Source of the DNA: Pyrofollis japonicus
GTDB taxonomy: Archaea; Thermoproteota; Thermoprotei_A; Sulfolobales; Pyrodictiaceae
DNA: 64,000 nucleotides
Assembly (NCBI RefSeq): GCF_033097485.1
Contig: NZ_AP028634.1
Span: forward strand, 434,001 to 498,000
Direction: 5' to 3'
This document shows positions 1-64,000 of the stretch, piece after piece. The notes beneath the pieces are model-generated. The model ran no database searches and had not been told where the DNA came from. It worked only from the letters and a program-made list of their open reading frames with translations. The position numbers and the translations under genes were made by a program. How positions within the stretch are numbered: the first letter of the stretch is position 1; the number at the start of each line of letters is the position of its first letter.

Positions 1-314
1 TGAACAATCTTTACTATCTTGCTTAGACCTATTACTTTCCCTCTAGGAAGATAAGCTACATGAGCTACGCCGAAGAATGGTAGTAAATGGTGTTCGCATA
101 AGCTAAAGAACCTAATGCCGCTGACTACAACAAGGTCGCTGCTTTCAGTAAACCATGCGTACTCCTCTTCAACATCGTATCCGCCGAGTATCTCCTCAAG
201 CATGTCGGCTACGCGTTGAGGGGTCTCCTTCAATCCTTCTCTATTTGGGTCCTCACCTATGGCTTCTAAAATCATCCTGACTGCATTTTTCACTTTCTCC
301 TTATCTATGTTCAT
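1..314 (-). CDS. folE: GTP cyclohydrolase I, C-terminus cut by window edge
   Basis: Converts GTP to 7,8-dihydroneopterin triphosphate, the first step towards pterins and 7-deazaguanines. The ATG at 314 opens [20 protein letters not shown], followed by the family block with [11 protein letters not shown] near residues 32-42 and the zinc-binding CEHH in [12 protein letters not shown] near residues 74-85. Only about 104 residues are inside the window; the rest, including the second zinc cysteine and substrate pocket, lies off the left edge. A TATA-like box lies about 40 bases upstream. The gene is divergent from pyrophosphatase. Many archaea use the type IB enzyme MptA instead; the CEHH context here is type IA. 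A QueD-family gene lies 12 kb away but is degenerate. Confidence 0.92.
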
Positions 315-350
315 CCCAGCTACTCCCTGCCCCTAGCGCTGCTTACGCAG

Positions 351-361
351 AAATATTTAGT
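351..361 (-). promoter_or_regulatory. TATA box of folE
   Basis: On the minus strand the sequence reads TTAACTAAATATTT, a good archaeal BRE/TATA element about 37-47 bases before the folE ATG. It mirrors a near-identical box for the divergent pyrophosphatase gene 50 bases away. Position and composition only. Confidence 0.5.
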
Positions 362-399
362 TAACTGCTGTTAATGCGATACTTGCGGCGTCTTGATTA

Positions 400-412
400 C
401 TAAATATTTAAA
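400..412 (+). promoter_or_regulatory. TATA box of pyrophosphatase gene
   Basis: CTAAATATTTAAA is a strong archaeal TATA element. Its centre is about 27 bases before position 433, so the transcript should have a very short leader ahead of the TTG at 447 or the ATG at 456. Confidence 0.55.
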
Positions 413-446
413 TCCGAATGAGCTTGGCGATATACACTAGACATGG

Positions 447-989
447 TTGAGCAAAATGGCTTCGGTGCATGAGCGTATAGGACCTGGAGAAAAAGCCCCA
501 GATCTCGTAAACGTCTTAATAGAGATACCTATGGGGAGCAATATTAAATATGAATTTGACGAAGAAAAGGAAATAATTATAGTTGATAGATTCCTCTACA
601 CGGCGATGGTGTATCCATTCAATTATGGATTCATCCCGGGCACGCTTGAGGAAGACGGAGACCCAGTAGATGTCTTGGTCATATCCTCTATGCCTGTTCT
701 ACCGGGTACAATAATTGAAGCTAAACCTATTGGGATACTTGAGATGGAGGATGAAGAGGGCCCTGATAGCAAAATTATCGCGGTTCCTAAGGAAAAAGTT
801 GATCCTATATATGGCCGTATAAACGATGTGGATGAGCTTCCCGAAATAATTAAGTCAAAAATAAAGCACTTCTTTGAGCACTACAAGGAGCTTGAACCCG
901 GCAAATGGACAAGAGTGACTGGGTTCAAAGGAGCCGAGAACGCTAAGGAAAAAATAAGGCAGGCAATTGAACGATTTAAGAAAAAATAA
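447..989 (+). CDS. ppa: Inorganic pyrophosphatase
   Basis: Soluble family I pyrophosphatase that hydrolyses PPi to two phosphates and pulls biosynthetic reactions forward. The 180-residue product has the typical archaeal/bacterial length. Visible signatures are the KYEFDEE substrate segment, [19 protein letters not shown], and the metal-binding DGDPVDVLV block, followed by a conserved lysine/aspartate segment. The TTG at 447 gives [12 protein letters not shown]; the ATG at 456 (MASVHERIG) is equally plausible because the TATA box predicts a near-leaderless transcript. It stands alone and is divergent from folE. Confidence 0.95.
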
Positions 990-1114
990 ATTGCAAATAG
1001 GATACCGGCCTTAAGAGTAGCCAATACCATTATTTACCGCTGATGCATAGGTGAACGGCGGAGAACTTAGACAAGGCACGTAATGAATATTCGTTTTCCT
1101 ATTATCATTTTGCA

Positions 1115-1137
1115 ATAGATCATCATGTTGGATCTAT
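1115..1137. repeat. Inverted repeat upstream of the DUF89-like gene
   Basis: Perfect 7-base arms ATAGATC (1115-1121) and GATCTAT (1131-1137) flank a 9-base spacer and end 13 bases before the TTG start at 1151. It could be an operator or an mRNA hairpin masking the start. No function can be assigned from sequence. Confidence 0.4.
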
Positions 1138-1150
1138 GGTGTAAGAGGGT

Positions 1151-2146
1151 TTGAAGTTAACACCGACGTGTATAGCATGTACTCTGGCGAGAAGAGCAGC
1201 TGAAATCGAGACACTTAAGATAGATAATAGTAAAAAACTTGGTCTTTATCGTGACCTACTTGAAGCTGTTAGTTTGTACATTGGTCCTGACATAGAAGTC
1301 GTAGTTCTCGAATCCGTTGTATTTAGAAGGTTTAAAACACTTCTAGGTGGCAAAAACATCTATGACAATATTATCGAGTCTAAGCTTCCTACGGCACTAA
1401 CTAGAGCGCGCGAGATCAGGGGCATGTTGAACAATAAGGGTCTTGAAGAGAAGTTAAGGCTCTCAATGTATGCTGCTGCATTAGCTTCCGGGTATACTCC
1501 TCTTGAGGTAAACGAGAAGATTCTGGACGAACCTCCTGGGCCTGCTGATCTAGCGCTTATCGGCTCGAGCATCAAAGTCGGCAAGGATGATACAGAGAAA
1601 GTTATTGGCTTCTTGAAAGACTTGAGTAGTAAGGGCGGTAAGGTAATATATCTATTTGGCTCCATATTTGAATTGCCCTATGATACTATAGTCGTTGAAA
1701 TTCTTAGTGAAGAGCTAGGCTTAAGCGTCGCTGGGGTTGTGAGGAGTTCACGGTATCGAGACTATGTAGTAGCTAATGACTTAGAGGTGCATGGTACAGC
1801 GAATTATCTTGACGAGGTTATTGATTTAGGTAATGATGCTTTAACAGTTACAAAAGAGGAGCATCCGCATATATATGACCAACTTAATGAGGCCGATCTC
1901 GTCCTCATTAAAGGCGTTGAACAAACGATATATTTCCATAATAATCCCTTAAGTGCTCCCTATGTTTACATGTTTATGGCTCCATGCATCATTGTCTCTA
2001 AGGCGCTTAATATTCCCATACGTAGCCTCAATATATACGCAGGCAATATGGATCAGAGTCAGGATAGGACCTCGTCATCCATGCCAAAGGGATGTCAGCC
2101 GGGGTTCTTTCACTCATCCGTAGATATGGATCCAATCCTACTCTGA
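1151..2146 (+). CDS. DUF89/ARMT1-like protein
   Basis: Resembles the archaeal branch of the DUF89 family, metal-dependent phosphatases thought to destroy damaged phosphometabolites. The N-terminus has the CIACTLARR cysteine pair (residues 8 and 11) typical of archaeal members. The central part has a YLFGSIFELPYDTIVVEIL segment, and the C-terminal third has ADLVLIKGVEQT, which sits where the family has a K-G-x-G/N-x-E motif. That motif is altered here, so activity is uncertain. The start is the TTG at 1151, directly after a hairpin and a GAGGG element. It is a single gene with a radical SAM pair 140 bases downstream. The family call is moderate and the substrate unknown. Confidence 0.6.
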   Translation: MKLTPTCIACTLARRAAEIETLKIDNSKKLGLYRDLLEAVSLYIGPDIEVVVLESVVFRRFKTLLGGKNIYDNIIESKLPTALTRAREIRGMLNNKGLEEKLRLSMYAAALASGYTPLEVNEKILDEPPGPADLALIGSSIKVGKDDTEKVIGFLKDLSSKGGKVIYLFGSIFELPYDTIVVEILSEELGLSVAGVVRSSRYRDYVVANDLEVHGTANYLDEVIDLGNDALTVTKEEHPHIYDQLNEADLVLIKGVEQTIYFHNNPLSAPYVYMFMAPCIIVSKALNIPIRSLNIYAGNMDQSQDRTSSSMPKGCQPGFFHSSVDMDPILL

Positions 2147-2282
2147 ACTACGATTACTGTGTTTATATTAATAGTGCTGGGAGGGGAGAGAATAAATATG
2201 CACGATCTTAGAGTTACAATCCTCTTACAGCACGATTTCAAATACTGATCCTAGGTAGAATTGCCAAGGATGCGGTGTCAAA

Positions 2283-3068
2283 ATGTGTCCTCATTGTGCT
2301 ACCAGTAGCGGAGAATTTAAACTAAAAGGTTTTGACCCTGTAAGGCTCGGTCTGCGTTTAGAGCAGCTCGTGCAAAAGAACTCCTCAAGGAAGTATTATC
2401 GCTTTCGTGCAACGCGCTTCTACGGAGGAATAGCGACCGGCGATGTTGTGGGCTGTAATCTTAGGTGTATTTTTTGTTGGAGCGGACGTGCACGTGATGA
2501 CCCACGGCTCGGCTTCTTTGTTGACCCGGAGCAAGCATTCAACAAGCTTCACAGAATTGCTTCGCAGCATAAATATAGGTATATAAGGCTCTCATATGGT
2601 GAGCCAACAATAGGGTGGAGGCATCTAGTTAGTCTCCTAGACCTAGTAGAGAGCAGCAACTACATCTTCATACTCGAGACAAATGGCATACTTCTTGGTG
2701 CTTTTAAGGAACGAGCCCGCGATTTGTCGAGATACACTAGACTCCATGTGCGAGTTTCTATAAAGGCGTGTAGCCCTGAACTCTTTGCAAAGCTCACTCT
2801 CGCAAAGCCTGAAGGTCTTGAATACCAGCTTGCAGCTGTGAATAATCTTGCTGACTACAACGTTAGCTTTCACGTGGCGCTTTTTCTTTCATACGGGGAC
2901 GATAAATGCTGGCAAAACCTAGTTAATAGGCTTATAGAAATAGTAGGGCCAAGAATAGTTGATAACATCGAGCCCGAGTACCTAGTACTTTACCCTAATA
3001 CAAAGCGAAGGCTCAAATTCTACGAGAAGATACTAGGTATAAAGCCTAGGATTGTTTATGAGCCTTAA
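2283..3068 (+). CDS. Radical SAM protein
   Basis: A 261-residue radical SAM enzyme. The cluster motif CNLRCIFCW (C-x3-C-x2-C) lies near residues 59-66 and binds the [4Fe-4S] cluster that cleaves S-adenosylmethionine. The glycine-rich SAM-binding stretch SYGEPTIG and the strand ETNGILLG follow in the right order. An extra N-terminal CPHC pair (residues 2-5) may hold a second metal. It looks closest to PflA-like archaeal proteins. It lacks the short core expected of QueE, so I do not assign 7-carboxy-deazaguanine synthesis. Its stop overlaps the start of the next small gene by 11 bases, implying co-translation. Confidence 0.75.
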   Translation: MCPHCATSSGEFKLKGFDPVRLGLRLEQLVQKNSSRKYYRFRATRFYGGIATGDVVGCNLRCIFCWSGRARDDPRLGFFVDPEQAFNKLHRIASQHKYRYIRLSYGEPTIGWRHLVSLLDLVESSNYIFILETNGILLGAFKERARDLSRYTRLHVRVSIKACSPELFAKLTLAKPEGLEYQLAAVNNLADYNVSFHVALFLSYGDDKCWQNLVNRLIEIVGPRIVDNIEPEYLVLYPNTKRRLKFYEKILGIKPRIVYEP

Positions 3069-3450
3069 GGGTGATTCTGTGGGCGGCCTAAGAATAGATT
3101 TAGATATCGTGAATAAGCCATTGACAAGCCCCCACCTGGAGCTTGTTCTCAAGGATCCGGTTGAATTAATGATTAGACTCTCTTGTATATTATGCTATAC
3201 TTCCACTAATCGCTTCAATGCCTTGAGCGAGGACGCTCTTCGCTTCATGAATCATCTACTTCTAGATTTGTACTCCGCGGTAAACGTGTACTCGGATATT
3301 ATTGTCGAGGACAGACGCATTGGGAGGAGTATCTGTCCTATAGTGCGAGGCATTCATTGCAGTAGCATCGAGCTGGCAAATAATAAGGATCTAAAGCTTA
3401 ACGTTAAATGCAACAATTTGGAATATTCTTGTACCGTAAAAAGCAGCTAG
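3058..3450 (+). CDS. Hypothetical protein coupled to the radical SAM gene
   Basis: Not recognised. The ATG at 3058 lies inside the end of the radical SAM gene (11-base overlap), giving 130 residues starting MSLKGDSVGG. It contains several cysteines (SCILC in the middle, then CPIVRG, HCSS and KCNN further on) that could bind metal. It has no membrane segment. The coupling suggests it is a partner or substrate of the radical SAM enzyme; that is inference. A TTG at 3052 in the same frame is possible but less likely. Confidence 0.6.
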   Translation: MSLKGDSVGGLRIDLDIVNKPLTSPHLELVLKDPVELMIRLSCILCYTSTNRFNALSEDALRFMNHLLLDLYSAVNVYSDIIVEDRRIGRSICPIVRGIHCSSIELANNKDLKLNVKCNNLEYSCTVKSS

Positions 3451-3456
3451 AGTCGA

Positions 3457-3516
3457 AAATCAGCAAGGTGGGCGCAGTCATCGTTCCTTCTCCTATGTGC
3501 GTAACCTCATCATTTC
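3457..3516 (-). ncRNA. C/D box guide sRNA candidate
   Basis: On the minus strand a perfect C box ATGATGA (3513-3507) is followed by a 22-base segment, a C'-like ACGATGA (3484-3478), the 14-base guide CTGCGCCCACCTTG, and a perfect D box CTGA (3463-3460). C to D spans 54 bases, the usual size of archaeal C/D sRNAs. The expected D' box is degenerate (AGGA-like). Short complementary flanks could close the kink-turn stem. A TATA-like AGTAAATTAAACACG lies about 30 bases upstream (around 3540-3555). By the D+5 rule the D guide would direct 2'-O-methylation of a G in a target reading CAAGGTGGGCGCAG. The target was not identified. Confidence 0.55.
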
Positions 3517-3761
3517 ATTCAAAAGCACGTATTTGTATTCGCGTGTTTAATTTACTATAGTTATGTTGGGTCGGTGCTGCGCGGCTCTTCATTATATTTC
3601 CGACCTTTCGAGCCTCGTCATCCCCGATTCTTCTAGTATATCGACTACGCTATTTGTTACACGTTAATTAACATATGTTTATTATAGCGTTGTTCCCCCT
3701 CTTGGATAATACCTTAATGCTATGAGGCGTGTATGTATTACTTCTATAGTGGCGTATTACG

Positions 3762-4892
3762 ATGGGCGGTTTCAAGCTTATTCTTGGGACGCCAATCCAA
3801 GCTGTTCCCCGTCCATGGCTCCATCTTCCGATTGAGGGGGTAATGGTCAATGCCTATGAAATACTCAACTATGGATTAAGCAAGGTCCGCGGAAGAGGGT
3901 TACGTAAACTTCTCGGATTGGATAAGACAGATATTGAACTATGGATAGACAGCGGCGGCTACCAATTCTTATCAAGGGGGGTGAACCCAGGAGTAGATAA
4001 AATAGCTAAGGTGTATAGAGAAGTTGACGCAGACTTCTATATAGGTCTCGATTTCCCGCCAGGCCCCCGAGATGACAGTCGTACTCGGGCGATGAAAATA
4101 GCAAAAACTGTGTCAAGCTTTATGAGCTTGAAGAACATGTTAAGAGGTCTCGTTGAAGAAGGTAGGCTTATTCCCGTATTTCACATGGCTGTTGGGGAGT
4201 CGCTAAGGCTCCAGCTACGCATATATGAATCACATAGCATAACGGCAGCGGTTGGCGGCCTCATTCCTCACATTATGCAGCTCTCGGGTAAAGGTTCTAG
4301 GCTAAAAGCCGTCATTTTTCTCATGCTTTTACGGAAGCTCTGGAGAGGAAAGCTTCATGCATTAGGCTTAGCATCTGCTGCCATGATTCCGCTACTGAAG
4401 GCTATCGGCATTGATAGTGGGGATACACAGACATGGAGACATAAAGCCGCTTACGGGAAAATAATTATCCCCTCTATGGGTGAAAGGCATATCAGTGGAC
4501 GTAGGGTTCGGTTTGGTCCTGCTGTATTGAAGCCTAATGAACTCCCGGTTTTCGAGCATTATGTTAAGAAAGTCTCAAGTATCCTCGGCACCGAGATTTC
4601 ACCAATGCTTCTTTCGCAGAACTTTGAGGCACGTGCACTCTTTAATGCCTACGTTCTCTTAGAAATGGCAAATAATGGCGCGGTTTATAGAGGTCCTAGT
4701 AAGGCCTTCTTGAAGCTATTTGAGAGGATAGAGCAGTTCAAGAAGATGAGCGCTAGTGAGCTTGAATCTGAGCTGGCAAAACTGCTTGCTCTACAAGAGG
4801 AGCTTGTTAACGAGTATCGTACGGTGAAAACAGTTAGCGATGTAAGTACTGGCGTTCTTAGTGCGGAGATAGAGGCTCGTAGCCAAACGTAG
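3762..4892 (+). CDS. TGT-superfamily protein lacking the zinc site
   Basis: Homologous to tRNA-guanine transglycosylases, which swap guanine for 7-deazaguanine bases. The base-pocket motif DSGGYQF is at residues 63-69, ADFYIGLDFPPGP follows near 90-102, and GIDSGDTQTW near 216-225 sits where TGTs carry the nucleophilic aspartate block. The 376-residue protein contains no cysteine at all, so the C-x-C-x2-C...H zinc site of canonical TGT is absent. There is no PUA domain; the last 60 residues are helical and charged. It could act on tRNA, on DNA (as DpdA paralogues do), or be non-catalytic. The ATG at 3762 follows a clean gap. Confidence 0.7.
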   Translation: MGGFKLILGTPIQAVPRPWLHLPIEGVMVNAYEILNYGLSKVRGRGLRKLLGLDKTDIELWIDSGGYQFLSRGVNPGVDKIAKVYREVDADFYIGLDFPPGPRDDSRTRAMKIAKTVSSFMSLKNMLRGLVEEGRLIPVFHMAVGESLRLQLRIYESHSITAAVGGLIPHIMQLSGKGSRLKAVIFLMLLRKLWRGKLHALGLASAAMIPLLKAIGIDSGDTQTWRHKAAYGKIIIPSMGERHISGRRVRFGPAVLKPNELPVFEHYVKKVSSILGTEISPMLLSQNFEARALFNAYVLLEMANNGAVYRGPSKAFLKLFERIEQFKKMSASELESELAKLLALQEELVNEYRTVKTVSDVSTGVLSAEIEARSQT

Positions 4893-4967
4893 CCGCATAG
4901 ACTTGTTAGTACAGCTTAAGCCGAGTCATCATTATTATTTGTGCTAATTTAATTTGGGAAGCTTTTT

Positions 4968-4986
4968 GTTTCTCTATACGAGAAAC
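4968..4986. promoter_or_regulatory. 19-bp palindrome upstream of feoB
   Basis: GTTTCTC-TATAC-GAGAAAC is a perfect 7+7 palindrome with a 5-base spacer, about 45 bases upstream of the TATA-like TGTTTATAATG (5028-5038) that precedes feoB. The 19-base span matches the length of DtxR/IdeR-type metal-regulator boxes, but the sequence is not their consensus. Candidate iron-responsive operator. Confidence 0.45.
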
Positions 4987-5072
4987 TAGTTCTATAGCGT
5001 AATAGCTTTGATAACTCAATTACGAGTGTTTATAATGCCGACTTGCCTGCTCATATTACCGGTGAATAATAG

Positions 5073-7232
5073 GTGCCAGGCACGCACACGCTACGACGCG
5101 GAAGCTGTGACTACATAGTAGCATTGCTCGGCGCACCTAATACTGGCAAGACTACGCTATTTAACGTACTAACAGGTTCAAGCGAATTTGTCGCCAACTG
5201 GCCCGGCGTAACTGTAGCTGTAAAAACAGCAGTCCTACGGCTTAATAACAAACGATACTGTATTATCGACTTGCCTGGCACATATTCAATTCTAGGCGAT
5301 ACTGCTGAGGAACGAGTTACACGGGACTTTCTATTCAAAAACCAAGTTGACGCCATAATTGTACTTGCAGATGCAACGAACCTTGAAAGGGGCTTATACC
5401 TTCCTCTCGAAGTCATGCAGATATTTGACAACGTCATCATAGTGCTAACAAAGGGCGATGAAGCAGAGAAGAAGGGGTTGCAAATAGATGTTGAAGGGCT
5501 TAGCAAGGAGCTAGGCGTGCCAGTGGTCCTTGTAAGCGCTCTTGAGGGATGGGGTATCAACGAGATCTTACAGACACTGCAGCAGCTTATTGAACAAAAG
5601 GCATTGAAACCAAGCCCCAAGCGAGTTAGAATTCCTAGCATCGAAGAACCACTTAACAAGATAGTGTCACTCTTAAGACAAGAGGGGATTAGCGAAAAAC
5701 GTGCAAAATGGATTGCATTAGCGCTACTTCGCGGTTATGAATGGCCCTATGACTTCCTCAGAAGTGAGCTAGGAAAACGTGCTGAGAAAATAATATCTGA
5801 GTTAAGGAGAATAGTCAAAGAGGTTGAAGCAAAGGGCGTAGACCTCTCGATAGAGATTCCGAAGGCATTGTTCGATGAAGCCTCAAGGCTGTATGAATCC
5901 TATGTACGAGCTAGTGAGTATGCAGCAGAGGTTGTGCCTCAGATATCGCTGCTTGACCGTCTTCTCCTAAACCCAGTTACGGGACCAATAATCAGCGCCT
6001 TAGCCTCAATAGCAATAATCTTTACAGCATATTTAATTGCAACGGGTTCGCCCCTAGATATACTCCTAGACTATCTAGGCTTTCATAAGGCAGCTGAAAT
6101 TGTCTCTGAGTATAATCTGGTTAATCTCGTAGCGATGTTCATGGACTGGATCGCCTCGCTAGTGGAATCGAATATTAGTAACCCAATAATTGAGCGCATG
6201 CTGGGCGAGGGCCTACTCTCCTCAAGCTATGGTGTTGGATTAGTGGTTAGTTTTCTCCCGCTAGTAGCAGTGATGATGCTGATACTGGGCCTACTTGAGG
6301 ATTCTGGTATACTTGCACGACTCGCGGTAGGATTTGACCCTATATTTAGACGGTTTGGCGTTAGTGGAAAAGCCTTATTCCCCATGCTCGTCAGCTTTGG
6401 ATGCAATGTGCCGGGCGTCTTGTCAACAAGGATAATGGAAGGCGAGGAGGAAAGGCGTGCAGTGATGTTTGCACTGCCCTTTATCCCGTGCCAGGCAAGG
6501 CTGGTGGTAATCCTAGCATTCGCGCATGTGTATTTCAGTAATCCCCTAGAAAGGGCGCTGGCTGTATTCATAGCATATGCTGTTCCGATAGCGGCTTTCC
6601 TTTTAACAATAAAGTTGTTTGCGGTCATGAAGGGGGTAGAGCCGTTTGAAATAGCATTGGAGCTTCCGCCAGTAAAGAGGCCGTCCATAAAAGTTGCATG
6701 GTGGTTTACATGGGACAAGATAAAGCATTTCTTAGTAAGGGCTGGAACAATAATAGCCGTAGCAAGTATTATACTATGGGTATTGGCAAACTACGGGCCA
6801 AACGGCTACCTACACTACTCCGATCAAGAATATGATCCGTCTAAGAGTTATGCTGCAAGCATTGGTCGTGCAATGGCGCCATATGTTGAGCTAATGATAG
6901 GTACAAATGAGAGCCTTGCTTGGAGAATAGGCTTCGGCTTGCTAGGGGGATTCCTAGCTAAGGAGGTATTCCTTGACTCATTAGCAGCGGTTTCACCTGC
7001 AAGCATAGATAACGAAGAAGAGTTTGCAACGCTTAAGGCATATCCACTTGAGGCTTGGCAGGCACTGGCATTGTTGCTTGCAGTAACGCTTTACGTGCCA
7101 TGTGTTGCTACAATGGGTGCAATTTACTCTGAGAGCCGCAGTATAAAGTTCACAACGGCAGTGATAGCATACGACTTGGTAATAGCGACACTGGCAGCCC
7201 TACTGGTCAGAGCAATAGCTCTACTAATCTAG
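5073..7232 (+). CDS. feoB: Ferrous iron transporter FeoB
   Basis: Membrane Fe2+ uptake protein with a cytosolic G domain. The P-loop GAPNTGKTT is at residues 20-28, switch II is DLPGTYS near 66-72, the G4 position reads TKGD instead of the usual N-x-x-D, and G5 is VSA. A helical linker (about 170-290) leads to two Gate domains with many hydrophobic segments; the second carries the conserved FGCNVPG and PFIPCQARL motifs. The start is GTG at 5073. At 719 residues it is full length. No feoA gene adjoins it, so FeoA is either absent or elsewhere. A palindrome upstream may be the iron operator. Confidence 0.95.
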   Translation: MPGTHTLRRGSCDYIVALLGAPNTGKTTLFNVLTGSSEFVANWPGVTVAVKTAVLRLNNKRYCIIDLPGTYSILGDTAEERVTRDFLFKNQVDAIIVLADATNLERGLYLPLEVMQIFDNVIIVLTKGDEAEKKGLQIDVEGLSKELGVPVVLVSALEGWGINEILQTLQQLIEQKALKPSPKRVRIPSIEEPLNKIVSLLRQEGISEKRAKWIALALLRGYEWPYDFLRSELGKRAEKIISELRRIVKEVEAKGVDLSIEIPKALFDEASRLYESYVRASEYAAEVVPQISLLDRLLLNPVTGPIISALASIAIIFTAYLIATGSPLDILLDYLGFHKAAEIVSEYNLVNLVAMFMDWIASLVESNISNPIIERMLGEGLLSSSYGVGLVVSFLPLVAVMMLILGLLEDSGILARLAVGFDPIFRRFGVSGKALFPMLVSFGCNVPGVLSTRIMEGEEERRAVMFALPFIPCQARLVVILAFAHVYFSNPLERALAVFIAYAVPIAAFLLTIKLFAVMKGVEPFEIALELPPVKRPSIKVAWWFTWDKIKHFLVRAGTIIAVASIILWVLANYGPNGYLHYSDQEYDPSKSYAASIGRAMAPYVELMIGTNESLAWRIGFGLLGGFLAKEVFLDSLAAVSPASIDNEEEFATLKAYPLEAWQALALLLAVTLYVPCVATMGAIYSESRSIKFTTAVIAYDLVIATLAALLVRAIALLI

Positions 7233-7246
7233 TGCTTTTGCCGTCT

Positions 7247-7732
7247 TTATGCAACGACAACTTGATTTCCTCCTTTTCGTTTGATCTTTCTCAGCAATTC
7301 ATGAGCTCTCTTTCTCCCAGGTGTGCCGTAATAGGCTTCATGCTGGTTCGCTGGTTTTGCAACTACATAGTCTTTTACAGCCACGATTGTTACTCGAACA
7401 CCGACCTTGTTCAGCTCTTCTTTAATGCGTAAAAGGTCTCTTTCTACTTCTTCGGGCTCAACATATGGTATCTCAATGACTGCTTCTTCGGTTCCTCGTT
7501 CCTCGTCTAACCCATATACTATTACTCCTTGCCATTTTCTGACGAATTCTTCAACAAGCATAGTTAAAAGACCGGTTGCGGGATTAGGTTTATACTCGCT
7601 CCACCCTTTCTCTCTGACTAATTCGCTGAACTTGTCCAAATCAATTGCAATAATGGTGCCCTCGACAAGATGAGAAGACATATAAGTGTCTTCTATGTTC
7701 TTATGCCTTTTTCCCGAAGTCAAGTTACTCAC
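7247..7732 (-). CDS. Small palm-like protein, function unknown
   Basis: Not firmly recognised. The 161-residue frame begins with a GTG at 7732; the ATG at 7681 (MSSHLVEG) is an alternative that removes a poorly ordered N-terminus. The core runs GTIIAIDLDKF, a helix, GVIVYGLDE, a strand, VRVTIVAVKDYV, and ends GRKRAHELLRKIKRKGGNQ plus a V-rich strand. That order and the terminal A-x-x-L-L-x-x-x-K-x-x-G-G-N pattern resemble the palm/GGDEF nucleotidyl cyclase fold. The GGDEF signature itself is absent. It is convergent with feoB, 14 bases apart. Confidence 0.5.
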   Translation of the reverse strand: MSNLTSGKRHKNIEDTYMSSHLVEGTIIAIDLDKFSELVREKGWSEYKPNPATGLLTMLVEEFVRKWQGVIVYGLDEERGTEEAVIEIPYVEPEEVERDLLRIKEELNKVGVRVTIVAVKDYVVAKPANQHEAYYGTPGRKRAHELLRKIKRKGGNQVVVA

Positions 7733-7850
7733 GCTTTCTGTCCAGTAGTGTTATTGTATTTTCCCCCACTAATTTCTAAACAGTAAACGATTGTGTTAAA
7801 AACTCTATCCATGACTATACTCTACTTGGACAAAACCGAGGTGCGCCTTC

Positions 7851-9122
7851 GTGGCCCAAGACTCTACTCGTCTTCTAGTCGAAGCCGAAAAAATACTCCG
7901 CCGTGCAGTCATCGATCTCCTAGGTTACGACGAAGACACCTTTGAAGCCCTACGTCATCCCGAAAGAGTAATCCAGGTCAAAATCCCGGTTAGAATGGAT
8001 AACGGGAAAGTCAAAGTCTTCATTGGTTGGAGAAGTGAGCACAATAGCGCCCTAGGTCCCTATAAGGGAGGAATTAGATATCACCCCGAGACTACGAAAG
8101 AGGAAGTTATCGCTCTAAGCATGATGATGACCTGGAAGAACGCACTTGCAGGCCTCCCATATGGAGGCGGTAAGGGCGGTGTACGTGTAGACCCACACGC
8201 CCTCTCCCCGCGAGAGTTAGAAGAGCTATCAAGAGGATTCATTCGCGGCATTTACAAGTACATCGGTCCCGACAAGGATATCCCCGCTCCAGACGTATAT
8301 ACAAATCCTCAGATTATGGCCTGGATGATGGATGAATACTACAGGTTAACCGGCGACAACGCCTTTGCAATGATAACGGGCAAGCCAAAGATACTAGGAG
8401 GCATGGAGACACGAATCATAGCTACAGGATTTGGCACAGCAGTTGCTGCAAGAGAGACCGCTAAAAGACTATGGGGCGGCATTGAGGGTAAGAAAGTCGC
8501 TGTGCAGGGATACGGTAACGCCGGCTACTATGCTGCAAAGTTCTTGCACGAAATGGGCGCAATAATAGTTGCAGTAAGCGATAGCAAAGGCGGCATCTAT
8601 AGCAGCAAGGGCCTCAACCCAGACGAGGTACTCGAAGTGAAGAAGAAGACCGGCAGCGTCATAAACTATGATAAGGCCGAGAAAAAGATAACCAACGAAG
8701 AACTCCTAGAACTCGATGTAGACGTGCTAGTACCAGCAGCAATCGAGGACGTAATAACAGAAGAGAACATGGACAAGATAAAGGCGAAACTAATAGTAGA
8801 GGCGGCAAACGGCCCAACAACTGCCGAAGCTGACGTATATCTATCGACGAAGAAGGGAGTAGTAATAGTACCCGACATACTTGCCAACGCTGGTGGCGTC
8901 ATCATGAGCCACATAGAGTGGATGAACAACAGAATGGGTGGCTACATAAGCGAAGAGGAGGCGAAGCGCAGGCTAGAACAGAAGATGGCCGAGAACGTTG
9001 CAGCAGTATGGGACTTCTGGCACAAAGAGCTTGATCCGAAGAAGCATACAATGAGAGACGCAGCCTACGCTCTAGCAGTAAAGCGCGTAATTGAGGCAAT
9101 GAAGCTACGCGGCTGGCTCTAA
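7851..9122 (+). CDS. gdhA: Glutamate dehydrogenase
   Basis: Interconverts glutamate and 2-oxoglutarate plus ammonia using NAD(P), linking carbon and nitrogen metabolism. The 423-residue protein has the substrate lysines in YKGGIRYHP (71-79) and GGGKGGVR (105-112, catalytic K108), the PAPDVYTNPQIMAW block, and the Rossmann GYGNAGYYAA. The acidic residue after the second strand (VSDSKGG) leaves NAD versus NADP preference open. The start is GTG at 7851; the leader is short. It is a monocistronic gene followed by T-tracts. Confidence 0.96.
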   Translation: MAQDSTRLLVEAEKILRRAVIDLLGYDEDTFEALRHPERVIQVKIPVRMDNGKVKVFIGWRSEHNSALGPYKGGIRYHPETTKEEVIALSMMMTWKNALAGLPYGGGKGGVRVDPHALSPRELEELSRGFIRGIYKYIGPDKDIPAPDVYTNPQIMAWMMDEYYRLTGDNAFAMITGKPKILGGMETRIIATGFGTAVAARETAKRLWGGIEGKKVAVQGYGNAGYYAAKFLHEMGAIIVAVSDSKGGIYSSKGLNPDEVLEVKKKTGSVINYDKAEKKITNEELLELDVDVLVPAAIEDVITEENMDKIKAKLIVEAANGPTTAEADVYLSTKKGVVIVPDILANAGGVIMSHIEWMNNRMGGYISEEEAKRRLEQKMAENVAAVWDFWHKELDPKKHTMRDAAYALAVKRVIEAMKLRGWL

Positions 9123-9159
9123 CACGTCTAAACTCTTATTAATTAAAATTAAAGCAAAG

Positions 9160-9184
9160 TTTTTTGCAAATCGATACACTTTTT
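9160..9184. terminator. T-tract terminator between convergent genes
   Basis: T6 at 9160-9165 and T5 at 9180-9184 lie in an AT-rich gap after gdhA. Archaeal termination uses such oligo-T runs. The reverse strand is less T-rich, so it mainly serves gdhA. Confidence 0.45.
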
Positions 9185-9204
9185 GCTAAAATTACCTAAG
9201 CCGC

Positions 9205-10236
9205 CTATAGTTGCCCTATACTGAATCCTGGCGGAGTTTTGCTAACAACATCTTGATTTACTAGGTTTGGTGGAACTTTACCATTCTTAAACGCCAATAG
9301 GTTCTCCAAAACGGCACATGTCATCGCTTCTCTTGCCCTACGAGTAGCACTACCTATGTGGGGAGCGAGTACAACATTATCTAGCTTCGTTAACGGATGA
9401 TCTGGAGGCAATGGCTCTTCCTCAAACACATCAAGTGCTGCTGCAGCTATCCAGTGCTCTTGCAACGCCTTAACGAGTGCCTTTGTATCAACAACTGCGC
9501 CTCTAGCAGTATTAACTAGTATCGCTGTAGGCTTCATGAGTCTAAGCTCGGGTTCTGAAATCATATGCCGGGTCTCGTTATTTAATGGGACATGTATCGA
9601 TACTATATCTGACTCCCTTAGCAGCACGTACAGCGGCACGTACTCGGCTCCAATTTCTTTTTCAATTAATGGGTCAGCTCGGTGCCTACTGTAATAGAGC
9701 ACGCGCATACCGAAGCCGTGGGCTCCTATTCTCGCAACAGCTCTACCTATTCTTCCGAACCCTACTATTCCGAGCGTCTTTCCTCGAAGCTCTAAGCCGA
9801 GCATAAGTTCGGGATGCCATGCGGTGCCACTGTTGTACCAGTCTCCTCTTCTTACATATGCGTCAGCATGCACGATATGTCGAGCGGCAGCAAGGATTAG
9901 TCCCCATGTTAGTTCGGCAACGGCTTCTGTTAGTACATCTGGCGTATTCGTTACATAGACGCGATGCCTTGTTGCGCACTCCACATCTATGTTGTCGTAG
10001 CCTACCGCGTACTGTGCTATTATTCTTAATTTGTTTCTCGAACCTGTCTCTATTACCTTGCAGTCTATTCTATCAGTAAGGAGCGTGACTAATCCATCAA
10101 CTTCGGATGCCTTTTCGGCAATAATATCGTAGGGGGGATTTCTCCACTCAGGCCAAACCTCTGCATCAAATTCTTCAAGTAATCTATCGAAGCATGGACC
10201 AGGAAGCCTACGAGTAATAAAGAGGCGGGGCTTCAC
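9205..10236 (-). CDS. D-2-hydroxyacid dehydrogenase (glyoxylate reductase-like)
   Basis: NAD(P)-dependent reduction of a 2-oxoacid such as glyoxylate or hydroxypyruvate. The Rossmann motif GFGRIGRAVARIG is in the middle. The catalytic arginine is in NTARGAVVD, the glutamate in FEEEPLPPDHPL and the histidine in APHIGSA. I place the start at the GTG at 10236 (VKPRLFITRRLPG) because GGAGGAG lies 7-9 bases before it and family homology begins there. An upstream in-frame ATG at 10326 would add 30 unrelated residues and overlap the neighbour. The product is then 343 residues, normal for the family. Substrate specificity cannot be read from sequence. Confidence 0.9.
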   Translation of the reverse strand: MKPRLFITRRLPGPCFDRLLEEFDAEVWPEWRNPPYDIIAEKASEVDGLVTLLTDRIDCKVIETGSRNKLRIIAQYAVGYDNIDVECATRHRVYVTNTPDVLTEAVAELTWGLILAAARHIVHADAYVRRGDWYNSGTAWHPELMLGLELRGKTLGIVGFGRIGRAVARIGAHGFGMRVLYYSRHRADPLIEKEIGAEYVPLYVLLRESDIVSIHVPLNNETRHMISEPELRLMKPTAILVNTARGAVVDTKALVKALQEHWIAAAALDVFEEEPLPPDHPLTKLDNVVLAPHIGSATRRAREAMTCAVLENLLAFKNGKVPPNLVNQDVVSKTPPGFSIGQL

Positions 10237-10288
10237 AGCTATACTCCTCCACGCTGTGTTAGAATACAAGCATATTATTAACGTCATG

Positions 10289-11197
10289 TCAGCTATGCAT
10301 GGATACGAGTTTAACAAAACCGTCATGGTCTGGAACTATTCTTATAAGTCCCTCCTGCTCCTCGAGGGACCCCATGATATCGATAACGGCGTTGTTAGGT
10401 ATCTCCATGTATCGGATACGATAGGTCAGCATATAGAGCTTATTTGGTAATATATTTTCCCAATACTTGCCCTTAATACTGACTACGCTGAGAAGATATA
10501 TTGATGGCGTTGAGTAGTTCGTTGATGATAGAATTCTGGCCCTTATCTCAGCTTCTCCGAGCAACTTAAAGGGAGTACAATGTGCTGGTCGGCAGCAGTA
10601 TATGAGGCGTACATTATATTCGAATCCATTATACATGCCTATTAAGACTCTTCGTCTAGACAACAAGTTGTGGAGTTTCATATCCTCGTGGCTCCATGCA
10701 TGCCCGGTACCGCTGTAAGGCTTAGTTATCCCTTCCTTGCGCATCTCTACTAGTAGCTTGTAGACGTCATCTATGCGTGAACCGAAAACAACAACGTCTA
10801 TATCAGATGCCGTTCTCGGATTATAGGCTAGTCCGCCCGTAATGCCTACAAGATCTGTTACGGTACTAATGTATTCCACAAGGTCTCTCGCGGCTTTACA
10901 GATAGCTGTACTGCATTCTTTAAGGCCCTTTACGGCTTCAAGGGGAGATATAATGGAGACTCTTCGACTATCAACGAAAAGGGCTTTGCGATGACCTAAG
11001 CACCTGCATCGCTTAATAAGAACCTCATCTGGTCGCAACTTGCTTAACGCGTCTGCAATACTCCAAATTTTCATCCCTTCTACATAGCGGGGTACAAAGA
11101 ACAGAAAAGGCAAGGGATGGAAGCATCCTTTAACAAAACCTATCGCATTACTCAGCTTGACTATCCATGAGTCAACGGGGCCTAGATTCTTGCACAT
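10289..11197 (-). CDS. Nucleotidyltransferase-fold protein
   Basis: The middle carries GITGGLAYNPRTASDIDVVV, which matches the G-[GS]...D-x-D core of the polymerase-beta nucleotidyltransferase fold (compare COG2413). A cysteine-rich stretch KRCRCLGHRK is near residues 62-71 and another (CCRPAHC) follows the core. The ATG at 11197 overlaps the end of the preceding gene by 16 bases, so the two are translationally coupled. Substrate unknown; it could be a tRNA or small-molecule adenylyltransferase. The final 60 residues look like a separate small domain. Confidence 0.6.
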   Translation of the reverse strand: MCKNLGPVDSWIVKLSNAIGFVKGCFHPLPFLFFVPRYVEGMKIWSIADALSKLRPDEVLIKRCRCLGHRKALFVDSRRVSIISPLEAVKGLKECSTAICKAARDLVEYISTVTDLVGITGGLAYNPRTASDIDVVVFGSRIDDVYKLLVEMRKEGITKPYSGTGHAWSHEDMKLHNLLSRRRVLIGMYNGFEYNVRLIYCCRPAHCTPFKLLGEAEIRARILSSTNYSTPSIYLLSVVSIKGKYWENILPNKLYMLTYRIRYMEIPNNAVIDIMGSLEEQEGLIRIVPDHDGFVKLVSMHS

Positions 11198-11724
11198 GTT
11201 GGGGCCTCTTTCTTCGCACAGATGGTTACCGCTTCATGTGTTTTTCTTATGGCGTTTGACACGTGTCTTAATAGGTATATTAGCTGTGGTAGGTGCTCTA
11301 TAAGGGTTCTTCTATCAAGCATGTTGAACTCTTTACAGTAGTTCCACCTGCATAGCCTTGCAGTAGTCCCGCTAATCTCTAATAACACATGGTCTCGATG
11401 GAATCGTATTGTGCCATCGCGGAGCGATATTGTCGTTTCAGGCTTTAGTCGTACCACGTAGAAGCCTCCGTCCTGCTCAAAGATCCTCCACGTTACACAG
11501 ACTTGTTTAATTACTCCTTCCGGCTTCTTCTCATCAGCTATGCACTTAAGCCTCTTTATCGCAATTGATAGTGCCTCGAGGCTATCCGAGAGGCTGCTTA
11601 GAACGGTGTTCGCTCTGCTCTCTAGGAGCGACTCGGCAGGCCTTATTGATGCTCTAACCCTATGCGCTATGCTTGCAAGCATCCCCGAAAGTTCTTCAAG
11701 GCGCTCAATGCTCAATAGCTTCAC
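11182..11724 (-). CDS. Hypothetical protein coupled to nucleotidyltransferase
   Basis: Not recognised. GTG at 11724 with GGAG seven bases upstream gives 180 residues. The first 70 residues are predicted helical, with heptad-like leucines (LEELSGMLASIAHRVR). A beta-rich middle (VTWRIFEQDGGFYVVRLKP) follows, then a C-terminal helix pair with several cysteines. It shares an operon with the downstream nucleotidyltransferase (16-base overlap) and the upstream dUTPase-family gene (44-base gap). It may be an accessory subunit of the nucleotidyltransferase. Confidence 0.6.
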   Translation of the reverse strand: MKLLSIERLEELSGMLASIAHRVRASIRPAESLLESRANTVLSSLSDSLEALSIAIKRLKCIADEKKPEGVIKQVCVTWRIFEQDGGFYVVRLKPETTISLRDGTIRFHRDHVLLEISGTTARLCRWNYCKEFNMLDRRTLIEHLPQLIYLLRHVSNAIRKTHEAVTICAKKEAPTCARI

Positions 11725-11768
11725 CCAGCTTCTCCGGGACTCTCTGTTCTGCTATAAAAGCAACACTA

Positions 11769-12308
11769 TCACGAATGAGTAGAAGTGTTCCGAGATACGC
11801 CTTGGCCGGCGTTTTTGCCATTCCTATTGTCTTCTAGTCTCTCGCCTTGGTAGTATCCACTATAGGGGAAAATTGGTGGCGGATTAACTCTTATGAATGC
11901 GAGCTGTGCTATTCGCGCTCCACGGGCAATGCGAATTCCGTTCTCGTTCCCAACTACTAGGAGCGCCTCGCCACGTCCCCGGTAACCCGGGTCCCAGAAT
12001 CCACACGCTATCAGTGCACCCATTCGTAGCAACGAGCTCCTTGGTAGGCAGAACCCTATTGCGGTTGAAGGCACCTCTACTATATCGGCGAACACGATCT
12101 TATAGGCTCCTGGTGCTAAGTCCCAAACACCATTATTGTCAACGATTTTTCTAGTCCTTGGGAGCTTTCTCTCAGAACCAGTGCCGAGAAAACCCTTCTC
12201 AAGAAAAGCATGTACTTCTGCTATTCTTAAATCAACACCTGCGGGCTGAATCTGCTCTGGGAGTACTGTGCTAACAATTACTGCTGCGAGATGGCCTGGA
12301 AGAGCCAT
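11769..12308 (-). CDS. dut: dUTPase / dCTP deaminase family protein
   Basis: Trimeric beta-barrel family that removes dUTP or deaminates dCTP, feeding dTMP synthesis. The signature LPRSSLLRMGALIACGFWDP runs into GYRGRGEALLVV, with the D-x-G-Y-x-G motif of dUTPases, followed by ARGARIAQLAFIRV. It is 179 residues. An ATG at 12308 and an AT-rich box about 30 bases upstream imply a leaderless transcript. A second family member at 51.7 kb looks more like dCTP deaminase, so this one is probably the dUTPase; a bifunctional enzyme is possible. Confidence 0.82.
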   Translation of the reverse strand: MALPGHLAAVIVSTVLPEQIQPAGVDLRIAEVHAFLEKGFLGTGSERKLPRTRKIVDNNGVWDLAPGAYKIVFADIVEVPSTAIGFCLPRSSLLRMGALIACGFWDPGYRGRGEALLVVGNENGIRIARGARIAQLAFIRVNPPPIFPYSGYYQGERLEDNRNGKNAGQGVSRNTSTHS

Positions 12309-12380
12309 AGTCGTTGACCCGCTACGATAATTTTTGGTAATCTCGGGGCTTAAGCACTATAGGGGCCATTGAGTTAGCCA

Positions 12381-12773
12381 ATGTGGGGAAGGATAGAAAT
12401 GTATGGTGTATGTGTTTCTAAATGGGTCTCAGTGGCGCTTCGCCTTTCTTCTCCGTATTTGCAAGGTTCTCCTCTACACGGACATGACTATAAAGTCAAG
12501 GTTTGTGTTGAAGGGCCCCTGGGCAGTGATAACAAGGTTATAGATCACTTAGAGCTACTTGCGTTGCTTGATGAGTGTCTTCGCGACATAAACTACAAGT
12601 ACTTGAACGATGTGCTAGGGGTTGAGAATCCCACAGCAGAGCTAATGACAAGCCACATAGCTTCGTGCATTAGTACTAGGCTTAAGAGAGACGGTCTAAG
12701 AATAGTACTAGTTGAGGCATGTACTCCGTCAGACCTCTGCTCCTATTATAAGCCTTTGTCTCAACATAAGTGA
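12381..12773 (+). CDS. Degenerate QueD/6-pyruvoyl-tetrahydropterin synthase-like protein
   Basis: The PTPS/QueD T-fold is recognisable from LHGHDYKVKV (residues 32-41), VIDHLELLALLDE, NPTAELMTSHI and the terminal glutamate in LVEACTPSD (E112). Two of the three zinc histidines remain (H33, H35). The first, normally in F-S-A-x-H-x-L, is replaced by leucine (VSVALRL), and the cysteine before L-H-G-H is serine (GSPLHGH). The protein therefore probably has altered or lost zinc chemistry. TTG or ATG starts near 12381-12399 are possible. It precedes the KaiC-like gene by 41 bases on the same strand. Confidence 0.65.
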   Translation: MWGRIEMYGVCVSKWVSVALRLSSPYLQGSPLHGHDYKVKVCVEGPLGSDNKVIDHLELLALLDECLRDINYKYLNDVLGVENPTAELMTSHIASCISTRLKRDGLRIVLVEACTPSDLCSYYKPLSQHK

Positions 12774-12814
12774 TAAGGGGACTACTTGATTAGGAAACGA
12801 AAAGGGCTAGGGAG

Positions 12815-13663
12815 ATGACTTCAAAAATACTTATTGAACGCCTCTCGACCGGAGTAGAGGGCTTCGATAAATTAGTACAAGGAGGCATACCCAGAGGCTT
12901 CTTTGTCGCCGTGGTCGGAGAGCCGGGTACTGGTAAGACGATATTCTCAATACACTTTATTGCAGAAGGTATCCGTGTAGGCGACAAAAACATCTATGTT
13001 ACCACAGAGGAGTCAAAGGAAAGCATAATAAAACAAGCAGCGATGTTTGGTTTTGACTTCGAGAAGGCAATTAATGAGAGACGATTAGTAATAATAGATG
13101 CGCTAATGGGGTATCGTGACGATCCGTGGAGCTTAACGGAGCTAGATGTAGAACACCTTGTTAACAAAGTTATTGAGGCCAAGAAGTACCTTGGATATGG
13201 CCGTGCCCGCCTCGTGATTGACTCGATGTCAGCCTTCTGGCTTGATAAACCAGCAATGGCTCGCCGATACAGCTATTACGTGAAGAGAGTGCTTTATCGA
13301 TGGGATTTCACAGCCCTACTCATCAGCCAGTACGCCGTAACCACTAGCCTGGGCTTTGGGTTTGGAATTGAACATGTCGCTGACGGAATAATAAGGTTCC
13401 GTAAAGCCGTAGTAAGGGGCGAGCTAAAACGATACGTAATTATAGAGAAAATGAGGCAGACGGAGCATAGCCTCAGAATGCATGAGATCGAAATAATAAA
13501 CGGTAAAGGTATGAAGGTAAAAGCTCCGACAATCTATAGGAAGGAGGATACAGTACTGCCCAGCAGTGTTGCGGCACGAATGCTTGCGGCAGAGCTAAAG
13601 AAGCTTCTTGAGATGCCGAGCGAGCTTGAAGAAGAGGGGGAACGCGAAGCCGATTCAATATAA
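12815..13663 (+). CDS. KaiC-like RecA-superfamily ATPase
   Basis: Single-domain KaiC/RadA-type ATPase of 282 residues, widespread in archaea as a presumed signalling or regulatory ATPase. STGVEGFDKLVQGGIPRG opens the domain, Walker A GEPGTGKT is at 35-42, ARLVIDSMSAFW is Walker B, and GIEHVADGIIRF is the conserved C-terminal strand. ATG with GGGAG eight bases upstream. The 149-residue gene that follows 37 bases later is probably its partner. The last 25 residues are acidic. Confidence 0.85.
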   Translation: MTSKILIERLSTGVEGFDKLVQGGIPRGFFVAVVGEPGTGKTIFSIHFIAEGIRVGDKNIYVTTEESKESIIKQAAMFGFDFEKAINERRLVIIDALMGYRDDPWSLTELDVEHLVNKVIEAKKYLGYGRARLVIDSMSAFWLDKPAMARRYSYYVKRVLYRWDFTALLISQYAVTTSLGFGFGIEHVADGIIRFRKAVVRGELKRYVIIEKMRQTEHSLRMHEIEIINGKGMKVKAPTIYRKEDTVLPSSVAARMLAAELKKLLEMPSELEEEGEREADSI

Positions 13664-13700
13664 AAGCCTTGCATCGATTTATTTGCAGCGGGGATAACAA

Positions 13701-14150
13701 GTGAAAGCATCTGCGAAGCAGACAAGCTTTTACGTGAAGTGGGGTAATGGTGCTCTTGAGCTAGTACCATTGTATAATTCGCTGCAAATTCGTGCAAAGA
13801 ACTACGAATTCATATTTGAGCCTAGAAGCATAGTAATTGAGGGAAAATACGGGGCAAAGAGGGAGATAGATCATCTCAATAGGAAGACAGTCTTCATAGA
13901 GTTTGTTGAAGAGGTACAACCTCTCAACCCTCCACGAATAGACATCGTGGGCAGAAACTATGTTGGCAACTTTGAAGTAGTATACACAGACCTCGAGTTT
14001 GAACGCTACCTTACAGTGATAACGCCAGCGGACTTCCTCTATGATTATTTTGTGCTAACCTCTACGGATCTAATGTTGTACATGCAGTCAAAACGGAAAA
14101 TATATTATGAGGAAGAACCTTTCGATAAGATAATTATATATATACAGTAA
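13701..14150 (+). CDS. Hypothetical protein downstream of KaiC-like ATPase
   Basis: Not recognised. A GTG at 13701 gives 149 residues, all-beta in appearance at the N-terminus (SFYVKWGNGALELVPLY), with a negatively charged C-terminus ending IIIYIQ. No motifs for catalysis or metal binding are visible. Its position behind the KaiC-like gene suggests joint function. A T-rich stretch follows. The 291 bases after it, up to the ribonucleotide reductase, contain only an AT-rich promoter (AAATATTAA near 14418-14426). Confidence 0.6.
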   Translation: MKASAKQTSFYVKWGNGALELVPLYNSLQIRAKNYEFIFEPRSIVIEGKYGAKREIDHLNRKTVFIEFVEEVQPLNPPRIDIVGRNYVGNFEVVYTDLEFERYLTVITPADFLYDYFVLTSTDLMLYMQSKRKIYYEEEPFDKIIIYIQ

Positions 14151-14441
14151 AAATCAATTTATTGTTAAAGAGAGCGGCGTCTGTTTACTTAGGGATACTG
14201 TTTTGGGCCGAGTAGTACCTCTTTAGACTAACATAGGCAACGGATAAGCATCCCTCGGTAATTCTGAAGTAATAACATTCTAGCCGTCAGGCAAAGTATA
14301 ACGCAGTCGACTCTACTCTAACATCTTGACATCAAAACACTTACAGGGTAATATCGGAGTATAGTAAGACTACTGGTATCCTGTACCTGGCAAATCCTAG
14401 TTAGTCAGCATACGACTAAATATTAAGTATAGGGATCGGTA

Positions 14442-17417
14442 TTGGCTACGAGGACAGATTATCAGCAATTGGAATTGATTAGGCGGAGCCTCTTTGAGCC
14501 GGAAGCGGAGACAGAGGCCAAGCGGCTACTGCTTCGCGAGATATACGAGGTAGTCGTCAATGCTTATCGAGAAAGGGCGCCCAACGGTGGACTGCTAGCC
14601 TCGTTGCCAGAATGTGTTAAAACCGCGCTGGAGACTGGGAAGCCTTGCGAAGACGATATGAGCTTCACCTATAACGCGATAAGAGTCTTGATGGCGCGCT
14701 ACATGACGAGGGACGAGTACGGCCACTACCTGGAGACACCAAGCATGATAATGAAGAGAGTAGCTCTAGGATTCAGAGAGAGAGTAGACCCGGAGAGGCT
14801 TTACCAGATACTAATTAGGAGGCGCTTCGTCTTCAACTCCCCGACACTGTTCAATATGTACTGCGACGGCGCGAAGGGCACACTTAGCGCGTGTTACGTG
14901 ACCCCAGTCTACGACGACATGAAGGCGATAATGGACGCAGCAACTGTTCAAGCCCTGACATTCAAGTGGGGCGGCGGTCAAGGATTCAGCTTCAGCGAGC
15001 TCAGGCCCCGCTGGGACATAGTAAAGGGGACCAGCGGCTACGCCTCCGGCCCTCTCTCATTCATGAGGATATTCGACGTTGTCACAGAGATGGTGAAGCA
15101 GGGTGGGAAGCGGCGCGGAGCCAACATGGGCATCATGCATGCCTGGCACCCCGACATCTTCAACCCCTTCTTCAATCCCTGGCACGCCCTCCGCAACATG
15201 CTTCCACCACAGCTACAAGCCCTCATAGACAGCGTTAAGAGAATGCTAGAGTATCTCGAGGAAGAGGGCTACGAGGTAGAACCAGCATTCAAGGAGATGA
15301 TTGAGAAGCTCAGCGAGCCGGGATACAGCACCGTAGAGGACGCTGGCTTCATACAGGCAAAGGAGCCACCGCTACAAGACGCCAACCTCACCAACTTCAA
15401 CATAAGCGTGGGCGCGAACGACGCCTTCATGAAAGCAGTCCTAGAAGACAGAGAGTGGTGGATGGTCAACCCCAGATACAGCGCAGACCCCCAGACCGGC
15501 GTCTACAGGCTACACCACACCGTGAGCAAGGCCACAGGTCTCGGCAGGGTAGGAGAGCTACTAGAGAAGCATGGCTGGCTACTAGAGAACCCTTACCTCA
15601 ACATATTCGAGGAAACAATCAAGGAGGCCAAAGAGAAGGCCCTTGAAGACGCACGAGGGGCCGGGTACACGCCCGAGCAGAAGAACCCCTATGCATGGAG
15701 GTACCCGGCGAGGAAGCTCTGGGAAAAGATAGTTGAAAACGCCTGGGCTGGCGGAGACCCCGGTCTCTTCTTCCCAGATAATCACAACAAGTGGAACCCA
15801 ACACCATGGCTAGGAGCAGTGTACGGCACTAATCCCTGTGGCGAGCAGCCCCTCTACCCCTTCGAGTCATGTAATCTCGGCAGCATGAGTGTTGAAAAAT
15901 ATGTTAGGGATGGGGGGTTTGACCTAGAGTCATTTATGCATGACGTGCAGACCGTAGTGGATGCTATGGATGCAGTGATCGATTATAACCGGCATCCTGA
16001 CGAGAGGCAGGTAAAGGCTAACAAGTTTACCCGGAAAGTTGGCCTAGGCATAATGGGGCTCGCTGACGCATTGGCCCGGCTAGGCTACCCCTATGACAGC
16101 GACGAGGCAGTCGCATTCACGATGATAGTTATGGCTGCTCTTGAGGTCTTCTCGTGGAAGCGTAGCTGGGAGCTAGGCGCGAAGCTAGGTCACGCGCCTG
16201 CATTCGAGTGCAGGAAGTATGACTGGAGGAAGATGGAGTGCCTAGAGAAGGCGGAGCCAGAGGAGCTCCTAGAGCTACACACGCCAGCCCTGGTGAAAGC
16301 CGCCAAAGTGCTTGCATTTAGAGATGGCTGGGTCAAGCTGAAGTACCATGAGGTTGAGGTGTCAGAGGATATAGCTAAGAGGATTGTTGGAAAGGCATCT
16401 TCACGTGTAGAAAAGGATGGGTCAATACGCTTAGTACCATTAAATGTCTTAGAAAAAGTGGCGCGCGAGGTCTTCGGGGTAACTAAGAATGAGTATTGGA
16501 AGGCGCTGCAGATGAGCCCAGTTATGGTTGCTAATAGTCCTAGGCATCTCCTAGCACTAGCGATATTCAATCCGGGAGCCGCTTGGGAAGTCCTCAAGGC
16601 ATACGGCAGAGTGCTTGGCGCAAGAGCTCCGCGAAACACGGTTATGACAACCGTGGCCCCGACTGGCACTATCAGCATAATCGCGGGCACGAGCAGCGGT
16701 ATTGAGCCATACTTCGCACTAGTCTATAAGAGAAAGGTCACTGTTGGCGAGTTCCTGGAAGTCGTAAAGCCCTTCCGAGACAAGCTACTGGAGGTAGCCA
16801 GGAAGCACAATGTCCCAGAGAGCATTGTTGAAAAGATATACGAGATTATAAGTAAGCATAAGGGTAGCCTGCGCTGGGCCCTGGACGAGGTCAGGGACTA
16901 CTTGTTGCAGAATGGGTTCCAGAACGGCTTCCTAGCCGAGATCGAGCGGCTAGCAAGACTATTCCCGATGAGCATGGACTTCGACGTCTGGTACCACCTA
17001 GCACACCAGATAGCAGCACAGCTCTACGTAGACCAAGCCATAAGCAAGACCATTAACCTGCGGAAAGAAGCAGTCAAGGACGAGGTGTTCACAGCCTACC
17101 TAGTAGCGTGGCTTGGCGGCCTCAAGGGCGTCACGGTGTACAGGGACGAGAGCAAAGGAGTACAAGTAATCTACTTCGGAGGAGAACAGAAAGCAATCCC
17201 AGCAATACCGATAAGAAAGAAGAGAATAGCCGAGAGCACAAAAAAGCCTAAAAAGAAAATGAGGATGATTCACTTAAAGAAACGAATGAAGCTCAGCGAG
17301 CTATCCCGCGACGAAAAGGTTGTTGAACTCTTTGAGGCAAAGACCATAGAGACTACTAGTGGAGAAGTAGTTGTAGAGCTTACTGAGAACAGTACATGCA
17401 AGACATGCGAGATATAA
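14442..17417 (+). CDS. nrdJ: Adenosylcobalamin-dependent ribonucleotide reductase (class II)
   Basis: Reduces ribonucleotides to deoxyribonucleotides with a B12-derived radical. The active-site triad is visible: C151 in LSACYVTP, the thiyl cysteine C466 in NPCGEQPLYPFESCNLGSM (with N464 and E468), and C477. The spacing 466 to 477 matches known class II enzymes. The tail ends CKTCEI (C986, C989), the redox-relay cysteines. It has 991 residues and no intein. The start is a TTG about 20 bases downstream of a TATA box, so probably leaderless. Local GC is higher than in neighbouring genes. It sits next to thyX, consistent with dNTP supply. B12 need is inferred. Confidence 0.95.
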   Translation: MATRTDYQQLELIRRSLFEPEAETEAKRLLLREIYEVVVNAYRERAPNGGLLASLPECVKTALETGKPCEDDMSFTYNAIRVLMARYMTRDEYGHYLETPSMIMKRVALGFRERVDPERLYQILIRRRFVFNSPTLFNMYCDGAKGTLSACYVTPVYDDMKAIMDAATVQALTFKWGGGQGFSFSELRPRWDIVKGTSGYASGPLSFMRIFDVVTEMVKQGGKRRGANMGIMHAWHPDIFNPFFNPWHALRNMLPPQLQALIDSVKRMLEYLEEEGYEVEPAFKEMIEKLSEPGYSTVEDAGFIQAKEPPLQDANLTNFNISVGANDAFMKAVLEDREWWMVNPRYSADPQTGVYRLHHTVSKATGLGRVGELLEKHGWLLENPYLNIFEETIKEAKEKALEDARGAGYTPEQKNPYAWRYPARKLWEKIVENAWAGGDPGLFFPDNHNKWNPTPWLGAVYGTNPCGEQPLYPFESCNLGSMSVEKYVRDGGFDLESFMHDVQTVVDAMDAVIDYNRHPDERQVKANKFTRKVGLGIMGLADALARLGYPYDSDEAVAFTMIVMAALEVFSWKRSWELGAKLGHAPAFECRKYDWRKMECLEKAEPEELLELHTPALVKAAKVLAFRDGWVKLKYHEVEVSEDIAKRIVGKASSRVEKDGSIRLVPLNVLEKVAREVFGVTKNEYWKALQMSPVMVANSPRHLLALAIFNPGAAWEVLKAYGRVLGARAPRNTVMTTVAPTGTISIIAGTSSGIEPYFALVYKRKVTVGEFLEVVKPFRDKLLEVARKHNVPESIVEKIYEIISKHKGSLRWALDEVRDYLLQNGFQNGFLAEIERLARLFPMSMDFDVWYHLAHQIAAQLYVDQAISKTINLRKEAVKDEVFTAYLVAWLGGLKGVTVYRDESKGVQVIYFGGEQKAIPAIPIRKKRIAESTKKPKKKMRMIHLKKRMKLSELSRDEKVVELFEAKTIETTSGEVVVELTENSTCKTCEI

Positions 17418-17619
17418 TTTTGTTTATCTTCAACAACTTATCTGATTCCATATTCTCGGCTCCTCTCTAAGGCCACAGATCTTGTAGATTCTAGTAAGAC
17501 TGGTTCATTTAAGGCTTGAGCCATACTATTACGTATTCAAAACCCGCTTCTCACGTGTAAGATATCTTCAGTAAACTACACTATGCGAGCACTTAAGGTG
17601 CTAAAAGAGGAGGCAGTAC

Positions 17620-18477
17620 ATGGCGCTACAATTTGCTCCTGAAGATGCTGTTCTCTACCTTGTTGTACATAATTGGCCTCGCGGTATCGTTGCTGCGGCC
17701 AAGGTTAGTCAGGGCCGTACTTTTATCAAGAATGTTAGCCATTATTTTAACGAGTATCCCTTCTGGGATGCTGTGGCCTGGGCGGTGCAGGCTGTTGACA
17801 CTCCTTGCCTGGAGAGGCAGGGCTATGAGAGCGTCCTGGAGCACGTGGTTGTGCAGTTCGTTGCTAAGTGTTCCAGGATATGCACACATGAGCTTGTAAG
17901 GCACAGGTTGGCCAGCTACGCGCAGACCAGTACCAGGGTGCTTGGCCTAGAGGCTTTCAGAGCAGACGACGAAAAGCCTGGAATCCTGTACCCGCTGGTG
18001 GAGAAAGCTGCTGAAGGAGACCCGAAGGCCATAGGGAAGCTCTGCGTTATACCAGAGTGGGATGATGGTAGTGTGTGGGAGGCTTGTAGGGAGTATTTTA
18101 GAAGGATAGTAGAGCATAGCGGTAAGGGAATTGATGCTTGGCTTCGCTACTCTCAGCCAGACGCCTTGGCAGCGCACATAATGGTTACTACTAACCTAAG
18201 AGAACTACTCCACATGGCCAGTATGAGGCTACACCCACATGCCCACTGGGAGATAAGGAGACTTTTCGAAGCACTTGCTGACGATCTCTGGGAGAAGTAT
18301 CGAATACCATTTCATCTAATGCTCTTATTGAAGAGGCCAGGCTTAGCTACGCTACGACGGGATCTAAAAGAGAAGGCGCATACGCAACTAAAGGAGCTTC
18401 TTGAAAATCTCGATAAACGTTCACTAAGTAAGCTTATAATACTTGTTCAAAAATCACTTGGTTTGCAAGTACCGTAG
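17620..18477 (+). CDS. thyX: Flavin-dependent thymidylate synthase
   Basis: Methylates dUMP to dTMP using FAD and methylenetetrahydrofolate or an archaeal analogue. The ThyX motif R-H-R-x7-S is present as RHRLASYAQTSTR (residues 94-106). The C-terminal LLHMASMRLHPHAHWEIR block fits the family. It is 285 residues, with an ATG at 17620 and GGAGG ten bases upstream. The neighbour of nrdJ; together with the dUTPase-family genes it completes dTTP synthesis. No thyA is seen. Confidence 0.95.
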   Translation: MALQFAPEDAVLYLVVHNWPRGIVAAAKVSQGRTFIKNVSHYFNEYPFWDAVAWAVQAVDTPCLERQGYESVLEHVVVQFVAKCSRICTHELVRHRLASYAQTSTRVLGLEAFRADDEKPGILYPLVEKAAEGDPKAIGKLCVIPEWDDGSVWEACREYFRRIVEHSGKGIDAWLRYSQPDALAAHIMVTTNLRELLHMASMRLHPHAHWEIRRLFEALADDLWEKYRIPFHLMLLLKRPGLATLRRDLKEKAHTQLKELLENLDKRSLSKLIILVQKSLGLQVP

Positions 18478-18501
18478 CTAAGCAAAAGACTATAGACCGA
18501 G

Positions 18502-18717
18502 TTACGCCTGCCTTAGAGCGGTTCTTACTGCTTCTCTAAACTCGTCCAGAGTCATTTCGTCACGGCGCTTAGGCAGTTTTATTAATATCACTTTATTACC
18601 TGGCGCTAGTGCTCTTATTTCGTCGTGATCCTTGTAGCGATATACATCTAGCTGTTTGAGTTTTAGCTCTTCAAGCACACGTCTATATGGCGTATACTTT
18701 CTCCCGACCGGCATCAT
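18502..18717 (-). CDS. Small hypothetical archaeal protein
   Basis: Not recognised. A TATA-like CCTTTTAAAG about 36-46 bases upstream supports the ATG at 18717 or 18714 (71 or 70 residues starting MMPVGRKYTPYRR); an in-frame TTG at 18771 would give 89. The product is basic, with strand VILIKLPKRRDEMT and a terminal helix DEFREAVRTALRQA. It is divergent from vapBC across an inverted repeat. Confidence 0.55.
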   Translation of the reverse strand: MMPVGRKYTPYRRVLEELKLKQLDVYRYKDHDEIRALAPGNKVILIKLPKRRDEMTLDEFREAVRTALRQA

Positions 18718-18763
18718 TTGCGCACCCAATGCACCTCTAGTTAAGCCTTCTTCTTTAAAAGGA

Positions 18764-18799
18764 TTAAACAAAAATTATTTGATGTAAACATTTGTTTAA
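18764..18799. promoter_or_regulatory. Inverted repeat between small gene and vapBC
   Basis: Perfect arms TTAAACAAA (18764-18772) and TTTGTTTAA (18791-18799) are separated by 18 bases, placing the centres 27 bases apart. It lies between divergent genes, about 30 bases upstream of the TATA-like GGTATAAAATAG (18826-18837) of vapBC. RHH antitoxins often autoregulate through such repeats. Confidence 0.45.
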
Positions 18800-18901
18800 A
18801 GCGGTTGCTGTTGGATTTATAGAAAAGGTATAAAATAGTGTAGACATTATTACCATTACTTGGCAAAAAAGATATAGAAGCGATATAAGCGGTGAATTTC
18901 T

Positions 18902-19123
18902 ATGAGTGTCGCATCAGCGATATATGTGCGTGTGCCACGCGACCTTCTGCAGGAATTTGACCGTGCTGCTCAAATGCATGGTCTCTCTCGAAGCGAGGCA
19001 ATCAGAGAGGCAATGAAGCTCTATATTAGGTATGCAAAGGCGCCTGAAGTAAAGAAACTACGCGGAATAGCTGAAGCACCAGTAAGTGCTGACGACCTAG
19101 ATAAGTATGTGCTCCCAGGCTAA
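18902..19123 (+). CDS. vapB: Ribbon-helix-helix antitoxin (VapB/CopG family)
   Basis: A 73-residue DNA-binding antitoxin. The N-terminal beta strand SAIYVRVPRDLL, helix FDRAAQMHG and helix SRSEAIREAMKLYIRYA form the ribbon-helix-helix; the C-terminal tail would wrap the toxin. ATG at 18902 with GGTGA upstream. The stop is 22 bases before the toxin start. Confidence 0.85.
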   Translation: MSVASAIYVRVPRDLLQEFDRAAQMHGLSRSEAIREAMKLYIRYAKAPEVKKLRGIAEAPVSADDLDKYVLPG

Positions 19124-19145
19124 AAGGAAGGAGAGGGTGGTAATT

Positions 19146-19640
19146 ATGCCGGCGAACACGCTTCTCATAGACTCAACCGTACTCATACGCCTAGTCCTAG
19201 GCAAAGAGGGAGCAGATTTCGCCATAAACGTGTTTAGTAGAGCAGAGGAGGGCGTCGAGGACGTAGTTATACCGAGCACGGCACTTGTTGAGGCACTATC
19301 AAAGGCCGCAGTAGCGGCTGCAAGTAGCGTAGTTGGCGGTGACGTAAAAGAGGGTATAGAGGCACTTTACACTAATATAAATGCAAGAGAGAAAGCCGTC
19401 GATGTCATGGAGAAACTGCTCTCGTACATAATGTTCCTGCATAAAACCGGCCGTGTAACAATTTACAGCGTTGGTGCAGATGACATTGAGCACGCCCTAG
19501 AGCTTATGAAGAAGAATAACCTTAACTTCTCAGATGCAATAACCCTTGCAGTTGCAGAAAAGCTTCGGATTCAAAAAATAGCGACTTTTAGCAAGAAGCT
19601 CCGCCAAGTAACAGGGTACACTTTCTTGCCTTCAGCTTAG
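19146..19640 (+). CDS. vapC: PIN-domain toxin (VapC family)
   Basis: Mg-dependent ribonuclease toxin. The PIN acidic residues are visible: LLIDSTVLIRL (first Asp), STALVEALSKA (Glu) and NLNFSDAITLAVAEKL (third Asp). I choose ATG 19146 (MPANTLLID) because GGAGAGGGTGG lies just before it; an ATG at 19107 would add 13 residues and overlap the antitoxin. At 164 residues it is longer than typical VapC (about 135), with an inserted helical region after residue 55. It ends 4 bases inside the convergent EPSP-like gene. Confidence 0.85.
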   Translation: MPANTLLIDSTVLIRLVLGKEGADFAINVFSRAEEGVEDVVIPSTALVEALSKAAVAAASSVVGGDVKEGIEALYTNINAREKAVDVMEKLLSYIMFLHKTGRVTIYSVGADDIEHALELMKKNNLNFSDAITLAVAEKLRIQKIATFSKKLRQVTGYTFLPSA

Positions 19641-20971
19641 TCTCTACTAGTTTTTTCCACTACGATATTAACACCTAGTTCTTGTAGCACTTGAAGACCT
19701 AGCGGTATTAATGCTAAGACGCTCCTAGCATCCTCTAGTATAATGCGCTTATTAGACCTAAGGGCTGCTACAAGGAGGGCTAGGCACGTTACAGGATCAA
19801 TGCCTCTGCAAGAATAGCTATGACGGCTCATACCACTTATCGGACTAATTACCCTAAACCTATCTTCATCCTCAAGGTAGGCCTCGCCGCCAAGCTCTCG
19901 TACTATTTTCTCAATAAAGCGTGAGAGCACTCCATCGCTGATTGTTGACCTTATATCGGAAACTACTCCGCCTGCCACTAGGCTGTGCAAAACTAGAGGC
20001 ACAGCAAGCAGCGGCTCTTCACTGGCGCTATACGTTACTGAGGCTGGCTTTGACGCGTGCAAGACTAGTCTCGAACTCTCTTGTTCGTATTCGTAGCCCA
20101 TGATTGATAGAAGGTACTTGAATAACTCAACATCATCGTTGCGGGTAAATGATGATAGATTATCAATGAGTATTTCTGTGGGGTTGCACTGCCTCACTAA
20201 GATAAGCAATGTAAGCGTCTCAGAAATCCCCCCGCCAACGCTGAGCATTGCAGTCTTTTTCTGCTCCGTATCTTCATGCATGCTGCTTATTTGTAGCATC
20301 CTTGCAGACTCTTGAACATTGTATCCTGCTTGCCTAAGAGTATCGATTACGACTTGTAGCCTGCGCCTTGCCTCCTGGCGATAGGTTCCCAGAAGAACTG
20401 TAGAGGGCGCTCTGCTACTGGCCAGTGCAACAGCTAATCCTCCTACAACTGAGCCCATGGCATGAGTGAGTCTCACAAAAGCTATGCGACGTGTGGCAGT
20501 ACTTGTTTCTACAACAAGGAACTTGGACGCGGTGCCTGCACTCCATACACGTGCTCCTAGCGCGGCTAACACCTCCCTAATTGGCCGTGTATCAACGCTC
20601 ATCAAGTACTCGTTATTAATGGCTCTAGCTATAAGCTGGGATCCCGGTGGCGCATTTATCGCGAAGAAGGGGAGCGCAAGATAGGCATCAAGGAAACCGC
20701 ATACGAAATCATAGCTGAGTCGAAGAGGAGTACCCGGCTCCTCTGTTTTCTCAACATAGAGTTTCGTAGGTGAAAGAGCCTCTACTCGAAAACCTAGTCT
20801 AGTAAGAAGGTATGTTGAAGACCTTATGCATGGATTTCGAGTATCGACGTTAACGATCTCAGCTCTGCCTAGTGTTGCGCCAACAAATAGCTTAACGAGT
20901 GATTCCCACAGAGAAGGCAACACCATGGCCCTACCAGCAGCATCTATACAGCCGTCTACACGGAGCATCAT
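19637..20971 (-). CDS. EPSP-synthase-like protein, probably non-canonical
   Basis: The 444-residue protein follows the repeat pattern of the enolpyruvyl transferase (EPSP synthase/MurA) barrel: TRPIREVLAALGARVWSAG in the first half and the terminal GIDPVTCLALLVAALRSNKR with LEDARSVLALIPLGLQVLQE. Catalytic signatures of EPSP synthase (D-K-S-x-x-x-R near the N-terminus, G-N-A/S-G-T-x-x-R) are not visible. No shikimate genes adjoin. It may be a paralogue with a different role; an RtcA-type cyclase is an alternative fold relative. Fold call moderate, function unknown. Confidence 0.5.
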   Translation of the reverse strand: MMLRVDGCIDAAGRAMVLPSLWESLVKLFVGATLGRAEIVNVDTRNPCIRSSTYLLTRLGFRVEALSPTKLYVEKTEEPGTPLRLSYDFVCGFLDAYLALPFFAINAPPGSQLIARAINNEYLMSVDTRPIREVLAALGARVWSAGTASKFLVVETSTATRRIAFVRLTHAMGSVVGGLAVALASSRAPSTVLLGTYRQEARRRLQVVIDTLRQAGYNVQESARMLQISSMHEDTEQKKTAMLSVGGGISETLTLLILVRQCNPTEILIDNLSSFTRNDDVELFKYLLSIMGYEYEQESSRLVLHASKPASVTYSASEEPLLAVPLVLHSLVAGGVVSDIRSTISDGVLSRFIEKIVRELGGEAYLEDEDRFRVISPISGMSRHSYSCRGIDPVTCLALLVAALRSNKRIILEDARSVLALIPLGLQVLQELGVNIVVEKTSRD

Positions 20972-21251
20972 AAGCCTGCACCACGCGGAACCAGTACCCC
21001 ATATACTTGGTTTAGAGGGCTAAACCCTGACCTATGTAAGCTAGTTTGGTATTTTTCTCGGCGCTAATTCTAGAAATATCTCGATGTTAGCGTGCATATT
21101 CTATTGTAGTAGGTGTCGGTTATAGGGCTTATATCGCCGTGAGCATATGTAGTAATGTTAGGGATACACGTCGGTATTTCATATTTTTGACCAATTAGCT
21201 GAACGGTATGATAAATGGTATGAAAGAAACAGCATTACTGCTTGGAACGAG

Positions 21252-21803
21252 TTGCTTACAGTAGAAGCAATAATGCCTCGTAAATATAGGAACTGTATTG
21301 AGATAGGTGGAGGCTCCGGCTTCTTTTCTTCTCGCTTCGGCTGTATCGATGTAGATCCTGCTTGGAAGATGCTTCTCCGAGCAAAGCTACGGGGCGTTGA
21401 TGCTGTTCAGGCAGTTGGCGAGAAGATGCCGATTCGAAGCGGCTCTGTCGATGTCGCGCTGATCATAGTCACTATTTGCTTTGTGGATGAGCCGGAGCTA
21501 TTGGTTCAAGAAGCGGCAAGAATCCTCAGAAGAGGTGGTTTCATTGTCACTTGCATTGTTCCGCGCGACTCGCCTTGGGGCATTTATTATATATCGCGGC
21601 GACATGTGTCACCCTTTTACCGATATGCTAGATTTTACACTGTATCTGAGATCGAGGATATGCTCCAAAGAAATAACCTGGCCATTGTAGACAGGCTTGC
21701 AACTCTCAGTTACAAGCCCTGGGAACCACCTCGCTATGAGGCTCCTTCTCGTAGACTCTATGGTCGGGGCTTTGTCTGCATCAAGGCTGTGAAGAGGCAA
21801 TAA
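21252..21803 (+). CDS. Class I SAM-dependent methyltransferase
   Basis: The Rossmann motif I is CIEIGGGSGFFSSRFG, followed by GCIDVDPAW, VDVALIIVTICFVDEPE and EAARILRRGGFIV, as in Methyltransf_11 proteins. The first standard start in frame is TTG 21252, but the codons just upstream (21186-21251) encode FDQLAERYDKWYERNSITAW, the conserved N-terminus of this family. That stretch is open back to a stop at 21159 without ATG, GTG or TTG. A GTG at 21139 lies in another frame and would join after a one-base slip in a T5 run (21184-21188). Substrate unknown. Confidence 0.8.
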   Translation: MLTVEAIMPRKYRNCIEIGGGSGFFSSRFGCIDVDPAWKMLLRAKLRGVDAVQAVGEKMPIRSGSVDVALIIVTICFVDEPELLVQEAARILRRGGFIVTCIVPRDSPWGIYYISRRHVSPFYRYARFYTVSEIEDMLQRNNLAIVDRLATLSYKPWEPPRYEAPSRRLYGRGFVCIKAVKRQ

Positions 21804-21903
21804 GGGCAACTCATCTAGTTGCCCGTGGAAATGTGTTTTAACTAGGTACTAACACTACTAGTTATCATGGAGTACGGTATTTTGGGGGTAAAGGTGTAGG
21901 CCA

Positions 21904-22683
21904 ATGGAGTCCAAAACGGCACTAGCAATCAGCATAATAGTGGTCATTGTGATAATCGCTGGTATAGCAGCCTATTACTCGACGCACAAGGGTAAGGGAG
22001 CCAAGGAGTATCTTGTAGTGGGAACGTCGCCCGACTTTCCTCCCTTCGAGTATGTTGACGAGAACGGGAACATAGTTGGCTTTGACATCGATCTCATTAG
22101 ATTAGTTGCCCAGAAGGCTGGCTTCAAAGACATCAAGATAGTAAGCATGGACTTTGATGCGCTCATACCAGCTTTGCAGCAGGGCAAAATAGACGTCATA
22201 GCAGCCGGTATGACCATTACGCCAGAGAGGGAGAAGGTAGTAGATTTCACGATACCGTACTGGGAAGTTGACCAAGCAGTAATAGTCAGCAAGACGAGCA
22301 GCTTTAAGCCTACAAAGCTGGAAGACTTGGCTGGTAAAACTGTTGGTGTTGAGACTGGAACAACTGCTGCCAGCTACTTGAAGGACTATGTGAAGAAGCA
22401 CAATGTAGACATAAAGATAAAGGAGTATAGTAGCTACGTGCTCGCTGTCCAGGACCTTGTTAATGGAAGAATAGATGCGGTAATGCTAGATGTGCCTGTT
22501 GCAAAAATGTTTGCAAAGAAGTATCCAGTAGAAATCGCGTTCGTGGTGAAGACGGGCGAAAAGTACGGGTTCGCAGTAAAGAAGGGTAACAAGGAGCTAT
22601 TAGACAAGCTAAACAAGGCCTTACAAGAGGTAATGAATAGTCCGGAGTGGGAGAAACTAGTAGAAAAGTACTTCGGAAGCTAA
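21904..22683 (+). CDS. ABC transporter substrate-binding protein (polar amino acids)
   Basis: Periplasmic-binding-protein-like lipid- or membrane-anchored receptor. An N-terminal hydrophobic helix (residues 6-25, ending AAYYST) anchors it outside the membrane. The mature domain has TSPDFPPFEYVDENGNIVGF, DIDLIRLVAQ, AAGMTITPEREKVVDF and VGVETGTTA, characteristic of SBP family 3. Two permeases and an ATPase follow directly, forming a four-gene operon. The ligand is probably a polar amino acid such as Gln, Glu, His or Arg; exact specificity cannot be told. Confidence 0.9.
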   Translation: MESKTALAISIIVVIVIIAGIAAYYSTHKGKGAKEYLVVGTSPDFPPFEYVDENGNIVGFDIDLIRLVAQKAGFKDIKIVSMDFDALIPALQQGKIDVIAAGMTITPEREKVVDFTIPYWEVDQAVIVSKTSSFKPTKLEDLAGKTVGVETGTTAASYLKDYVKKHNVDIKIKEYSSYVLAVQDLVNGRIDAVMLDVPVAKMFAKKYPVEIAFVVKTGEKYGFAVKKGNKELLDKLNKALQEVMNSPEWEKLVEKYFGS

Positions 22684-22704
22684 AGACCTCCGGGTGAAGA
22701 CTTT

Positions 22705-23385
22705 ATGGATCCATTAGGGTTTTTTGCACCGCTAAGACCCTACATAGGGGTCATACTCTCTGGCCTACCCATGACGCTGATTTTGACCTTTGGAGGCTTT
22801 GGCATAGGGCTCCTCATAGGCCCCTTGCTTGCTTTTCTAGAAACATACGCGCCTCCTCTTATTGCGCGAATTGCGGCCGCAATAGAGGAGACGATACGCG
22901 GTATACCGCTCCTCGTAATCCTCTTCCTCGTCTTCTTTGGCCTACCAGTACTTGGTATACAGTTATCCCCTGTTCTTTCAGCAATAATAGCTATAGGTAT
23001 TCGTAGCCTAGCATATCAGTCACAGATTATTCGCAGCGCACTGCTCTCGATACCGCGCAGCCAGTGGGAGGCAGCCCTAAGCCTTGGAATGAGCCCGCTA
23101 AGCGCCTTCTTCAACGTCATTGCGCCACAAGCTTTCCGCATAGCTATGCCGGGTCTCGTAAACCAGTTCACTATAGATCTCAAGGATACTTCTCTAGCAT
23201 ATGCCGTAGGAGTAGCAGAGCTCTTCACGCAGTCGGTGCACGTAGCACAAGTTATACTCGATTATCTTCCTCCGCTTGTTTTTGTAGGAATCATTTACTT
23301 CATACTAACATATAGCTTCAGCCTTGGGGCGGGATGGCTCTATAAAAAGCTAAGCATACCTGGCCTAGGAGGCACACAGCAATGA
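22705..23385 (+). CDS. Polar amino acid ABC transporter permease
   Basis: HisM/GlnP-type inner-membrane subunit of 226 residues with about five hydrophobic segments. The cytoplasmic EAA loop reads QWEAALSLGMSPLSAFFNVI. ETIRGIPLLVILFLVFFGLP is the usual N-terminal half motif. It starts 21 bases after the binding protein and overlaps the ATPase gene by 4 bases. Confidence 0.9.
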   Translation: MDPLGFFAPLRPYIGVILSGLPMTLILTFGGFGIGLLIGPLLAFLETYAPPLIARIAAAIEETIRGIPLLVILFLVFFGLPVLGIQLSPVLSAIIAIGIRSLAYQSQIIRSALLSIPRSQWEAALSLGMSPLSAFFNVIAPQAFRIAMPGLVNQFTIDLKDTSLAYAVGVAELFTQSVHVAQVILDYLPPLVFVGIIYFILTYSFSLGAGWLYKKLSIPGLGGTQQ

Positions 23386-24140
23386 GCGAAGAAGTTGTAC
23401 TCCGCGTCGAAGACCTCTGGAAAAGTTATGGTAAACAAACTGTCCTTAGAGGTATAAGCTTTACCGTAAGGAGAGGAGAAGTAAAGGTAATTATAGGGCC
23501 ATCCGGCTCGGGCAAATCCACTCTCTTGCGCTGCATAAACCTGCTAGTCAAGCCTGATAAAGGGAGGATAGAACTCGAAGGCATCGAAGTTTATCCTAGG
23601 CCAGCTATGAGCATTAACAAGATACGTGAGCGTATAGGCTTTGTGTTCCAGCAGTTTAACCTTTTCATGCACTTAACAGCTCTCGACAACGTGCGCATAG
23701 GCCTCATAAAGGTCAAGAAAATGAGTAAAGAAGAGGCAACAAAGAAAGCCATAGAGGCTCTTCGAATGGTGGGAATTGATGAGAGTTTGTGGCATAAGTA
23801 TCCAGCACAGCTCAGCGGTGGCCAGCAACAAAGGGTAGCAATAGCTAGGGCAATAGCTATGGAGCCATCCATAATACTCATGGATGAGCCTACCTCTGCT
23901 CTTGACCCCGAACTCGTCGGCGAGGTATTGAGGGTCATCGAGAATCTTGCAAAGCAGAGAAAGACTATGCTAATAGTAACGCATGAACTTGACTTTGCGC
24001 TGGAAGCTGCCGACGAAATCATGGTACTAGATCAAGGAGTTATAGTTGAGAAGGGCACGCCAGATGAAATCCTGCGTAATCCCAAGCACGAGCGCACAAA
24101 GAAGTTCATAGAGAGGATAGCGAGGAGAATGAAAATATGA
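23382..24140 (+). CDS. Amino acid ABC transporter ATP-binding protein
   Basis: GlnQ/HisP-type ATPase of 252 residues. Walker A GPSGSGKST is near residues 39-47, the Q-loop is VFQQFNLF, the signature is LSGGQQQR, Walker B is IILMDEPTSALDPE and the H-loop is VTHELDFA. It overlaps both permease genes by 4 bases (ATGA junctions), so all are co-translated. Confidence 0.94.
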   Translation: MSEEVVLRVEDLWKSYGKQTVLRGISFTVRRGEVKVIIGPSGSGKSTLLRCINLLVKPDKGRIELEGIEVYPRPAMSINKIRERIGFVFQQFNLFMHLTALDNVRIGLIKVKKMSKEEATKKAIEALRMVGIDESLWHKYPAQLSGGQQQRVAIARAIAMEPSIILMDEPTSALDPELVGEVLRVIENLAKQRKTMLIVTHELDFALEAADEIMVLDQGVIVEKGTPDEILRNPKHERTKKFIERIARRMKI

Positions 24141-24823
24141 TAGCAGGTATTGGAGAAATAGTAGCAAATTATGGAAGCCTATTGCTAACAGGCCTAAAAA
24201 ACACACTCCTATTAACCGCAGTATCCTTCGTGATAGGCTTTAGCCTAGGCTCAGTAATAGCTGTTGGAAGGGCCTATGGTCCTCGCTGGCTTAGCTGGCT
24301 TCTCGCCGCATATGTTGAGACAATAAGGGGTACACCTATGCTACTTCAACTCTTCATACTGTACTACGCATTGCCCGACGTAGGTGTAAAACTCTCAGCA
24401 CTAACTGCTGCAATCCTAGGCATGGGGCTTAACAGTGCCGCATATCAATCAGAGTACATACGGTCGTCGATAAAAGCGGTGCCTAGTGGGCAATGGGAGG
24501 CAGCCCTAAGCCTTGGAATGACAAAGCTTCAAGCAATATTTAGCATAATAGTCCCAATCGCCCTGCGCTCCTCAATACCAGCACTTACAAATGAGCTGGT
24601 ATACTTGCTAAAATACTCTTCAATTGCGTACTTCCTAACGGTCGTCGAACTCGTATATGCGGGCAAAATAATAGGCTCAGAGACATTCATGTACGTCCAA
24701 GTATACACCATAATAGCGATAATATATTTGGTGCTCTCACTGCTAATAACCCGCAGCATGAAGAAACTTGAAAGAAAAATCACAATACCCGGCCTTGCTG
24801 TAGAAGAAGCCCAGAGAACGTAA
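24137..24823 (+). CDS. Second polar amino acid ABC transporter permease
   Basis: Paralogue of the first permease (228 residues). The EAA loop GQWEAALSLGMTKLQAIFSI and ETIRGTPMLLQLFILYYALP are near copies of its neighbour. The two permeases probably form a heterodimer, as HisQ and HisM do. It is the last gene of the operon; tRNA-Asn follows after 72 bases. Confidence 0.9.
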   Translation: MIAGIGEIVANYGSLLLTGLKNTLLLTAVSFVIGFSLGSVIAVGRAYGPRWLSWLLAAYVETIRGTPMLLQLFILYYALPDVGVKLSALTAAILGMGLNSAAYQSEYIRSSIKAVPSGQWEAALSLGMTKLQAIFSIIVPIALRSSIPALTNELVYLLKYSSIAYFLTVVELVYAGKIIGSETFMYVQVYTIIAIIYLVLSLLITRSMKKLERKITIPGLAVEEAQRT

Positions 24824-24894
24824 ACTTGATAAAACCTTCTCCACTAAATGAGTAGATACAACATGGCCGCCGGGGGCACGGGACAGTCCTCGGG

Positions 24895-24971
<77 letters not shown>

Positions 24972-25200
24972 CTTGTTTGGTAAATTCCTTTTCACCGTCG
25001 TTCTCGACTCTCAAGCGAGCTATTGAACAATACAATACGTTAAGGCTCTTTTTAGTAAAAAGGTGCATCCATTCTATTATCCATAACACGTCACGTATGA
25101 ATAAAAGTACAAGAATTGAGGTATTGTTACGATTTCGTTAGCTATGTACCCATTGTTATTGTTTAGTTTTTAATGAAAATAGATATAGAAAGGTAATGCA

Positions 25201-25339
25201 TGGTGGGCCCGGGGGGATTTGAACCCCCGACCGCCGGGTCTCTCCCTCTCATCCATGGGCCTCGACAGACCCAGCGCCTGGACCGGATCCCCTTAGGGGG
25301 TCTGGAGCCCGGCGCTCTGCCTGGCTGAGCTACGGGCCC
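25201..25339 (-). tRNA. tRNA-Trp (CCA) with 62-base intron
   Basis: Exon 1 (25339-25302) carries acceptor GGGCCCG, the D-arm and anticodon stem CCGGG with loop start CTCCAG. Exon 2 (25239-25201) supplies A38, CCCGG, T-arm GGGGG-TTCAAAT-CCCCC, CGGGCCC, discriminator A and encoded CCA. The intron (25240-25301) sits at the canonical 37/38 site. CTCC/GGAG can form the central helix with AGA bulges on both strands, a somewhat relaxed bulge-helix-bulge. Inside the intron GGGTCTG (25272-25266) is complementary to CAGACCC of the anticodon loop and stem. Confidence 0.93.
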
Positions 25340-25372
25340 ATCTAGTTCTCAGGGCCCACCATGTCGCTCATC

Positions 25373-25389
25373 CCCGCCTCTTCGGCGGG
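25373..25389 (-). promoter_or_regulatory. Hairpin in the tRNA-Trp leader
   Basis: CCCGCC (25373-25378) and GGCGGG (25384-25389) form a 6-bp GC hairpin with a 5-base loop, about 35 bases upstream of the tRNA 5' end. Between it and the tRNA lie GGGATGA (25374-25368) and CTGA (25352-25349), resembling half of a C/D motif. A TATA-like CTTAAAT lies further upstream near 25410. Confidence 0.35.
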
Positions 25390-25435
25390 TCTGTTGGGGG
25401 TTCAACCATTTAAGTTACAATGTATGGGCCGGGGT

Positions 25436-25978
25436 TTATTCTTTTATCTCTTCGCCTTCTCTACAGAGTTCTTTAACTATACAGCTTGTTCCCGGGCACC
25501 CAAGCGTTCTAAGAACGCGGTAGAGTATTGATACTGTTTTGGGATGGAGATTAAGTGTGTGTGCCGCCTCGCGTAAATTAAGCAACCTTTTCTCTTTCTC
25601 TGCTGTCTCTGCTAGTCTTAGTAGTTTGCAGAGTGGTTGCCGCGGTATCGTATATGCTCTAATTCCTTTGCGTGGCCTTATAGCGACGAATATTATTGCA
25701 CCACCCGCTATAACTACAAGCTTGTTACGATTCCTTGCAACATAGTCTATGCTTGTAACTATTTGTCTGGCTTTTTGCGTCGGCTCAACTATTACCTGGT
25801 CCTCGAACCGAGTGAATGTTACTAGGCCCTTGCGCCGAGCGCTCCATAGGAGTTTTCTTACGAGAGAGGTCCGGGTGCCTAGTATCGTGGCCAGTTCCCG
25901 CGTGCTTATCCTTTCACGGGTTGTAACGTAGTACACAAGTGGCAGCAAGTGGACAGCTGTATACTTTTTGTCTGCCAT
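25436..25978 (-). CDS. Winged-helix/double-HTH transcription regulator
   Basis: A 180-residue predicted DNA-binding protein. The N-terminal HTH reads ISTRELATILGTRTSLVRKL followed by a wing segment (RKGLVTFTRFEDQVIVEP), resembling Rrf2 or MarR-type domains. A second HTH-like segment LREAAHTLNLHPKTVSIL is near the C-terminus. CPGTSC and a later cysteine could be redox-active or bind a metal. The start is ATG 25978. It is divergent from a possible small gene at 26000. Target unknown. Confidence 0.65.
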   Translation of the reverse strand: MADKKYTAVHLLPLVYYVTTRERISTRELATILGTRTSLVRKLLWSARRKGLVTFTRFEDQVIVEPTQKARQIVTSIDYVARNRNKLVVIAGGAIIFVAIRPRKGIRAYTIPRQPLCKLLRLAETAEKEKRLLNLREAAHTLNLHPKTVSILYRVLRTLGCPGTSCIVKELCREGEEIKE

Positions 25979-25999
25979 ACTGCCTCCGCTACAAGGGAG

Positions 26000-26146
26000 A
26001 TGGAGGCAGACAGCCTAATTAAAGAAGTTGCAGAGAAGCTGCCGGGCAAGATTTGGGTCAAAGTAGGTAAAAAACCAAGTGTAAAGGGCTCTGGTGTTTT
26101 CCGGCTTAGCTGCATATTGGGTAGTCGTCGGGTACTTTGGCTCTGA
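26000..26146 (+). CDS. Possible 48-residue small protein
   Basis: A short frame starting [19 protein letters not shown], rich in K, E and V, with codon use like real genes in the first two thirds. It overlaps the convergent cren7 3' end by 41 bases. No family recognised. It may be a real small gene or chance. Confidence 0.3.
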
Positions 26147-26294
26147 AGTATTTTCCTGTCTCGGGGCTCTTGAAGAGGCCTATCTTTACGCCCTTCCTGC
26201 CCCTAGGTGCTAGCTGCCACACCTTGATAGGTACTAGCTCAACCTCCTTACCAGTAGTCGGGTCACGAACCTTAACAGGCTTCTCACACGCCAA
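26106..26294 (-). CDS. cren7: Chromatin protein Cren7
   Basis: A crenarchaeal nucleoid protein that bends and compacts DNA. The 62-residue product matches Cren7: [18 protein letters not shown], the [18 protein letters not shown] block, [17 protein letters not shown]. The start is TTG 26294 with GAGGTG upstream. It has an extra N-terminal cysteine and a terminal C-S. This gene is the strongest taxonomic marker in the window. Confidence 0.95.
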
Positions 26295-26553
26295 CCCAAC
26301 ACACCTCTAGGCTTCTTTTCTCGTGTAGACTTATTATGCGATAGAATTAGTTGTGTGTATGGATAATGAGCACCTATGTAATACCATGGCAACATGCACT
26401 ACTTCCTATAGATTTGATAGGTATTGTATTATTTCATCCTTTTGGTATTAGAGCTATTTGCTCGAAGATAACTAATCGTACGGTAATACTTGTGAGCGAT
26501 AAGTTGATAAAGTACTCTATAGTATAGGCTGATAGAATACTTGGAGAATCGCT

Positions 26554-26630
26554 GGGCCCGTAGCTCAGCCCGGCAGAGCGCCCGGCTCATAACCGGGTGG
26601 TCGGGGGTTCGAATCCCCCCGGGCCCACCA
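26554..26630 (+). tRNA. tRNA with CAT anticodon (elongator Met or Ile2)
   Basis: Acceptor GGGCCCG/CGGGCCC, anticodon stem CCCGG/CCGGG with loop CTCATAA, T-arm GGGGG-TTCGAAT-CCCCC, discriminator A, encoded CCA. It lacks the initiator A1-U72 type start. Whether it is elongator Met or an agmatidine-modified Ile2 cannot be settled from the gene alone. Outside the anticodon arm it is nearly identical to the tRNA-Trp at 25.2 kb. No intron. Confidence 0.94.
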
Positions 26631-26762
26631 ACGGTCCACAAAAGCCTCTCCACGTTCTTCGTTAATGCTATTCTCTGCGTACTCCTTATCGTAAGTGCAA
26701 GACCCTTATTTTGCTCTGAGTGCTATGCGGAGGCTAGGAACTAGTAGCTAGATATCGGGGGT

Positions 26763-28025
26763 TTGAACGAGTTGTCAAAGATAAGGAATCCAGGGCTTGC
26801 TGAGCAGGGGCTTGTTCAAATAGAATGGGCGGAGCAGCACATGCCCGTTGTTGCAAAATTTATTAGGGAAAGATTCGAGAAGGAGAAGCCGCTCAACGGT
26901 GTTATCGTTGGAGCTGTTCTTCACGTTACAAAGGAGACGGCCGCGCTTGTACGCACACTCGTTGCGGGTGGTGCTCGGGTCTTCCTGGCAGCAAGTAATC
27001 CGCTGAGCACGCAAGACGATGTTGCGGCGGCTCTGGCGTCTCAGGAAGGGATAGAGGTTTGTGCTTGGAGAGGTATGAATGAGAAAGAGTACTTTGATTG
27101 TATTCGCTGGGTTGCGTCTCAGAAGCCCAACATCGTAATTGATGATGGGGGAGATCTTCACGCAACGCTTCACAAAGAGTTTCCTGATGTTGCTGGCCAA
27201 GTTTGGGGAGGAACTGAGGAGACGACTACTGGTGTAATAAGGCTGCGTGCTATGGAGAAACAAGGAGTTTTGAAGTATCCTGCGATAGCCGTAAATAATG
27301 CCAGGACGAAGATGATGTTTGATAATCGTTATGGGACAGGGCAGAGCACTATAGACGGCATACTTAGGGCAACAAACATACTTTTTGCTGGGAAAAAGGT
27401 TGTTGTGGCTGGGTATGGCTGGGTTGGTAGAGGTATAGCTATGCGTGCAAGAGGCATGGGTGCACGAGTAATAGTGACAGAGGTTGACCCGATAAGAGCA
27501 TTAGAGGCTTTAATGGACGGTTTTGACGTCATGCCTATGATAGAGGCTGCAAAAATAGGTGACATTTTCATAACTGCTACGGGCAACAAGAAGGTTATTA
27601 GGCGCGAGCACTTCGAGGTAATGAAAGACGGAGCTATACTTGCTAACGCAGGGCACTTCAACGTCGAGATCTGGATACCCGACTTAGAAGAAATGGCCGT
27701 GTCTAAGAGAACAATAAGGAAGTATGTAACAGAGTATAAGCTCAAAGACGGCAGAAAGCTCTACTTGCTTGCAGAAGGACGTCTCGTGAACCTCGTAGCT
27801 GCGGAGGGACACCCAAGCGAGGTAATGGACATGAGTTTCGCCAACCAGGCTCTATCGGCCGAGTACTTGGTCAAAAATAGGGGCAAGCTGGAGCCAAGAG
27901 TATACCTGGTACCAGACGAGATAGACCAAGAGGTAGCTAGGCTTAAGCTCAAAGCTATGGGCGTAGAAATAGATGAGCTAATACCAGAGCAAGTAGAGTA
28001 TCTTCAGAGCTGGCAGCTCGAGTAA
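26763..28025 (+). CDS. ahcY: S-adenosylhomocysteine hydrolase
   Basis: Splits S-adenosylhomocysteine into homocysteine and adenosine with tightly bound NAD, clearing the by-product of all SAM methylations. Visible are [20 protein letters not shown], the Rossmann [18 protein letters not shown], and the conserved [12 protein letters not shown] and [18 protein letters not shown] blocks. It is 420 residues, typical of archaeal forms. A TTG at 26763 or 26772 is the start; a GGGGG lies at 26757-26761. It is a single gene. Confidence 0.96.
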
Positions 28026-28297
28026 CCACTTCACTAATTCTCTTTTACCGTTCGGGGCCGAGAAGCTTATCACTCTAATTGTTCTCAGAAAATACTTACT
28101 GGGCGATGAAGTCTTACAGCCGAGCTGAGTTATTAAATGACGAATTTCGCCCCTTAATCGAGCCCCTTATCATGTGCAACTGCTGGTCATCGCCTATGAA
28201 GACTACGCCAGCGGCTGAAAGCTAACTCGTAATGATGATTGACTTGGCTCCGAGGCATAGATAATTTTAAACTAGTCAACCACGTCCTGGCCCGGGT

Positions 28298-29077
28298 CTA
28301 TGCGAGTTCCTCTACAAAGCGCCATGCTCTCTTTGACGCGTCAAAGTATATCATGCCGCTCTCCTTGAGCTTCTTAAAGAGCTGGTACTGTGTGTCAGTA
28401 AGTAGTACCCTAACCTCGTCATCGTTAGGGGTTGGCAGCTGCTCTACCTTTTCCTTGAAGTTTCGCCAGAACTCCGGGTCAACAGCAATCCTTTCCCCGC
28501 CAACATTGAGTATAATTGCGCCTTCTCGTCTAAGTCTTTCAAAGAACGCATCCCTATCCCGGAGCCATTGAACATCATGCTCAAAGACTGCTCCCTGTTC
28601 GCGAAGCCTCTCTATCGCAGTTCGCCGTCTTGGTTCTCTCCTAGACTCTGATTGAGGCCTATACCTTGCAACAGCTTGGGCATATTGTTCTCTCCTCGTA
28701 GCCTCGGCGGCCTCAAAGGATTTTACCTTCTCCTCAAGCTCTTCAATCTTCTCATAGAGTTCAGAAATACGCATTGATAGTTGATCTATCTTAGCAGTCC
28801 ACGGATTAATAATGTCTTGTATCTTCTTCTCTATCTTTGAGAGAATTTTGTCAACATCTATTTCCGTAGTCCCTTTCTCAGCCAATTTTTTCTCGACTAG
28901 CTCCTCAACAAGCTTTCTAACAGCTTCTTCTTTCTCCTTATACCCTAGCTCCCTGTAAATCAGGTCACGGAGGTAATCAGATACGAGGCTATAGCCAAGC
29001 CTCCTAGCTCTTTGCTCTAATTCCCTATAGACGTCTGATGGTAATCGTATAGCTATAACGCGCTCTTTTCGAGCCAT
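28298..29077 (-). CDS. Ribbon-helix-helix protein with coiled coil and C-terminal domain
   Basis: 259 residues. Residues 1-45 form a ribbon-helix-helix DNA-binding domain (VIAIRLPSDVYRELEQRARR, SLVSDYLRDLIYRELG). About 50-125 is a charged coiled coil (IDQLSMRISELYEKIEELEE). An arginine-rich linker follows (RPQSESRREPRRR). The C-terminal 90 residues have a strand ILNVGGERIAVDPEFW and two helices. It is an unusual architecture, possibly a chromosome-organising or regulatory protein. ATG at 29077. Function unknown. Confidence 0.7.
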   Translation of the reverse strand: MARKERVIAIRLPSDVYRELEQRARRLGYSLVSDYLRDLIYRELGYKEKEEAVRKLVEELVEKKLAEKGTTEIDVDKILSKIEKKIQDIINPWTAKIDQLSMRISELYEKIEELEEKVKSFEAAEATRREQYAQAVARYRPQSESRREPRRRTAIERLREQGAVFEHDVQWLRDRDAFFERLRREGAIILNVGGERIAVDPEFWRNFKEKVEQLPTPNDDEVRVLLTDTQYQLFKKLKESGMIYFDASKRAWRFVEELA

Positions 29078-29271
29078 GCAGAAACACCGTGTTCCCCGCC
29101 TACCACGGTATGTTTGAATAGAGAAACCCCAATTAGGGTTCGGTCTCCTTTACCCCCTATCGAGGGCGATGCTGAAGGCTGTACTCGCTGAAGGAACGTG
29201 TTGACACCTTTAAGTTCTGAGCCCCTAGCAAGAAATCGAGGCGGATTTTTGCTGGGTATCTGTTTAAAGCC

Positions 29272-29295
29272 CCTTACTCCTATCATGGAGTAGGG
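29272..29295. promoter_or_regulatory. Hairpin/palindrome at the SPOUT gene promoter
   Basis: Arms CCTTACTCC (29272-29280) and GGAGTAGGG (29287-29295) pair over 9 positions (one G-T) around a 6-base loop. A TATA-like GTTTAAAG (29262-29269) predicts transcription start near 29290, inside the repeat. It could be an operator or a leader hairpin. Confidence 0.4.
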
Positions 29296-29324
29296 TATTT
29301 GCTAGAAAAAGGGGCTGATGAAAG

Positions 29325-29792
29325 ATGGGCACTAGCTTGCTTGTCGTAGTACATGATATTTCAAGTGCGCAGCGATTACTCGACATGGTTAAACTCGTTT
29401 ACAGCCTAGGGTTTAACCAAATAGTTGTAACAAAAGCCTATGGAGCAGCAGCTTCAAGCGGAATACCCGACGCAATGCGGCTAGCCCTGCGCTTGAATCG
29501 AAGCATTTATGTCTTGCCGAGCGTGAAGGATGCTGTCGAAGTCTTCTCGCCCGACAAAATAGTCATAATTTCGCGAGAATACGGTGAAGCTGCTGACGTT
29601 GATGAAATAGTTTCAAGACTAGGCAATGCAAACAAGCCAATGATAATCTTCGGGGGATCTGACCCTGCTCCCGGAAAGGATATCGCAGGACTCGGAGAAG
29701 CCCTCTATCCACGCGGCTTTGAGGCCCGCGCTGGACCGGTGGCTGAGGCAGCGATAATACTCTACCGATATAAATCACTGCTCACGGGCTAG
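29325..29792 (+). CDS. SPOUT-like putative RNA methyltransferase (COG4080-like)
   Basis: A 155-residue protein resembling the archaeal SpoU-related family. It opens with a Rossmann-like strand SLLVVVHDISSAQRLLDMVK. VVTKAYGAAASSGIPDAMRL and the C-terminal PMIIFGGSDPAPG with a glycine-rich stretch suggest the SPOUT trefoil knot. Substrate unknown. ATG at 29325. Its 3' end overlaps the convergent cytosine methyltransferase by 18 bases. Confidence 0.6.
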   Translation: MGTSLLVVVHDISSAQRLLDMVKLVYSLGFNQIVVTKAYGAAASSGIPDAMRLALRLNRSIYVLPSVKDAVEVFSPDKIVIISREYGEAADVDEIVSRLGNANKPMIIFGGSDPAPGKDIAGLGEALYPRGFEARAGPVAEAAIILYRYKSLLTG

Positions 29793-30731
29793 GTACCCTA
29801 GCACCACCTCGGCGATGGCTCGTGCCAAGGGTACTGGAACCGCTTCCCCTACCTGATTATACTGCTCATCCTTTCCTCCGAGAAACACGTGGTTATCCGG
29901 AAACCCCATTAGTCTTGCTTGTTCCCTTACCGTAAGGAATCTATCCTCGTAGGGGTGTATGAAGCGGCTTGACCCGAGTACGGTAGGTGCATGTCTTCTG
30001 GGGTCAAGCCTTATAAGGTTAGGCAGCCTACGATTATCTGCCCCCTCATAGTATATTAATGCTTGCCCCCAGCGTAGTCTTGCTATTCGTTTCGCCTTTC
30101 TCGGACTAATGCTTGGGAGTTCGTGATTAGGAGGGAGTTCAGCACCCGGCTCTGGGAGCGAGCTAAGCGCTTCTTCAACACTAATTTTTTTGTTTCTTTT
30201 CGGCGGCTTAATTTTTATATTGGAAACGAATACCCTTAGCCTATGGCTCGGCGTCCCATAGTCTTCTGCTTTAAGCACGTTAAAGTATACCCTGCTGTAG
30301 CCCGCCTCGCGAAATATTCTACGCAATTCATCCTCTACATCGAGAATGCCTGGAACGTTCTCCATGACGAAGACACGTGGCTTTAGCTCGCCAACTATTC
30401 GGGCAAAATGTAGCACGAGTTGACCGGCTGGATCCTCATATAGTCTCTCTAAGGGGTTTTTCCTACGCCTAGGATTAGCCCCGGTATAGGGCTCACAAGG
30501 AGGACTTCCAATGATAACGTCAGGACGTCCTACGAGCCTCTCTATGAGCGCTCCACTTACCTCCTTTATATCCATGGCAAGCGCTAGTGCTTCTGGAAAA
30601 TTTGCCTTAAAACTACGTATGGCCGCGGGGTCATTATCTATTCCGAGTAAAATGCGAAAACCTGCTTGTCGAAATCCCTCAGCAAACCCCCCAGCACCAC
30701 TGAAAAGATCAACGAGACTTGGTGTCCTCAT
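29775..30731 (-). CDS. Cytosine-C5 methyltransferase
   Basis: Adds methyl groups to C5 of cytosine in DNA, or conceivably RNA. SAM motif I is [13 protein letters not shown] (8-20), the catalytic motif IV is [13 protein letters not shown] (C79), motif VI is VMENVPGI (E124), and motif [15 protein letters not shown]. The usual P-P-C-Q is P-P-C-E here. 318 residues with a short target-recognition region. No restriction endonuclease is nearby. It overlaps tfe by 23 bases, so it is co-translated with a core transcription factor, which argues for a stable chromosomal role. Confidence 0.88.
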
Positions 30732-31245
30732 TTATCTCCGCCTCTAGCATAGATATGTATTGGCTCAGTATCTGTATCCTAAGCTCCCTATCCTTATCAG
30801 GCACTAACATGGTGCCGCAGCGAGGGCATACAAATTCGTGCTCAAGGGCCTCCTCAAAGGTATAGCGCGTGCCGTCGTTTGGACACACATAATACATGGT
30901 TGACTCTTCCTTGCTTAAAAGAGTCTTGAGCTTTTCAAGAGTGGCCTTCTTCCTCGCCTCTATTATCGCTGGAAGAGCCTCATAATTAACCTTCCAGTAA
31001 AAGATGAGCCTATTCTTTTCCGGATGCTTTTGACGACGATAAACTACAAGCCCTTGCTCTGCGAGCATGTTGAGTGCGCGCCTTATCGCATTAAGCTTGA
31101 GGCCTGTTTTCTCTGCGATATCGACCTCTGTCAGTTCCTCGCCCTCTTCAAAGAGAACTTGAAATACCTGCCTCGCGTTAGCGTCGAGAAGCTTCTCTAC
31201 GAACTTGTATAGCTTTTCTGCCTCCTCGGTGCCCACTGGCCCCAC
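30709..31245 (-). CDS. tfe: Transcription factor E
   Basis: Archaeal TFE-alpha, stimulating promoter opening by RNA polymerase. An N-terminal extended winged helix (residues 8-90: [39 protein letters not shown]) is followed by a linker and a zinc-ribbon-like domain, CPND at 121-124 and CPRC at 140-143. One of four zinc cysteines is aspartate (D124), so zinc binding is atypical. 178 residues. It sits between Trm56 (32-base gap) and the cytosine methyltransferase (23-base overlap). Confidence 0.93.
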
Positions 31246-31277
31246 CTCTAGCTATTTTCTCCAAACCTGTCCTAGTA

Positions 31278-31850
31278 CTATTTAGGATGCTTTTCCAGGC
31301 TTACTACTTTTTTGCCGCGAGCCGAAGGAATAATCTTTACCTTTGCATTCGGAAACTCAAGGCGCAGTTCTTCCCCCCTATAGAGCCTGTCAAGGAAGAT
31401 CGCTAAGGCAGCTACCTCGCTGTGCGGCTGATTACCTATAGCAACATTGTATGTTGCCTCCTCGTAGTAGAAGGGAGGCACCTTCTCGGCGCCTACAACT
31501 ATGAGTTTCGGCTTGGGGCTACTCCTTATCGACTCTATAACATCGTCAACGTGTAGGCCGTACATCGTTAAATGGATTACCTCTCCGCCACCCTTTTTCC
31601 ACTCCCTGACATAACTCTTACCACTCACGCCACATAGGAGGTCCATTGCACCGCCCCAGCGCTCAAGAACCTTCTTTAAGGAACTCATTACGTGGTCATC
31701 GCAGACATCGGCTAGAATGAACCCATTGGCGCCGAAAGCCCGTGCAACTAGGCCTACGTGCGTTGTTATTCTCTTGTCTCGCTCAGGCCGATGCCCTATG
31801 CGTAGAACATATACCTTTCCATATCTTTGAGCAGGGTGCTCAGCCTGCAT
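31278..31850 (-). CDS. trm56: tRNA (cytidine-56) 2'-O-methyltransferase
   Basis: A SPOUT-class enzyme that methylates C56 in the T-loop of archaeal tRNAs. The diagnostic [20 protein letters not shown] is near the N-terminus, [12 protein letters not shown] follows, then the knot segments [15 protein letters not shown] and [20 protein letters not shown]. 190 residues. ATG 31850 overlaps the end of hflX by 55 bases; homology begins only about 12 residues later, so a later start is possible but no better start codon is seen. Confidence 0.93.
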
Positions 31851-32938
31851 AGCAGCCTATCAAGCCCTACTTTGTTTTTAGCTGAGACGGGGACTACATC
31901 TCTTATTCCCGGATATAATGCGGACACAAGTCCCGAGATAAGCTCAAGCCGGTGTTTTAGCTCCTCTTCGTTCCCAATAAGATCTATCTTATTTGCGGCG
32001 ATAATCATAGGCTTATCGACAACACCTATTCGTCTAAGCACGTCAATACCCTCTCCTAGTTTTTCTACAAGCACGTCTTCTCTCTCAGAAACATCTACGA
32101 CGTACAATACGATATCGGCGGTTGCGGCCTCTTCAAGGGTAGAGTGGAAGGCCTCAATGATCTCTACGGGTATATCCGATATAAAGCCCACAGTATCTAC
32201 GAGCGCAAAACGGAATCCGTTATGGCTTATAGCCTTTACTTTAGGAGAAAGTGTTGTAAAGTACTCTGGCCCTATGGACTTCGATTCGTGTGTTAAGGAG
32301 TTAAATAGCGTGGTTTTTCCCACGCTTGCATAACCTACTATAGCTACGTGTGGTAAGCCTGCACTCCTCCTTTTAGATCTCTCAAGTTCTCTTCTCTTCC
32401 TCAACCGTTCAAGCTCCCGCCTTATCCGGGCAATCCTTGAGACCATGTACCTGTAATAGGCATCTACCGCGTATCCGCCTGGGCCCAGGAAACCTGGTAG
32501 CTCACGGAGCTTCGCAAGCCTTATTGCCTCCTTTATTACGGGGAGCTGGTGCTTGAGCCTAGCAAGCTCTATCTGCAGCTTGGCCTCGCGGCTGCCAGCA
32601 TGAAGAGCGAATATTTCGAGAATCAGCATAGTTCTATCAATTGTCTCTACCTTCGCTTCTCTAATTATTCTAAAGTACTCGCGGGGTCGAAGCTCATCGT
32701 AGACTATTATACGAGCACCGTCCTTGCCTTGTAGCTCACTGGCCTTCTCTGCGACCTCTCTGAGCTTTGCTTGACTAAGCAAACGTGAGCGTGAAACCCT
32801 TCGGTATCTTACATAGTCGTAAAGACGGTATCCTGCAGTATCGAGTAAGGCAAGTGCCTCCTTGAGCTGCCAATCACTTATATCTCTCGGTATAAGCAGC
32901 AACGCGTCCTTGAAGTAGCCATTTTTCTCCTTAGTCAT
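31796..32938 (-). CDS. hflX: GTPase HflX
   Basis: A ribosome-associated GTPase. An N-terminal HflX domain (residues 1-130) and a coiled segment [18 protein letters not shown] precede the G domain: P-loop [15 protein letters not shown] near 202, switch regions YFTTLSPK and [14 protein letters not shown] near the G4 position, VSAKNK as G5. 380 residues, full length for archaea. It heads a run with trm56, tfe and the cytosine methyltransferase. Confidence 0.93.
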
Positions 32939-33065
32939 GCCGCCTTCTCTTCCCCTAGCTAGTTGCTAAATCACCGTATTGCTGAGATGGAGTAAGTACC
33001 TAGAGCCCCTAAAATAGCTCAGTCCCGGGCCACATGCTCTTAGATAATATAACTATAAGGCATAC

Positions 33066-33671
33066 TTAGTCTTCGCGCAGCTCTGCTACATCGCCTAATG
33101 TTAAGTAGAAGTCCTCAGAGCCCTCGGCCTCTTCTTCTTCCTCGGCTACTGGCTCAAGAAGCTTTACTCCTAGAACACGCTCAAGCCTCATAGCAAGATC
33201 GACCGGGGGCACAAGGGACCCTGACTCTATTCTGCGAATAACGTTTTCACCCACCTTGACTCTCTGTGCAAGCTCTTTCTGGGTTAACCCTAGGCGTTCA
33301 CGTGCACGCCTAACACGCTCAGCATAGTCTTCAACAACCTCGTACTTTTCTACGAGTCCGAGCCCGCTTCTTCTCCTAGCTGGGCGAGGCCTAGCTGCCC
33401 TTCTCTGCTCGGTTCTTACACTAGGCTTTGTAGGTCTTTGAGGAGGCTCCCTTTGCTGCGTGATTGGTGCTTCCCTAGGCTTAGGCTGTGCAAGCCTTAG
33501 ACGCAATGGTGTATCGGTGGCTGTTCTGCGCGCCCTCGACATGTACTTTCGATAGCATCTCTCGCATACAATCATCTCAACACCGTCAACATAGATAGTG
33601 TAAGCCCTCCCCTCTATCGGCGCTCCGCACATTTCGCAATACAGTACCTGGCCCCGTCTCCTAGTACTCAT
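33066..33671 (-). CDS. Multiprotein bridging factor aMBF1
   Basis: Archaeal MBF1, a ribosome- and transcription-linked factor. The N-terminal zinc ribbon has CEMCGAPI and CERCYRKY. A proline/arginine linker (residues 48-105) leads to the HTH_3 domain: RRARERLGLTQKELAQRVKV and ENVIRRIESGSLVPP. The acidic tail (EEEEEAEG) is typical. 201 residues. It is divergent from PAN with a 68-base promoter gap, and 127 bases upstream of hflX. Confidence 0.93.
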   Translation of the reverse strand: MSTRRRGQVLYCEMCGAPIEGRAYTIYVDGVEMIVCERCYRKYMSRARRTATDTPLRLRLAQPKPREAPITQQREPPQRPTKPSVRTEQRRAARPRPARRRSGLGLVEKYEVVEDYAERVRRARERLGLTQKELAQRVKVGENVIRRIESGSLVPPVDLAMRLERVLGVKLLEPVAEEEEEAEGSEDFYLTLGDVAELRED

Positions 33672-33739
33672 TGCTGTAGTATCACCAGTGTAGTTATGGG
33701 CCGCAAACCATTATTTAGGTATTCATACGCTTCTAATAT

Positions 33740-34978
33740 ATGGATGAATGGTGGAAACAGGTTATGCCAGAGCAGGATACAAGTATTGAAGAAATGTACA
33801 GACAGTATATTATTCAGCTTGAAAGGAAAATTAGAGAGCTTGAAGCAGAACGTATGGAGCTGAGAAGAGAGCTTAGACGCTACAAAATGGAGGTTGATAA
33901 GCTTCTAAGCCCGCCTCTAATCGAGGCGGTCGTGCTAGGCGTATTGCCCGATGGAAGAGCAATAGTTAAGAGCAGTACGGGCCCGAATCTAGTGGTAAAT
34001 GTCTCATCACATATTGACGCTTCCAAGCTTGTACCAGGTACATATGTTGCTCTAAACCAACGTGGCTCAACAATAGTGGAGATTCTTCCACAGTACGAGG
34101 ACCCGTATGTAAGTGCAATGGAGGTTGCGGAGAGACCAAAAGTCACGTTTGACGATATAGGTGGTCTTGAAGAGCAGAAGCGCGAGCTATATGAGGCGAT
34201 TATACTGCCTTTAAAGAACCCAGACCTATTCCGTGAGCTTGGAATAGAGCCGCCAAAAGGCGTCCTCCTTTACGGCCCGCCGGGCTGTGGAAAGACTTTG
34301 CTAGCGAAAGCAGTTGCTTCAATGAGTAATGCGACGTTTATCCGCGTCGTGGGTTCAGAGTTCGTACATAAATACATCGGCGAGGGTGCAAGGATAGTAA
34401 GGGAGGTATTCAAGCTAGCAAGGAAGAAGGCGCCAGCCATTGTCTTTATTGACGAGATTGATGCGATTGCTGCTAAGAGAATTGATATAGGTACTAGCGG
34501 TGAGCGCGAGGTTCAGCGTACACTTATGCAGTTGCTCGCAGAGCTCGATGGCTTTGATCCACTTGGTAATGTAAAGGTGATAGCAGCGACTAATAGGATA
34601 GATATACTTGACCCAGCTATTCTGAGGCCAGGTCGATTTGACAGACTAGTATACGTGCCGCCGCCTAATGAGAAGGCCCGCGTAGAAATATTCCGCATAC
34701 ATACGAGGAAGATGAAGCTGAGCAATGATGTAGACTTCGTGCAGCTTGCAAAGCTTACGGAGGGCGCTACCGGTGCGGACATTCGTGCAATAGTAATAGA
34801 AGCAGGATACTTCGCGTTGCGCGACAACAGGAAGGTAGTAACTATGAAGGACTTCTTGGCGGCTATAGAGAAAGTTATGAAGAAGAGAAGAAGACCTTAC
34901 GCGGAAACAAGCGAGTACTTCGAGTCAGAGCTGCCGGTGGCAAAGAGAGACGAGAGTGCGGCCGTCATGCATATGTAG
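33740..34978 (+). CDS. pan: Proteasome-activating nucleotidase PAN
   Basis: A hexameric AAA ATPase that unfolds proteins for the 20S proteasome. An N-terminal coiled coil (about 13-55) is followed by an OB-like domain and the AAA module: Walker A GPPGCGKT (179-186), Walker [34 protein letters not shown]. 412 residues. The extreme C-terminus reads VMHM, so the gate-opening HbYX motif has histidine where tyrosine is usual. The ATG lies about 27 bases downstream of a TATA box (near 33708-33716), so it is likely leaderless. Confidence 0.95.
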
Positions 34979-35027
34979 GCGATCTTCGAATGCACTCTTT
35001 CTAATACGTAACCTATCTCTGAAATCC

Positions 35028-35729
35028 TCATAAGCTCGTCCTGCTTTCTGCCTCCTTTAGTGACTTGTAGACCTTTCTGTAACGTAGCCATGTGGACGCC
35101 ATCCTTCTCACCATTATATTCCATTCGTCGTCGCTAACACGTTTATAGTGCATCTCAACCCTACCGTCCGACAGCACACGGAAACCCGTTTTGAGGTACT
35201 TTTCACCATTCCTTGTAGCAAACACCGTGCAGTAAGTAAGCAAACATACTATGGGTTTGAACCTCTTTCCGCCAAGGGCTTCAAGCGTGCATTCTCCTTT
35301 TTCGACGTCGAAGAAGATACACCTACCCATAGGCTCTGTATCGAGCCTATAGACTCTAACCCATCCTCCCGGCGTTCTTATGAGTTCGCTCGGCTGTTTC
35401 ATGATCTTTTCGGCCACGTTGCTCGGTAATTCACGTAGTTCATTTTCTAGGATAAATGCACCGCTTCTGAATACACAGCATTTGTTGCACCCCCTTGGAC
35501 ACTCCATACGAAATGCATCCTTAAGCACACCTTCGTTCATCTCTTCAAATACTTCAAGATTTACATGTGTGCCTGGAGTGGGTTTGAAGACTGCTAAGAG
35601 GCGTTTCAGCCTAGGACTATAGTATACGCCTTGAAACCACTTCTTCAGCCTAGCAGCTTCCCTCAATGCATAAATGTTCCATGCTCTATCGCCGCGCCGC
35701 GGCTCCTTTAGCACGTAAATCTTGCCCAT
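35028..35729 (-). CDS. YkgJ-like cysteine-cluster protein
   Basis: A 233-residue protein with the C-x3-C-x2-C-C cluster CPRGCNKCC near residue 79 plus later cysteines (RCIFFD, ECTLEA, VCLLTYC), as in the Fe-S or zinc-binding YkgJ/UPF0153 family. Function of the family is not settled. It ends in a helical basic tail. It is convergent with pan and 127 bases downstream of the metallopeptidase gene. Confidence 0.75.
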   Translation of the reverse strand: MGKIYVLKEPRRGDRAWNIYALREAARLKKWFQGVYYSPRLKRLLAVFKPTPGTHVNLEVFEEMNEGVLKDAFRMECPRGCNKCCVFRSGAFILENELRELPSNVAEKIMKQPSELIRTPGGWVRVYRLDTEPMGRCIFFDVEKGECTLEALGGKRFKPIVCLLTYCTVFATRNGEKYLKTGFRVLSDGRVEMHYKRVSDDEWNIMVRRMASTWLRYRKVYKSLKEAESRTSL

Positions 35730-35856
35730 ACTTTCGTGTCACCACCTTAGTCTGCAAGAGAGAAGAGCCACTGTCAGTTTATATAGTCTATAGAGCAGGC
35801 TGAAGACAAAATGATGCATCCAGGATAGTGCAGTAAAGACATGTATGTGTCGCACG

Positions 35857-36288
35857 TTAGCTATTTTCTATTCTTTTAAGAGACAGTTTCACGAGGCGGC
35901 ATAATGTCTCCACGTCTTCTTTTCTCAACTTCTCCTTGATCATCCTCTTGATATTTCTCCTCTTACTCCACTCGCCATGCGCTCTTAGCCCGCCACTAAA
36001 TGTGCGAGGAATATGAAGTAGTTCGTGAACGAGCGTCTCTACTATTTCCTCACAGCTGAGCCTAGGAAACTTTTCTGAGACAAGTTCAATAATATATGTC
36101 GGCTCGCAGATGCCTAGCTTAATAAAAGGCGAGGGGAGCCCCCATATACGTGCGAGTGCTGTAGTTTTTGAGCCCCTGCTCCAAGCTATATAGATCCTGT
36201 CTATTTTTATATAGCTTAGTCCAAGCTTTGAAATAAGGATTGCAAGGGCCTCGTCGAGCAGATGGTCACGTAAAAAACGCAGCGCCAA
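35857..36288 (-). CDS. Putative metallopeptidase (COG4900-like)
   Basis: A 143-residue protein with the zinc-protease motif HELLH in LVHELLHIPRTFSGGLRAHG, giving two histidines, the catalytic glutamate and a downstream H in L-R-A-H-G that may be the third ligand. An N-terminal region IYIAWSRGSKTTALARIWGL is conserved in this archaeal group. No signal peptide. It is 42 bases downstream of the PhoH-KH gene on the same strand. Substrate unknown. Confidence 0.7.
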   Translation of the reverse strand: MALRFLRDHLLDEALAILISKLGLSYIKIDRIYIAWSRGSKTTALARIWGLPSPFIKLGICEPTYIIELVSEKFPRLSCEEIVETLVHELLHIPRTFSGGLRAHGEWSKRRNIKRMIKEKLRKEDVETLCRLVKLSLKRIENS

Positions 36289-36330
36289 AAACTCCTACGC
36301 CTCGCTCTGCTCCCAGCTATGCTACCCGTG

Positions 36331-37497
36331 TTATCTGCGCTTCTTTCTTCTACCAGTCTCCTCTTCCTCGATTACTTCGTACGCCTTTACGCCGACTCCT
36401 AGGAGTTTTCTAAACACCGCGTCTAAGAACTTCACGTGGAAGCCGCGCTGGCCTACAAAGGCGCCAAACTCGTTGCTACGCACCTTTACCGCTAAGTAGG
36501 GTCCTTCGAAGTCGGCGTCTAGTACATGCTTGTAGATCCAGCTTACAGGGTGCACAGCTCTAATGATGTTTGTAAAGTCGAGTGTTAGCTCAACAGCCCT
36601 AAGTCTCATTTCTGTGTCTTGTTCTATTTTCTGGATCCTCTCGCCACCCTTGCCTACAAGCCTACCAAGGTAACCCTCCTTGACTATGATCAGAGCGTCT
36701 GGAACATGCTCTGCTGTTATCTCAAACTGTTTCTTAGCATCAACGAACTCAACAACTGTTATTACGTCGGCGTCTGGTGCATATATCCTTGCCGCGTCAA
36801 GGATTCTTTTTTCTATTTCGTTGAGTGGTCTATTCCTCATACGCATCTCTATTAGGAGGCGTATTCCACGCCTTGCTCCAGGTCTCACAATGTCTTTTAA
36901 GCCAAGGTCAACGACTTTTGCATTTTCTTCACCTATTAGTACTTCTCGCATCACAGTGGCACCATCCCTTTCAACTCCATGAGGCTTCTGGAACACGGGG
37001 TCGCCAGCTATTACGAACTTACTGTTTCTTCCAATTCTCATCAATATTTCGACGCTACTCTCTGGCGGAATATTTTGCGCATCATCTAAGAATATGATAG
37101 CATCATCAAACGTTCTTCCTCGCAGATAGTGCGTGTCAGCGAAAATGATCTTGCCTTCCTTTATTAGCTCCTCTACTTTATTCCACTCTATGAACTCCGA
37201 GAGTATGTCTCTTAGATACGCGAATGCAATCTCGTAGAACTGCTCGCCAAGCTCTTGTGCCGTAAGCTCCTTACCAGTAACTACGTCTACAACAGGTCTT
37301 GATATAATCAGTTTCTTATATTTCTCTTCAAGTATGGCATCTATACCGTAGAGCACGCTGAACAAGCTCTTGCCGCTGCCAGTAGGTCCAAATAATCCAA
37401 CTATCTCGTATTCATCGCTTTTGAGCGCTTGCAGCATCTCTTCCTGGCCCTTGCTCATAGGCTTAAGCTTCTCCAATAGCGCGCCCATTGCTAACAC
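36331..37497 (-). CDS. PhoH-family ATPase fused to KH domains
   Basis: 388 residues. The N-terminal half is a PhoH P-loop ATPase: Walker A GPTGSGKS (37-44), Walker B DAIIFLDDAQNIPPESS, then SKFVIAGDPVFQ. The C-terminal half holds RNA-binding KH-type modules, one with the G-x-x-G loop LGRLVGKGGERIQKIE, a second with FGAFVGQRGFHVKFLD, and a basic tail GRRKKRR. It is probably an RNA helicase-like or RNA-processing enzyme. The first ATG (37497) or the one at 37488 may start it. Confidence 0.85.
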   Translation of the reverse strand: MLAMGALLEKLKPMSKGQEEMLQALKSDEYEIVGLFGPTGSGKSLFSVLYGIDAILEEKYKKLIISRPVVDVVTGKELTAQELGEQFYEIAFAYLRDILSEFIEWNKVEELIKEGKIIFADTHYLRGRTFDDAIIFLDDAQNIPPESSVEILMRIGRNSKFVIAGDPVFQKPHGVERDGATVMREVLIGEENAKVVDLGLKDIVRPGARRGIRLLIEMRMRNRPLNEIEKRILDAARIYAPDADVITVVEFVDAKKQFEITAEHVPDALIIVKEGYLGRLVGKGGERIQKIEQDTEMRLRAVELTLDFTNIIRAVHPVSWIYKHVLDADFEGPYLAVKVRSNEFGAFVGQRGFHVKFLDAVFRKLLGVGVKAYEVIEEEETGRRKKRR

Positions 37498-37675
37498 CCT
37501 CCCCCAGCTACGAGACCCGAGAACAGCTTAGGAGTATAGGCGATCCTTTATCAGTCTTTAAACGAGTTGAGCAAAACGTGTACAAGATAAACAATACTAT
37601 ATTCATTATTCATAGACTTATGTGTACGAGCAGCTAATAACACTACTCGTACTACTAGGTTGCAAGGGCCACGCT

Positions 37676-38314
37676 ATGGGGAAAGTGCGGGACTGGAACC
37701 AAGAAAAACTAGAAGCTTGGCAAAGGCTATGGGAGGACCTTGAGATAGGCTATCTAGATACCGATATACTAGACGTGCTTGTAGAGTTCTTTCTTAGACC
37801 CAAGGCTTTTACCAAGAGTAGCTGCTCGGGTCGAATAACCGTAATTGATGCGGACTATCCTTGGAGCAAAGAAGAAACGGCAACAATATTCAAGAAGCAT
37901 GAACCCGTCAAGTCGGTTGAGATAGAACGATTACTCAAGGTTCCTCGAAGCACGCGCCTATGGCTTAGCGTTCAAGGGCCCATATACCATGTATATGTAA
38001 GAGACTTCGAGGAGGCTAAGGTGATACTTGAAGCAGCCAGAGAAGCCGGGTTTAAGCATAGCGGAATAATGGTCCTGGGTTATCCGATGCTAGTTGAACT
38101 ACGTACAGGTGTGCGTGCGGACATACTCTTAGCTGATAAGCAAGAAGTGCTAATAAAAGAAGAACGCATTGAAGACATAGTTAGCATAGCTAATGATGTC
38201 CTGGCCCAGGCAAAAGAGAGGAATAGAAGACTGTTAAGGGCGCTACGGGAAAGGAGGCCCCAAGAACTATGGCAGCCCGCGCGCGAGAAAGCCAAGCAAC
38301 TCGGCCTCCTATAG
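37676..38314 (+). CDS. taw3: tRNA wybutosine-synthesis protein Taw3
   Basis: A SAM-dependent N4-methylase acting on the yW-86 intermediate at G37 of tRNA-Phe. The TYW3 signature is clear: TKSSCSGRITVIDADYPW, IFKKHEPVKSVEIE, TRLWLSVQGPIYHVYVRDF, and AREAGFKHSGIMVLG. The GTG at 37622 would add 18 hydrophobic residues absent from the family, so I choose ATG 37676 (MGKVRDWNQEKLEAWQ, 212 residues). Confidence 0.9.
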   Translation: MGKVRDWNQEKLEAWQRLWEDLEIGYLDTDILDVLVEFFLRPKAFTKSSCSGRITVIDADYPWSKEETATIFKKHEPVKSVEIERLLKVPRSTRLWLSVQGPIYHVYVRDFEEAKVILEAAREAGFKHSGIMVLGYPMLVELRTGVRADILLADKQEVLIKEERIEDIVSIANDVLAQAKERNRRLLRALRERRPQELWQPAREKAKQLGLL

Positions 38315-38442
38315 TATTGTTCAGTACTTCTCATAGAATCGCACAGCCAAGGGGCGAAGAACAGCTAAGCCTATGAATATATTTTCCTCTACGGGGGATT
38401 AGGAACACAAACGGCTGAAAGCTCGGCGTGGGCTGATAGGCG

Positions 38443-38889
38443 ATGAGTGAGCCGTTTGAAGGGACTAGTGATGTTGAAGAACTGCGTGTCTCTGATGCAA
38501 TGGTTACTAATGTAGTCACTTGTGGCCCCGATGAGAATGTTACCAAAGCTGCACAAAAAATGGCGGAAAACGATGTGGGTAGCGTAGTAATTGTTAATGA
38601 GAAAGGCTCAATAGTAGGCATAATAACCGAAGGTGACATTGTTAGAAGAGTAGTAGCAAAAGGACTTGACCCGAATCGTACACTAGTACGTCACATTATG
38701 ACACCAAATCCTGTAACAATATACGAGGATGCCCCGCTCTCTGCTGCTGCAGACTTAATGAGCAGGAAGCGCATTGGGCACTTGCCGGTAGTCGATCGTG
38801 ACGGTAGACTTGTAGGAATAATTACGAGGAGCGATATAATACGCTATGCTCCAGGTCTTCTCGAAATACTGTATCTGAAGTCAGTGTAG
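38443..38889 (+). CDS. CBS-domain pair protein, first of five
   Basis: A 148-residue protein of two CBS domains: the first from VSDAMVTNVVTCGPDENVTK to VGIITEGDIVRRV, the second from VRHIMTPNPVTIYEDAPLS to LVGIITRSDIIRYAPG. Such pairs bind adenosine nucleotides or SAM. No effector domain is attached. It heads a same-strand run of five CBS-only genes up to 42704. ATG at 38443 with GGCGATG upstream. Confidence 0.9.
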   Translation: MSEPFEGTSDVEELRVSDAMVTNVVTCGPDENVTKAAQKMAENDVGSVVIVNEKGSIVGIITEGDIVRRVVAKGLDPNRTLVRHIMTPNPVTIYEDAPLSAAADLMSRKRIGHLPVVDRDGRLVGIITRSDIIRYAPGLLEILYLKSV

Positions 38890-39254
38890 ACTCAAGCATA
38901 AAGTACATAGTGATGTTTACCGATTAACGTGGAGATGCTGGGAGTCCGGGCTCTATGTCCGTGTTGGCGCCTTTACCTACTTGAGCGGCCGTAAGTATAT
39001 AGCCCACAATAAGTACCCTCTATAATATGGTGTAGAGCCTGACTCCACGCATAGCAGACTTATTCTACTATAAACACCCCCATGTTCTACCCAATGCAAG
39101 CATTGGTTTCCTGCGAAGACTCATACGTGATAATAGACTAAGGGTATTACCCGTAGTAAGCGATGAAAAAACACTCCGCCTAATTGGCCTAGTTAAGCGT
39201 GGCTCACTGCTAGAAGTATCTGCTACCCGTACAGAGGCAACTGCAAAGAACCTT

Positions 39255-39830
39255 ATGGAGGATCCTAAAATCACTGCTGTACCCAGTGACGATGCTGTAT
39301 CGGTTCTTCGCAAGATGCTTAAGTACGATGAATGGTATTCTCCCGTCATAGACGAGTCCGGCAAGTATCTTGGAATCTTTGGCCTTGAAAACGCTATAAA
39401 GCATATTCTCGACTCCGATGAAAGTGCACTACTAATTCCCATATCCGAGGTAATGCAAAAATCAGTAGTATATGTTGAACCAGATACTCCTGTACATAAA
39501 GTATGGCAACTAATGCGCAAGCATGGATTTGCAGCTCTTCCGGTGGTCAAGGAGGGCAAGATCGTTGGTGTGATTGCTGAATACGATCTACTATCTCGAG
39601 GATATACAAGGCCTGACTTCGAGGCAGATAGTTACCGTAAAGGCCCGTTCGTATATGAAGTTATGTCGACGCCGCCGGTAACCCTACTGCCTACTGCAAC
39701 CTTACGTGATGCGGCAGAGCTGATGATTAAACGTGACATAGGAAGAGTCTACATAGTCGATGAAGAAAAGCACCTCCTCGGAGTCATTGATAGAAGTGAT
39801 GTTGTCTCGAAATGGCTCTCAAGTAAGTAG
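39255..39830 (+). CDS. CBS-domain protein, second of five (start unresolved)
   Basis: The first ATG (39255) gives 191 residues with three CBS motifs (AKNLMEDPKITAVP just upstream, ISEVMQKSVVYVEPDTPVHK, VYEVMSTPPVTLLPTATLRD). The frame stays open upstream to a stop at 39033 and encodes an additional CBS half, including RLRVLPVVSDEKTLRLIGLV, without ATG, GTG or TTG. CTG 39039 or ATA 39051 could start it; a TATA-like CTATAATAT is at 39019-39027. With the extension it has four CBS domains, like its neighbours. Confidence 0.85.
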   Translation: MEDPKITAVPSDDAVSVLRKMLKYDEWYSPVIDESGKYLGIFGLENAIKHILDSDESALLIPISEVMQKSVVYVEPDTPVHKVWQLMRKHGFAALPVVKEGKIVGVIAEYDLLSRGYTRPDFEADSYRKGPFVYEVMSTPPVTLLPTATLRDAAELMIKRDIGRVYIVDEEKHLLGVIDRSDVVSKWLSSK

Positions 39831-39877
39831 TCTGGAGATGCATGTACGGCTTTTTAGTCTAGACTAAATAAGCTTGC

Positions 39878-40861
39878 GTGGAGCATCTAGTAAACTGGAA
39901 AGCTAGGGTGAAAGCAGTGTCAAGAGGTTACATCGTTCCACCTCGTAGGCCTGAGGGAATTCGCTGGCTACGTAGCGATGGTAAACCAAACTTTAGTGAC
40001 CGAGTCTATCGTAGCGAGAGAGATGCAAAAATCCTTGCACGTCGACCGGTATATACAATAACAAAAACGGCCACGATACTTGGAGCAGCAGAGGAAATAA
40101 CAAGGTACAATGTGAGAGCACTACCGGTAATTGTTCCTAATAAGGAGGTGTTGGAGGGAATAATTACTGCAACAGACCTGGTCAACTACCTTGGTGGCGG
40201 AGAGCTGTATAATATAGTCGTCAATAGGCATAACGGCAATATTTACTCTGCGTTACTACGTGAACATGTAGCTTCAATAATGAATCCTAACCCTGTATAC
40301 GTTACAGTAAACGATACTCTCGCGAAGATAATAGAGACGATGGTTACTAAGAATGTTGGCGTAGTCCCAGTGGTCTTTGAGGACATGAGCCTATGGGGTA
40401 TAATAACTGAGCACGACCTGGTAGAACATCTAGCCGAGAAAAATATTGGTAGAAAGGTAGAGGAAGTTATGACTAAAAACGTTATAACAGTAGACTCAAA
40501 GGCTTCAATAAAGGAAGCAGCAGAGACCATGATTAAATACGGTATCAGGAGGCTACCAATAATAGAAGAAGGAAAAATATGGGGCATGGTAACTGCTAAA
40601 GACATTGTCAGATTCTTTGGCTCGCATGATGTCTTCAGATACATAGAAACAGATCGAATCGAAGAGGCACTCAAGGCGCCAGTGAAGCTGGTAGGTTTAA
40701 GCGGCTATGTAACAATAGCACCTGATGCTGACGTAGGAGAAGCAGCTACGCTAATGAAGGAGAAAGGCGTAAGTAGCCTGCTTGTGGTAAAGGACGATGA
40801 ACTTGTTGGGATAATTACTGAGAGGGACGTCTTGTTCGCTGTAGCTACTAAGAAAGAGTAA
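39878..40861 (+). CDS. Four-CBS-domain protein, third of five
   Basis: 327 residues, four CBS repeats: LARRPVYTITKTATIL, VASIMNPNPVYVTVNDTLAK, KVEEVMTKNVITVDSKASIK, and KLVGLSGYVTIAPDADVGEA. Each ends in the usual G-I-I-T-x-x-D strand. An N-terminal extension of about 50 basic residues (KAVSRGYIVPPRRPEGIRWL) is not CBS. The TATA-like CTAAATAAG at 39863-39871 suggests the real start may be a GTG at 39908 or 39917 rather than 39878. Confidence 0.88.
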   Translation: MEHLVNWKARVKAVSRGYIVPPRRPEGIRWLRSDGKPNFSDRVYRSERDAKILARRPVYTITKTATILGAAEEITRYNVRALPVIVPNKEVLEGIITATDLVNYLGGGELYNIVVNRHNGNIYSALLREHVASIMNPNPVYVTVNDTLAKIIETMVTKNVGVVPVVFEDMSLWGIITEHDLVEHLAEKNIGRKVEEVMTKNVITVDSKASIKEAAETMIKYGIRRLPIIEEGKIWGMVTAKDIVRFFGSHDVFRYIETDRIEEALKAPVKLVGLSGYVTIAPDADVGEAATLMKEKGVSSLLVVKDDELVGIITERDVLFAVATKKE

Positions 40862-40977
40862 GCACTCTACTAGCGGCGTTGGCATATTTTACTTGTCTGT
40901 GCATATTGTTTTATTTGTGTTTTTTATGTTAAATGTTTTTAGTTATTATTGTAGTCTTGTTTCGTAAGGTGATGTAA

Positions 40978-41832
40978 ATGGCTTCATATCCGAGAGTAGA
41001 CGAGTATATGTCCTCTCCCGTTGTCGTTGTTAAGCCGAGCGATAATCTAGCTCATGTGCGAAACCTCATGATTCGTTACCGCGTAGGCCGCCTTGTCGTA
41101 ATAGATGATAATAATAGACCAATAGGTATTGTAACTAAGACTGATTTTCTCAAAGTTGCTTCGGGCTCGCTTGCTTCAAGACCCTTAGACTCGGTATTTG
41201 TTAGAGAAATTATGACGGGAGATGTGGTAACGATAACCCAGGGCCGCTCGTTAAGAGAGGCTGCAAGACTGATGCTGCAGCACAATATTGGAGGACTTCC
41301 CGTGGTTGATGAAGAAGGCAGGCTAGTAGGCATTATAACGAAGACTGATATCGTTAGGGCGTACGCTGAAAGGCTTCGGGGCAAATATAAGGCCTCTGAC
41401 TTCATGTACAGTGATGTACCTAAGGCGGCTCCTTCGCATAGTGTTTCCTACGTGATTGATCTTCTATATTCGCATCCGTCTCGAAGAGTGCTTGTGGTTG
41501 ATTCTGGCGAGATAGTCGGCATTATAGCTCCGAGCGATATAGCGTTCCTAGCCGAGTATCCATCGGTTTCGAGAACGAAATCTAAAAGTGTTAGACGCTT
41601 TGCGGAACTCCCTAAAGGCCGGCTTGGGCCTGTATACGAGTATACAATAATTACAGCGCAAGACGTCATGACTCCTGACCCCATAACTGTTGCCGAGGAT
41701 AGTGATTTAGCCGAAGCAGCTAAGCTAATGATAAGGCATGGATTTAGCTCTGTTCCTGTTGTTGGTGAAAAAGAGCCACTAGGAGTAGTAGTAAAGCATA
41801 ACATATTGCAAGCTATAGCTCAGAGCAAGTAG
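40978..41832 (+). CDS. Four-CBS-domain protein, fourth of five
   Basis: 284 residues with four CBS repeats: VDEYMSSPVVVVKPSDNLAH, VREIMTGDVVTITQGRSLRE, KASDFMYSDVPKAAPSHSVS, and AQDVMTPDPITVAEDSDLAE. ATG with GGTGAT four bases upstream. The third repeat is the most diverged. The gene has its own AT-rich promoter region (40900-40960), so the array is not one tight operon. Confidence 0.9.
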   Translation: MASYPRVDEYMSSPVVVVKPSDNLAHVRNLMIRYRVGRLVVIDDNNRPIGIVTKTDFLKVASGSLASRPLDSVFVREIMTGDVVTITQGRSLREAARLMLQHNIGGLPVVDEEGRLVGIITKTDIVRAYAERLRGKYKASDFMYSDVPKAAPSHSVSYVIDLLYSHPSRRVLVVDSGEIVGIIAPSDIAFLAEYPSVSRTKSKSVRRFAELPKGRLGPVYEYTIITAQDVMTPDPITVAEDSDLAEAAKLMIRHGFSSVPVVGEKEPLGVVVKHNILQAIAQSK

Positions 41833-41894
41833 CCGGTATAAGCATAGTAATTTGGGTGCTGCATTAAAACCGTCGCTGTTAGAGTGCTACAGGG

Positions 41895-42704
41895 GTGAGA
41901 CGCGTGAAAGCGGCAGACATAATGCTGAAGGACTATCCTGCGGTGGATAAAGACGAGACCCTAGAGCATGCTGTGCGTGTAATGAAAAGATATGACACCG
42001 ACCGTGTACTTGCTTTTGAGGAAAAGAAGCTTGTCGGAATAATGACTAAGAAGGATATAATGACAAAGCTAGCAACTCTGCGAACGCGTAACGTCGTCCC
42101 TGGAAGAATGCATGTATCCAGTTTCATGACTCCGGATCCTAAGACCATACCTCCAGACATTAGCGTAGGAGAAGTCGCGCGGAAAATGGTAAGCGATGGA
42201 GTAGGAAGTTACCCTGTCGTTGAAGATGATAATGTAGTGGGACTTATAACAAGGTGGGAAATAGCTAATCTTGTAAACGAGTACGCTGCTGACGTCAAGG
42301 CCGTAGACGTTATGATAACTATCCCGGAGATACTAAAAACAACCAATAAGGTGCTGCATGCAAGGCGCCTATTGTTGCAGTATAATTTGCTCTTTATACC
42401 GGTAGTTGACGAGGAAGGCAGGCTAGTCGGTTATGTGACTGTAGACGAGGTTGCTGACGCGTTCTTAGCTTTTCACGATATAGTTCCAGAGAAGTATCGT
42501 AAAGAGAGGATTGATCATTTACTCGTAGATGATATTATGAGGTTAAGGCCGCCAGTAGTACAGCCTGATACAAGTGTAGTTGAAGCGTTTGAAAAAATGA
42601 AGACGAAGAAGAGCAAGGGCGTTGTGGTAATGCACGAGGACAAAATAGTAGGAATAATTACGCTTGATGAGCTCGTCAGGTTAATTGCATCAAAAGCGCC
42701 TTAG
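41895..42704 (+). CDS. Four-CBS-domain protein, fifth of five
   Basis: 269 residues, GTG or ATG-type start near 41895-41905 (VRRVKAADIML). Repeats: AADIMLKDYPAVDKDETLEH, VSSFMTPDPKTIPPDISVGE, AVDVMITIPEILKTTNKVLH, and VDDIMRLRPPVVQPDTSVVE. No other domain. The last of the array; a Mut7-C RNase gene follows after 191 bases containing only promoter-like sequence. Confidence 0.88.
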   Translation: MRRVKAADIMLKDYPAVDKDETLEHAVRVMKRYDTDRVLAFEEKKLVGIMTKKDIMTKLATLRTRNVVPGRMHVSSFMTPDPKTIPPDISVGEVARKMVSDGVGSYPVVEDDNVVGLITRWEIANLVNEYAADVKAVDVMITIPEILKTTNKVLHARRLLLQYNLLFIPVVDEEGRLVGYVTVDEVADAFLAFHDIVPEKYRKERIDHLLVDDIMRLRPPVVQPDTSVVEAFEKMKTKKSKGVVVMHEDKIVGIITLDELVRLIASKAP

Positions 42705-42895
42705 GCTAACTATTTTTCCTATGTAACCGGAAAAAGTAGTACTGTACTATAGCCTTAGTTTTTCTAAAGCTGCTATAAGCTATAAAGGGGCTATCGGGAT
42801 AGGACGTGTTCAATTAACGGATACCCCCTTAGAATCCATTAAAAGCGTGATGAGTATTCTTAAGAGCTATTGCAGCATAAGGGTGATGTGATATT

Positions 42896-43456
42896 TTGAG
42901 TGCATCGATAACTCCGAAGGGAAGCGAAAATGCCAGACATAGGAGTCAAGGCGAGATTGCTAAGGGAAAAGAACCCAAGTTTATTGTAGATTCCATGCTT
43001 GGCTCGCTTGCTCGCTGGCTTCGCATGCTGGGCTATGACACGCTTTATGCTAAGAATTGGCATGACTCGCGAATACTTGAAGAAGCTGAAAAGAGCGGAA
43101 GAATACTTGTTACGCGAGATAGAGGACTATATCGTCGTGCTTTACGCCGCGGCATTGAAGCTGTACTTGTATATGAGAACGTTGTGGAGTCGCTTGCCAA
43201 GCTTCATAGGGTTTATGGGATACGTCTTGAAATAGACCCCAATAAAAGCAGATGCCCGTTATGCAACGCTCCTCTGCGTCGTGTTTCTAAGGAGGAAGTT
43301 AGAGGAAGAGTTCCTCCTAGAGTATTTGAGGCTTATGAAGAGTTCTGGGTATGCACCGGGTGCGGGCAAGTATATTGGCGCGGTGGTCACTGGAGAGGAA
43401 TAAATGAGATCCTTGTAGAGGCACGGCGCCTAGCGAGGAGTAGAGGCGGTAAGTGA
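42896..43456 (+). CDS. Mut7-C family PIN-like RNase
   Basis: 186 residues, COG1656 type. A PIN-like fold FIVDSMLGSLARWLRMLGYD with acidic residues, ILVTRDRGLYRRALRRG, and a C-terminal zinc ribbon with CPLC and CTGC. Family members are putative ribonucleases. TTG at 42896 gives an N-terminal extension of about 30 residues that looks disordered. It is just downstream of the CBS array. Confidence 0.8.
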   Translation: MSASITPKGSENARHRSQGEIAKGKEPKFIVDSMLGSLARWLRMLGYDTLYAKNWHDSRILEEAEKSGRILVTRDRGLYRRALRRGIEAVLVYENVVESLAKLHRVYGIRLEIDPNKSRCPLCNAPLRRVSKEEVRGRVPPRVFEAYEEFWVCTGCGQVYWRGGHWRGINEILVEARRLARSRGGK

Positions 43457-43626
43457 TCGAGGGCCTCAGCACAGCATTTTGATCTCAGCCGCGTTTGCAG
43501 TCTGCATCCCGCCAAGTCTCTTTCCGTGTTAGACGTCTCCCATATAGTTATTACTGCTCAGACCCACGCATAGGCACGGGCCTCCAGCGTCTTAGGTAAT
43601 ATCTTGCATGAGAAGGGACGGAGAGA

Positions 43627-44346
43627 TTGAGCGACAGCGTTGTTGACACAATACTATCGCTGATAGGCGTAAAAAATCCCGTATTATCCGCATTTATTGT
43701 TTCACTGGTAAGTAATGCTATACCTTACATGACGGTTCCATATCTTGGTCTTGTCGCAGGATGGGGTGCAGTAATTGACTCGAATGCTGAGCGCATTTTT
43801 GTAGCAATCTCAGGCGGCCTGGGAGCGGCTTTGGGAAAAGTTATTGTATTTCTCATGGGCAGGTTCTTTCGCAAGATCTTGCCCAAGAAGACAAGGGAGA
43901 ATCTTGAAATCTTCAAAAAGGCTTTCCAGAAGAGCGTTTTCTTAGCGTTGTTTCTTTTTGCAGCGCTGCCTCTACCAGATGACGTACTTTATATTCCGCT
44001 TGGTATGACAGGCTATAATCTATTATTATTCTTTATAGCGGTTTTCCTAGGCAAAGTGATAATCACGTTTCTTGCGGTTATGTTCGGGAACCTGGTGCGT
44101 TCCTTACTTGAGAGTTCCGGAGGTCTTACGGTTGAGGGCATTGTTGCTCTGATATTATTGAGCATAGTAGTGGCTATAGTAATATTAAGGATAAACTGGA
44201 TCCGTATAGTGGAGGTATATAATGAAAAAGGCATTATTTATGCATTTTATGAGCTAATTAAGCAAGTAGTTATTGCAATGCTGCCTAGTCGTGTTGCCGA
44301 CTTTTTCTCCGAGAAAATAAATAATCTAAGACAGAGACAAGGCTAG
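43627..44346 (+). CDS. VTT/DedA-like membrane protein
   Basis: 239 residues with five to six hydrophobic segments. The SNARE-associated/VTT core is seen in SNAIPYMTVPYLGLVAGWGA, GGLGAALGKVIVFLMGRF and FAALPLPDDVLYIPLGMTGY. DedA-family members are lipid scramblases or transporters. TTG at 43627 with GGACGGAGAGA upstream. Its last 62 bases overlap the convergent secreted-protein gene. Confidence 0.8.
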   Translation: MSDSVVDTILSLIGVKNPVLSAFIVSLVSNAIPYMTVPYLGLVAGWGAVIDSNAERIFVAISGGLGAALGKVIVFLMGRFFRKILPKKTRENLEIFKKAFQKSVFLALFLFAALPLPDDVLYIPLGMTGYNLLLFFIAVFLGKVIITFLAVMFGNLVRSLLESSGGLTVEGIVALILLSIVVAIVILRINWIRIVEVYNEKGIIYAFYELIKQVVIAMLPSRVADFFSEKINNLRQRQG

Positions 44347-44938
44347 CTACTAGTAGCAATAAGAGTACTGGTGATTTTGCTGAACCACTGGGTACAGTGC
44401 TAGACGTATTGCTTACCTTTGCTATAGCGTTAGATCTAGCAGCATGATGGTTTGTTTGCTGCGTTAAGTTAGTATAAAAGAATCCTAGCGGATCAATAAT
44501 CCTCTTATCTAGGGCTATGGCTGAGTGCTCATGTTTCATAATAGTCGTTGAATAGTTGTATCTGAGAATACTAATGCTGGGTGGCTTGATCTCTGCGCGG
44601 ATACTGCAATCATCTAGGAGGAGTACAATAATTACTGGTTCTTCCAAGGGCACATAGGATTGTGCCTCTATGACAAGTCCGTCGTCTTTCACTTCTTTCG
44701 TGAAGGGTATAATGTTTTTCGAATTAGAAGTGTATAATCTAATACTAATATTTTTATCTTTAGTAGTTATTGATTTTATATTAATCAGTGGAATGTAACC
44801 TATAACTATTCCCTTTACGGGCTCCACTATTCTCCCGTATGCGGTTATGTTTAAGTCTCTTGGACAGCTATCTGTAACTGATAGAGCCGTAACATTTAGA
44901 TGTAATATAACGAGGGCTAAAAGCGTAATAATAATCAA
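44285..44938 (-). CDS. Secreted or cell-surface protein, unknown
   Basis: 217 residues with a signal peptide (MIIITLLALVILHLNVTALS), an exported beta-rich body with several N-glycosylation-type N-x-S/T sites and two cysteines, a Ser/Thr/Asn stalk (ASNTSS-like, around residue 175), and a C-terminal anchor LLLLLVASLVSVLDYLF followed by RRKSR. The architecture resembles archaeal cell-surface anchored proteins. It overlaps the convergent VTT gene by 62 bases. Confidence 0.65.
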   Translation of the reverse strand: MIIITLLALVILHLNVTALSVTDSCPRDLNITAYGRIVEPVKGIVIGYIPLINIKSITTKDKNISIRLYTSNSKNIIPFTKEVKDDGLVIEAQSYVPLEEPVIIVLLLDDCSIRAEIKPPSISILRYNYSTTIMKHEHSAIALDKRIIDPLGFFYTNLTQQTNHHAARSNAIAKVSNTSSTVPSGSAKSPVLLLLLVASLVSVLDYLFSRRKSRQHD

Positions 44939-45008
44939 TGCTTTTCATCCTCACATATGTTGAGGGACTTAGCCTAAGAGCAAGCTCAGCACTCGTCGCT
45001 ACCACGTA

Positions 45009-47174
45009 CTAGATTGTCTTGGAAACGAGATTACACTCTTTCTCTGCTACCTCGTACAATGCTTTAAGCTTACGTAAGAGCAGGTCTCTTATCTCGTTGC
45101 CCGCCTTGCCAGTTATGGCCACTATGTCTCCAAGAGATTTCCCTTGTATAAGGCGAGCTATTATGGGTAGCCGTTCATCGTAGTCTATGTCGTAGAGACC
45201 GCCTCTGCACAGAATAGTATTTACGAGGAGGAGCCAATAGCTGTCCAGAATAGATTCTATATCGAGGCTTCCCTGTATAGCGCGCTTTAACCTATATATT
45301 TGCTCTTTAGTTAATTCTCCTAGAATTTTTTGAGAAAGCCTTGGCGCACCCTCTAGTATATACGCCATTGTTTCTACTGGTACACCTCGATATAGAGTGT
45401 GTCCGGCTAAAAGCAGTTTGCGCAACATATCTTTTGCGATACCGGTTATAATTGACTCCGCGTGATTGCCTACGGGCTTCACGACTGCAATATTGTGCTC
45501 GCCGGTGGCTTTGCTTGGTAGTGGAGAAACGTAGGCGATGCTGTATCCATTCTTGAGCCAGAACCTTATTACGTCTGGGCGCCCAAAACTCGCGCCCACC
45601 CAGTCAAGTCCCTGCTTTCTTGCACCGTCTTCAATATATCTTAAAAGGTATGAGCCTATGCCCCGTCTTTGCATACTAGGATGTACTGCTATTCTGACTA
45701 TTCTAAAGCCTTTTAGTCCTAGTGCGTCCGGATTACTGCTTGCAAGCAAGTCTGGAATTATTCTTGCCTCATAAGGGCTACTGCCCGACTCTATGGACAC
45801 GTCCGCTACAGCGACGGCCTCGTCTCCCATATATGCTGCATAGAGTTTGTGATGCGGTGCATCTAGAATCAGTGCAAGGTCGTCAGGCTCATTTCTGTAA
45901 TGGGCGAGTACAAGTATTGAGTACAGTTTTCTAAGCTCCTTTCGATTTGATACGAGTCTCGCTCTATCTACCTCTGTTATCCTTATTTTACTCATATCTA
46001 CTTCTATCGGCCTCTGTTCAACATCTATGCGCAGCATGAAGGTGTCGTAAACCCACTCTTCTAGCGGGTCTCCGGGGGGATAACGTACGGGCGTTTGTAG
46101 CTCAATAGTAATCCTTGGAGCTGGCACTATATTCTCAACAATTTTTGATAGTATGCGTCCGCTGCCCTCGTAGCCGTGAATCGTTGTAGCAATAGCTATT
46201 CTCGGGGCACGATATGCTATTAGGCGCAGCCTTAAGGGTCCTAGGGCTGCTCCTTCGTCAACTATTGTGAAAGAGCCTGGTTCTACGCGGTCTGGTGTAT
46301 GGTATCTCACATGAAACCAGGGCCCGCTTATACCTATGATGATGTCGCCACGGCGTATGATGCGATAACGTCTAACCCTTATTGTATCGAGGGCCCTAGC
46401 TAGTACCCTAAAAAAGCTTTGAACATTCCAGGGCGAGGGAGCGGTTATTGGTAGAAAGCCCACCATGTGGCTTGCAATCAAGTAGGCTGCGAAGAGCCCT
46501 AGTAGTCCTGATTTTCCGCGCCCCCTATCACCTACTATAAAGGCGCCGCGGCCCCGCTTTGAGCGAAAGTGATGTACTAACATATCAAGGCCTATAGCTT
46601 GGTCCTGTGTTAGTGCCAAGTCTAGAAGCTCTCGATGCACATGGCTCTTAGGCTCGTAGCTCCTTTCTTGCACCGAACCGGGCGCTTTATTCGGCAATCT
46701 CTCGATAAATATCGTATCTCTGTCGATATCTGCCCAGAAGAGTGAGCGCATTGTATAAAGCGATTCTATTAGGTACCTCTTGTAGAGACCAATACTCATA
46801 GTACCTCCAGGGTTCCAATCGTCAAGAGGAGGTGCTACGAGTACGAGTATGCCACTGCTGATAATTGTCTCAGCTGCCGCAGCTACAAGGTTTGGCCTTA
46901 GGAGCTTCGGCGTAGCAATTATTACTGCCTCGTTGTCTGTTCCAAGGAGCTTCTCTATAGCGGATGGGCTGAGTAGTGTATCGCAATTAGATATATATCT
47001 GCGCATGTCGCGTGGTGCTATACAGACTACTCTGCTGTAGAAGTCTTTGAGCCTCCTAGCAATTGTTGACACGGTTTGCGCTATCGTTGCTGAGTGCAGC
47101 AGTACTAGCCCTCGGTACCGTGTCTCCCTTAGGTACGTTAACCAGGCTTCTAACGAGCTAAGAACGTTAAACAA
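45009..47174 (-). CDS. tmcA: tRNA(Met) cytidine acetyltransferase TmcA
   Basis: Makes N4-acetylcytidine with acetyl-CoA and ATP; in archaea it also acetylates rRNA. N-terminal TmcA domain, helicase-like ATPase with P-loop GDRGRGKSGLLG near residue 216, ATIHGYEGSGR, GNAT acetyltransferase fold with RIAVHPSMQRRGIGSYLLRY, and a C-terminal tail domain. 721 residues, expected length. It lies between the secreted-protein gene and the biotin carboxylase cluster. Confidence 0.93.
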   Translation of the reverse strand: MFNVLSSLEAWLTYLRETRYRGLVLLHSATIAQTVSTIARRLKDFYSRVVCIAPRDMRRYISNCDTLLSPSAIEKLLGTDNEAVIIATPKLLRPNLVAAAAETIISSGILVLVAPPLDDWNPGGTMSIGLYKRYLIESLYTMRSLFWADIDRDTIFIERLPNKAPGSVQERSYEPKSHVHRELLDLALTQDQAIGLDMLVHHFRSKRGRGAFIVGDRGRGKSGLLGLFAAYLIASHMVGFLPITAPSPWNVQSFFRVLARALDTIRVRRYRIIRRGDIIIGISGPWFHVRYHTPDRVEPGSFTIVDEGAALGPLRLRLIAYRAPRIAIATTIHGYEGSGRILSKIVENIVPAPRITIELQTPVRYPPGDPLEEWVYDTFMLRIDVEQRPIEVDMSKIRITEVDRARLVSNRKELRKLYSILVLAHYRNEPDDLALILDAPHHKLYAAYMGDEAVAVADVSIESGSSPYEARIIPDLLASSNPDALGLKGFRIVRIAVHPSMQRRGIGSYLLRYIEDGARKQGLDWVGASFGRPDVIRFWLKNGYSIAYVSPLPSKATGEHNIAVVKPVGNHAESIITGIAKDMLRKLLLAGHTLYRGVPVETMAYILEGAPRLSQKILGELTKEQIYRLKRAIQGSLDIESILDSYWLLLVNTILCRGGLYDIDYDERLPIIARLIQGKSLGDIVAITGKAGNEIRDLLLRKLKALYEVAEKECNLVSKTI

Positions 47175-47217
47175 ATCTTCCTAACCCTGGTTTTGAGCCA
47201 AGGTATTTCAGAAGACA

Positions 47218-48759
47218 TTATAATGGTATGTTCCCGTGCTTTCTTGGAGGCCTCCATTCTCTCTTCTTAATTAGAGCTACTAGTGCTTGATAGAGTTTTG
47301 GCCTAGTCCTACGCGGCTCTACTACGTTATCAACGAGACCTAGCTCCGCGGCACGGTAAGGGTTGAGGAATGTCTTCTTGAATTCCTCGACTAGTTTTTT
47401 CTTCTCTTCTTCCGGGTTGGGAGAAGCTGCAAGCTGCCTCCTATACAGTATCCGTACTGCTGCCTCAGCACCCATGACAGCTATCTCTGCCGTGGGCCAA
47501 GCCAAAACAATATCAGCTCCGAGCGAGCGACTACCCATAGAGATGTACGCACCACCGTAGGCCTTCCTAACAATAACTGTTATCTTTGGAACTGTTGCCT
47601 CAGAGTAAGCATATAGCATCTTTGCGCCGTGGCGTATGATTCCTCCATGCTCTTGCTGCGTTCCCGGCATGTAGCCAGGGACATCGACAAGCGTTATTAT
47701 TGGGAGGTTGAAAGCATCGCAGAACCTAACAAACCTAGCTGCTTTACAAGAAGCGTTTATATCAATAGCACCACTCATGACGAGAGGTTGGCTCGCTACT
47801 ATGCAGACGGGGATGCCTCCTAGCCTAGCAAAAGCAGTGATTATGCTCTGCCCCCACTCTGCATGGACTTCGAGCAAGGATCCCTTGTCGAAAATCTTCT
47901 GAAGGACAATCCGCATATCGTATGCCTTCATGGGATCTTCGGGAACTATGGAGTCTAGCTCTGGGTCCTCACGTTCAATGGGGTCTCCCGTATCAACAAT
48001 TGGAAGAGGCGCTTCATTATTGTCGGGAAGGTATGAGAGCAGTCTCTTCGTAATCTCAATGGCCTCTTCCTCGCTTTTAGCCCTAAAGTGGCCCACTCCG
48101 CTTACCTGACTGTGAACCCGTGCTCCCCCAAGCCTCTCAAAGTCCACTTCTTCCCCTGTGACTTCTTTCACGACCTCGGGCCCTGTTACAAACAAATAAG
48201 TAATATTATCGACTACTATTGTGAAATCCATTAGTGCTGGAGCATATGCTGCCCCACCTGCAGCCGGGCCTAGGACAAGAGCTATTTGGGGTATAACCCC
48301 GCTTGCGTCAACTATTGCTTTCATTATCCTACCGACACCGTGCAGTGCTGCAACGCCTTCCTGTATACGAGCTCCCCCCGAATCCCATATCCCGATGACC
48401 GGTACGCCGCTCTTTATTGCGAGCTCAATAGTTCTCACGATTTTCTCGGCATGGGCTTCTCCTATGCTGCCGCCCATAACGCTAAAATCTTGTGCAAATA
48501 CGTAAACAGGGCGACCATTAATCCTCCCATAGCCTGCTATAACGGCATCTCCGGGCACTCTCTTTTTATCAAGACCGAATAAAGTGCTCCGCGTAGTTGC
48601 GAGCCACTGAATTTCCTCAAAGCTTCCCGGATCTAGCAGGAGTTCTAGCCGTTCACGAACATAGAGCTTGCCTTTGCTATGTTGCTTTTTAGACCGTTCT
48701 TTCTCGGCCTCTTTAATCCCTTCAATTATTTTTCTTAATTCATCAATCTTATGTGCCAA
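47218..48759 (-). CDS. pccB: Acyl-CoA carboxylase carboxyltransferase subunit
   Basis: 513 residues of the crotonase-type carboxyltransferase that moves CO2 from biotin to acetyl- or propionyl-CoA. SVMGGSIGEAHAEKIVRTIE, SGGARIQEGVAALHG and PAAGGAAYAPALMDF form the N-terminal half; DVPGYMPGTQQEHGGIIRHG and GGAYISMGSRSLGADIVLAWP form the C-terminal CoA-binding half. It is third in the operon after accC and the carrier. In a crenarchaeon it may serve autotrophic CO2 fixation or propionyl-CoA metabolism. Confidence 0.93.
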   Translation of the reverse strand: MAHKIDELRKIIEGIKEAEKERSKKQHSKGKLYVRERLELLLDPGSFEEIQWLATTRSTLFGLDKKRVPGDAVIAGYGRINGRPVYVFAQDFSVMGGSIGEAHAEKIVRTIELAIKSGVPVIGIWDSGGARIQEGVAALHGVGRIMKAIVDASGVIPQIALVLGPAAGGAAYAPALMDFTIVVDNITYLFVTGPEVVKEVTGEEVDFERLGGARVHSQVSGVGHFRAKSEEEAIEITKRLLSYLPDNNEAPLPIVDTGDPIEREDPELDSIVPEDPMKAYDMRIVLQKIFDKGSLLEVHAEWGQSIITAFARLGGIPVCIVASQPLVMSGAIDINASCKAARFVRFCDAFNLPIITLVDVPGYMPGTQQEHGGIIRHGAKMLYAYSEATVPKITVIVRKAYGGAYISMGSRSLGADIVLAWPTAEIAVMGAEAAVRILYRRQLAASPNPEEEKKKLVEEFKKTFLNPYRAAELGLVDNVVEPRRTRPKLYQALVALIKKREWRPPRKHGNIPL

Positions 48760-48867
48760 GACTCATACTACCCCTGACGACACCTTGCGTGGAGAAACCT
48801 ATAGTTTTTGAGTGGAGAAAATAATCAAGCAAGAAGCAGAAGTTTTCCTATGAAACAGGGACCAGCT

Positions 48868-49362
48868 CTACTTGTCTCTGCACTTAATTTTTGCTATAGC
48901 TTCGCCTGGAGCTACTCCCTTGCCGGGCTCTATTGCTTCGAGTAGTTCACCGCTACATGGAGCATATACTTCGTTAAGCATCTTCATGGTTTCAACAACG
49001 GCTATTTTCTCGTTTTGGTTAACCTTCTCACCGATCCTCTTTAATAGTTCAATTACTTTCATTGAAAGTCTTGCTCGCAGCTCACCGCTGTGCTCATCGA
49101 ATTCTACAAGCCAGGAAGCACTAGTAGTGCCGCTGGTGCTGGTACTGGTTGAACTGGAACTATTTTCAAGAAGTTGTTGTGCTATTGATAAGTGATATGA
49201 GCCGAAAGGCGTCTCTACGATATCATTCTCAACTCTAACTTGGAGCCTAATTATTTCCCCATTATCAGTCTCTATTTCTGCCTCATATGTATTGCCGTAG
49301 ATTCTCTTAAGAGAAATTAACTTAATACCTTGCAATTCTCCAGGGTGGCCATGGCCAGCCAT
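48868..49362 (-). CDS. Biotin carboxyl carrier protein
   Basis: 164 residues from ATG 49362 (MAGHGHPGEL). The biotinylation motif is VVETMKMLNEVYAP (E-T-M-K-M instead of E-A-M-K-M); the lysine carries biotin. A serine/threonine-rich linker separates a small N-terminal beta domain from the biotinyl domain. The end of accC overlaps by 41 bases. A start at TTG 49335, closer to the accC stop, is an alternative. Birth of holo-carrier needs the divergent biotin ligase. Confidence 0.88.
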   Translation of the reverse strand: MAGHGHPGELQGIKLISLKRIYGNTYEAEIETDNGEIIRLQVRVENDIVETPFGSYHLSIAQQLLENSSSSTSTSTSGTTSASWLVEFDEHSGELRARLSMKVIELLKRIGEKVNQNEKIAVVETMKMLNEVYAPCSGELLEAIEPGKGVAPGEAIAKIKCRDK

Positions 49363-50875
49363 AACCGTTGTACCTCGTAACAGCATTAGATATGCTGTTT
49401 CTCAACAACTGGAGTGTTGCCCCTTGCTTCTTTACTATTTTTTCGGCGATCGCCTTTACGATTTTCCTCCTAGAAGCAATACTGCTGAGCAAGTTGTTTA
49501 ATGACTTCTCTATAGTTTGGGTATCGTATTCTGCGTCAGCAAACCACGGTCTATCAGTTATCGCGCGGAGTAAGTCGAGATTAGTCTCTATACCACCTAT
49601 TACTGTCTCACGTAGAGCCCAACGCAGCTTTGATAGTGCTTCACTGCGTGAGAACCCCCGAGCAATTATCTTTACTAATAATGTATCGTATTTTGGATTG
49701 ATTTGCATGCCCTCTTCTATGCCTGAATCAACCCTTATACCGGGGCCGCGCGGCTCCTTAAGCCTTGTTACGATGCCCTCCGATGCACTGAAATTGTTGA
49801 ACGGGTCCTCGGCATATACACGGGCCTCAATAGCCCATCCATGGAGCTTAACGCCATCCTGTGTTATGGATAGAGGATAACCGGCGGCCACAAGTAGCTG
49901 TTGCTTAACTATATCTATACCCGTAACTTCCTCGGTTACGCCGTGCTCTACTTGTAGCCTAGTATTTGCTTCAATAAAATACGGGTTTCCTTGGGGGTCT
50001 ACAATAAACTCTATGGTGCCAGCACTCGAGTAGTTAACTGCTTCGCCGAGAGCTACGGCGTACTTTGTTAATTCCTCCCGAAGCGGCCTGCGGTGTTTTA
50101 TTCTCTCAACGAAGGGGCTGGGTGCCTCTTCTACTATCTTCTGTCTGCGTCTCTGAAGGCTGCATTCTCGCTCAAAAAGGTGAATTACGTTACCTGATCC
50201 ATCGCCTAGGATCTGAACCTCTATATGTCTTGCATGATTTATGAATTTTTCAACGAATATTGTCCCTGCGTTACCGAAGCCCAAGTCAGCCTCCATTTTG
50301 ACAAGCTTGAAGCCTTGCTCAACTTCTTCCGGTGTATATGCTATCCTGCTTCCTCGCCCACCTCCTGCAAGACTAGCCTTAAGTATTACTGGATAACCGA
50401 TTCGATCTGCACAGCGGCGAGCCTCTTCTGGGCTATGTGCCTCGCACCAAGGCAGTGTGGGTACGTCAAGCTTACGTGCGAGTTCCTTTGCCGAGTTCTT
50501 ATCGCCCAGAAGCCGCATAGCCTTAGGGCTTGGGCCAGCCCACCCAATTCCATAACCTAGAACCTTCTCAGCAAAATCAGGATTCTCCGACAAGAATCCA
50601 TAGCCTGGATGAATTACGTCGGCGTCAGCTTTAATAGCGGCATCTATGATGCTGTTCATATCAGTGTAGCTTTTGACGGGGATCGCAAGAACCCCCGCCC
50701 TGATGTGGGGACTATACTTGTCCCCGTCTTCATATATCGTTATAGGCTCCCACCCAAGCTCGCGGGCGGCACGCGCAATGCGTATGGCTATTTCGCCGCG
50801 CGATGCTATGAGGACCTTGCGTGTCAAAGCGTCAGCACCCTTGCGGAAACGCCTAGAAGAAACCTCCATGCTCAA
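49322..50875 (-). CDS. accC: Biotin carboxylase
   Basis: 517 residues, ATP-grasp enzyme that carboxylates biotin on the carrier. VLIASRGEIAIRIARAAREL opens the fold, HPGYGFLSENPDFA, KASLAGGGRGSRIAYTP (glycine loop), LFERECSLQRRRQKIVEEAP and FIEANTRLQVEHGVTEE are all conserved. The first ATG gives about 18 residues before the homology; a later start is possible. First gene of the accC-BCCP-pccB operon, divergent from birA. Confidence 0.95.
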   Translation of the reverse strand: MSMEVSSRRFRKGADALTRKVLIASRGEIAIRIARAARELGWEPITIYEDGDKYSPHIRAGVLAIPVKSYTDMNSIIDAAIKADADVIHPGYGFLSENPDFAEKVLGYGIGWAGPSPKAMRLLGDKNSAKELARKLDVPTLPWCEAHSPEEARRCADRIGYPVILKASLAGGGRGSRIAYTPEEVEQGFKLVKMEADLGFGNAGTIFVEKFINHARHIEVQILGDGSGNVIHLFERECSLQRRRQKIVEEAPSPFVERIKHRRPLREELTKYAVALGEAVNYSSAGTIEFIVDPQGNPYFIEANTRLQVEHGVTEEVTGIDIVKQQLLVAAGYPLSITQDGVKLHGWAIEARVYAEDPFNNFSASEGIVTRLKEPRGPGIRVDSGIEEGMQINPKYDTLLVKIIARGFSRSEALSKLRWALRETVIGGIETNLDLLRAITDRPWFADAEYDTQTIEKSLNNLLSSIASRRKIVKAIAEKIVKKQGATLQLLRNSISNAVTRYNGYGWPWPPWRIARY

Positions 50876-50950
50876 GGAATATAAATGTTTAGACTTTTGG
50901 CGATAAGCGCTTTCGACGCTTGACGAATATAAGGCCGGAGGGTCTTTACC

Positions 50951-51727
50951 GTGGAGGCGTTCTTAAAGCCCCGATGCATAGAGGTCTACGACCACGTAGA
51001 GAGTACAATGGATGTAGAGCCTCCCGAGCTCCCAGGAGTCGTGATTGCCCTTACCCAGTTGCGGGGAAGAGGAAGAAGCGGAAGATGGATTAGCCCGAGA
51101 GGAGGCGCCTGGCTCACATTCTCGGCGTCAAGGGGGCCACCAGGCTCATGGCTACCAGTTGCCGTTGGGGGATGCGTGGCGGAAGAAGTTGAACGGCTCT
51201 TGCAAAGGGAACGCTATAAGCCAATTATAAGGGTAAAGTGGCCGAACGACCTTTATATAGACAGAGGAAAAGTTGGTGGAATACTGGTCGTTTATAAAAA
51301 TGGAGTACTTAAAATCGGTGTAGGAATAAATGTGTATAATGCCGTGCCTCCCGGTGGAGCCAAGCTCTCCGCCTATGGTTATAAAAGGTCGTTAGCCGAC
51401 ATATATCTGGCGATAATAAAGGGCATAGGTAGGGCCCTCGTTTCTCCTGAAGACTGCTTGTGGGAAGCATCAAGAAGAGATATGCTTAGGGAGTGTAAAG
51501 TCGTTGTTTCGACGGAAAGAGGAATATTAGAAGGGATAGCGTTAGGGCTTACGCCTAGTGGGGCATTACTAGTAGAGACCAAGAATGGCGTATCCCGGGT
51601 AGAATGCTGCGGAATAATTAGCTGGGACTGTATGGGAGACACTAAAGCGTGGAATAAAACCCCTAACCTAAATAATATCAGTCTTCAAGAAAAGAATATT
51701 CCTTCTAGGCAGCTCGCAGAAGGGTGA
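50951..51727 (+). CDS. birA: Biotin-protein ligase
   Basis: 258 residues. Attaches biotin to the carrier via biotinyl-AMP. GRGRSGRWISPRGGAWLTFS carries the biotin/ATP loop, RVKWPNDLYI the catalytic lysine region, and KVGGILVV the adenylation strand. No N-terminal HTH, so it is an enzyme, not a repressor. GTG at 50951. Divergent from accC; overlaps the start region of dcd. Confidence 0.93.
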   Translation: MEAFLKPRCIEVYDHVESTMDVEPPELPGVVIALTQLRGRGRSGRWISPRGGAWLTFSASRGPPGSWLPVAVGGCVAEEVERLLQRERYKPIIRVKWPNDLYIDRGKVGGILVVYKNGVLKIGVGINVYNAVPPGGAKLSAYGYKRSLADIYLAIIKGIGRALVSPEDCLWEASRRDMLRECKVVVSTERGILEGIALGLTPSGALLVETKNGVSRVECCGIISWDCMGDTKAWNKTPNLNNISLQEKNIPSRQLAEG

Positions 51728-51735
51728 TTACGGCA

Positions 51736-52272
51736 ATGATATTATCGGATCGTGATATTGCATGGTATATAGAGAAGGGCTTGCTGCGAATAGACCCCTT
51801 GCTAGATGACACCATACGTGAAAATGGAGTTGATCTCCACCTAGGCGACGAGTTTTGCCGATTTAACAGTAAGGCTTCCGAACTAGATACGAAAAAGCCC
51901 TTTGATAAACAAAAATACTATATATGTCGAAAGGCATTACCCGACAAAGGAATAACCATCAATCCCTACGAGCACGTACTTGCAACAACCCATGAAACAG
52001 TTTGCCTACCTGACGACCTTGTTGGCCTAGTTAATGTGCGTAGTACATTTGCCCGTCTCGGCCTCTTCGTTCCTCCAACCGTAATCGATGCCGGATTCTG
52101 CGGCCAAGTAACAATCGAGATCATTGGTTCTGCATACCCTATACGCCTGTATCCCGGACAACGATTCCTACATGTACTCTTTGTCAAAACAACGAGCCCG
52201 GTAGCAAAACCTTACAGTGGAAAATATCAAGGCCAGAGGGGGGTAACTCCGCCAAAGCTTGACCCCAAATAG
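51736..52272 (+). CDS. dcd: dCTP deaminase
   Basis: 178 residues from ATG 51736 (MILSDRDIAWYIE); a GTG at 51724 is also in frame, but GGGTGAT sits just before the ATG. VRSTFARLGLFVPPTVIDAG followed by FCGQVTIEIIG is the dCTP deaminase signature with the catalytic glutamate. IRLYPGQRFLHVLF follows. Converts dCTP to dUTP, upstream of the dUTPase and ThyX. Second family member in the window (the other is at 11.8 kb). Confidence 0.9.
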   Translation: MILSDRDIAWYIEKGLLRIDPLLDDTIRENGVDLHLGDEFCRFNSKASELDTKKPFDKQKYYICRKALPDKGITINPYEHVLATTHETVCLPDDLVGLVNVRSTFARLGLFVPPTVIDAGFCGQVTIEIIGSAYPIRLYPGQRFLHVLFVKTTSPVAKPYSGKYQGQRGVTPPKLDPK

Positions 52273-52440
52273 TGTTTTATGTTGTGAAAAATTGTCGGCA
52301 GGTTCGGCCTTCGTTCCCTCAATCATCGCGGCATACTCAGTTGAAGCCGGGCCTCCACACCATGAATAGAATAAAGAGTTATAGGTTGAGTCAAGACTAG
52401 GCTTTTCTATATTTTTCTTACATAGTGATTTTTATCAGGC

Positions 52441-52476
52441 CTGCTAGCCATCATTGTATTGATGGGCTGGTAGCCG
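52441..52476. repeat. Imperfect hairpin upstream of the DMT transporter
   Basis: GCTAGCCATCA and TGATGGGCTGGTAGC can pair around a short loop, in the 274-base gap before the transporter. A TATA-like GATATAAAC (52476-52484) follows. It may terminate the preceding transcript. Nothing else recognised in this gap. Confidence 0.35.
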
Positions 52477-52546
52477 GATATAAACATCTAGGACTTATAA
52501 AGCTGGAAATGGTTGATTCAAGTCATTTGGCTATGGCTAGATAGCT

Positions 52547-53434
52547 TTGAAACGAATTTACTACAACACGAATAGCTCAACAAAATGGTTTCTCTATGCT
52601 GCTAGTGCAGCCCTCCTTTGGGGCACGATTGGTATAGCTTTCAAAATAGCTCTTAATAATGGAGCACACGAAGAATGGCTAATAGTTGGCCGCCCTCTGG
52701 TTAGCGCACTCGTCTCGGTAATTGCAATAGTTCTTGGATACGGAAAACCAGGAAAATGGAGTGTCCTCATCGGGTTTAGCGCCCTAGGCCCTCTGTTCAT
52801 AGTTTACCCTAAGGCCGTTGAGCTTGTAGGTGCAGCAATCGCATCAATACTTCTCTATACAGCTCCAATATGGGTCACGGTTCTAGAGCCAGTAATGCTC
52901 CGGGAAAACCCCTCAATTATCGGCATGGTGTCGGTTATACTTGGTTTTCTAGGGACATTGCTAATAGCTTCTCCTGAGTCAGCGCAGCTGTCTTTTAAGG
53001 GAATATTACTAGGCATTGGTTCAGGATTATCCTACGCATTCTACATGTTATTGGCAAGGCTTGGTTCAAGTAGAGGAGCTAGTACCTATGAATTGAGCGT
53101 ACATAGCACGCTCTTTGCGACTCTCGAGGCGCTGGTAATTATTCGTCCATCCCGTATGCCTAGTATAGTTGATGTGTGCGGTGCAATCTACTTAGGAGTA
53201 TTTACAATGGTTTTGCCCTACATTTTACACGTAAGGGCTCTGCAGCGGGCTAGGGCACATCGTGTTGCTATCGCATCTCTTCTTGAACCTTTATCTGCAA
53301 CGATACTTGCTTATATTGTGCTTGGTGAACGGCTTACTTTACAACAGATAGCGGGATCGGCATTGATACTCTTATCGGCGGCTATGATTCTAGGTGAAGA
53401 AATAAGCACTAGTGTCAATAGAAAGACTCAATGA
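52547..53434 (+). CDS. EamA/DMT-family transporter
   Basis: 295 residues, two EamA repeats with about ten hydrophobic helices: AASAALLWGTIGIAFKIALN opens the first, GIGSGLSYAFYMLLARLGSS the second. ASLLEPLSATILAYIVLGER is the typical terminal motif. Probably exports or imports a small metabolite; substrate unknown. TTG at 52547. Confidence 0.85.
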   Translation: MKRIYYNTNSSTKWFLYAASAALLWGTIGIAFKIALNNGAHEEWLIVGRPLVSALVSVIAIVLGYGKPGKWSVLIGFSALGPLFIVYPKAVELVGAAIASILLYTAPIWVTVLEPVMLRENPSIIGMVSVILGFLGTLLIASPESAQLSFKGILLGIGSGLSYAFYMLLARLGSSRGASTYELSVHSTLFATLEALVIIRPSRMPSIVDVCGAIYLGVFTMVLPYILHVRALQRARAHRVAIASLLEPLSATILAYIVLGERLTLQQIAGSALILLSAAMILGEEISTSVNRKTQ

Positions 53435-53470
53435 TACGTGTAAGACGTATAAAGCATAGGGGTTGGGTCC

Positions 53471-54073
53471 TTGCGTATCAATGTCCATGATCGCGAACTC
53501 CTAGAGTATATTAGGAAGGTATACGGGCTTAGCCAACGAATGGGAATTCCATCTATCGAGGAAGAAGACGGTGTTGCTATAGCCTCGGCTGCTTTCGCAT
53601 ATGCTTCGTCAGGAAGAAGCCTAGAAATCGTTGCCGTGGATGCGGGTGCAGGAATAGGTTATTCGACTCTCTGGCTTATCTTAGGTCTTAAGCCCTTCTG
53701 TAGTGAAGCAAGGTGTAAGGTGATCGCAGTCGAGTCAAATCGTACATATGCATCTATAGCCGAGGACGTGCTTGTGAAGGCTCCGCGAGGGGGAATAGAT
53801 ATAGAAGTTGTTAGAGACGATGCTGTCAAGTACGTGAACGAATTTCCGGATGAATATATTGATATTATCTTCGTAGATATTTATAAGGAACAATATGTGA
53901 GTATAATCGACATATTGAGCACCAAGCTAAAGAAAGGAGGAATAGCAATGTTTCACAACGCCTATATTCCTAGGCCTCCTACGACCTTCTTCAAAAAAGC
54001 CTCATCAAGGCCGTGGATATCAACAATAGTGCCTACTAGCCTTGGTATATTAATGGCATCGAGGCAAGAATAA
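53471..54073 (+). CDS. O-methyltransferase-like SAM protein
   Basis: 200 residues with a Rossmann motif VAVDAGAGIGYSTLWLILG, motif II CKVIAVESNRTYASIAEDVL, acidic IDIIFVDIYKEQY, then KLKKGGIAMFHNAY. Family similar to O-methyltransferase type 3 or tRNA methyltransferases. Substrate unknown. TTG at 53471, 36 bases after the DMT transporter. Confidence 0.75.
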   Translation: MRINVHDRELLEYIRKVYGLSQRMGIPSIEEEDGVAIASAAFAYASSGRSLEIVAVDAGAGIGYSTLWLILGLKPFCSEARCKVIAVESNRTYASIAEDVLVKAPRGGIDIEVVRDDAVKYVNEFPDEYIDIIFVDIYKEQYVSIIDILSTKLKKGGIAMFHNAYIPRPPTTFFKKASSRPWISTIVPTSLGILMASRQE

Positions 54074-54087
54074 TGATAAAAGCTTAG

Positions 54088-54375
54088 TCAAACATAAGTC
54101 TTCTCAACTGAAACTATTGACGAAGCTAGCCATGCAGTAGTTGTTGCTAGCATTGCAGAGATTATTGCTGCCATCACAATACCTGATTGCTCGTTAAGAT
54201 TATGCATATTTTCTATTATGTTTGAAACACTGATATCGTCGCCACCATAAAGTGCCAAGAAAGGCAACATCATTAATATGAAAACAGCTGCAAACGTGAA
54301 TAGAAATACTCCTATCTTCGCACTAAAACCAGTAAGTGCACGCATGGGGAACACTCCTTCACTAATCTTAAGCAT
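54088..54375 (-). CDS. Small membrane protein, two TM helices
   Basis: 95 residues with two hydrophobic segments (IGVFLFTFAAVFILMMLPFL and VMAAIISAMLATTTAWLASS). No family recognised. A TATA-like GTTAAAAGTAAG about 20 bases upstream of the ATG supports expression. It is convergent with the O-methyltransferase-like gene. Confidence 0.5.
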   Translation of the reverse strand: MLKISEGVFPMRALTGFSAKIGVFLFTFAAVFILMMLPFLALYGGDDISVSNIIENMHNLNEQSGIVMAAIISAMLATTTAWLASSIVSVEKTYV

Positions 54376-54551
54376 ATTTATTGCCTTACTTTTAACTATG
54401 CCGGTATAGTAACTGAAAGTCAGATTTGTATATACGCCTATATTATACTTTATTAAAATCTATAAAATGAAAATTTTGTATTAAGTACAAAAGAATGATA
54501 GAATCAATGACGGTGTATTAGGTGCGAAAGAATAAGGAATACACACGTAAG

Positions 54552-54678
54552 TGGTGGGGCCGCCGGGATTTGAACCCGGGATCACCGGCGCTCCGGCCAC
54601 GCGGGCCGGGGACACCACCGGCCCTCGCGGGGACTGGTCCCCAGGCCGGCATCCTGGACCAAGCTAGACGACGGCCCC
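54552..54678 (-). tRNA. tRNA-Pro (GGG) with 48-base intron
   Basis: Exon 1 (54678-54639): acceptor GGGGCCG, D-arm, stem CCGGC and loop CTGGGG. Exon 2 (54590-54552): C38, GCCGG, T-arm CCGGG-TTCAAAT-CCCGG, CGGCCCC, A, CCA. The intron (54591-54638) is at the canonical 37/38 position, and a clean bulge-helix-bulge forms: stem CCGGC/GCCGG, bulge AGC, CTGG/CCGG helix, bulge GGA, then CCA/TGG. Confidence 0.93.
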
Positions 54679-54782
54679 AAGCACATTACGGCGCTTTCTC
54701 CCGTATATTGTTGTTTTCACTTATGTATCGGCGGGGTTATTACGCTTATTCCGCCCTTGTAAGAGACATTGGGTTTACCTAA

Positions 54783-56021
54783 TTGCGCGTAAGCAAAGAT
54801 ACATGGCTCTTAGTCTTAGGTATCGCTGTTCTCTTAATACTAGTTTCCCTATCCTGGTGGAGCTGGAAGCAGAGCGGCCATGTTACAACACGTGGATGCA
54901 GAGAAGCCAATAATGCCATTATCGTAGTATATGCTGATAGACAAGCCCTCCTGGCTGAGAAGATGCTGCTCAGTATCAGTGCCATGTGGGCATCGGAGGT
55001 GCCCTCCGGGACAAGATTCTGCATCATGCATAAAGACGATATGGGTCTTCATCGCTTACCACTGTATCCATATATAGTCATAAAAGGCTCTAATGTCGCT
55101 AAGGCGCTAGAGCCCTATATTGTTGGTGAACTGGAAGGTACCTATTTTATAGATGCGAGCTTTGTTGCAAAAGTAGCTTTTAGTACATACCATTATGGTG
55201 GGAGAGATGTTCCCTCTCCACTGTTTAATCAAGAATCAAAACTGATAGTATACAATGGAAAAACACCATTTGCCAAGATAAAACAGTCTCAACTACTGGC
55301 CCAGATACCGCAGCTAGAAATTCTATCGGGATCAAAAATAACTAAAGTAGAAATTCTGGACAAGGAACCACCATATAAGGAGGCTCGTGACACGTACTAT
55401 CCTGTTCCGGTGCTTGTTTCAAACTATAGCTTAGACTATTTCACTAGGAACCTTAAGAGAATCGGCAAAGGGGTATATGTCTACAAGTGTGCCGGCTGGA
55501 TTCTCTACGATCTAGGCATTGTTGATGCAGTCGAAGTGTTGAGCGAAGATGTGTTAAAGAACTTTACTCTAGTAATTAATCTAAGTAGGCCCGGTAATAA
55601 TCTAGTAAGGATATGGCTATTATTGGGAGGAAAGAATACGAATTGTAGGGTTGTCTCAAAGAAGCTTGACGCATTGATTAGAATCGCCGAGTCATTAGGA
55701 CTAGATAATATTGAGGTGGCTGTGTTTTCGCGAAAAGACACAGCATATTGGCACCATCTTTTCCAGAATATATCGCTAATTGATGACCCGTTTTTCGTGC
55801 TTAATAGTTTAAAGACTTCTTGTAAGAAAGCACCTCTCTTGAAACAGAGCAAAGACGTCTTTGGGCCAAGCCCAGCATCGCTCGGCGAGTGTGCAGGTAA
55901 TGAAGCCTTACTTGGTATCGGCTTCAAGGAATCTAAGTATATGGTTTTGATAAGGATAACAGACATAGACAACGCTACTCTAAAACGATTGCTTGAATAC
56001 TATGCCGATAAGGCAAGATAA
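54783..56021 (+). CDS. Membrane-anchored protein of unknown function
   Basis: 412 residues. An N-terminal transmembrane anchor (WLLVLGIAVLLILVSLSWWS) follows a short basic start, so the body is outside the membrane. It has several cysteines (disulfides possible) and many N-x-S/T sites (FTLVINLS, NYSLDYF). No catalytic motif recognised. ATTG... start TTG 54783. It lies between tRNA-Pro and the KH-RIO1-aIF1A cluster. Confidence 0.6.
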   Translation: MRVSKDTWLLVLGIAVLLILVSLSWWSWKQSGHVTTRGCREANNAIIVVYADRQALLAEKMLLSISAMWASEVPSGTRFCIMHKDDMGLHRLPLYPYIVIKGSNVAKALEPYIVGELEGTYFIDASFVAKVAFSTYHYGGRDVPSPLFNQESKLIVYNGKTPFAKIKQSQLLAQIPQLEILSGSKITKVEILDKEPPYKEARDTYYPVPVLVSNYSLDYFTRNLKRIGKGVYVYKCAGWILYDLGIVDAVEVLSEDVLKNFTLVINLSRPGNNLVRIWLLLGGKNTNCRVVSKKLDALIRIAESLGLDNIEVAVFSRKDTAYWHHLFQNISLIDDPFFVLNSLKTSCKKAPLLKQSKDVFGPSPASLGECAGNEALLGIGFKESKYMVLIRITDIDNATLKRLLEYYADKAR

Positions 56022-56125
56022 GAAATTAGTTGTATCGGTCTTCAGGAGATTCGTCATCCCTCTTACTGAAGCCAGACGGGTCAGTAATCCTGGCCTTCCT
56101 CACGGCACGCAGCCACGCTCTAGAG

Positions 56126-56749
56126 TTAGGGATAAGGTTTTTCCCATAGTCTTGTCATGCGCTCTCTTCTGAGCGTGAACATCGCTCTTTCCAGGAAGCG
56201 ATAAACCGTGCTATGTTGTCTACCTTGTATCAGCATCTCTATTGCTTGTTTTGCTATATTTGCAGTCTCGTAGTCACCTATTATTGCTACATAGTGATCG
56301 TAGACGGAGATGTATGTGCCAGTCATTTCTTCAATTGTTTTTCTAGCTTTTCCTTTCTCGCCAATTATTCTTCCCTTTACTCTTTGAAGATGGTTAGGGC
56401 TGTCTCCAACATGTTGCTTCAAGTCTATTACTACAAGTATCTGATCTTCATCGAGAACGCGCATAGCTCTTTCTGGGCTAAATCCATAGGCTATTGCCTT
56501 GACAAACTCTTGAGCCTTCATAACCATTATTGGTTTCACGTCAGGAGCTTCTGGCTCAATGATAACCATTCCAGTAGTGCTGTCAACGGTTATCCTAGTC
56601 CTTGTTCGCTTCATTACTTCTGTCTTCACTTTTCCTCCTTCGCCGATGAGCACGCCTATCCTTTCGGGTGGGAGCTTGGCGTAGAGTCGGAGAGATGGTC
56701 TTAGAACTGATTGCGTATTCGTAATCTTGCTTGCCTCTTCCTCGCTCAT
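56126..56749 (-). CDS. KH-domain ribosome-biogenesis protein (Dim2/Pno1-like)
   Basis: 207 residues, two KH domains: RIGVLIGEGGKVKTEVMKRT and KGRIIGEKGKARKTIEEMTG with G-x-x-G loops. Archaeal homologue of Dim2/Pno1, which acts in 16S rRNA 3'-end maturation. It closes the aIF1A-RIO1-KH operon (103-base gap to rio1), a classical archaeal cluster. Confidence 0.88.
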   Translation of the reverse strand: MSEEEASKITNTQSVLRPSLRLYAKLPPERIGVLIGEGGKVKTEVMKRTRTRITVDSTTGMVIIEPEAPDVKPIMVMKAQEFVKAIAYGFSPERAMRVLDEDQILVVIDLKQHVGDSPNHLQRVKGRIIGEKGKARKTIEEMTGTYISVYDHYVAIIGDYETANIAKQAIEMLIQGRQHSTVYRFLERAMFTLRRERMTRLWEKPYP

Positions 56750-56852
56750 TTCATTGGCACCCCGTATCTAGGATTGATTCTGGTACTCCATTATAAGGGT
56801 GGTAGATTTGTGCCGCAGGCCCTCATCGTTTGCTATAGAAGAGTCGCCGTTG

Positions 56853-57560
56853 TTAGCGGCTCTGCTGTTTAGGACATACTGTTTTTTCGCAGCTCGTTAT
56901 TTCTGCTAGGATGCGGTTCTTGTCCTTGGCCTCTTCAACGCCGAGTTTCGAGAAAAATCTGGATATATTACGTGCATCGTTCTCGAGAAACGTATTGGCA
57001 TTTGGATGTTCAAGGCTGACGGCCTGCGCAACATCTATTATATATACCTTACTGTCAAGTAGCATGATATTGTATTCACTGAGGTCTGCATGAACTAGTC
57101 GTGCACAACAATAGATACGGCGGTAATTCTCTATAACTTGTATGAAAACATCCTTCGCCTCATTGGGTAATAGATCATTTTGTATCTCGTGGAGGAGGGG
57201 TGCGCGTAGCCCATTACGGCCGATGAACTCCATTACTATTATATTTTGGTGCACGAGGTATGGTTTGGGGACACTTGCCCCAGCTTCGTACATTCGTTTA
57301 AGGTTTCTGAATTCCTTCCGAGCCCAGGCAGCAAAGAGCTTCTTCGTATTGCTTACGTCAACGTTCTGGAACCGTGGATCGCCTAAAAGATACTTGTAGA
57401 TACTTTTACGAAACTCGGCAGTAACGGTCAAGTATATCTTCACGGCATATTCTGTTCCATCCCTTCCTACGGCTCTATAAACCCTCGCCTCTTTCCCAGC
57501 ACTAACTACCCCTGCAAATCTGTCAAGTTTTAGTCTCCGCATTACCTCGTAAGCTGCCAT
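56853..57560 (-). CDS. rio1: RIO1 serine/threonine kinase
   Basis: A kinase/ATPase for small-subunit maturation. FAGVVSAGKEARVYRA (P-loop equivalent), EYAVKIYLTVTAEF (VAIK-type lysine), VHADLSEYNIMLL (catalytic loop) and VYIIDVAQAV (metal-binding D). ATG 57560 gives 235 residues. The conserved family N-terminus is encoded upstream in frame (KDLFETVEEVWDAQTL, 57561-57608), but no ATG, GTG or TTG precedes it before the stop. A strong GGAGGTG (57658-57652) lies ten bases before a CTG at 57641. Confidence 0.92.
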   Translation of the reverse strand: MAAYEVMRRLKLDRFAGVVSAGKEARVYRAVGRDGTEYAVKIYLTVTAEFRKSIYKYLLGDPRFQNVDVSNTKKLFAAWARKEFRNLKRMYEAGASVPKPYLVHQNIIVMEFIGRNGLRAPLLHEIQNDLLPNEAKDVFIQVIENYRRIYCCARLVHADLSEYNIMLLDSKVYIIDVAQAVSLEHPNANTFLENDARNISRFFSKLGVEEAKDKNRILAEITSCEKTVCPKQQSR

Positions 57561-57651
57561 AAGGGTCTGTGCATCCCAGACCTCTTCAACGGTTTCAAAG
57601 AGGTCTTTGTCTTTGAGCCTTTTCTCTCTTCGGCGCCCCAGGGCTTTAAGG

Positions 57652-57658
57652 CACCTCC
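57652..57658 (-). promoter_or_regulatory. Strong Shine-Dalgarno ahead of RIO1
   Basis: GGAGGTG, a near-perfect complement of the archaeal 16S rRNA tail, lies 92 bases upstream of the first RIO1 ATG but 10 bases upstream of an in-frame CTG (57641). It supports translation starting upstream of the ATG. Confidence 0.5.
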
Positions 57659-57694
57659 ACCTTATAGGAAAACAAAGATCGCACGCTTACAGCG

Positions 57695-58045
57695 CTATGA
57701 GTATTCCTCGGCTATTTCGAGCAGTTCTTCCGGTACTAGTCCCATTTCTACTAGTCTTTTGACCTCGTCCCTTGTGTAACGGTGTATGATGTCTGCCCTA
57801 TCGGGTTTAAAGTCCCATGGTGCTGCTAGAACGATGTCTCCCTCTCTCATCCACACGCGCCTTCTCATGCTTCCCTTGATTCTAGCTTTTCGCTCAACAC
57901 CGTCTTGGCATCTAAGCAGGACATGGTCAGCACCTAGGAGTTTAATTATTACGCATAGCATTGTGCCTTCTTCTGGGTTGGGTAAGAGTAGTTCTTTTTT
58001 GCTCTCTTCTTCTTGACCTCGGCGCTTCTTCTTCGCCAGGGCCAA
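57695..58045 (-). CDS. eif1A: Translation initiation factor aIF1A
   Basis: 116 residues, OB-fold factor that helps scanning and start selection on the small subunit. LPNPEEGTMLCVIIKLLGAD, RCQDGVERKARIKGSMRRRV, WMREGDIVLAAPWDF and KPDRADIIHRYTRDEVKRL are conserved. First gene of the aIF1A-RIO1-KH operon; ATG 58045. Confidence 0.94.
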   Translation of the reverse strand: MALAKKKRRGQEEESKKELLLPNPEEGTMLCVIIKLLGADHVLLRCQDGVERKARIKGSMRRRVWMREGDIVLAAPWDFKPDRADIIHRYTRDEVKRLVEMGLVPEELLEIAEEYS

Positions 58046-58201
58046 TTCACCCCAGGTATATGCTAAGTCTGCCTAGTAGAAGGTATACTAGTCTATTGGT
58101 CGCTGGACGTTTCCTAGCCAATGGTGTCGCTATCGTGCTATACTTTATATTGTAGCGCCAAGGGGTGGTGCATTGGGAAGGCATCAGAGGGGTTTGGTGC
58201 A

Positions 58202-59080
58202 ATGTGCAACCTCTTCATACATTACCCGGCGAGCCTTATTGATGAGTGGATTAAGGAAGACATACCCTTTGCAGATCTAACTACCAGTATACTAGGTTTG
58301 GTCAAAAAACAGTCTCGTGCAAAAATAATTACGAGAGAACCCATTACTGTCTGTGGGCTCCAAGAAGCAGCAAGAGTTTATGAACACCTAGGTGCAAGTG
58401 TAAAACCAATAGTCGCTGAAGGCGAGCAAGTTGAAGCTGGTACAACGCTCATGATTGCTGAAGGCACGGCGGGCTCGCTTCACGCGGCTTGGAGAGTGGC
58501 TCAGTCCTTTATAGCCATAGGCTCAGCCATCGCATCATACACTCGTAGCTTAGTTAAGAGGGCGAAACAAGTCAACCCAAACATTATAATAGCTGTTGCA
58601 AGAAAAGCGCCGCCGGGCTTACGCCATCTCTATTATCACTGTGTTCTGTGCGGCGGCGCAAGTCTACATCGTGTAGGTATAAGTGATAGTTTCTTAGCAT
58701 TTCCAAATCATACTAGGCTTTTAGGCGGGATCCATAGTCTTATTGAAGTAATTAGAGAGCGAAGAGACTTGATAGGGGAGAGAAGAGTCGTAGTAGAAGT
58801 TGAGACAATCGAAGAAGCCATAGCGGCCGCAAAAAGCGGTGTAATTGACGAGGTGCAACTCGATCATATGGATCCCGTAGAGCTTGAAAAAGTGGTAAAG
58901 ATTATTAAATCAATTAACCCCAATGTCCGTGTCGCAATAGGTGGCGGGATTAATGCAGACAATATAGCTGATTATGCATCTACCGGCGTTGACGTTATTG
59001 TAACAAGTGCTCCTTACTGGGTAAAACCAGCCAATATAACAACAATAATAGAGCCGTTGAATAACGCTGAAACAATGTAG
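58202..59080 (+). CDS. ModD/NadC-like phosphoribosyltransferase
   Basis: 292 residues from ATG 58202 (MCNLFIHYPASLIDEW) with GAGGGG upstream; a GTG or ATG further upstream would add residues outside homology. IKEDIPFADLTTSILGL, RKAPPGLRHLYYHCVLCGGA and HRVGISDSFLAFPNH resemble ModD (quinolinate phosphoribosyltransferase-like), whose role in molybdate transport is unclear. VAIGGGINADNIADYAS and GVDVIVTSAPYWV form the barrel's phosphate loops. No mod genes adjoin; true NadC is a less likely alternative. Confidence 0.7.
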   Translation: MCNLFIHYPASLIDEWIKEDIPFADLTTSILGLVKKQSRAKIITREPITVCGLQEAARVYEHLGASVKPIVAEGEQVEAGTTLMIAEGTAGSLHAAWRVAQSFIAIGSAIASYTRSLVKRAKQVNPNIIIAVARKAPPGLRHLYYHCVLCGGASLHRVGISDSFLAFPNHTRLLGGIHSLIEVIRERRDLIGERRVVVEVETIEEAIAAAKSGVIDEVQLDHMDPVELEKVVKIIKSINPNVRVAIGGGINADNIADYASTGVDVIVTSAPYWVKPANITTIIEPLNNAETM

Positions 59081-59158
59081 ATAACTTGCTATGAGGCTTT
59101 GAGATCACCATTCGCTAAACGCGAGGGCTAGCTAGAAAAAGGAGGATAAGAGGAGGCA

Positions 59159-60496
59159 TCAGTGGCTTGGTAGCGGGTGTTTTTCTAATAGCTTGTCTAC
59201 TATGTCTTTAGGTGTTGGTCCTTCTAGCACTTTTAGCTCATAGTTTACGCGGACGTATGGCTTGTCTAGCTTAATCATGTTCTCTATTCTGGCGGGACTG
59301 GCTATTATGATTACGTCAGCTGGTACTCTTCTCAGCGTTTCTTCAAGGTCTCTTAGCTGCTTCTCGGTGTACCCTGTTGATGGTACTACTGGGCCCATGT
59401 GTTTGTAGGTCTCATACATTTCCTTTATCACGCCGACGGCGTATGGCTTTGGATCCACTATTTCAGCGCCATACTTCTTTGCCGCCACGTATCCGGCTGC
59501 GTAGGGTGCACCGCCATGCGTCACTGTTGGCGAGTCTTCAACAACCACTACTTTCTTACCCTTTACTTGTTCGGGATTAGTGACAGTTACCTCTAGATCA
59601 GCTACGGCTATTTCAAGCCTGGGGTTTAGTTTTAGCAAGTTCTCCTTTACCTTCTTGACGTTTTCTGGCCCAGCCTCGCTAGCCTTTGTTATGATCGCTA
59701 TGTCTGCTGCTCTCACGTTTACCTCGCCTGGGAAAGCTGAAGCTTCAAGGCCTGGTCTTAGGGCGTCAGCGACTACTATCCATAGGTCTGGCTTTATGAA
59801 TGGCCAGTCATTGTTGCCGCCATCCCATAGTACTATGTCTCCTAGCTTCTCGGCCTCGCGCACGACTAGGCCGTAGTCCACGCCTGCTAGAACGGGTACA
59901 CCCAGCTCTATATAGGGCTCATACTCTTCGCGCTCCTCTATAGTTAATGGGTACTTTGTTATGTCTTCGCGACTCTTTATCACTATAAGGTTCTTTGCCT
60001 CTAGGTCACCATAGGCCATTGGGTGTCTTACTACGGCAGGTACTAGGTTTCGGGACTTGATTTCGCGGACGAGCGCGCGGGACACTGTACTCTTGCCAGC
60101 TCCTGTCTTGACGGCCGTTACTGCTAGTACTGGCCTAAAGCTTGGTATCATCGTGTCACGCGGCCCAACTATTCTGAAATCGGCGCCAGTTGCTAGGACC
60201 ATGCTTAGCTTATGCCCGACCTCCTCGTAAGTCAAGTCGCTATATGCCAGTATGACCTCGTCCACGTCAAAGTCTTTGACGAGCTTGGGCAGCCACTCCT
60301 CCGGATAAATGGGTATTCCATCAGGATAAAGTGGGCCAGCAAGGCTTGGGGGATAACGGCTCCACTCTATTCCTGGTATCTGTGTTGCCGTGAAGGCTAC
60401 TACCTCGTAGTCAGGATTGTTGCGGAACAGCATGTTGAAGACGTGGAAGTCTCTTCCGCCTGCGCCCATAATTATTACTCTCTTCTTTCTAGCCAT
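59159..60496 (-). CDS. cpgs: Cyclic 2,3-diphosphoglycerate synthetase
   Basis: 445 residues, COG2403. Makes the intracellular solute cDPG from 2,3-diphosphoglycerate with ATP. VIIMGAGGRDFHVFNMLFR opens a Rossmann part; the P-loop is VKTGAGKSTVSRAL near residue 130. VGPRDTMIPSFRPVLAVTAV and VVVVEDSPTVTHGGAPYAAG are diagnostic. cDPG is a thermoprotective solute in some hyperthermophiles, which fits the suggested lineage. Confidence 0.9.
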   Translation of the reverse strand: MARKKRVIIMGAGGRDFHVFNMLFRNNPDYEVVAFTATQIPGIEWSRYPPSLAGPLYPDGIPIYPEEWLPKLVKDFDVDEVILAYSDLTYEEVGHKLSMVLATGADFRIVGPRDTMIPSFRPVLAVTAVKTGAGKSTVSRALVREIKSRNLVPAVVRHPMAYGDLEAKNLIVIKSREDITKYPLTIEEREEYEPYIELGVPVLAGVDYGLVVREAEKLGDIVLWDGGNNDWPFIKPDLWIVVADALRPGLEASAFPGEVNVRAADIAIITKASEAGPENVKKVKENLLKLNPRLEIAVADLEVTVTNPEQVKGKKVVVVEDSPTVTHGGAPYAAGYVAAKKYGAEIVDPKPYAVGVIKEMYETYKHMGPVVPSTGYTEKQLRDLEETLRRVPADVIIIASPARIENMIKLDKPYVRVNYELKVLEGPTPKDIVDKLLEKHPLPSH

Positions 60497-60626
60497 GGTT
60501 GTTCCCTCTTTATGGCCGCTATTTGTTCTAGGAGTTTGTCTAATAAGAACTATTCCCTAGGCACAACGAGCCAGTATCTCTAGACTCATGCTGAGTGATT
60601 ATGGTTGGGTCGGAAAACTGTGGGAA

Positions 60627-61877
60627 CTAAACTATTACCTCGTATTCTATTCCGAGAAGCTGAGCTGCGATTGTAAGGGATTCTGTATAGTCTCCTATAG
60701 TCATCACATAGTGGTTTCCAATGCTTTTCTCAATAATTATTCTTGGGTTTCGGAGCCTTACTTTGACTTGCGTTCTGCAGTGAAGATTACTGAGCAATCC
60801 AGACTCTATAATGGTGCCACGCATTATTCTTAGCTTCAAAGTACTAGGGTCAAGACGTAGAATTGTAACCGGCTCACCTGGTGCCATTTTAACTGATACA
60901 CCGACACCAATGCCGCTCTCAAAATGTGTCAAAAGACTGTATTGTTGGCCAAGCATGATCGGAGATGTACAATGAGCAAACACAGCCATGTTGTCTTCGA
61001 TCCTAGCCGGGTTAGCCATGAATACTGGCTTTCCAGAAATAGCAGACAAGATCATCATTGAGACAGTGGAGGGTACATCTCCTTCGCATCCCGCTACAAA
61101 GCCTTCCGAGTTAAGAAGTGATAACGCGAGACACGCCGTTGTCCTAATATTCTCTATGAGATCGAAGCACTTTATTGTTAAAGCGTCTAGCCCGTATCTG
61201 TCGATAAGTGATTTTAGTGCTACGTAGACCTTTAACGCCTTAGCCACTTCGTCTCGGGTAACCCTGATACTAGACGCGTTTTGGACTAATCGCTTGACGA
61301 GGTCTTCAGGCTCTTTAGCATCTTGATAGAATGCAAGGAACTCGTTCATGTCTATACTTATGAGTTGAATACCAAGTTTATTAGCATTCTCAGCAGTTAG
61401 CTTGCTGTAAACGAGCCACGGGCTAATTCCTCCTATAATTCCAAGCCTAGCGCCTTGCAGCTTTGCGAGACTTCTGAGAATCCTTAGACCTTGACTAATG
61501 GCTAGTAATCCCTTATCATCAAAATCGCTAACGTATATTATCGCGGTTTTTCCAGCATCACGAAGTATGGGTGCTGCTTCGAGTACTGCTGGTAAGCTAT
61601 TAGCGTATGGATGGGCAATTACAAGCATCGGGCTTTTCGCCCTATCTCTAAGAGCGAGCAATATATGTTCTGTACCTCCTGTTGCGACGAGCACGCTCAA
61701 ACCGCTGCAGCGGGTAATACCATCCTCACTAATGGCATCAATATCGTCGATGACTCCTAGAAAGCTATCAGATTCTTTAATAACATCCCTAATCTTGTTT
61801 AATAACCATTTTATATAGCTCTCGTTTCGTAAACGAGACGCAACTATAGTGAAACAAATGTTGTGACTCCGTGACAA
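60627..61877 (-). CDS. Fucose/arabinose isomerase-like protein
   Basis: 416 residues from TTG 61877, related to the L-fucose isomerase family (COG2407). ALTIKCFDLIENIRTTACLA and GFVAGCEGDVPSTVSMMILS are the conserved blocks, the latter carrying C-E-x-D residues that bind metal and substrate in the family. The N-terminal half is a Rossmann-like domain. Archaeal members' substrates are unknown. Confidence 0.65.
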   Translation of the reverse strand: MSRSHNICFTIVASRLRNESYIKWLLNKIRDVIKESDSFLGVIDDIDAISEDGITRCSGLSVLVATGGTEHILLALRDRAKSPMLVIAHPYANSLPAVLEAAPILRDAGKTAIIYVSDFDDKGLLAISQGLRILRSLAKLQGARLGIIGGISPWLVYSKLTAENANKLGIQLISIDMNEFLAFYQDAKEPEDLVKRLVQNASSIRVTRDEVAKALKVYVALKSLIDRYGLDALTIKCFDLIENIRTTACLALSLLNSEGFVAGCEGDVPSTVSMMILSAISGKPVFMANPARIEDNMAVFAHCTSPIMLGQQYSLLTHFESGIGVGVSVKMAPGEPVTILRLDPSTLKLRIMRGTIIESGLLSNLHCRTQVKVRLRNPRIIIEKSIGNHYVMTIGDYTESLTIAAQLLGIEYEVIV

Positions 61878-61960
61878 TGCCTTATCCCCGCTAAGGTTTA
61901 TGCGAAGCCCTCTAGTAATATTAAGAGGGCTAGAAACTAACTATACCTTGGTGCAAGTAG

Positions 61961-64000
<2,040 letters not shown>

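Follow-up and report, generated by a model that had tools for sequence, protein, structure and literature searches.

Introduction

Archaeal C/D box small RNAs (sRNAs) bind L7Ae at the kink-turns formed by boxes C/D and C'/D', where Nop5 and fibrillarin join. By the D+5 rule, fibrillarin methylates the 2'-OH of the target base opposite the fifth guide base upstream of box D or D'. The cited sections of two studies describe archaeal double guides whose targets often lie within 100 nt of each other and which may help folding (PMC4644070; PMC7994747). Transfer RNAs also appear among the predicted targets. In the cited section of PMC7668247, U34 of tRNA-Gln(UUG) is a predicted C/D sRNA target in S. 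acidocaldarius, and G47 of tRNA-Leu(UAA) was predicted in P. furiosus and went undetected by those authors.

Here we analyse a window, by which we mean the whole 64,000-nucleotide stretch of Pyrofollis japonicus DNA (G000:C1:434001-498000, part of a single contig of 2,005,174 bases), in which a preliminary description had proposed a C/D box sRNA in the gap between two open reading frames (ORFs). The gap holds two such RNAs, RNA A and RNA B. RNA A, the one proposed, very probably belongs to the archaeal C/D box sRNAs, judging from its boxes, its conservation and its complementarity to 23S rRNA.

The gap and its neighbours

The gap measures 311 bases, against the 310 first given, and is flanked by two ORFs.

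3052-3450: ORF of 132 codons, ending at one edge of the gap
3762-4892: anchor gene, starting at the other edge; distantly like archaeosine tRNA-guanine transglycosylase (TgtA)

Searches of Pfam and NCBIfam with the 132-codon ORF returned nothing at E<=1; by eye, a similar reading frame seems to be present at the equivalent place of locus L004. The anchor gene scores 23.3 bits against TIGR00432, whose cut-off is 350, and is without a match in Pfam. It is present in 17 of the 20 genomes of the family, its closest named relatives being Pyrodictium and Pyrodictiaceae MAGs, which makes the source of the window a Pyrodictiaceae crenarchaeon. A TTTAAC.CG.GTTTATTATA-like stretch at about 3660-3700, also noticed by eye, is repeated upstream of the anchor gene at many family loci and is perhaps its promoter. 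Elsewhere in the window, Rfam marks two minus-strand tRNA genes that ARAGORN missed (25204-25339 and 54555-54678). Both are perhaps intron-bearing, since they are longer than usual, and the second is also absent from the whole-genome tRNA list.

RNA A: boxes and chance expectation

The elements of RNA A are as follows.

3456-3517, minus strand: RNA A, very probable C/D box sRNA gene; model R1 matches 3516-3456 with 49.4 bits, this being one of the 16 sequences building the model; homologues occur elsewhere
3507-3513, minus strand: box C, ATGATGA; T8, G9, A10 and G12 invariant in alignment A1
3495-3506, minus strand: D' guide, GGTTACGCACAT; its core, GTTACGCAC at 3505-3497, is complementary to 23S 1270-1278
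3491-3494, minus strand: box D', AGGA; degenerate, with GA kept
3478-3484, minus strand: box C', ACGATGA; T40 and G41 invariant in A1
3464-3477, minus strand: D guide, CTGCGCCCACCTTG; its core, GCCCACCT at 3473-3466, is complementary to 23S 1238-1245 and also to 2420-2427
3460-3463, minus strand: box D, CTGA; C57, G59 and A60 invariant in A1

Boxes C (ATGATGA) and D (CTGA), 54 nt end to end on the minus strand, and the internal C' (ACGATGA, 3484-3478) lie exactly where the preliminary description placed them. It made no mention of the D' guide, the stretch of RNA A that is conserved best and whose target is the strongest. Twelve nucleotides separate C from D' and 14 separate C' from D, the class norm being guides of about 10–12 nt. 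Homologues have CTGA (L006) or CCGA (L047) at the position of box D' with the same spacing. A closing stem around C and D could form by pairing of GAAA with UUUU (by eye, in the window's own sequence only). The plain minimum-energy fold is no better than shuffles (z -0.64); such folds do not model kink-turns. A TATA-like box had been claimed about 30 bases upstream. What we found is weak, ATACAAATA at 3538-3530, 17–25 nt upstream of box C, and nothing beyond AT-rich sequence supports a promoter there. By eye and unscored, the upstream regions of RNA A in relatives contain no TATA-like element at a constant distance.

RTGATGA with CTGA at the spacing of RNA A occurs once in the window, against 0.97 times per shuffled window, with at least one occurrence in 124 of 200 shuffled windows. 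C plus D alone in 64 kb is worth nothing as evidence. Extending the pattern by an internal NGATGA gives one occurrence in the window and none in 200 shuffles, a surprise that is overstated because the extended pattern was written to fit RNA A. Since the shuffle test was shaped by the candidate, conservation must carry the claim.

RNA A: conservation

When 197 genomes of the order were searched at the DNA level, one clear homologue of RNA A emerged, in G144 of the same genus (83% identity). Besides the own and G144 copies there were weak matches at 21 loci, of which 19 were inspected (L016 and L018 were left out). Five of the 19 are real homologues from other families (L006, L012, L013, L015 and L017); the remaining inspected loci look like chance. 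A pattern search of 16 Pyrodictiaceae loci placed RNA A beside the anchor gene, upstream, in 14. It was not found upstream of the anchor gene in G076 and G139 by this search; G076 has it on a contig other than the anchor gene's. In G088 it occupies the same gap on the opposite strand.

Alignment A1, of 16 sequences, has invariant columns in most of box C, in GTTACGCAC and at single positions of C', the D guide and D, while the D'-C' loop is variable in length. Box conservation in relatives, which the preliminary description had named as a check, is thus seen in A1. Three loci were left out of A1. L044 (G134) and L047 (G112) have diverged D guides; L006 (G187) yielded no D half. The pair counts over 14 family members given below include G134 and G112 again.

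The sequence-only model R1, built from 16 sequences, matches 55 of 229 genomes of the class at E<=0.05, the weaker of which may be chance. At E<=1e-4 it matches 35 genomes, 19 of them outside the model (a hand count of the listed places). By family these are 16 in f1, to which the window belongs, 10 in f9, 3 in f3 and 2 each in f4, f6 and f10. Within f1, 17 of the 20 genomes match at E<=0.05, and the three misses (G100, G129 and G139) are genomes 61–75% complete. Family f11 has two matches only, both marginal. We afterwards aligned 31 loci, the best-scoring 30 plus L006: GTTACGCAC is present in all 31, GCCCAC in 22, GCCCACC in 15, and 19 end in CTGA. The invariance of GTTACGCAC is partly built in, because the pattern that chose the 16 model sequences demands it; 14 of the other 15 aligned loci were chosen without that pattern. 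In f9 the guides of RNA A read AGCCCACTCCG, and GGAGTGGGCT in helix 43 of f9 23S, if present, would amount to guide-target covariation at the 1238 site described below.

The C/D box guide layout first proposed is therefore borne out: the boxes and the spacing of the guides fit, the locus is syntenic, boxes and guides alike are conserved in other genomes, and 23S offers complementary sites. We regard RNA A, on these sequence grounds, as real, conserved and well explained.

RNA A: predicted targets

The D' guide forms nine Watson–Crick pairs with the genome's own 23S at 1270-1278 (GTGCGTAAC), from D'+3 to D'+11, placing its fifth base opposite G1272, the counterpart of E. coli G1091 in an alignment. 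The 8-bp D core GCCCACCT pairs perfectly at two 23S sites, 1238-1245 and 2420-2427. At the former the fifth guide base is opposite G1240 (E. coli G1059), at the latter opposite G2422 (E. coli G2235). G1240 and G1272 are 32 nt apart, in 23S helices 43-44, which we take to be the GTPase-associated centre.

The preliminary description had derived its target from the 14-base D guide. The whole of CAAGGTGGGCGCAG is absent from 16S and 23S, and AGGTGGGCG is present at 23S 2420-2428. AGGTGGGC also occurs at 23S 1238-1245, a second possible D site that the description did not name. A 12-nt piece of the D target with up to two mismatches occurs at 149 places in the genome versus 66 for a control, which is uninformative. 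The target search that had been proposed across 16S, 23S and tRNAs yielded the shorter 23S sites, with no full-length D target in 16S or 23S and no good tRNA partner. Against 45 own tRNAs, the best D-guide pairing was weak and broken and the D' guide gave none above threshold; the 46th candidate, at 54555-54678, has no pairing with RNA A either.

When the letters of the guides are permuted, a perfect site in 16S or 23S turns up for 1.1% of the 9-mers and 22% of the 8-mers; in 4 of 20,000 permutations both cores have sites no more than 100 nt apart. The D' match is therefore good evidence and the D match alone is not; both together are. A 23S gene was found in 6 of the 20 family genomes. Five of these (G000, G028, G039, G056 and G018) have all three guide-site sequences unchanged, and the divergent 23S of G129 (77% identity) keeps GTGCGTAAC and a 2420-like site and lacks the 1238 site. 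On the guide side, G144 has one extra base between the D core and box D, which shifts the register. By eye, box D' is degenerate in most relatives and lies 12 or 13 nt from C, so that the base targeted could be either G1091 or the one 5' to it.

We think it probable that RNA A is a double-guide C/D box sRNA with predicted targets at G1272 and G1240 in the GTPase-associated centre. It would bind L7Ae at its C/D and C'/D' kink-turns and then Nop5 and fibrillarin. The D' guide, on 23S 1270-1278, would direct formation of Gm at G1272 (E. coli G1091), and the D guide, on 1238-1245, methylation of G1240 (E. coli G1059). With both targets in the GTPase-associated (L11-binding) centre, 32 nt apart, RNA A might also aid the folding of that centre. 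Transcription, RNP assembly, methylation and the folding role are all putative, drawn from the elements, their conservation and the base-pairing.

The D guide might instead act where the GGTGGGCG prediction of the preliminary description put it, at 23S 2420-2428, methylating G2422 (G2235), and the two guides would then bridge distant parts of 23S. In the genome's own sequence, CGCCCACCT gives nine Watson–Crick pairs there, and the two D sites tie at 10 of 12 pairs each. Over 14 family members the count is 133 of 168 pairs at the 1240 site and 114 of 168 at the 2422 site, so the relatives modestly favour 1238-1245 over 2420-2428. The favoured site also lies 32 nt from the D' target, and close targets are usual for archaeal double guides in the cited section of PMC4644070. 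We consider methylation at G2422 unlikely. Less likely still is that RNA A is a genuine C/D sRNA in which one or both guides are orphans with no rRNA target, or are aimed at another RNA. Orphan guides are common according to the cited section of PMC7994747, and the D guide does vary in relatives (GCCCAC in 22/31, GCCCACC in 15/31); against this, the D' core does not vary and its 23S site is a perfect match, and no good partner exists among the 46 own tRNAs.

The remaining explanations deny that the stretch is a guide RNA. Were it part of a neighbouring transcript, as a regulatory or 3'-end element, it should not be found on the opposite strand in G088 or on a contig other than the anchor gene's in G076; it has homologues in five other families, and its invariant parts are the boxes and guides. 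We hold this to be very improbable. Chance formation of the motif, for which one could cite the 0.97 occurrences of C plus D expected per such window, is contradicted by conservation in other genomes and seems scarcely credible.

RNA B

The second guide RNA in the gap lies in tandem with RNA A, about 50 bases away.

3566-3627, minus strand: RNA B, C/D box sRNA gene; model R2 matches 3627-3566 with 60.1 bits, the window's RNA B being one of the 14 sequences building the model
3615-3621, minus strand: box C, ATGACGA; ATGATGA and ATGAAGA are frequent in relatives
3603-3614, minus strand: D' guide, GGCTCGAAAGGT; GCTCGAAAGG in 44/44 aligned matches, 43 distinct
3599-3602, minus strand: box D', CGGA
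3586-3592, minus strand: box C', ATGAAGA
3575-3585, minus strand: D guide, GCCGCGCAGCA; CGCGCAG in 40/44 aligned matches
3571-3574, minus strand: box D, CCGA

RNA B is flanked by GGGG before and CCC after. Its boxes C, D', C' and D and its guide spacing fit the C/D class, each box being 1–2 bases off consensus here; matches in other families often have canonical boxes, and their usual D guide is CCCGCGCAGG. The 14 family sequences have nearly invariant guides and differ in the length of the D'-C' loop. At E<=0.05, model R2 matches 197 of 229 class genomes, the 14 model genomes included, and the weakest of these matches may be chance. The 44 aligned matches were drawn from the better ones; the window and L160 are identical, which leaves 43 distinct sequences. 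RNA A and RNA B lie on opposite strands in G088, RNA B is located elsewhere in G018, and both are on a contig other than the anchor gene's in G076. From these arrangements, each RNA behaves as its own gene; a shared transcript is possible in this genome.

RNA B is probably a guide aimed at transfer RNAs, a prediction from complementarity; compared with 16S and 23S, it has no convincing site. The D' complement CCTTTCGAGC occurs at 26 places in six genomes, six of which are RNA B itself. Three of the other 20 fall in the anticodon loop of tRNA-Glu(UUC) as called by ARAGORN (G018, G020 and G036). One more, in G042, is called Ser(CGA) by ARAGORN, but we read its sequence as a tRNA-Glu(UUC) with an intron; the 16 left lie outside tRNA genes. 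The tRNA-Glu(UUC) loop is thus complementary in 4 of the 6 genomes searched, and the fifth base of the D' guide falls on U34, the wobble base.

Besides RNA B, the exact D' complement occurs six times in this genome and three times in G028, never in a tRNA gene, which speaks against a perfect tRNA-Glu target in both species. The genome's own tRNA-Glu(UUC) (L092) has A37 where four relatives have G37. It makes 11 of 12 pairs with the D' guide, and the one mismatch to this unchanged guide arises because A37 replaces G37. In the own tRNA-Glu(CUC) (L097), the mismatch is at base 34 itself.

For the D guide, the complement CCTGCGYGGG was located 32 times across four genomes, RNA B accounting for four of these places. 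Among the 26 other places with loci, 11 are in tRNA-Leu by ARAGORN, 5 in intron-bearing tRNA-Leu by eye, 1 in tRNA-Ser and 9 elsewhere. A tRNA-Leu is among the places in all four genomes searched, and the site is the variable arm. With the own tRNA-Leu, the D guide makes 8 of 11 pairs in three genes and 7 of 11 in two.

Discussion

A broader reading, which we offer tentatively and would not yet bet on, is that RNA A clamps and methylates two strands of the GTPase-associated centre, a folding aid at the site that triggers elongation factors in archaea living at very high temperatures. In the same reading RNA B would be a nearly class-wide guide linking the tRNA-Leu variable arm to the wobble base of tRNA-Glu(UUC), and both RNAs would be old. 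A nearly class-wide RNA B, if true, would run counter to the idea that guides in archaea change quickly. Most genomes of the class contain a match to RNA B, whose predicted target sites in tRNAs are directly checkable. More generally, archaeal C/D sRNAs are under-annotated.

In the passages covered by the literature search, none of these sites is named, G1059 included. Lui 2018, reportedly a Pyrobaculum sRNA catalogue, and the supplements of Dennis 2015 lie outside that search, and orthologues of RNA A and RNA B may already bear sR numbers. Neither RNA reaches an Rfam cut-off in the window, at 15 family loci, at 20 RNA B loci or at 18 RNA A loci. Rfam searches with RNA A at relaxed thresholds gave only sub-threshold C/D families. 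The best match is sR7 (RF01310), which is alike in box layout and strand. RNA A scores 16.1 bits against it, short of the cut-off of 37, and the guides do not correspond.

Both RNAs nevertheless belong to an already known kind, the archaeal C/D box guide RNAs. RNA A has the boxes C, D', C' and D of that kind, guides of about 12 nt and two close 23S targets; like other members it is intergenic and near the end of an ORF, with two sRNA genes clustered. It differs in its degenerate D' and in the place of its two predicted methylations, a central functional part of the ribosome (domain II, helices 43-44) that is not among the 23S hotspots listed in the cited sections of PMC4644070 and PMC7994747. 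Tte sR114, Iho sR21, Pca sR28 and Sac sR115 resemble it in having two guides to neighbouring conserved rRNA sites in several crenarchaea; their target is 16S helix 18, that of RNA A the GTPase-associated centre of 23S (cited section of PMC4644070). RNA B resembles the tRNA-targeting sRNAs treated in the cited section of PMC7668247 in its predicted aim at base 34 and at a variable-arm base before C48. Compared with them, it is distinguished by tRNA-Glu(UUC) as the predicted base-34 target, by carrying both guides on one RNA and by matches in most genomes of the class.
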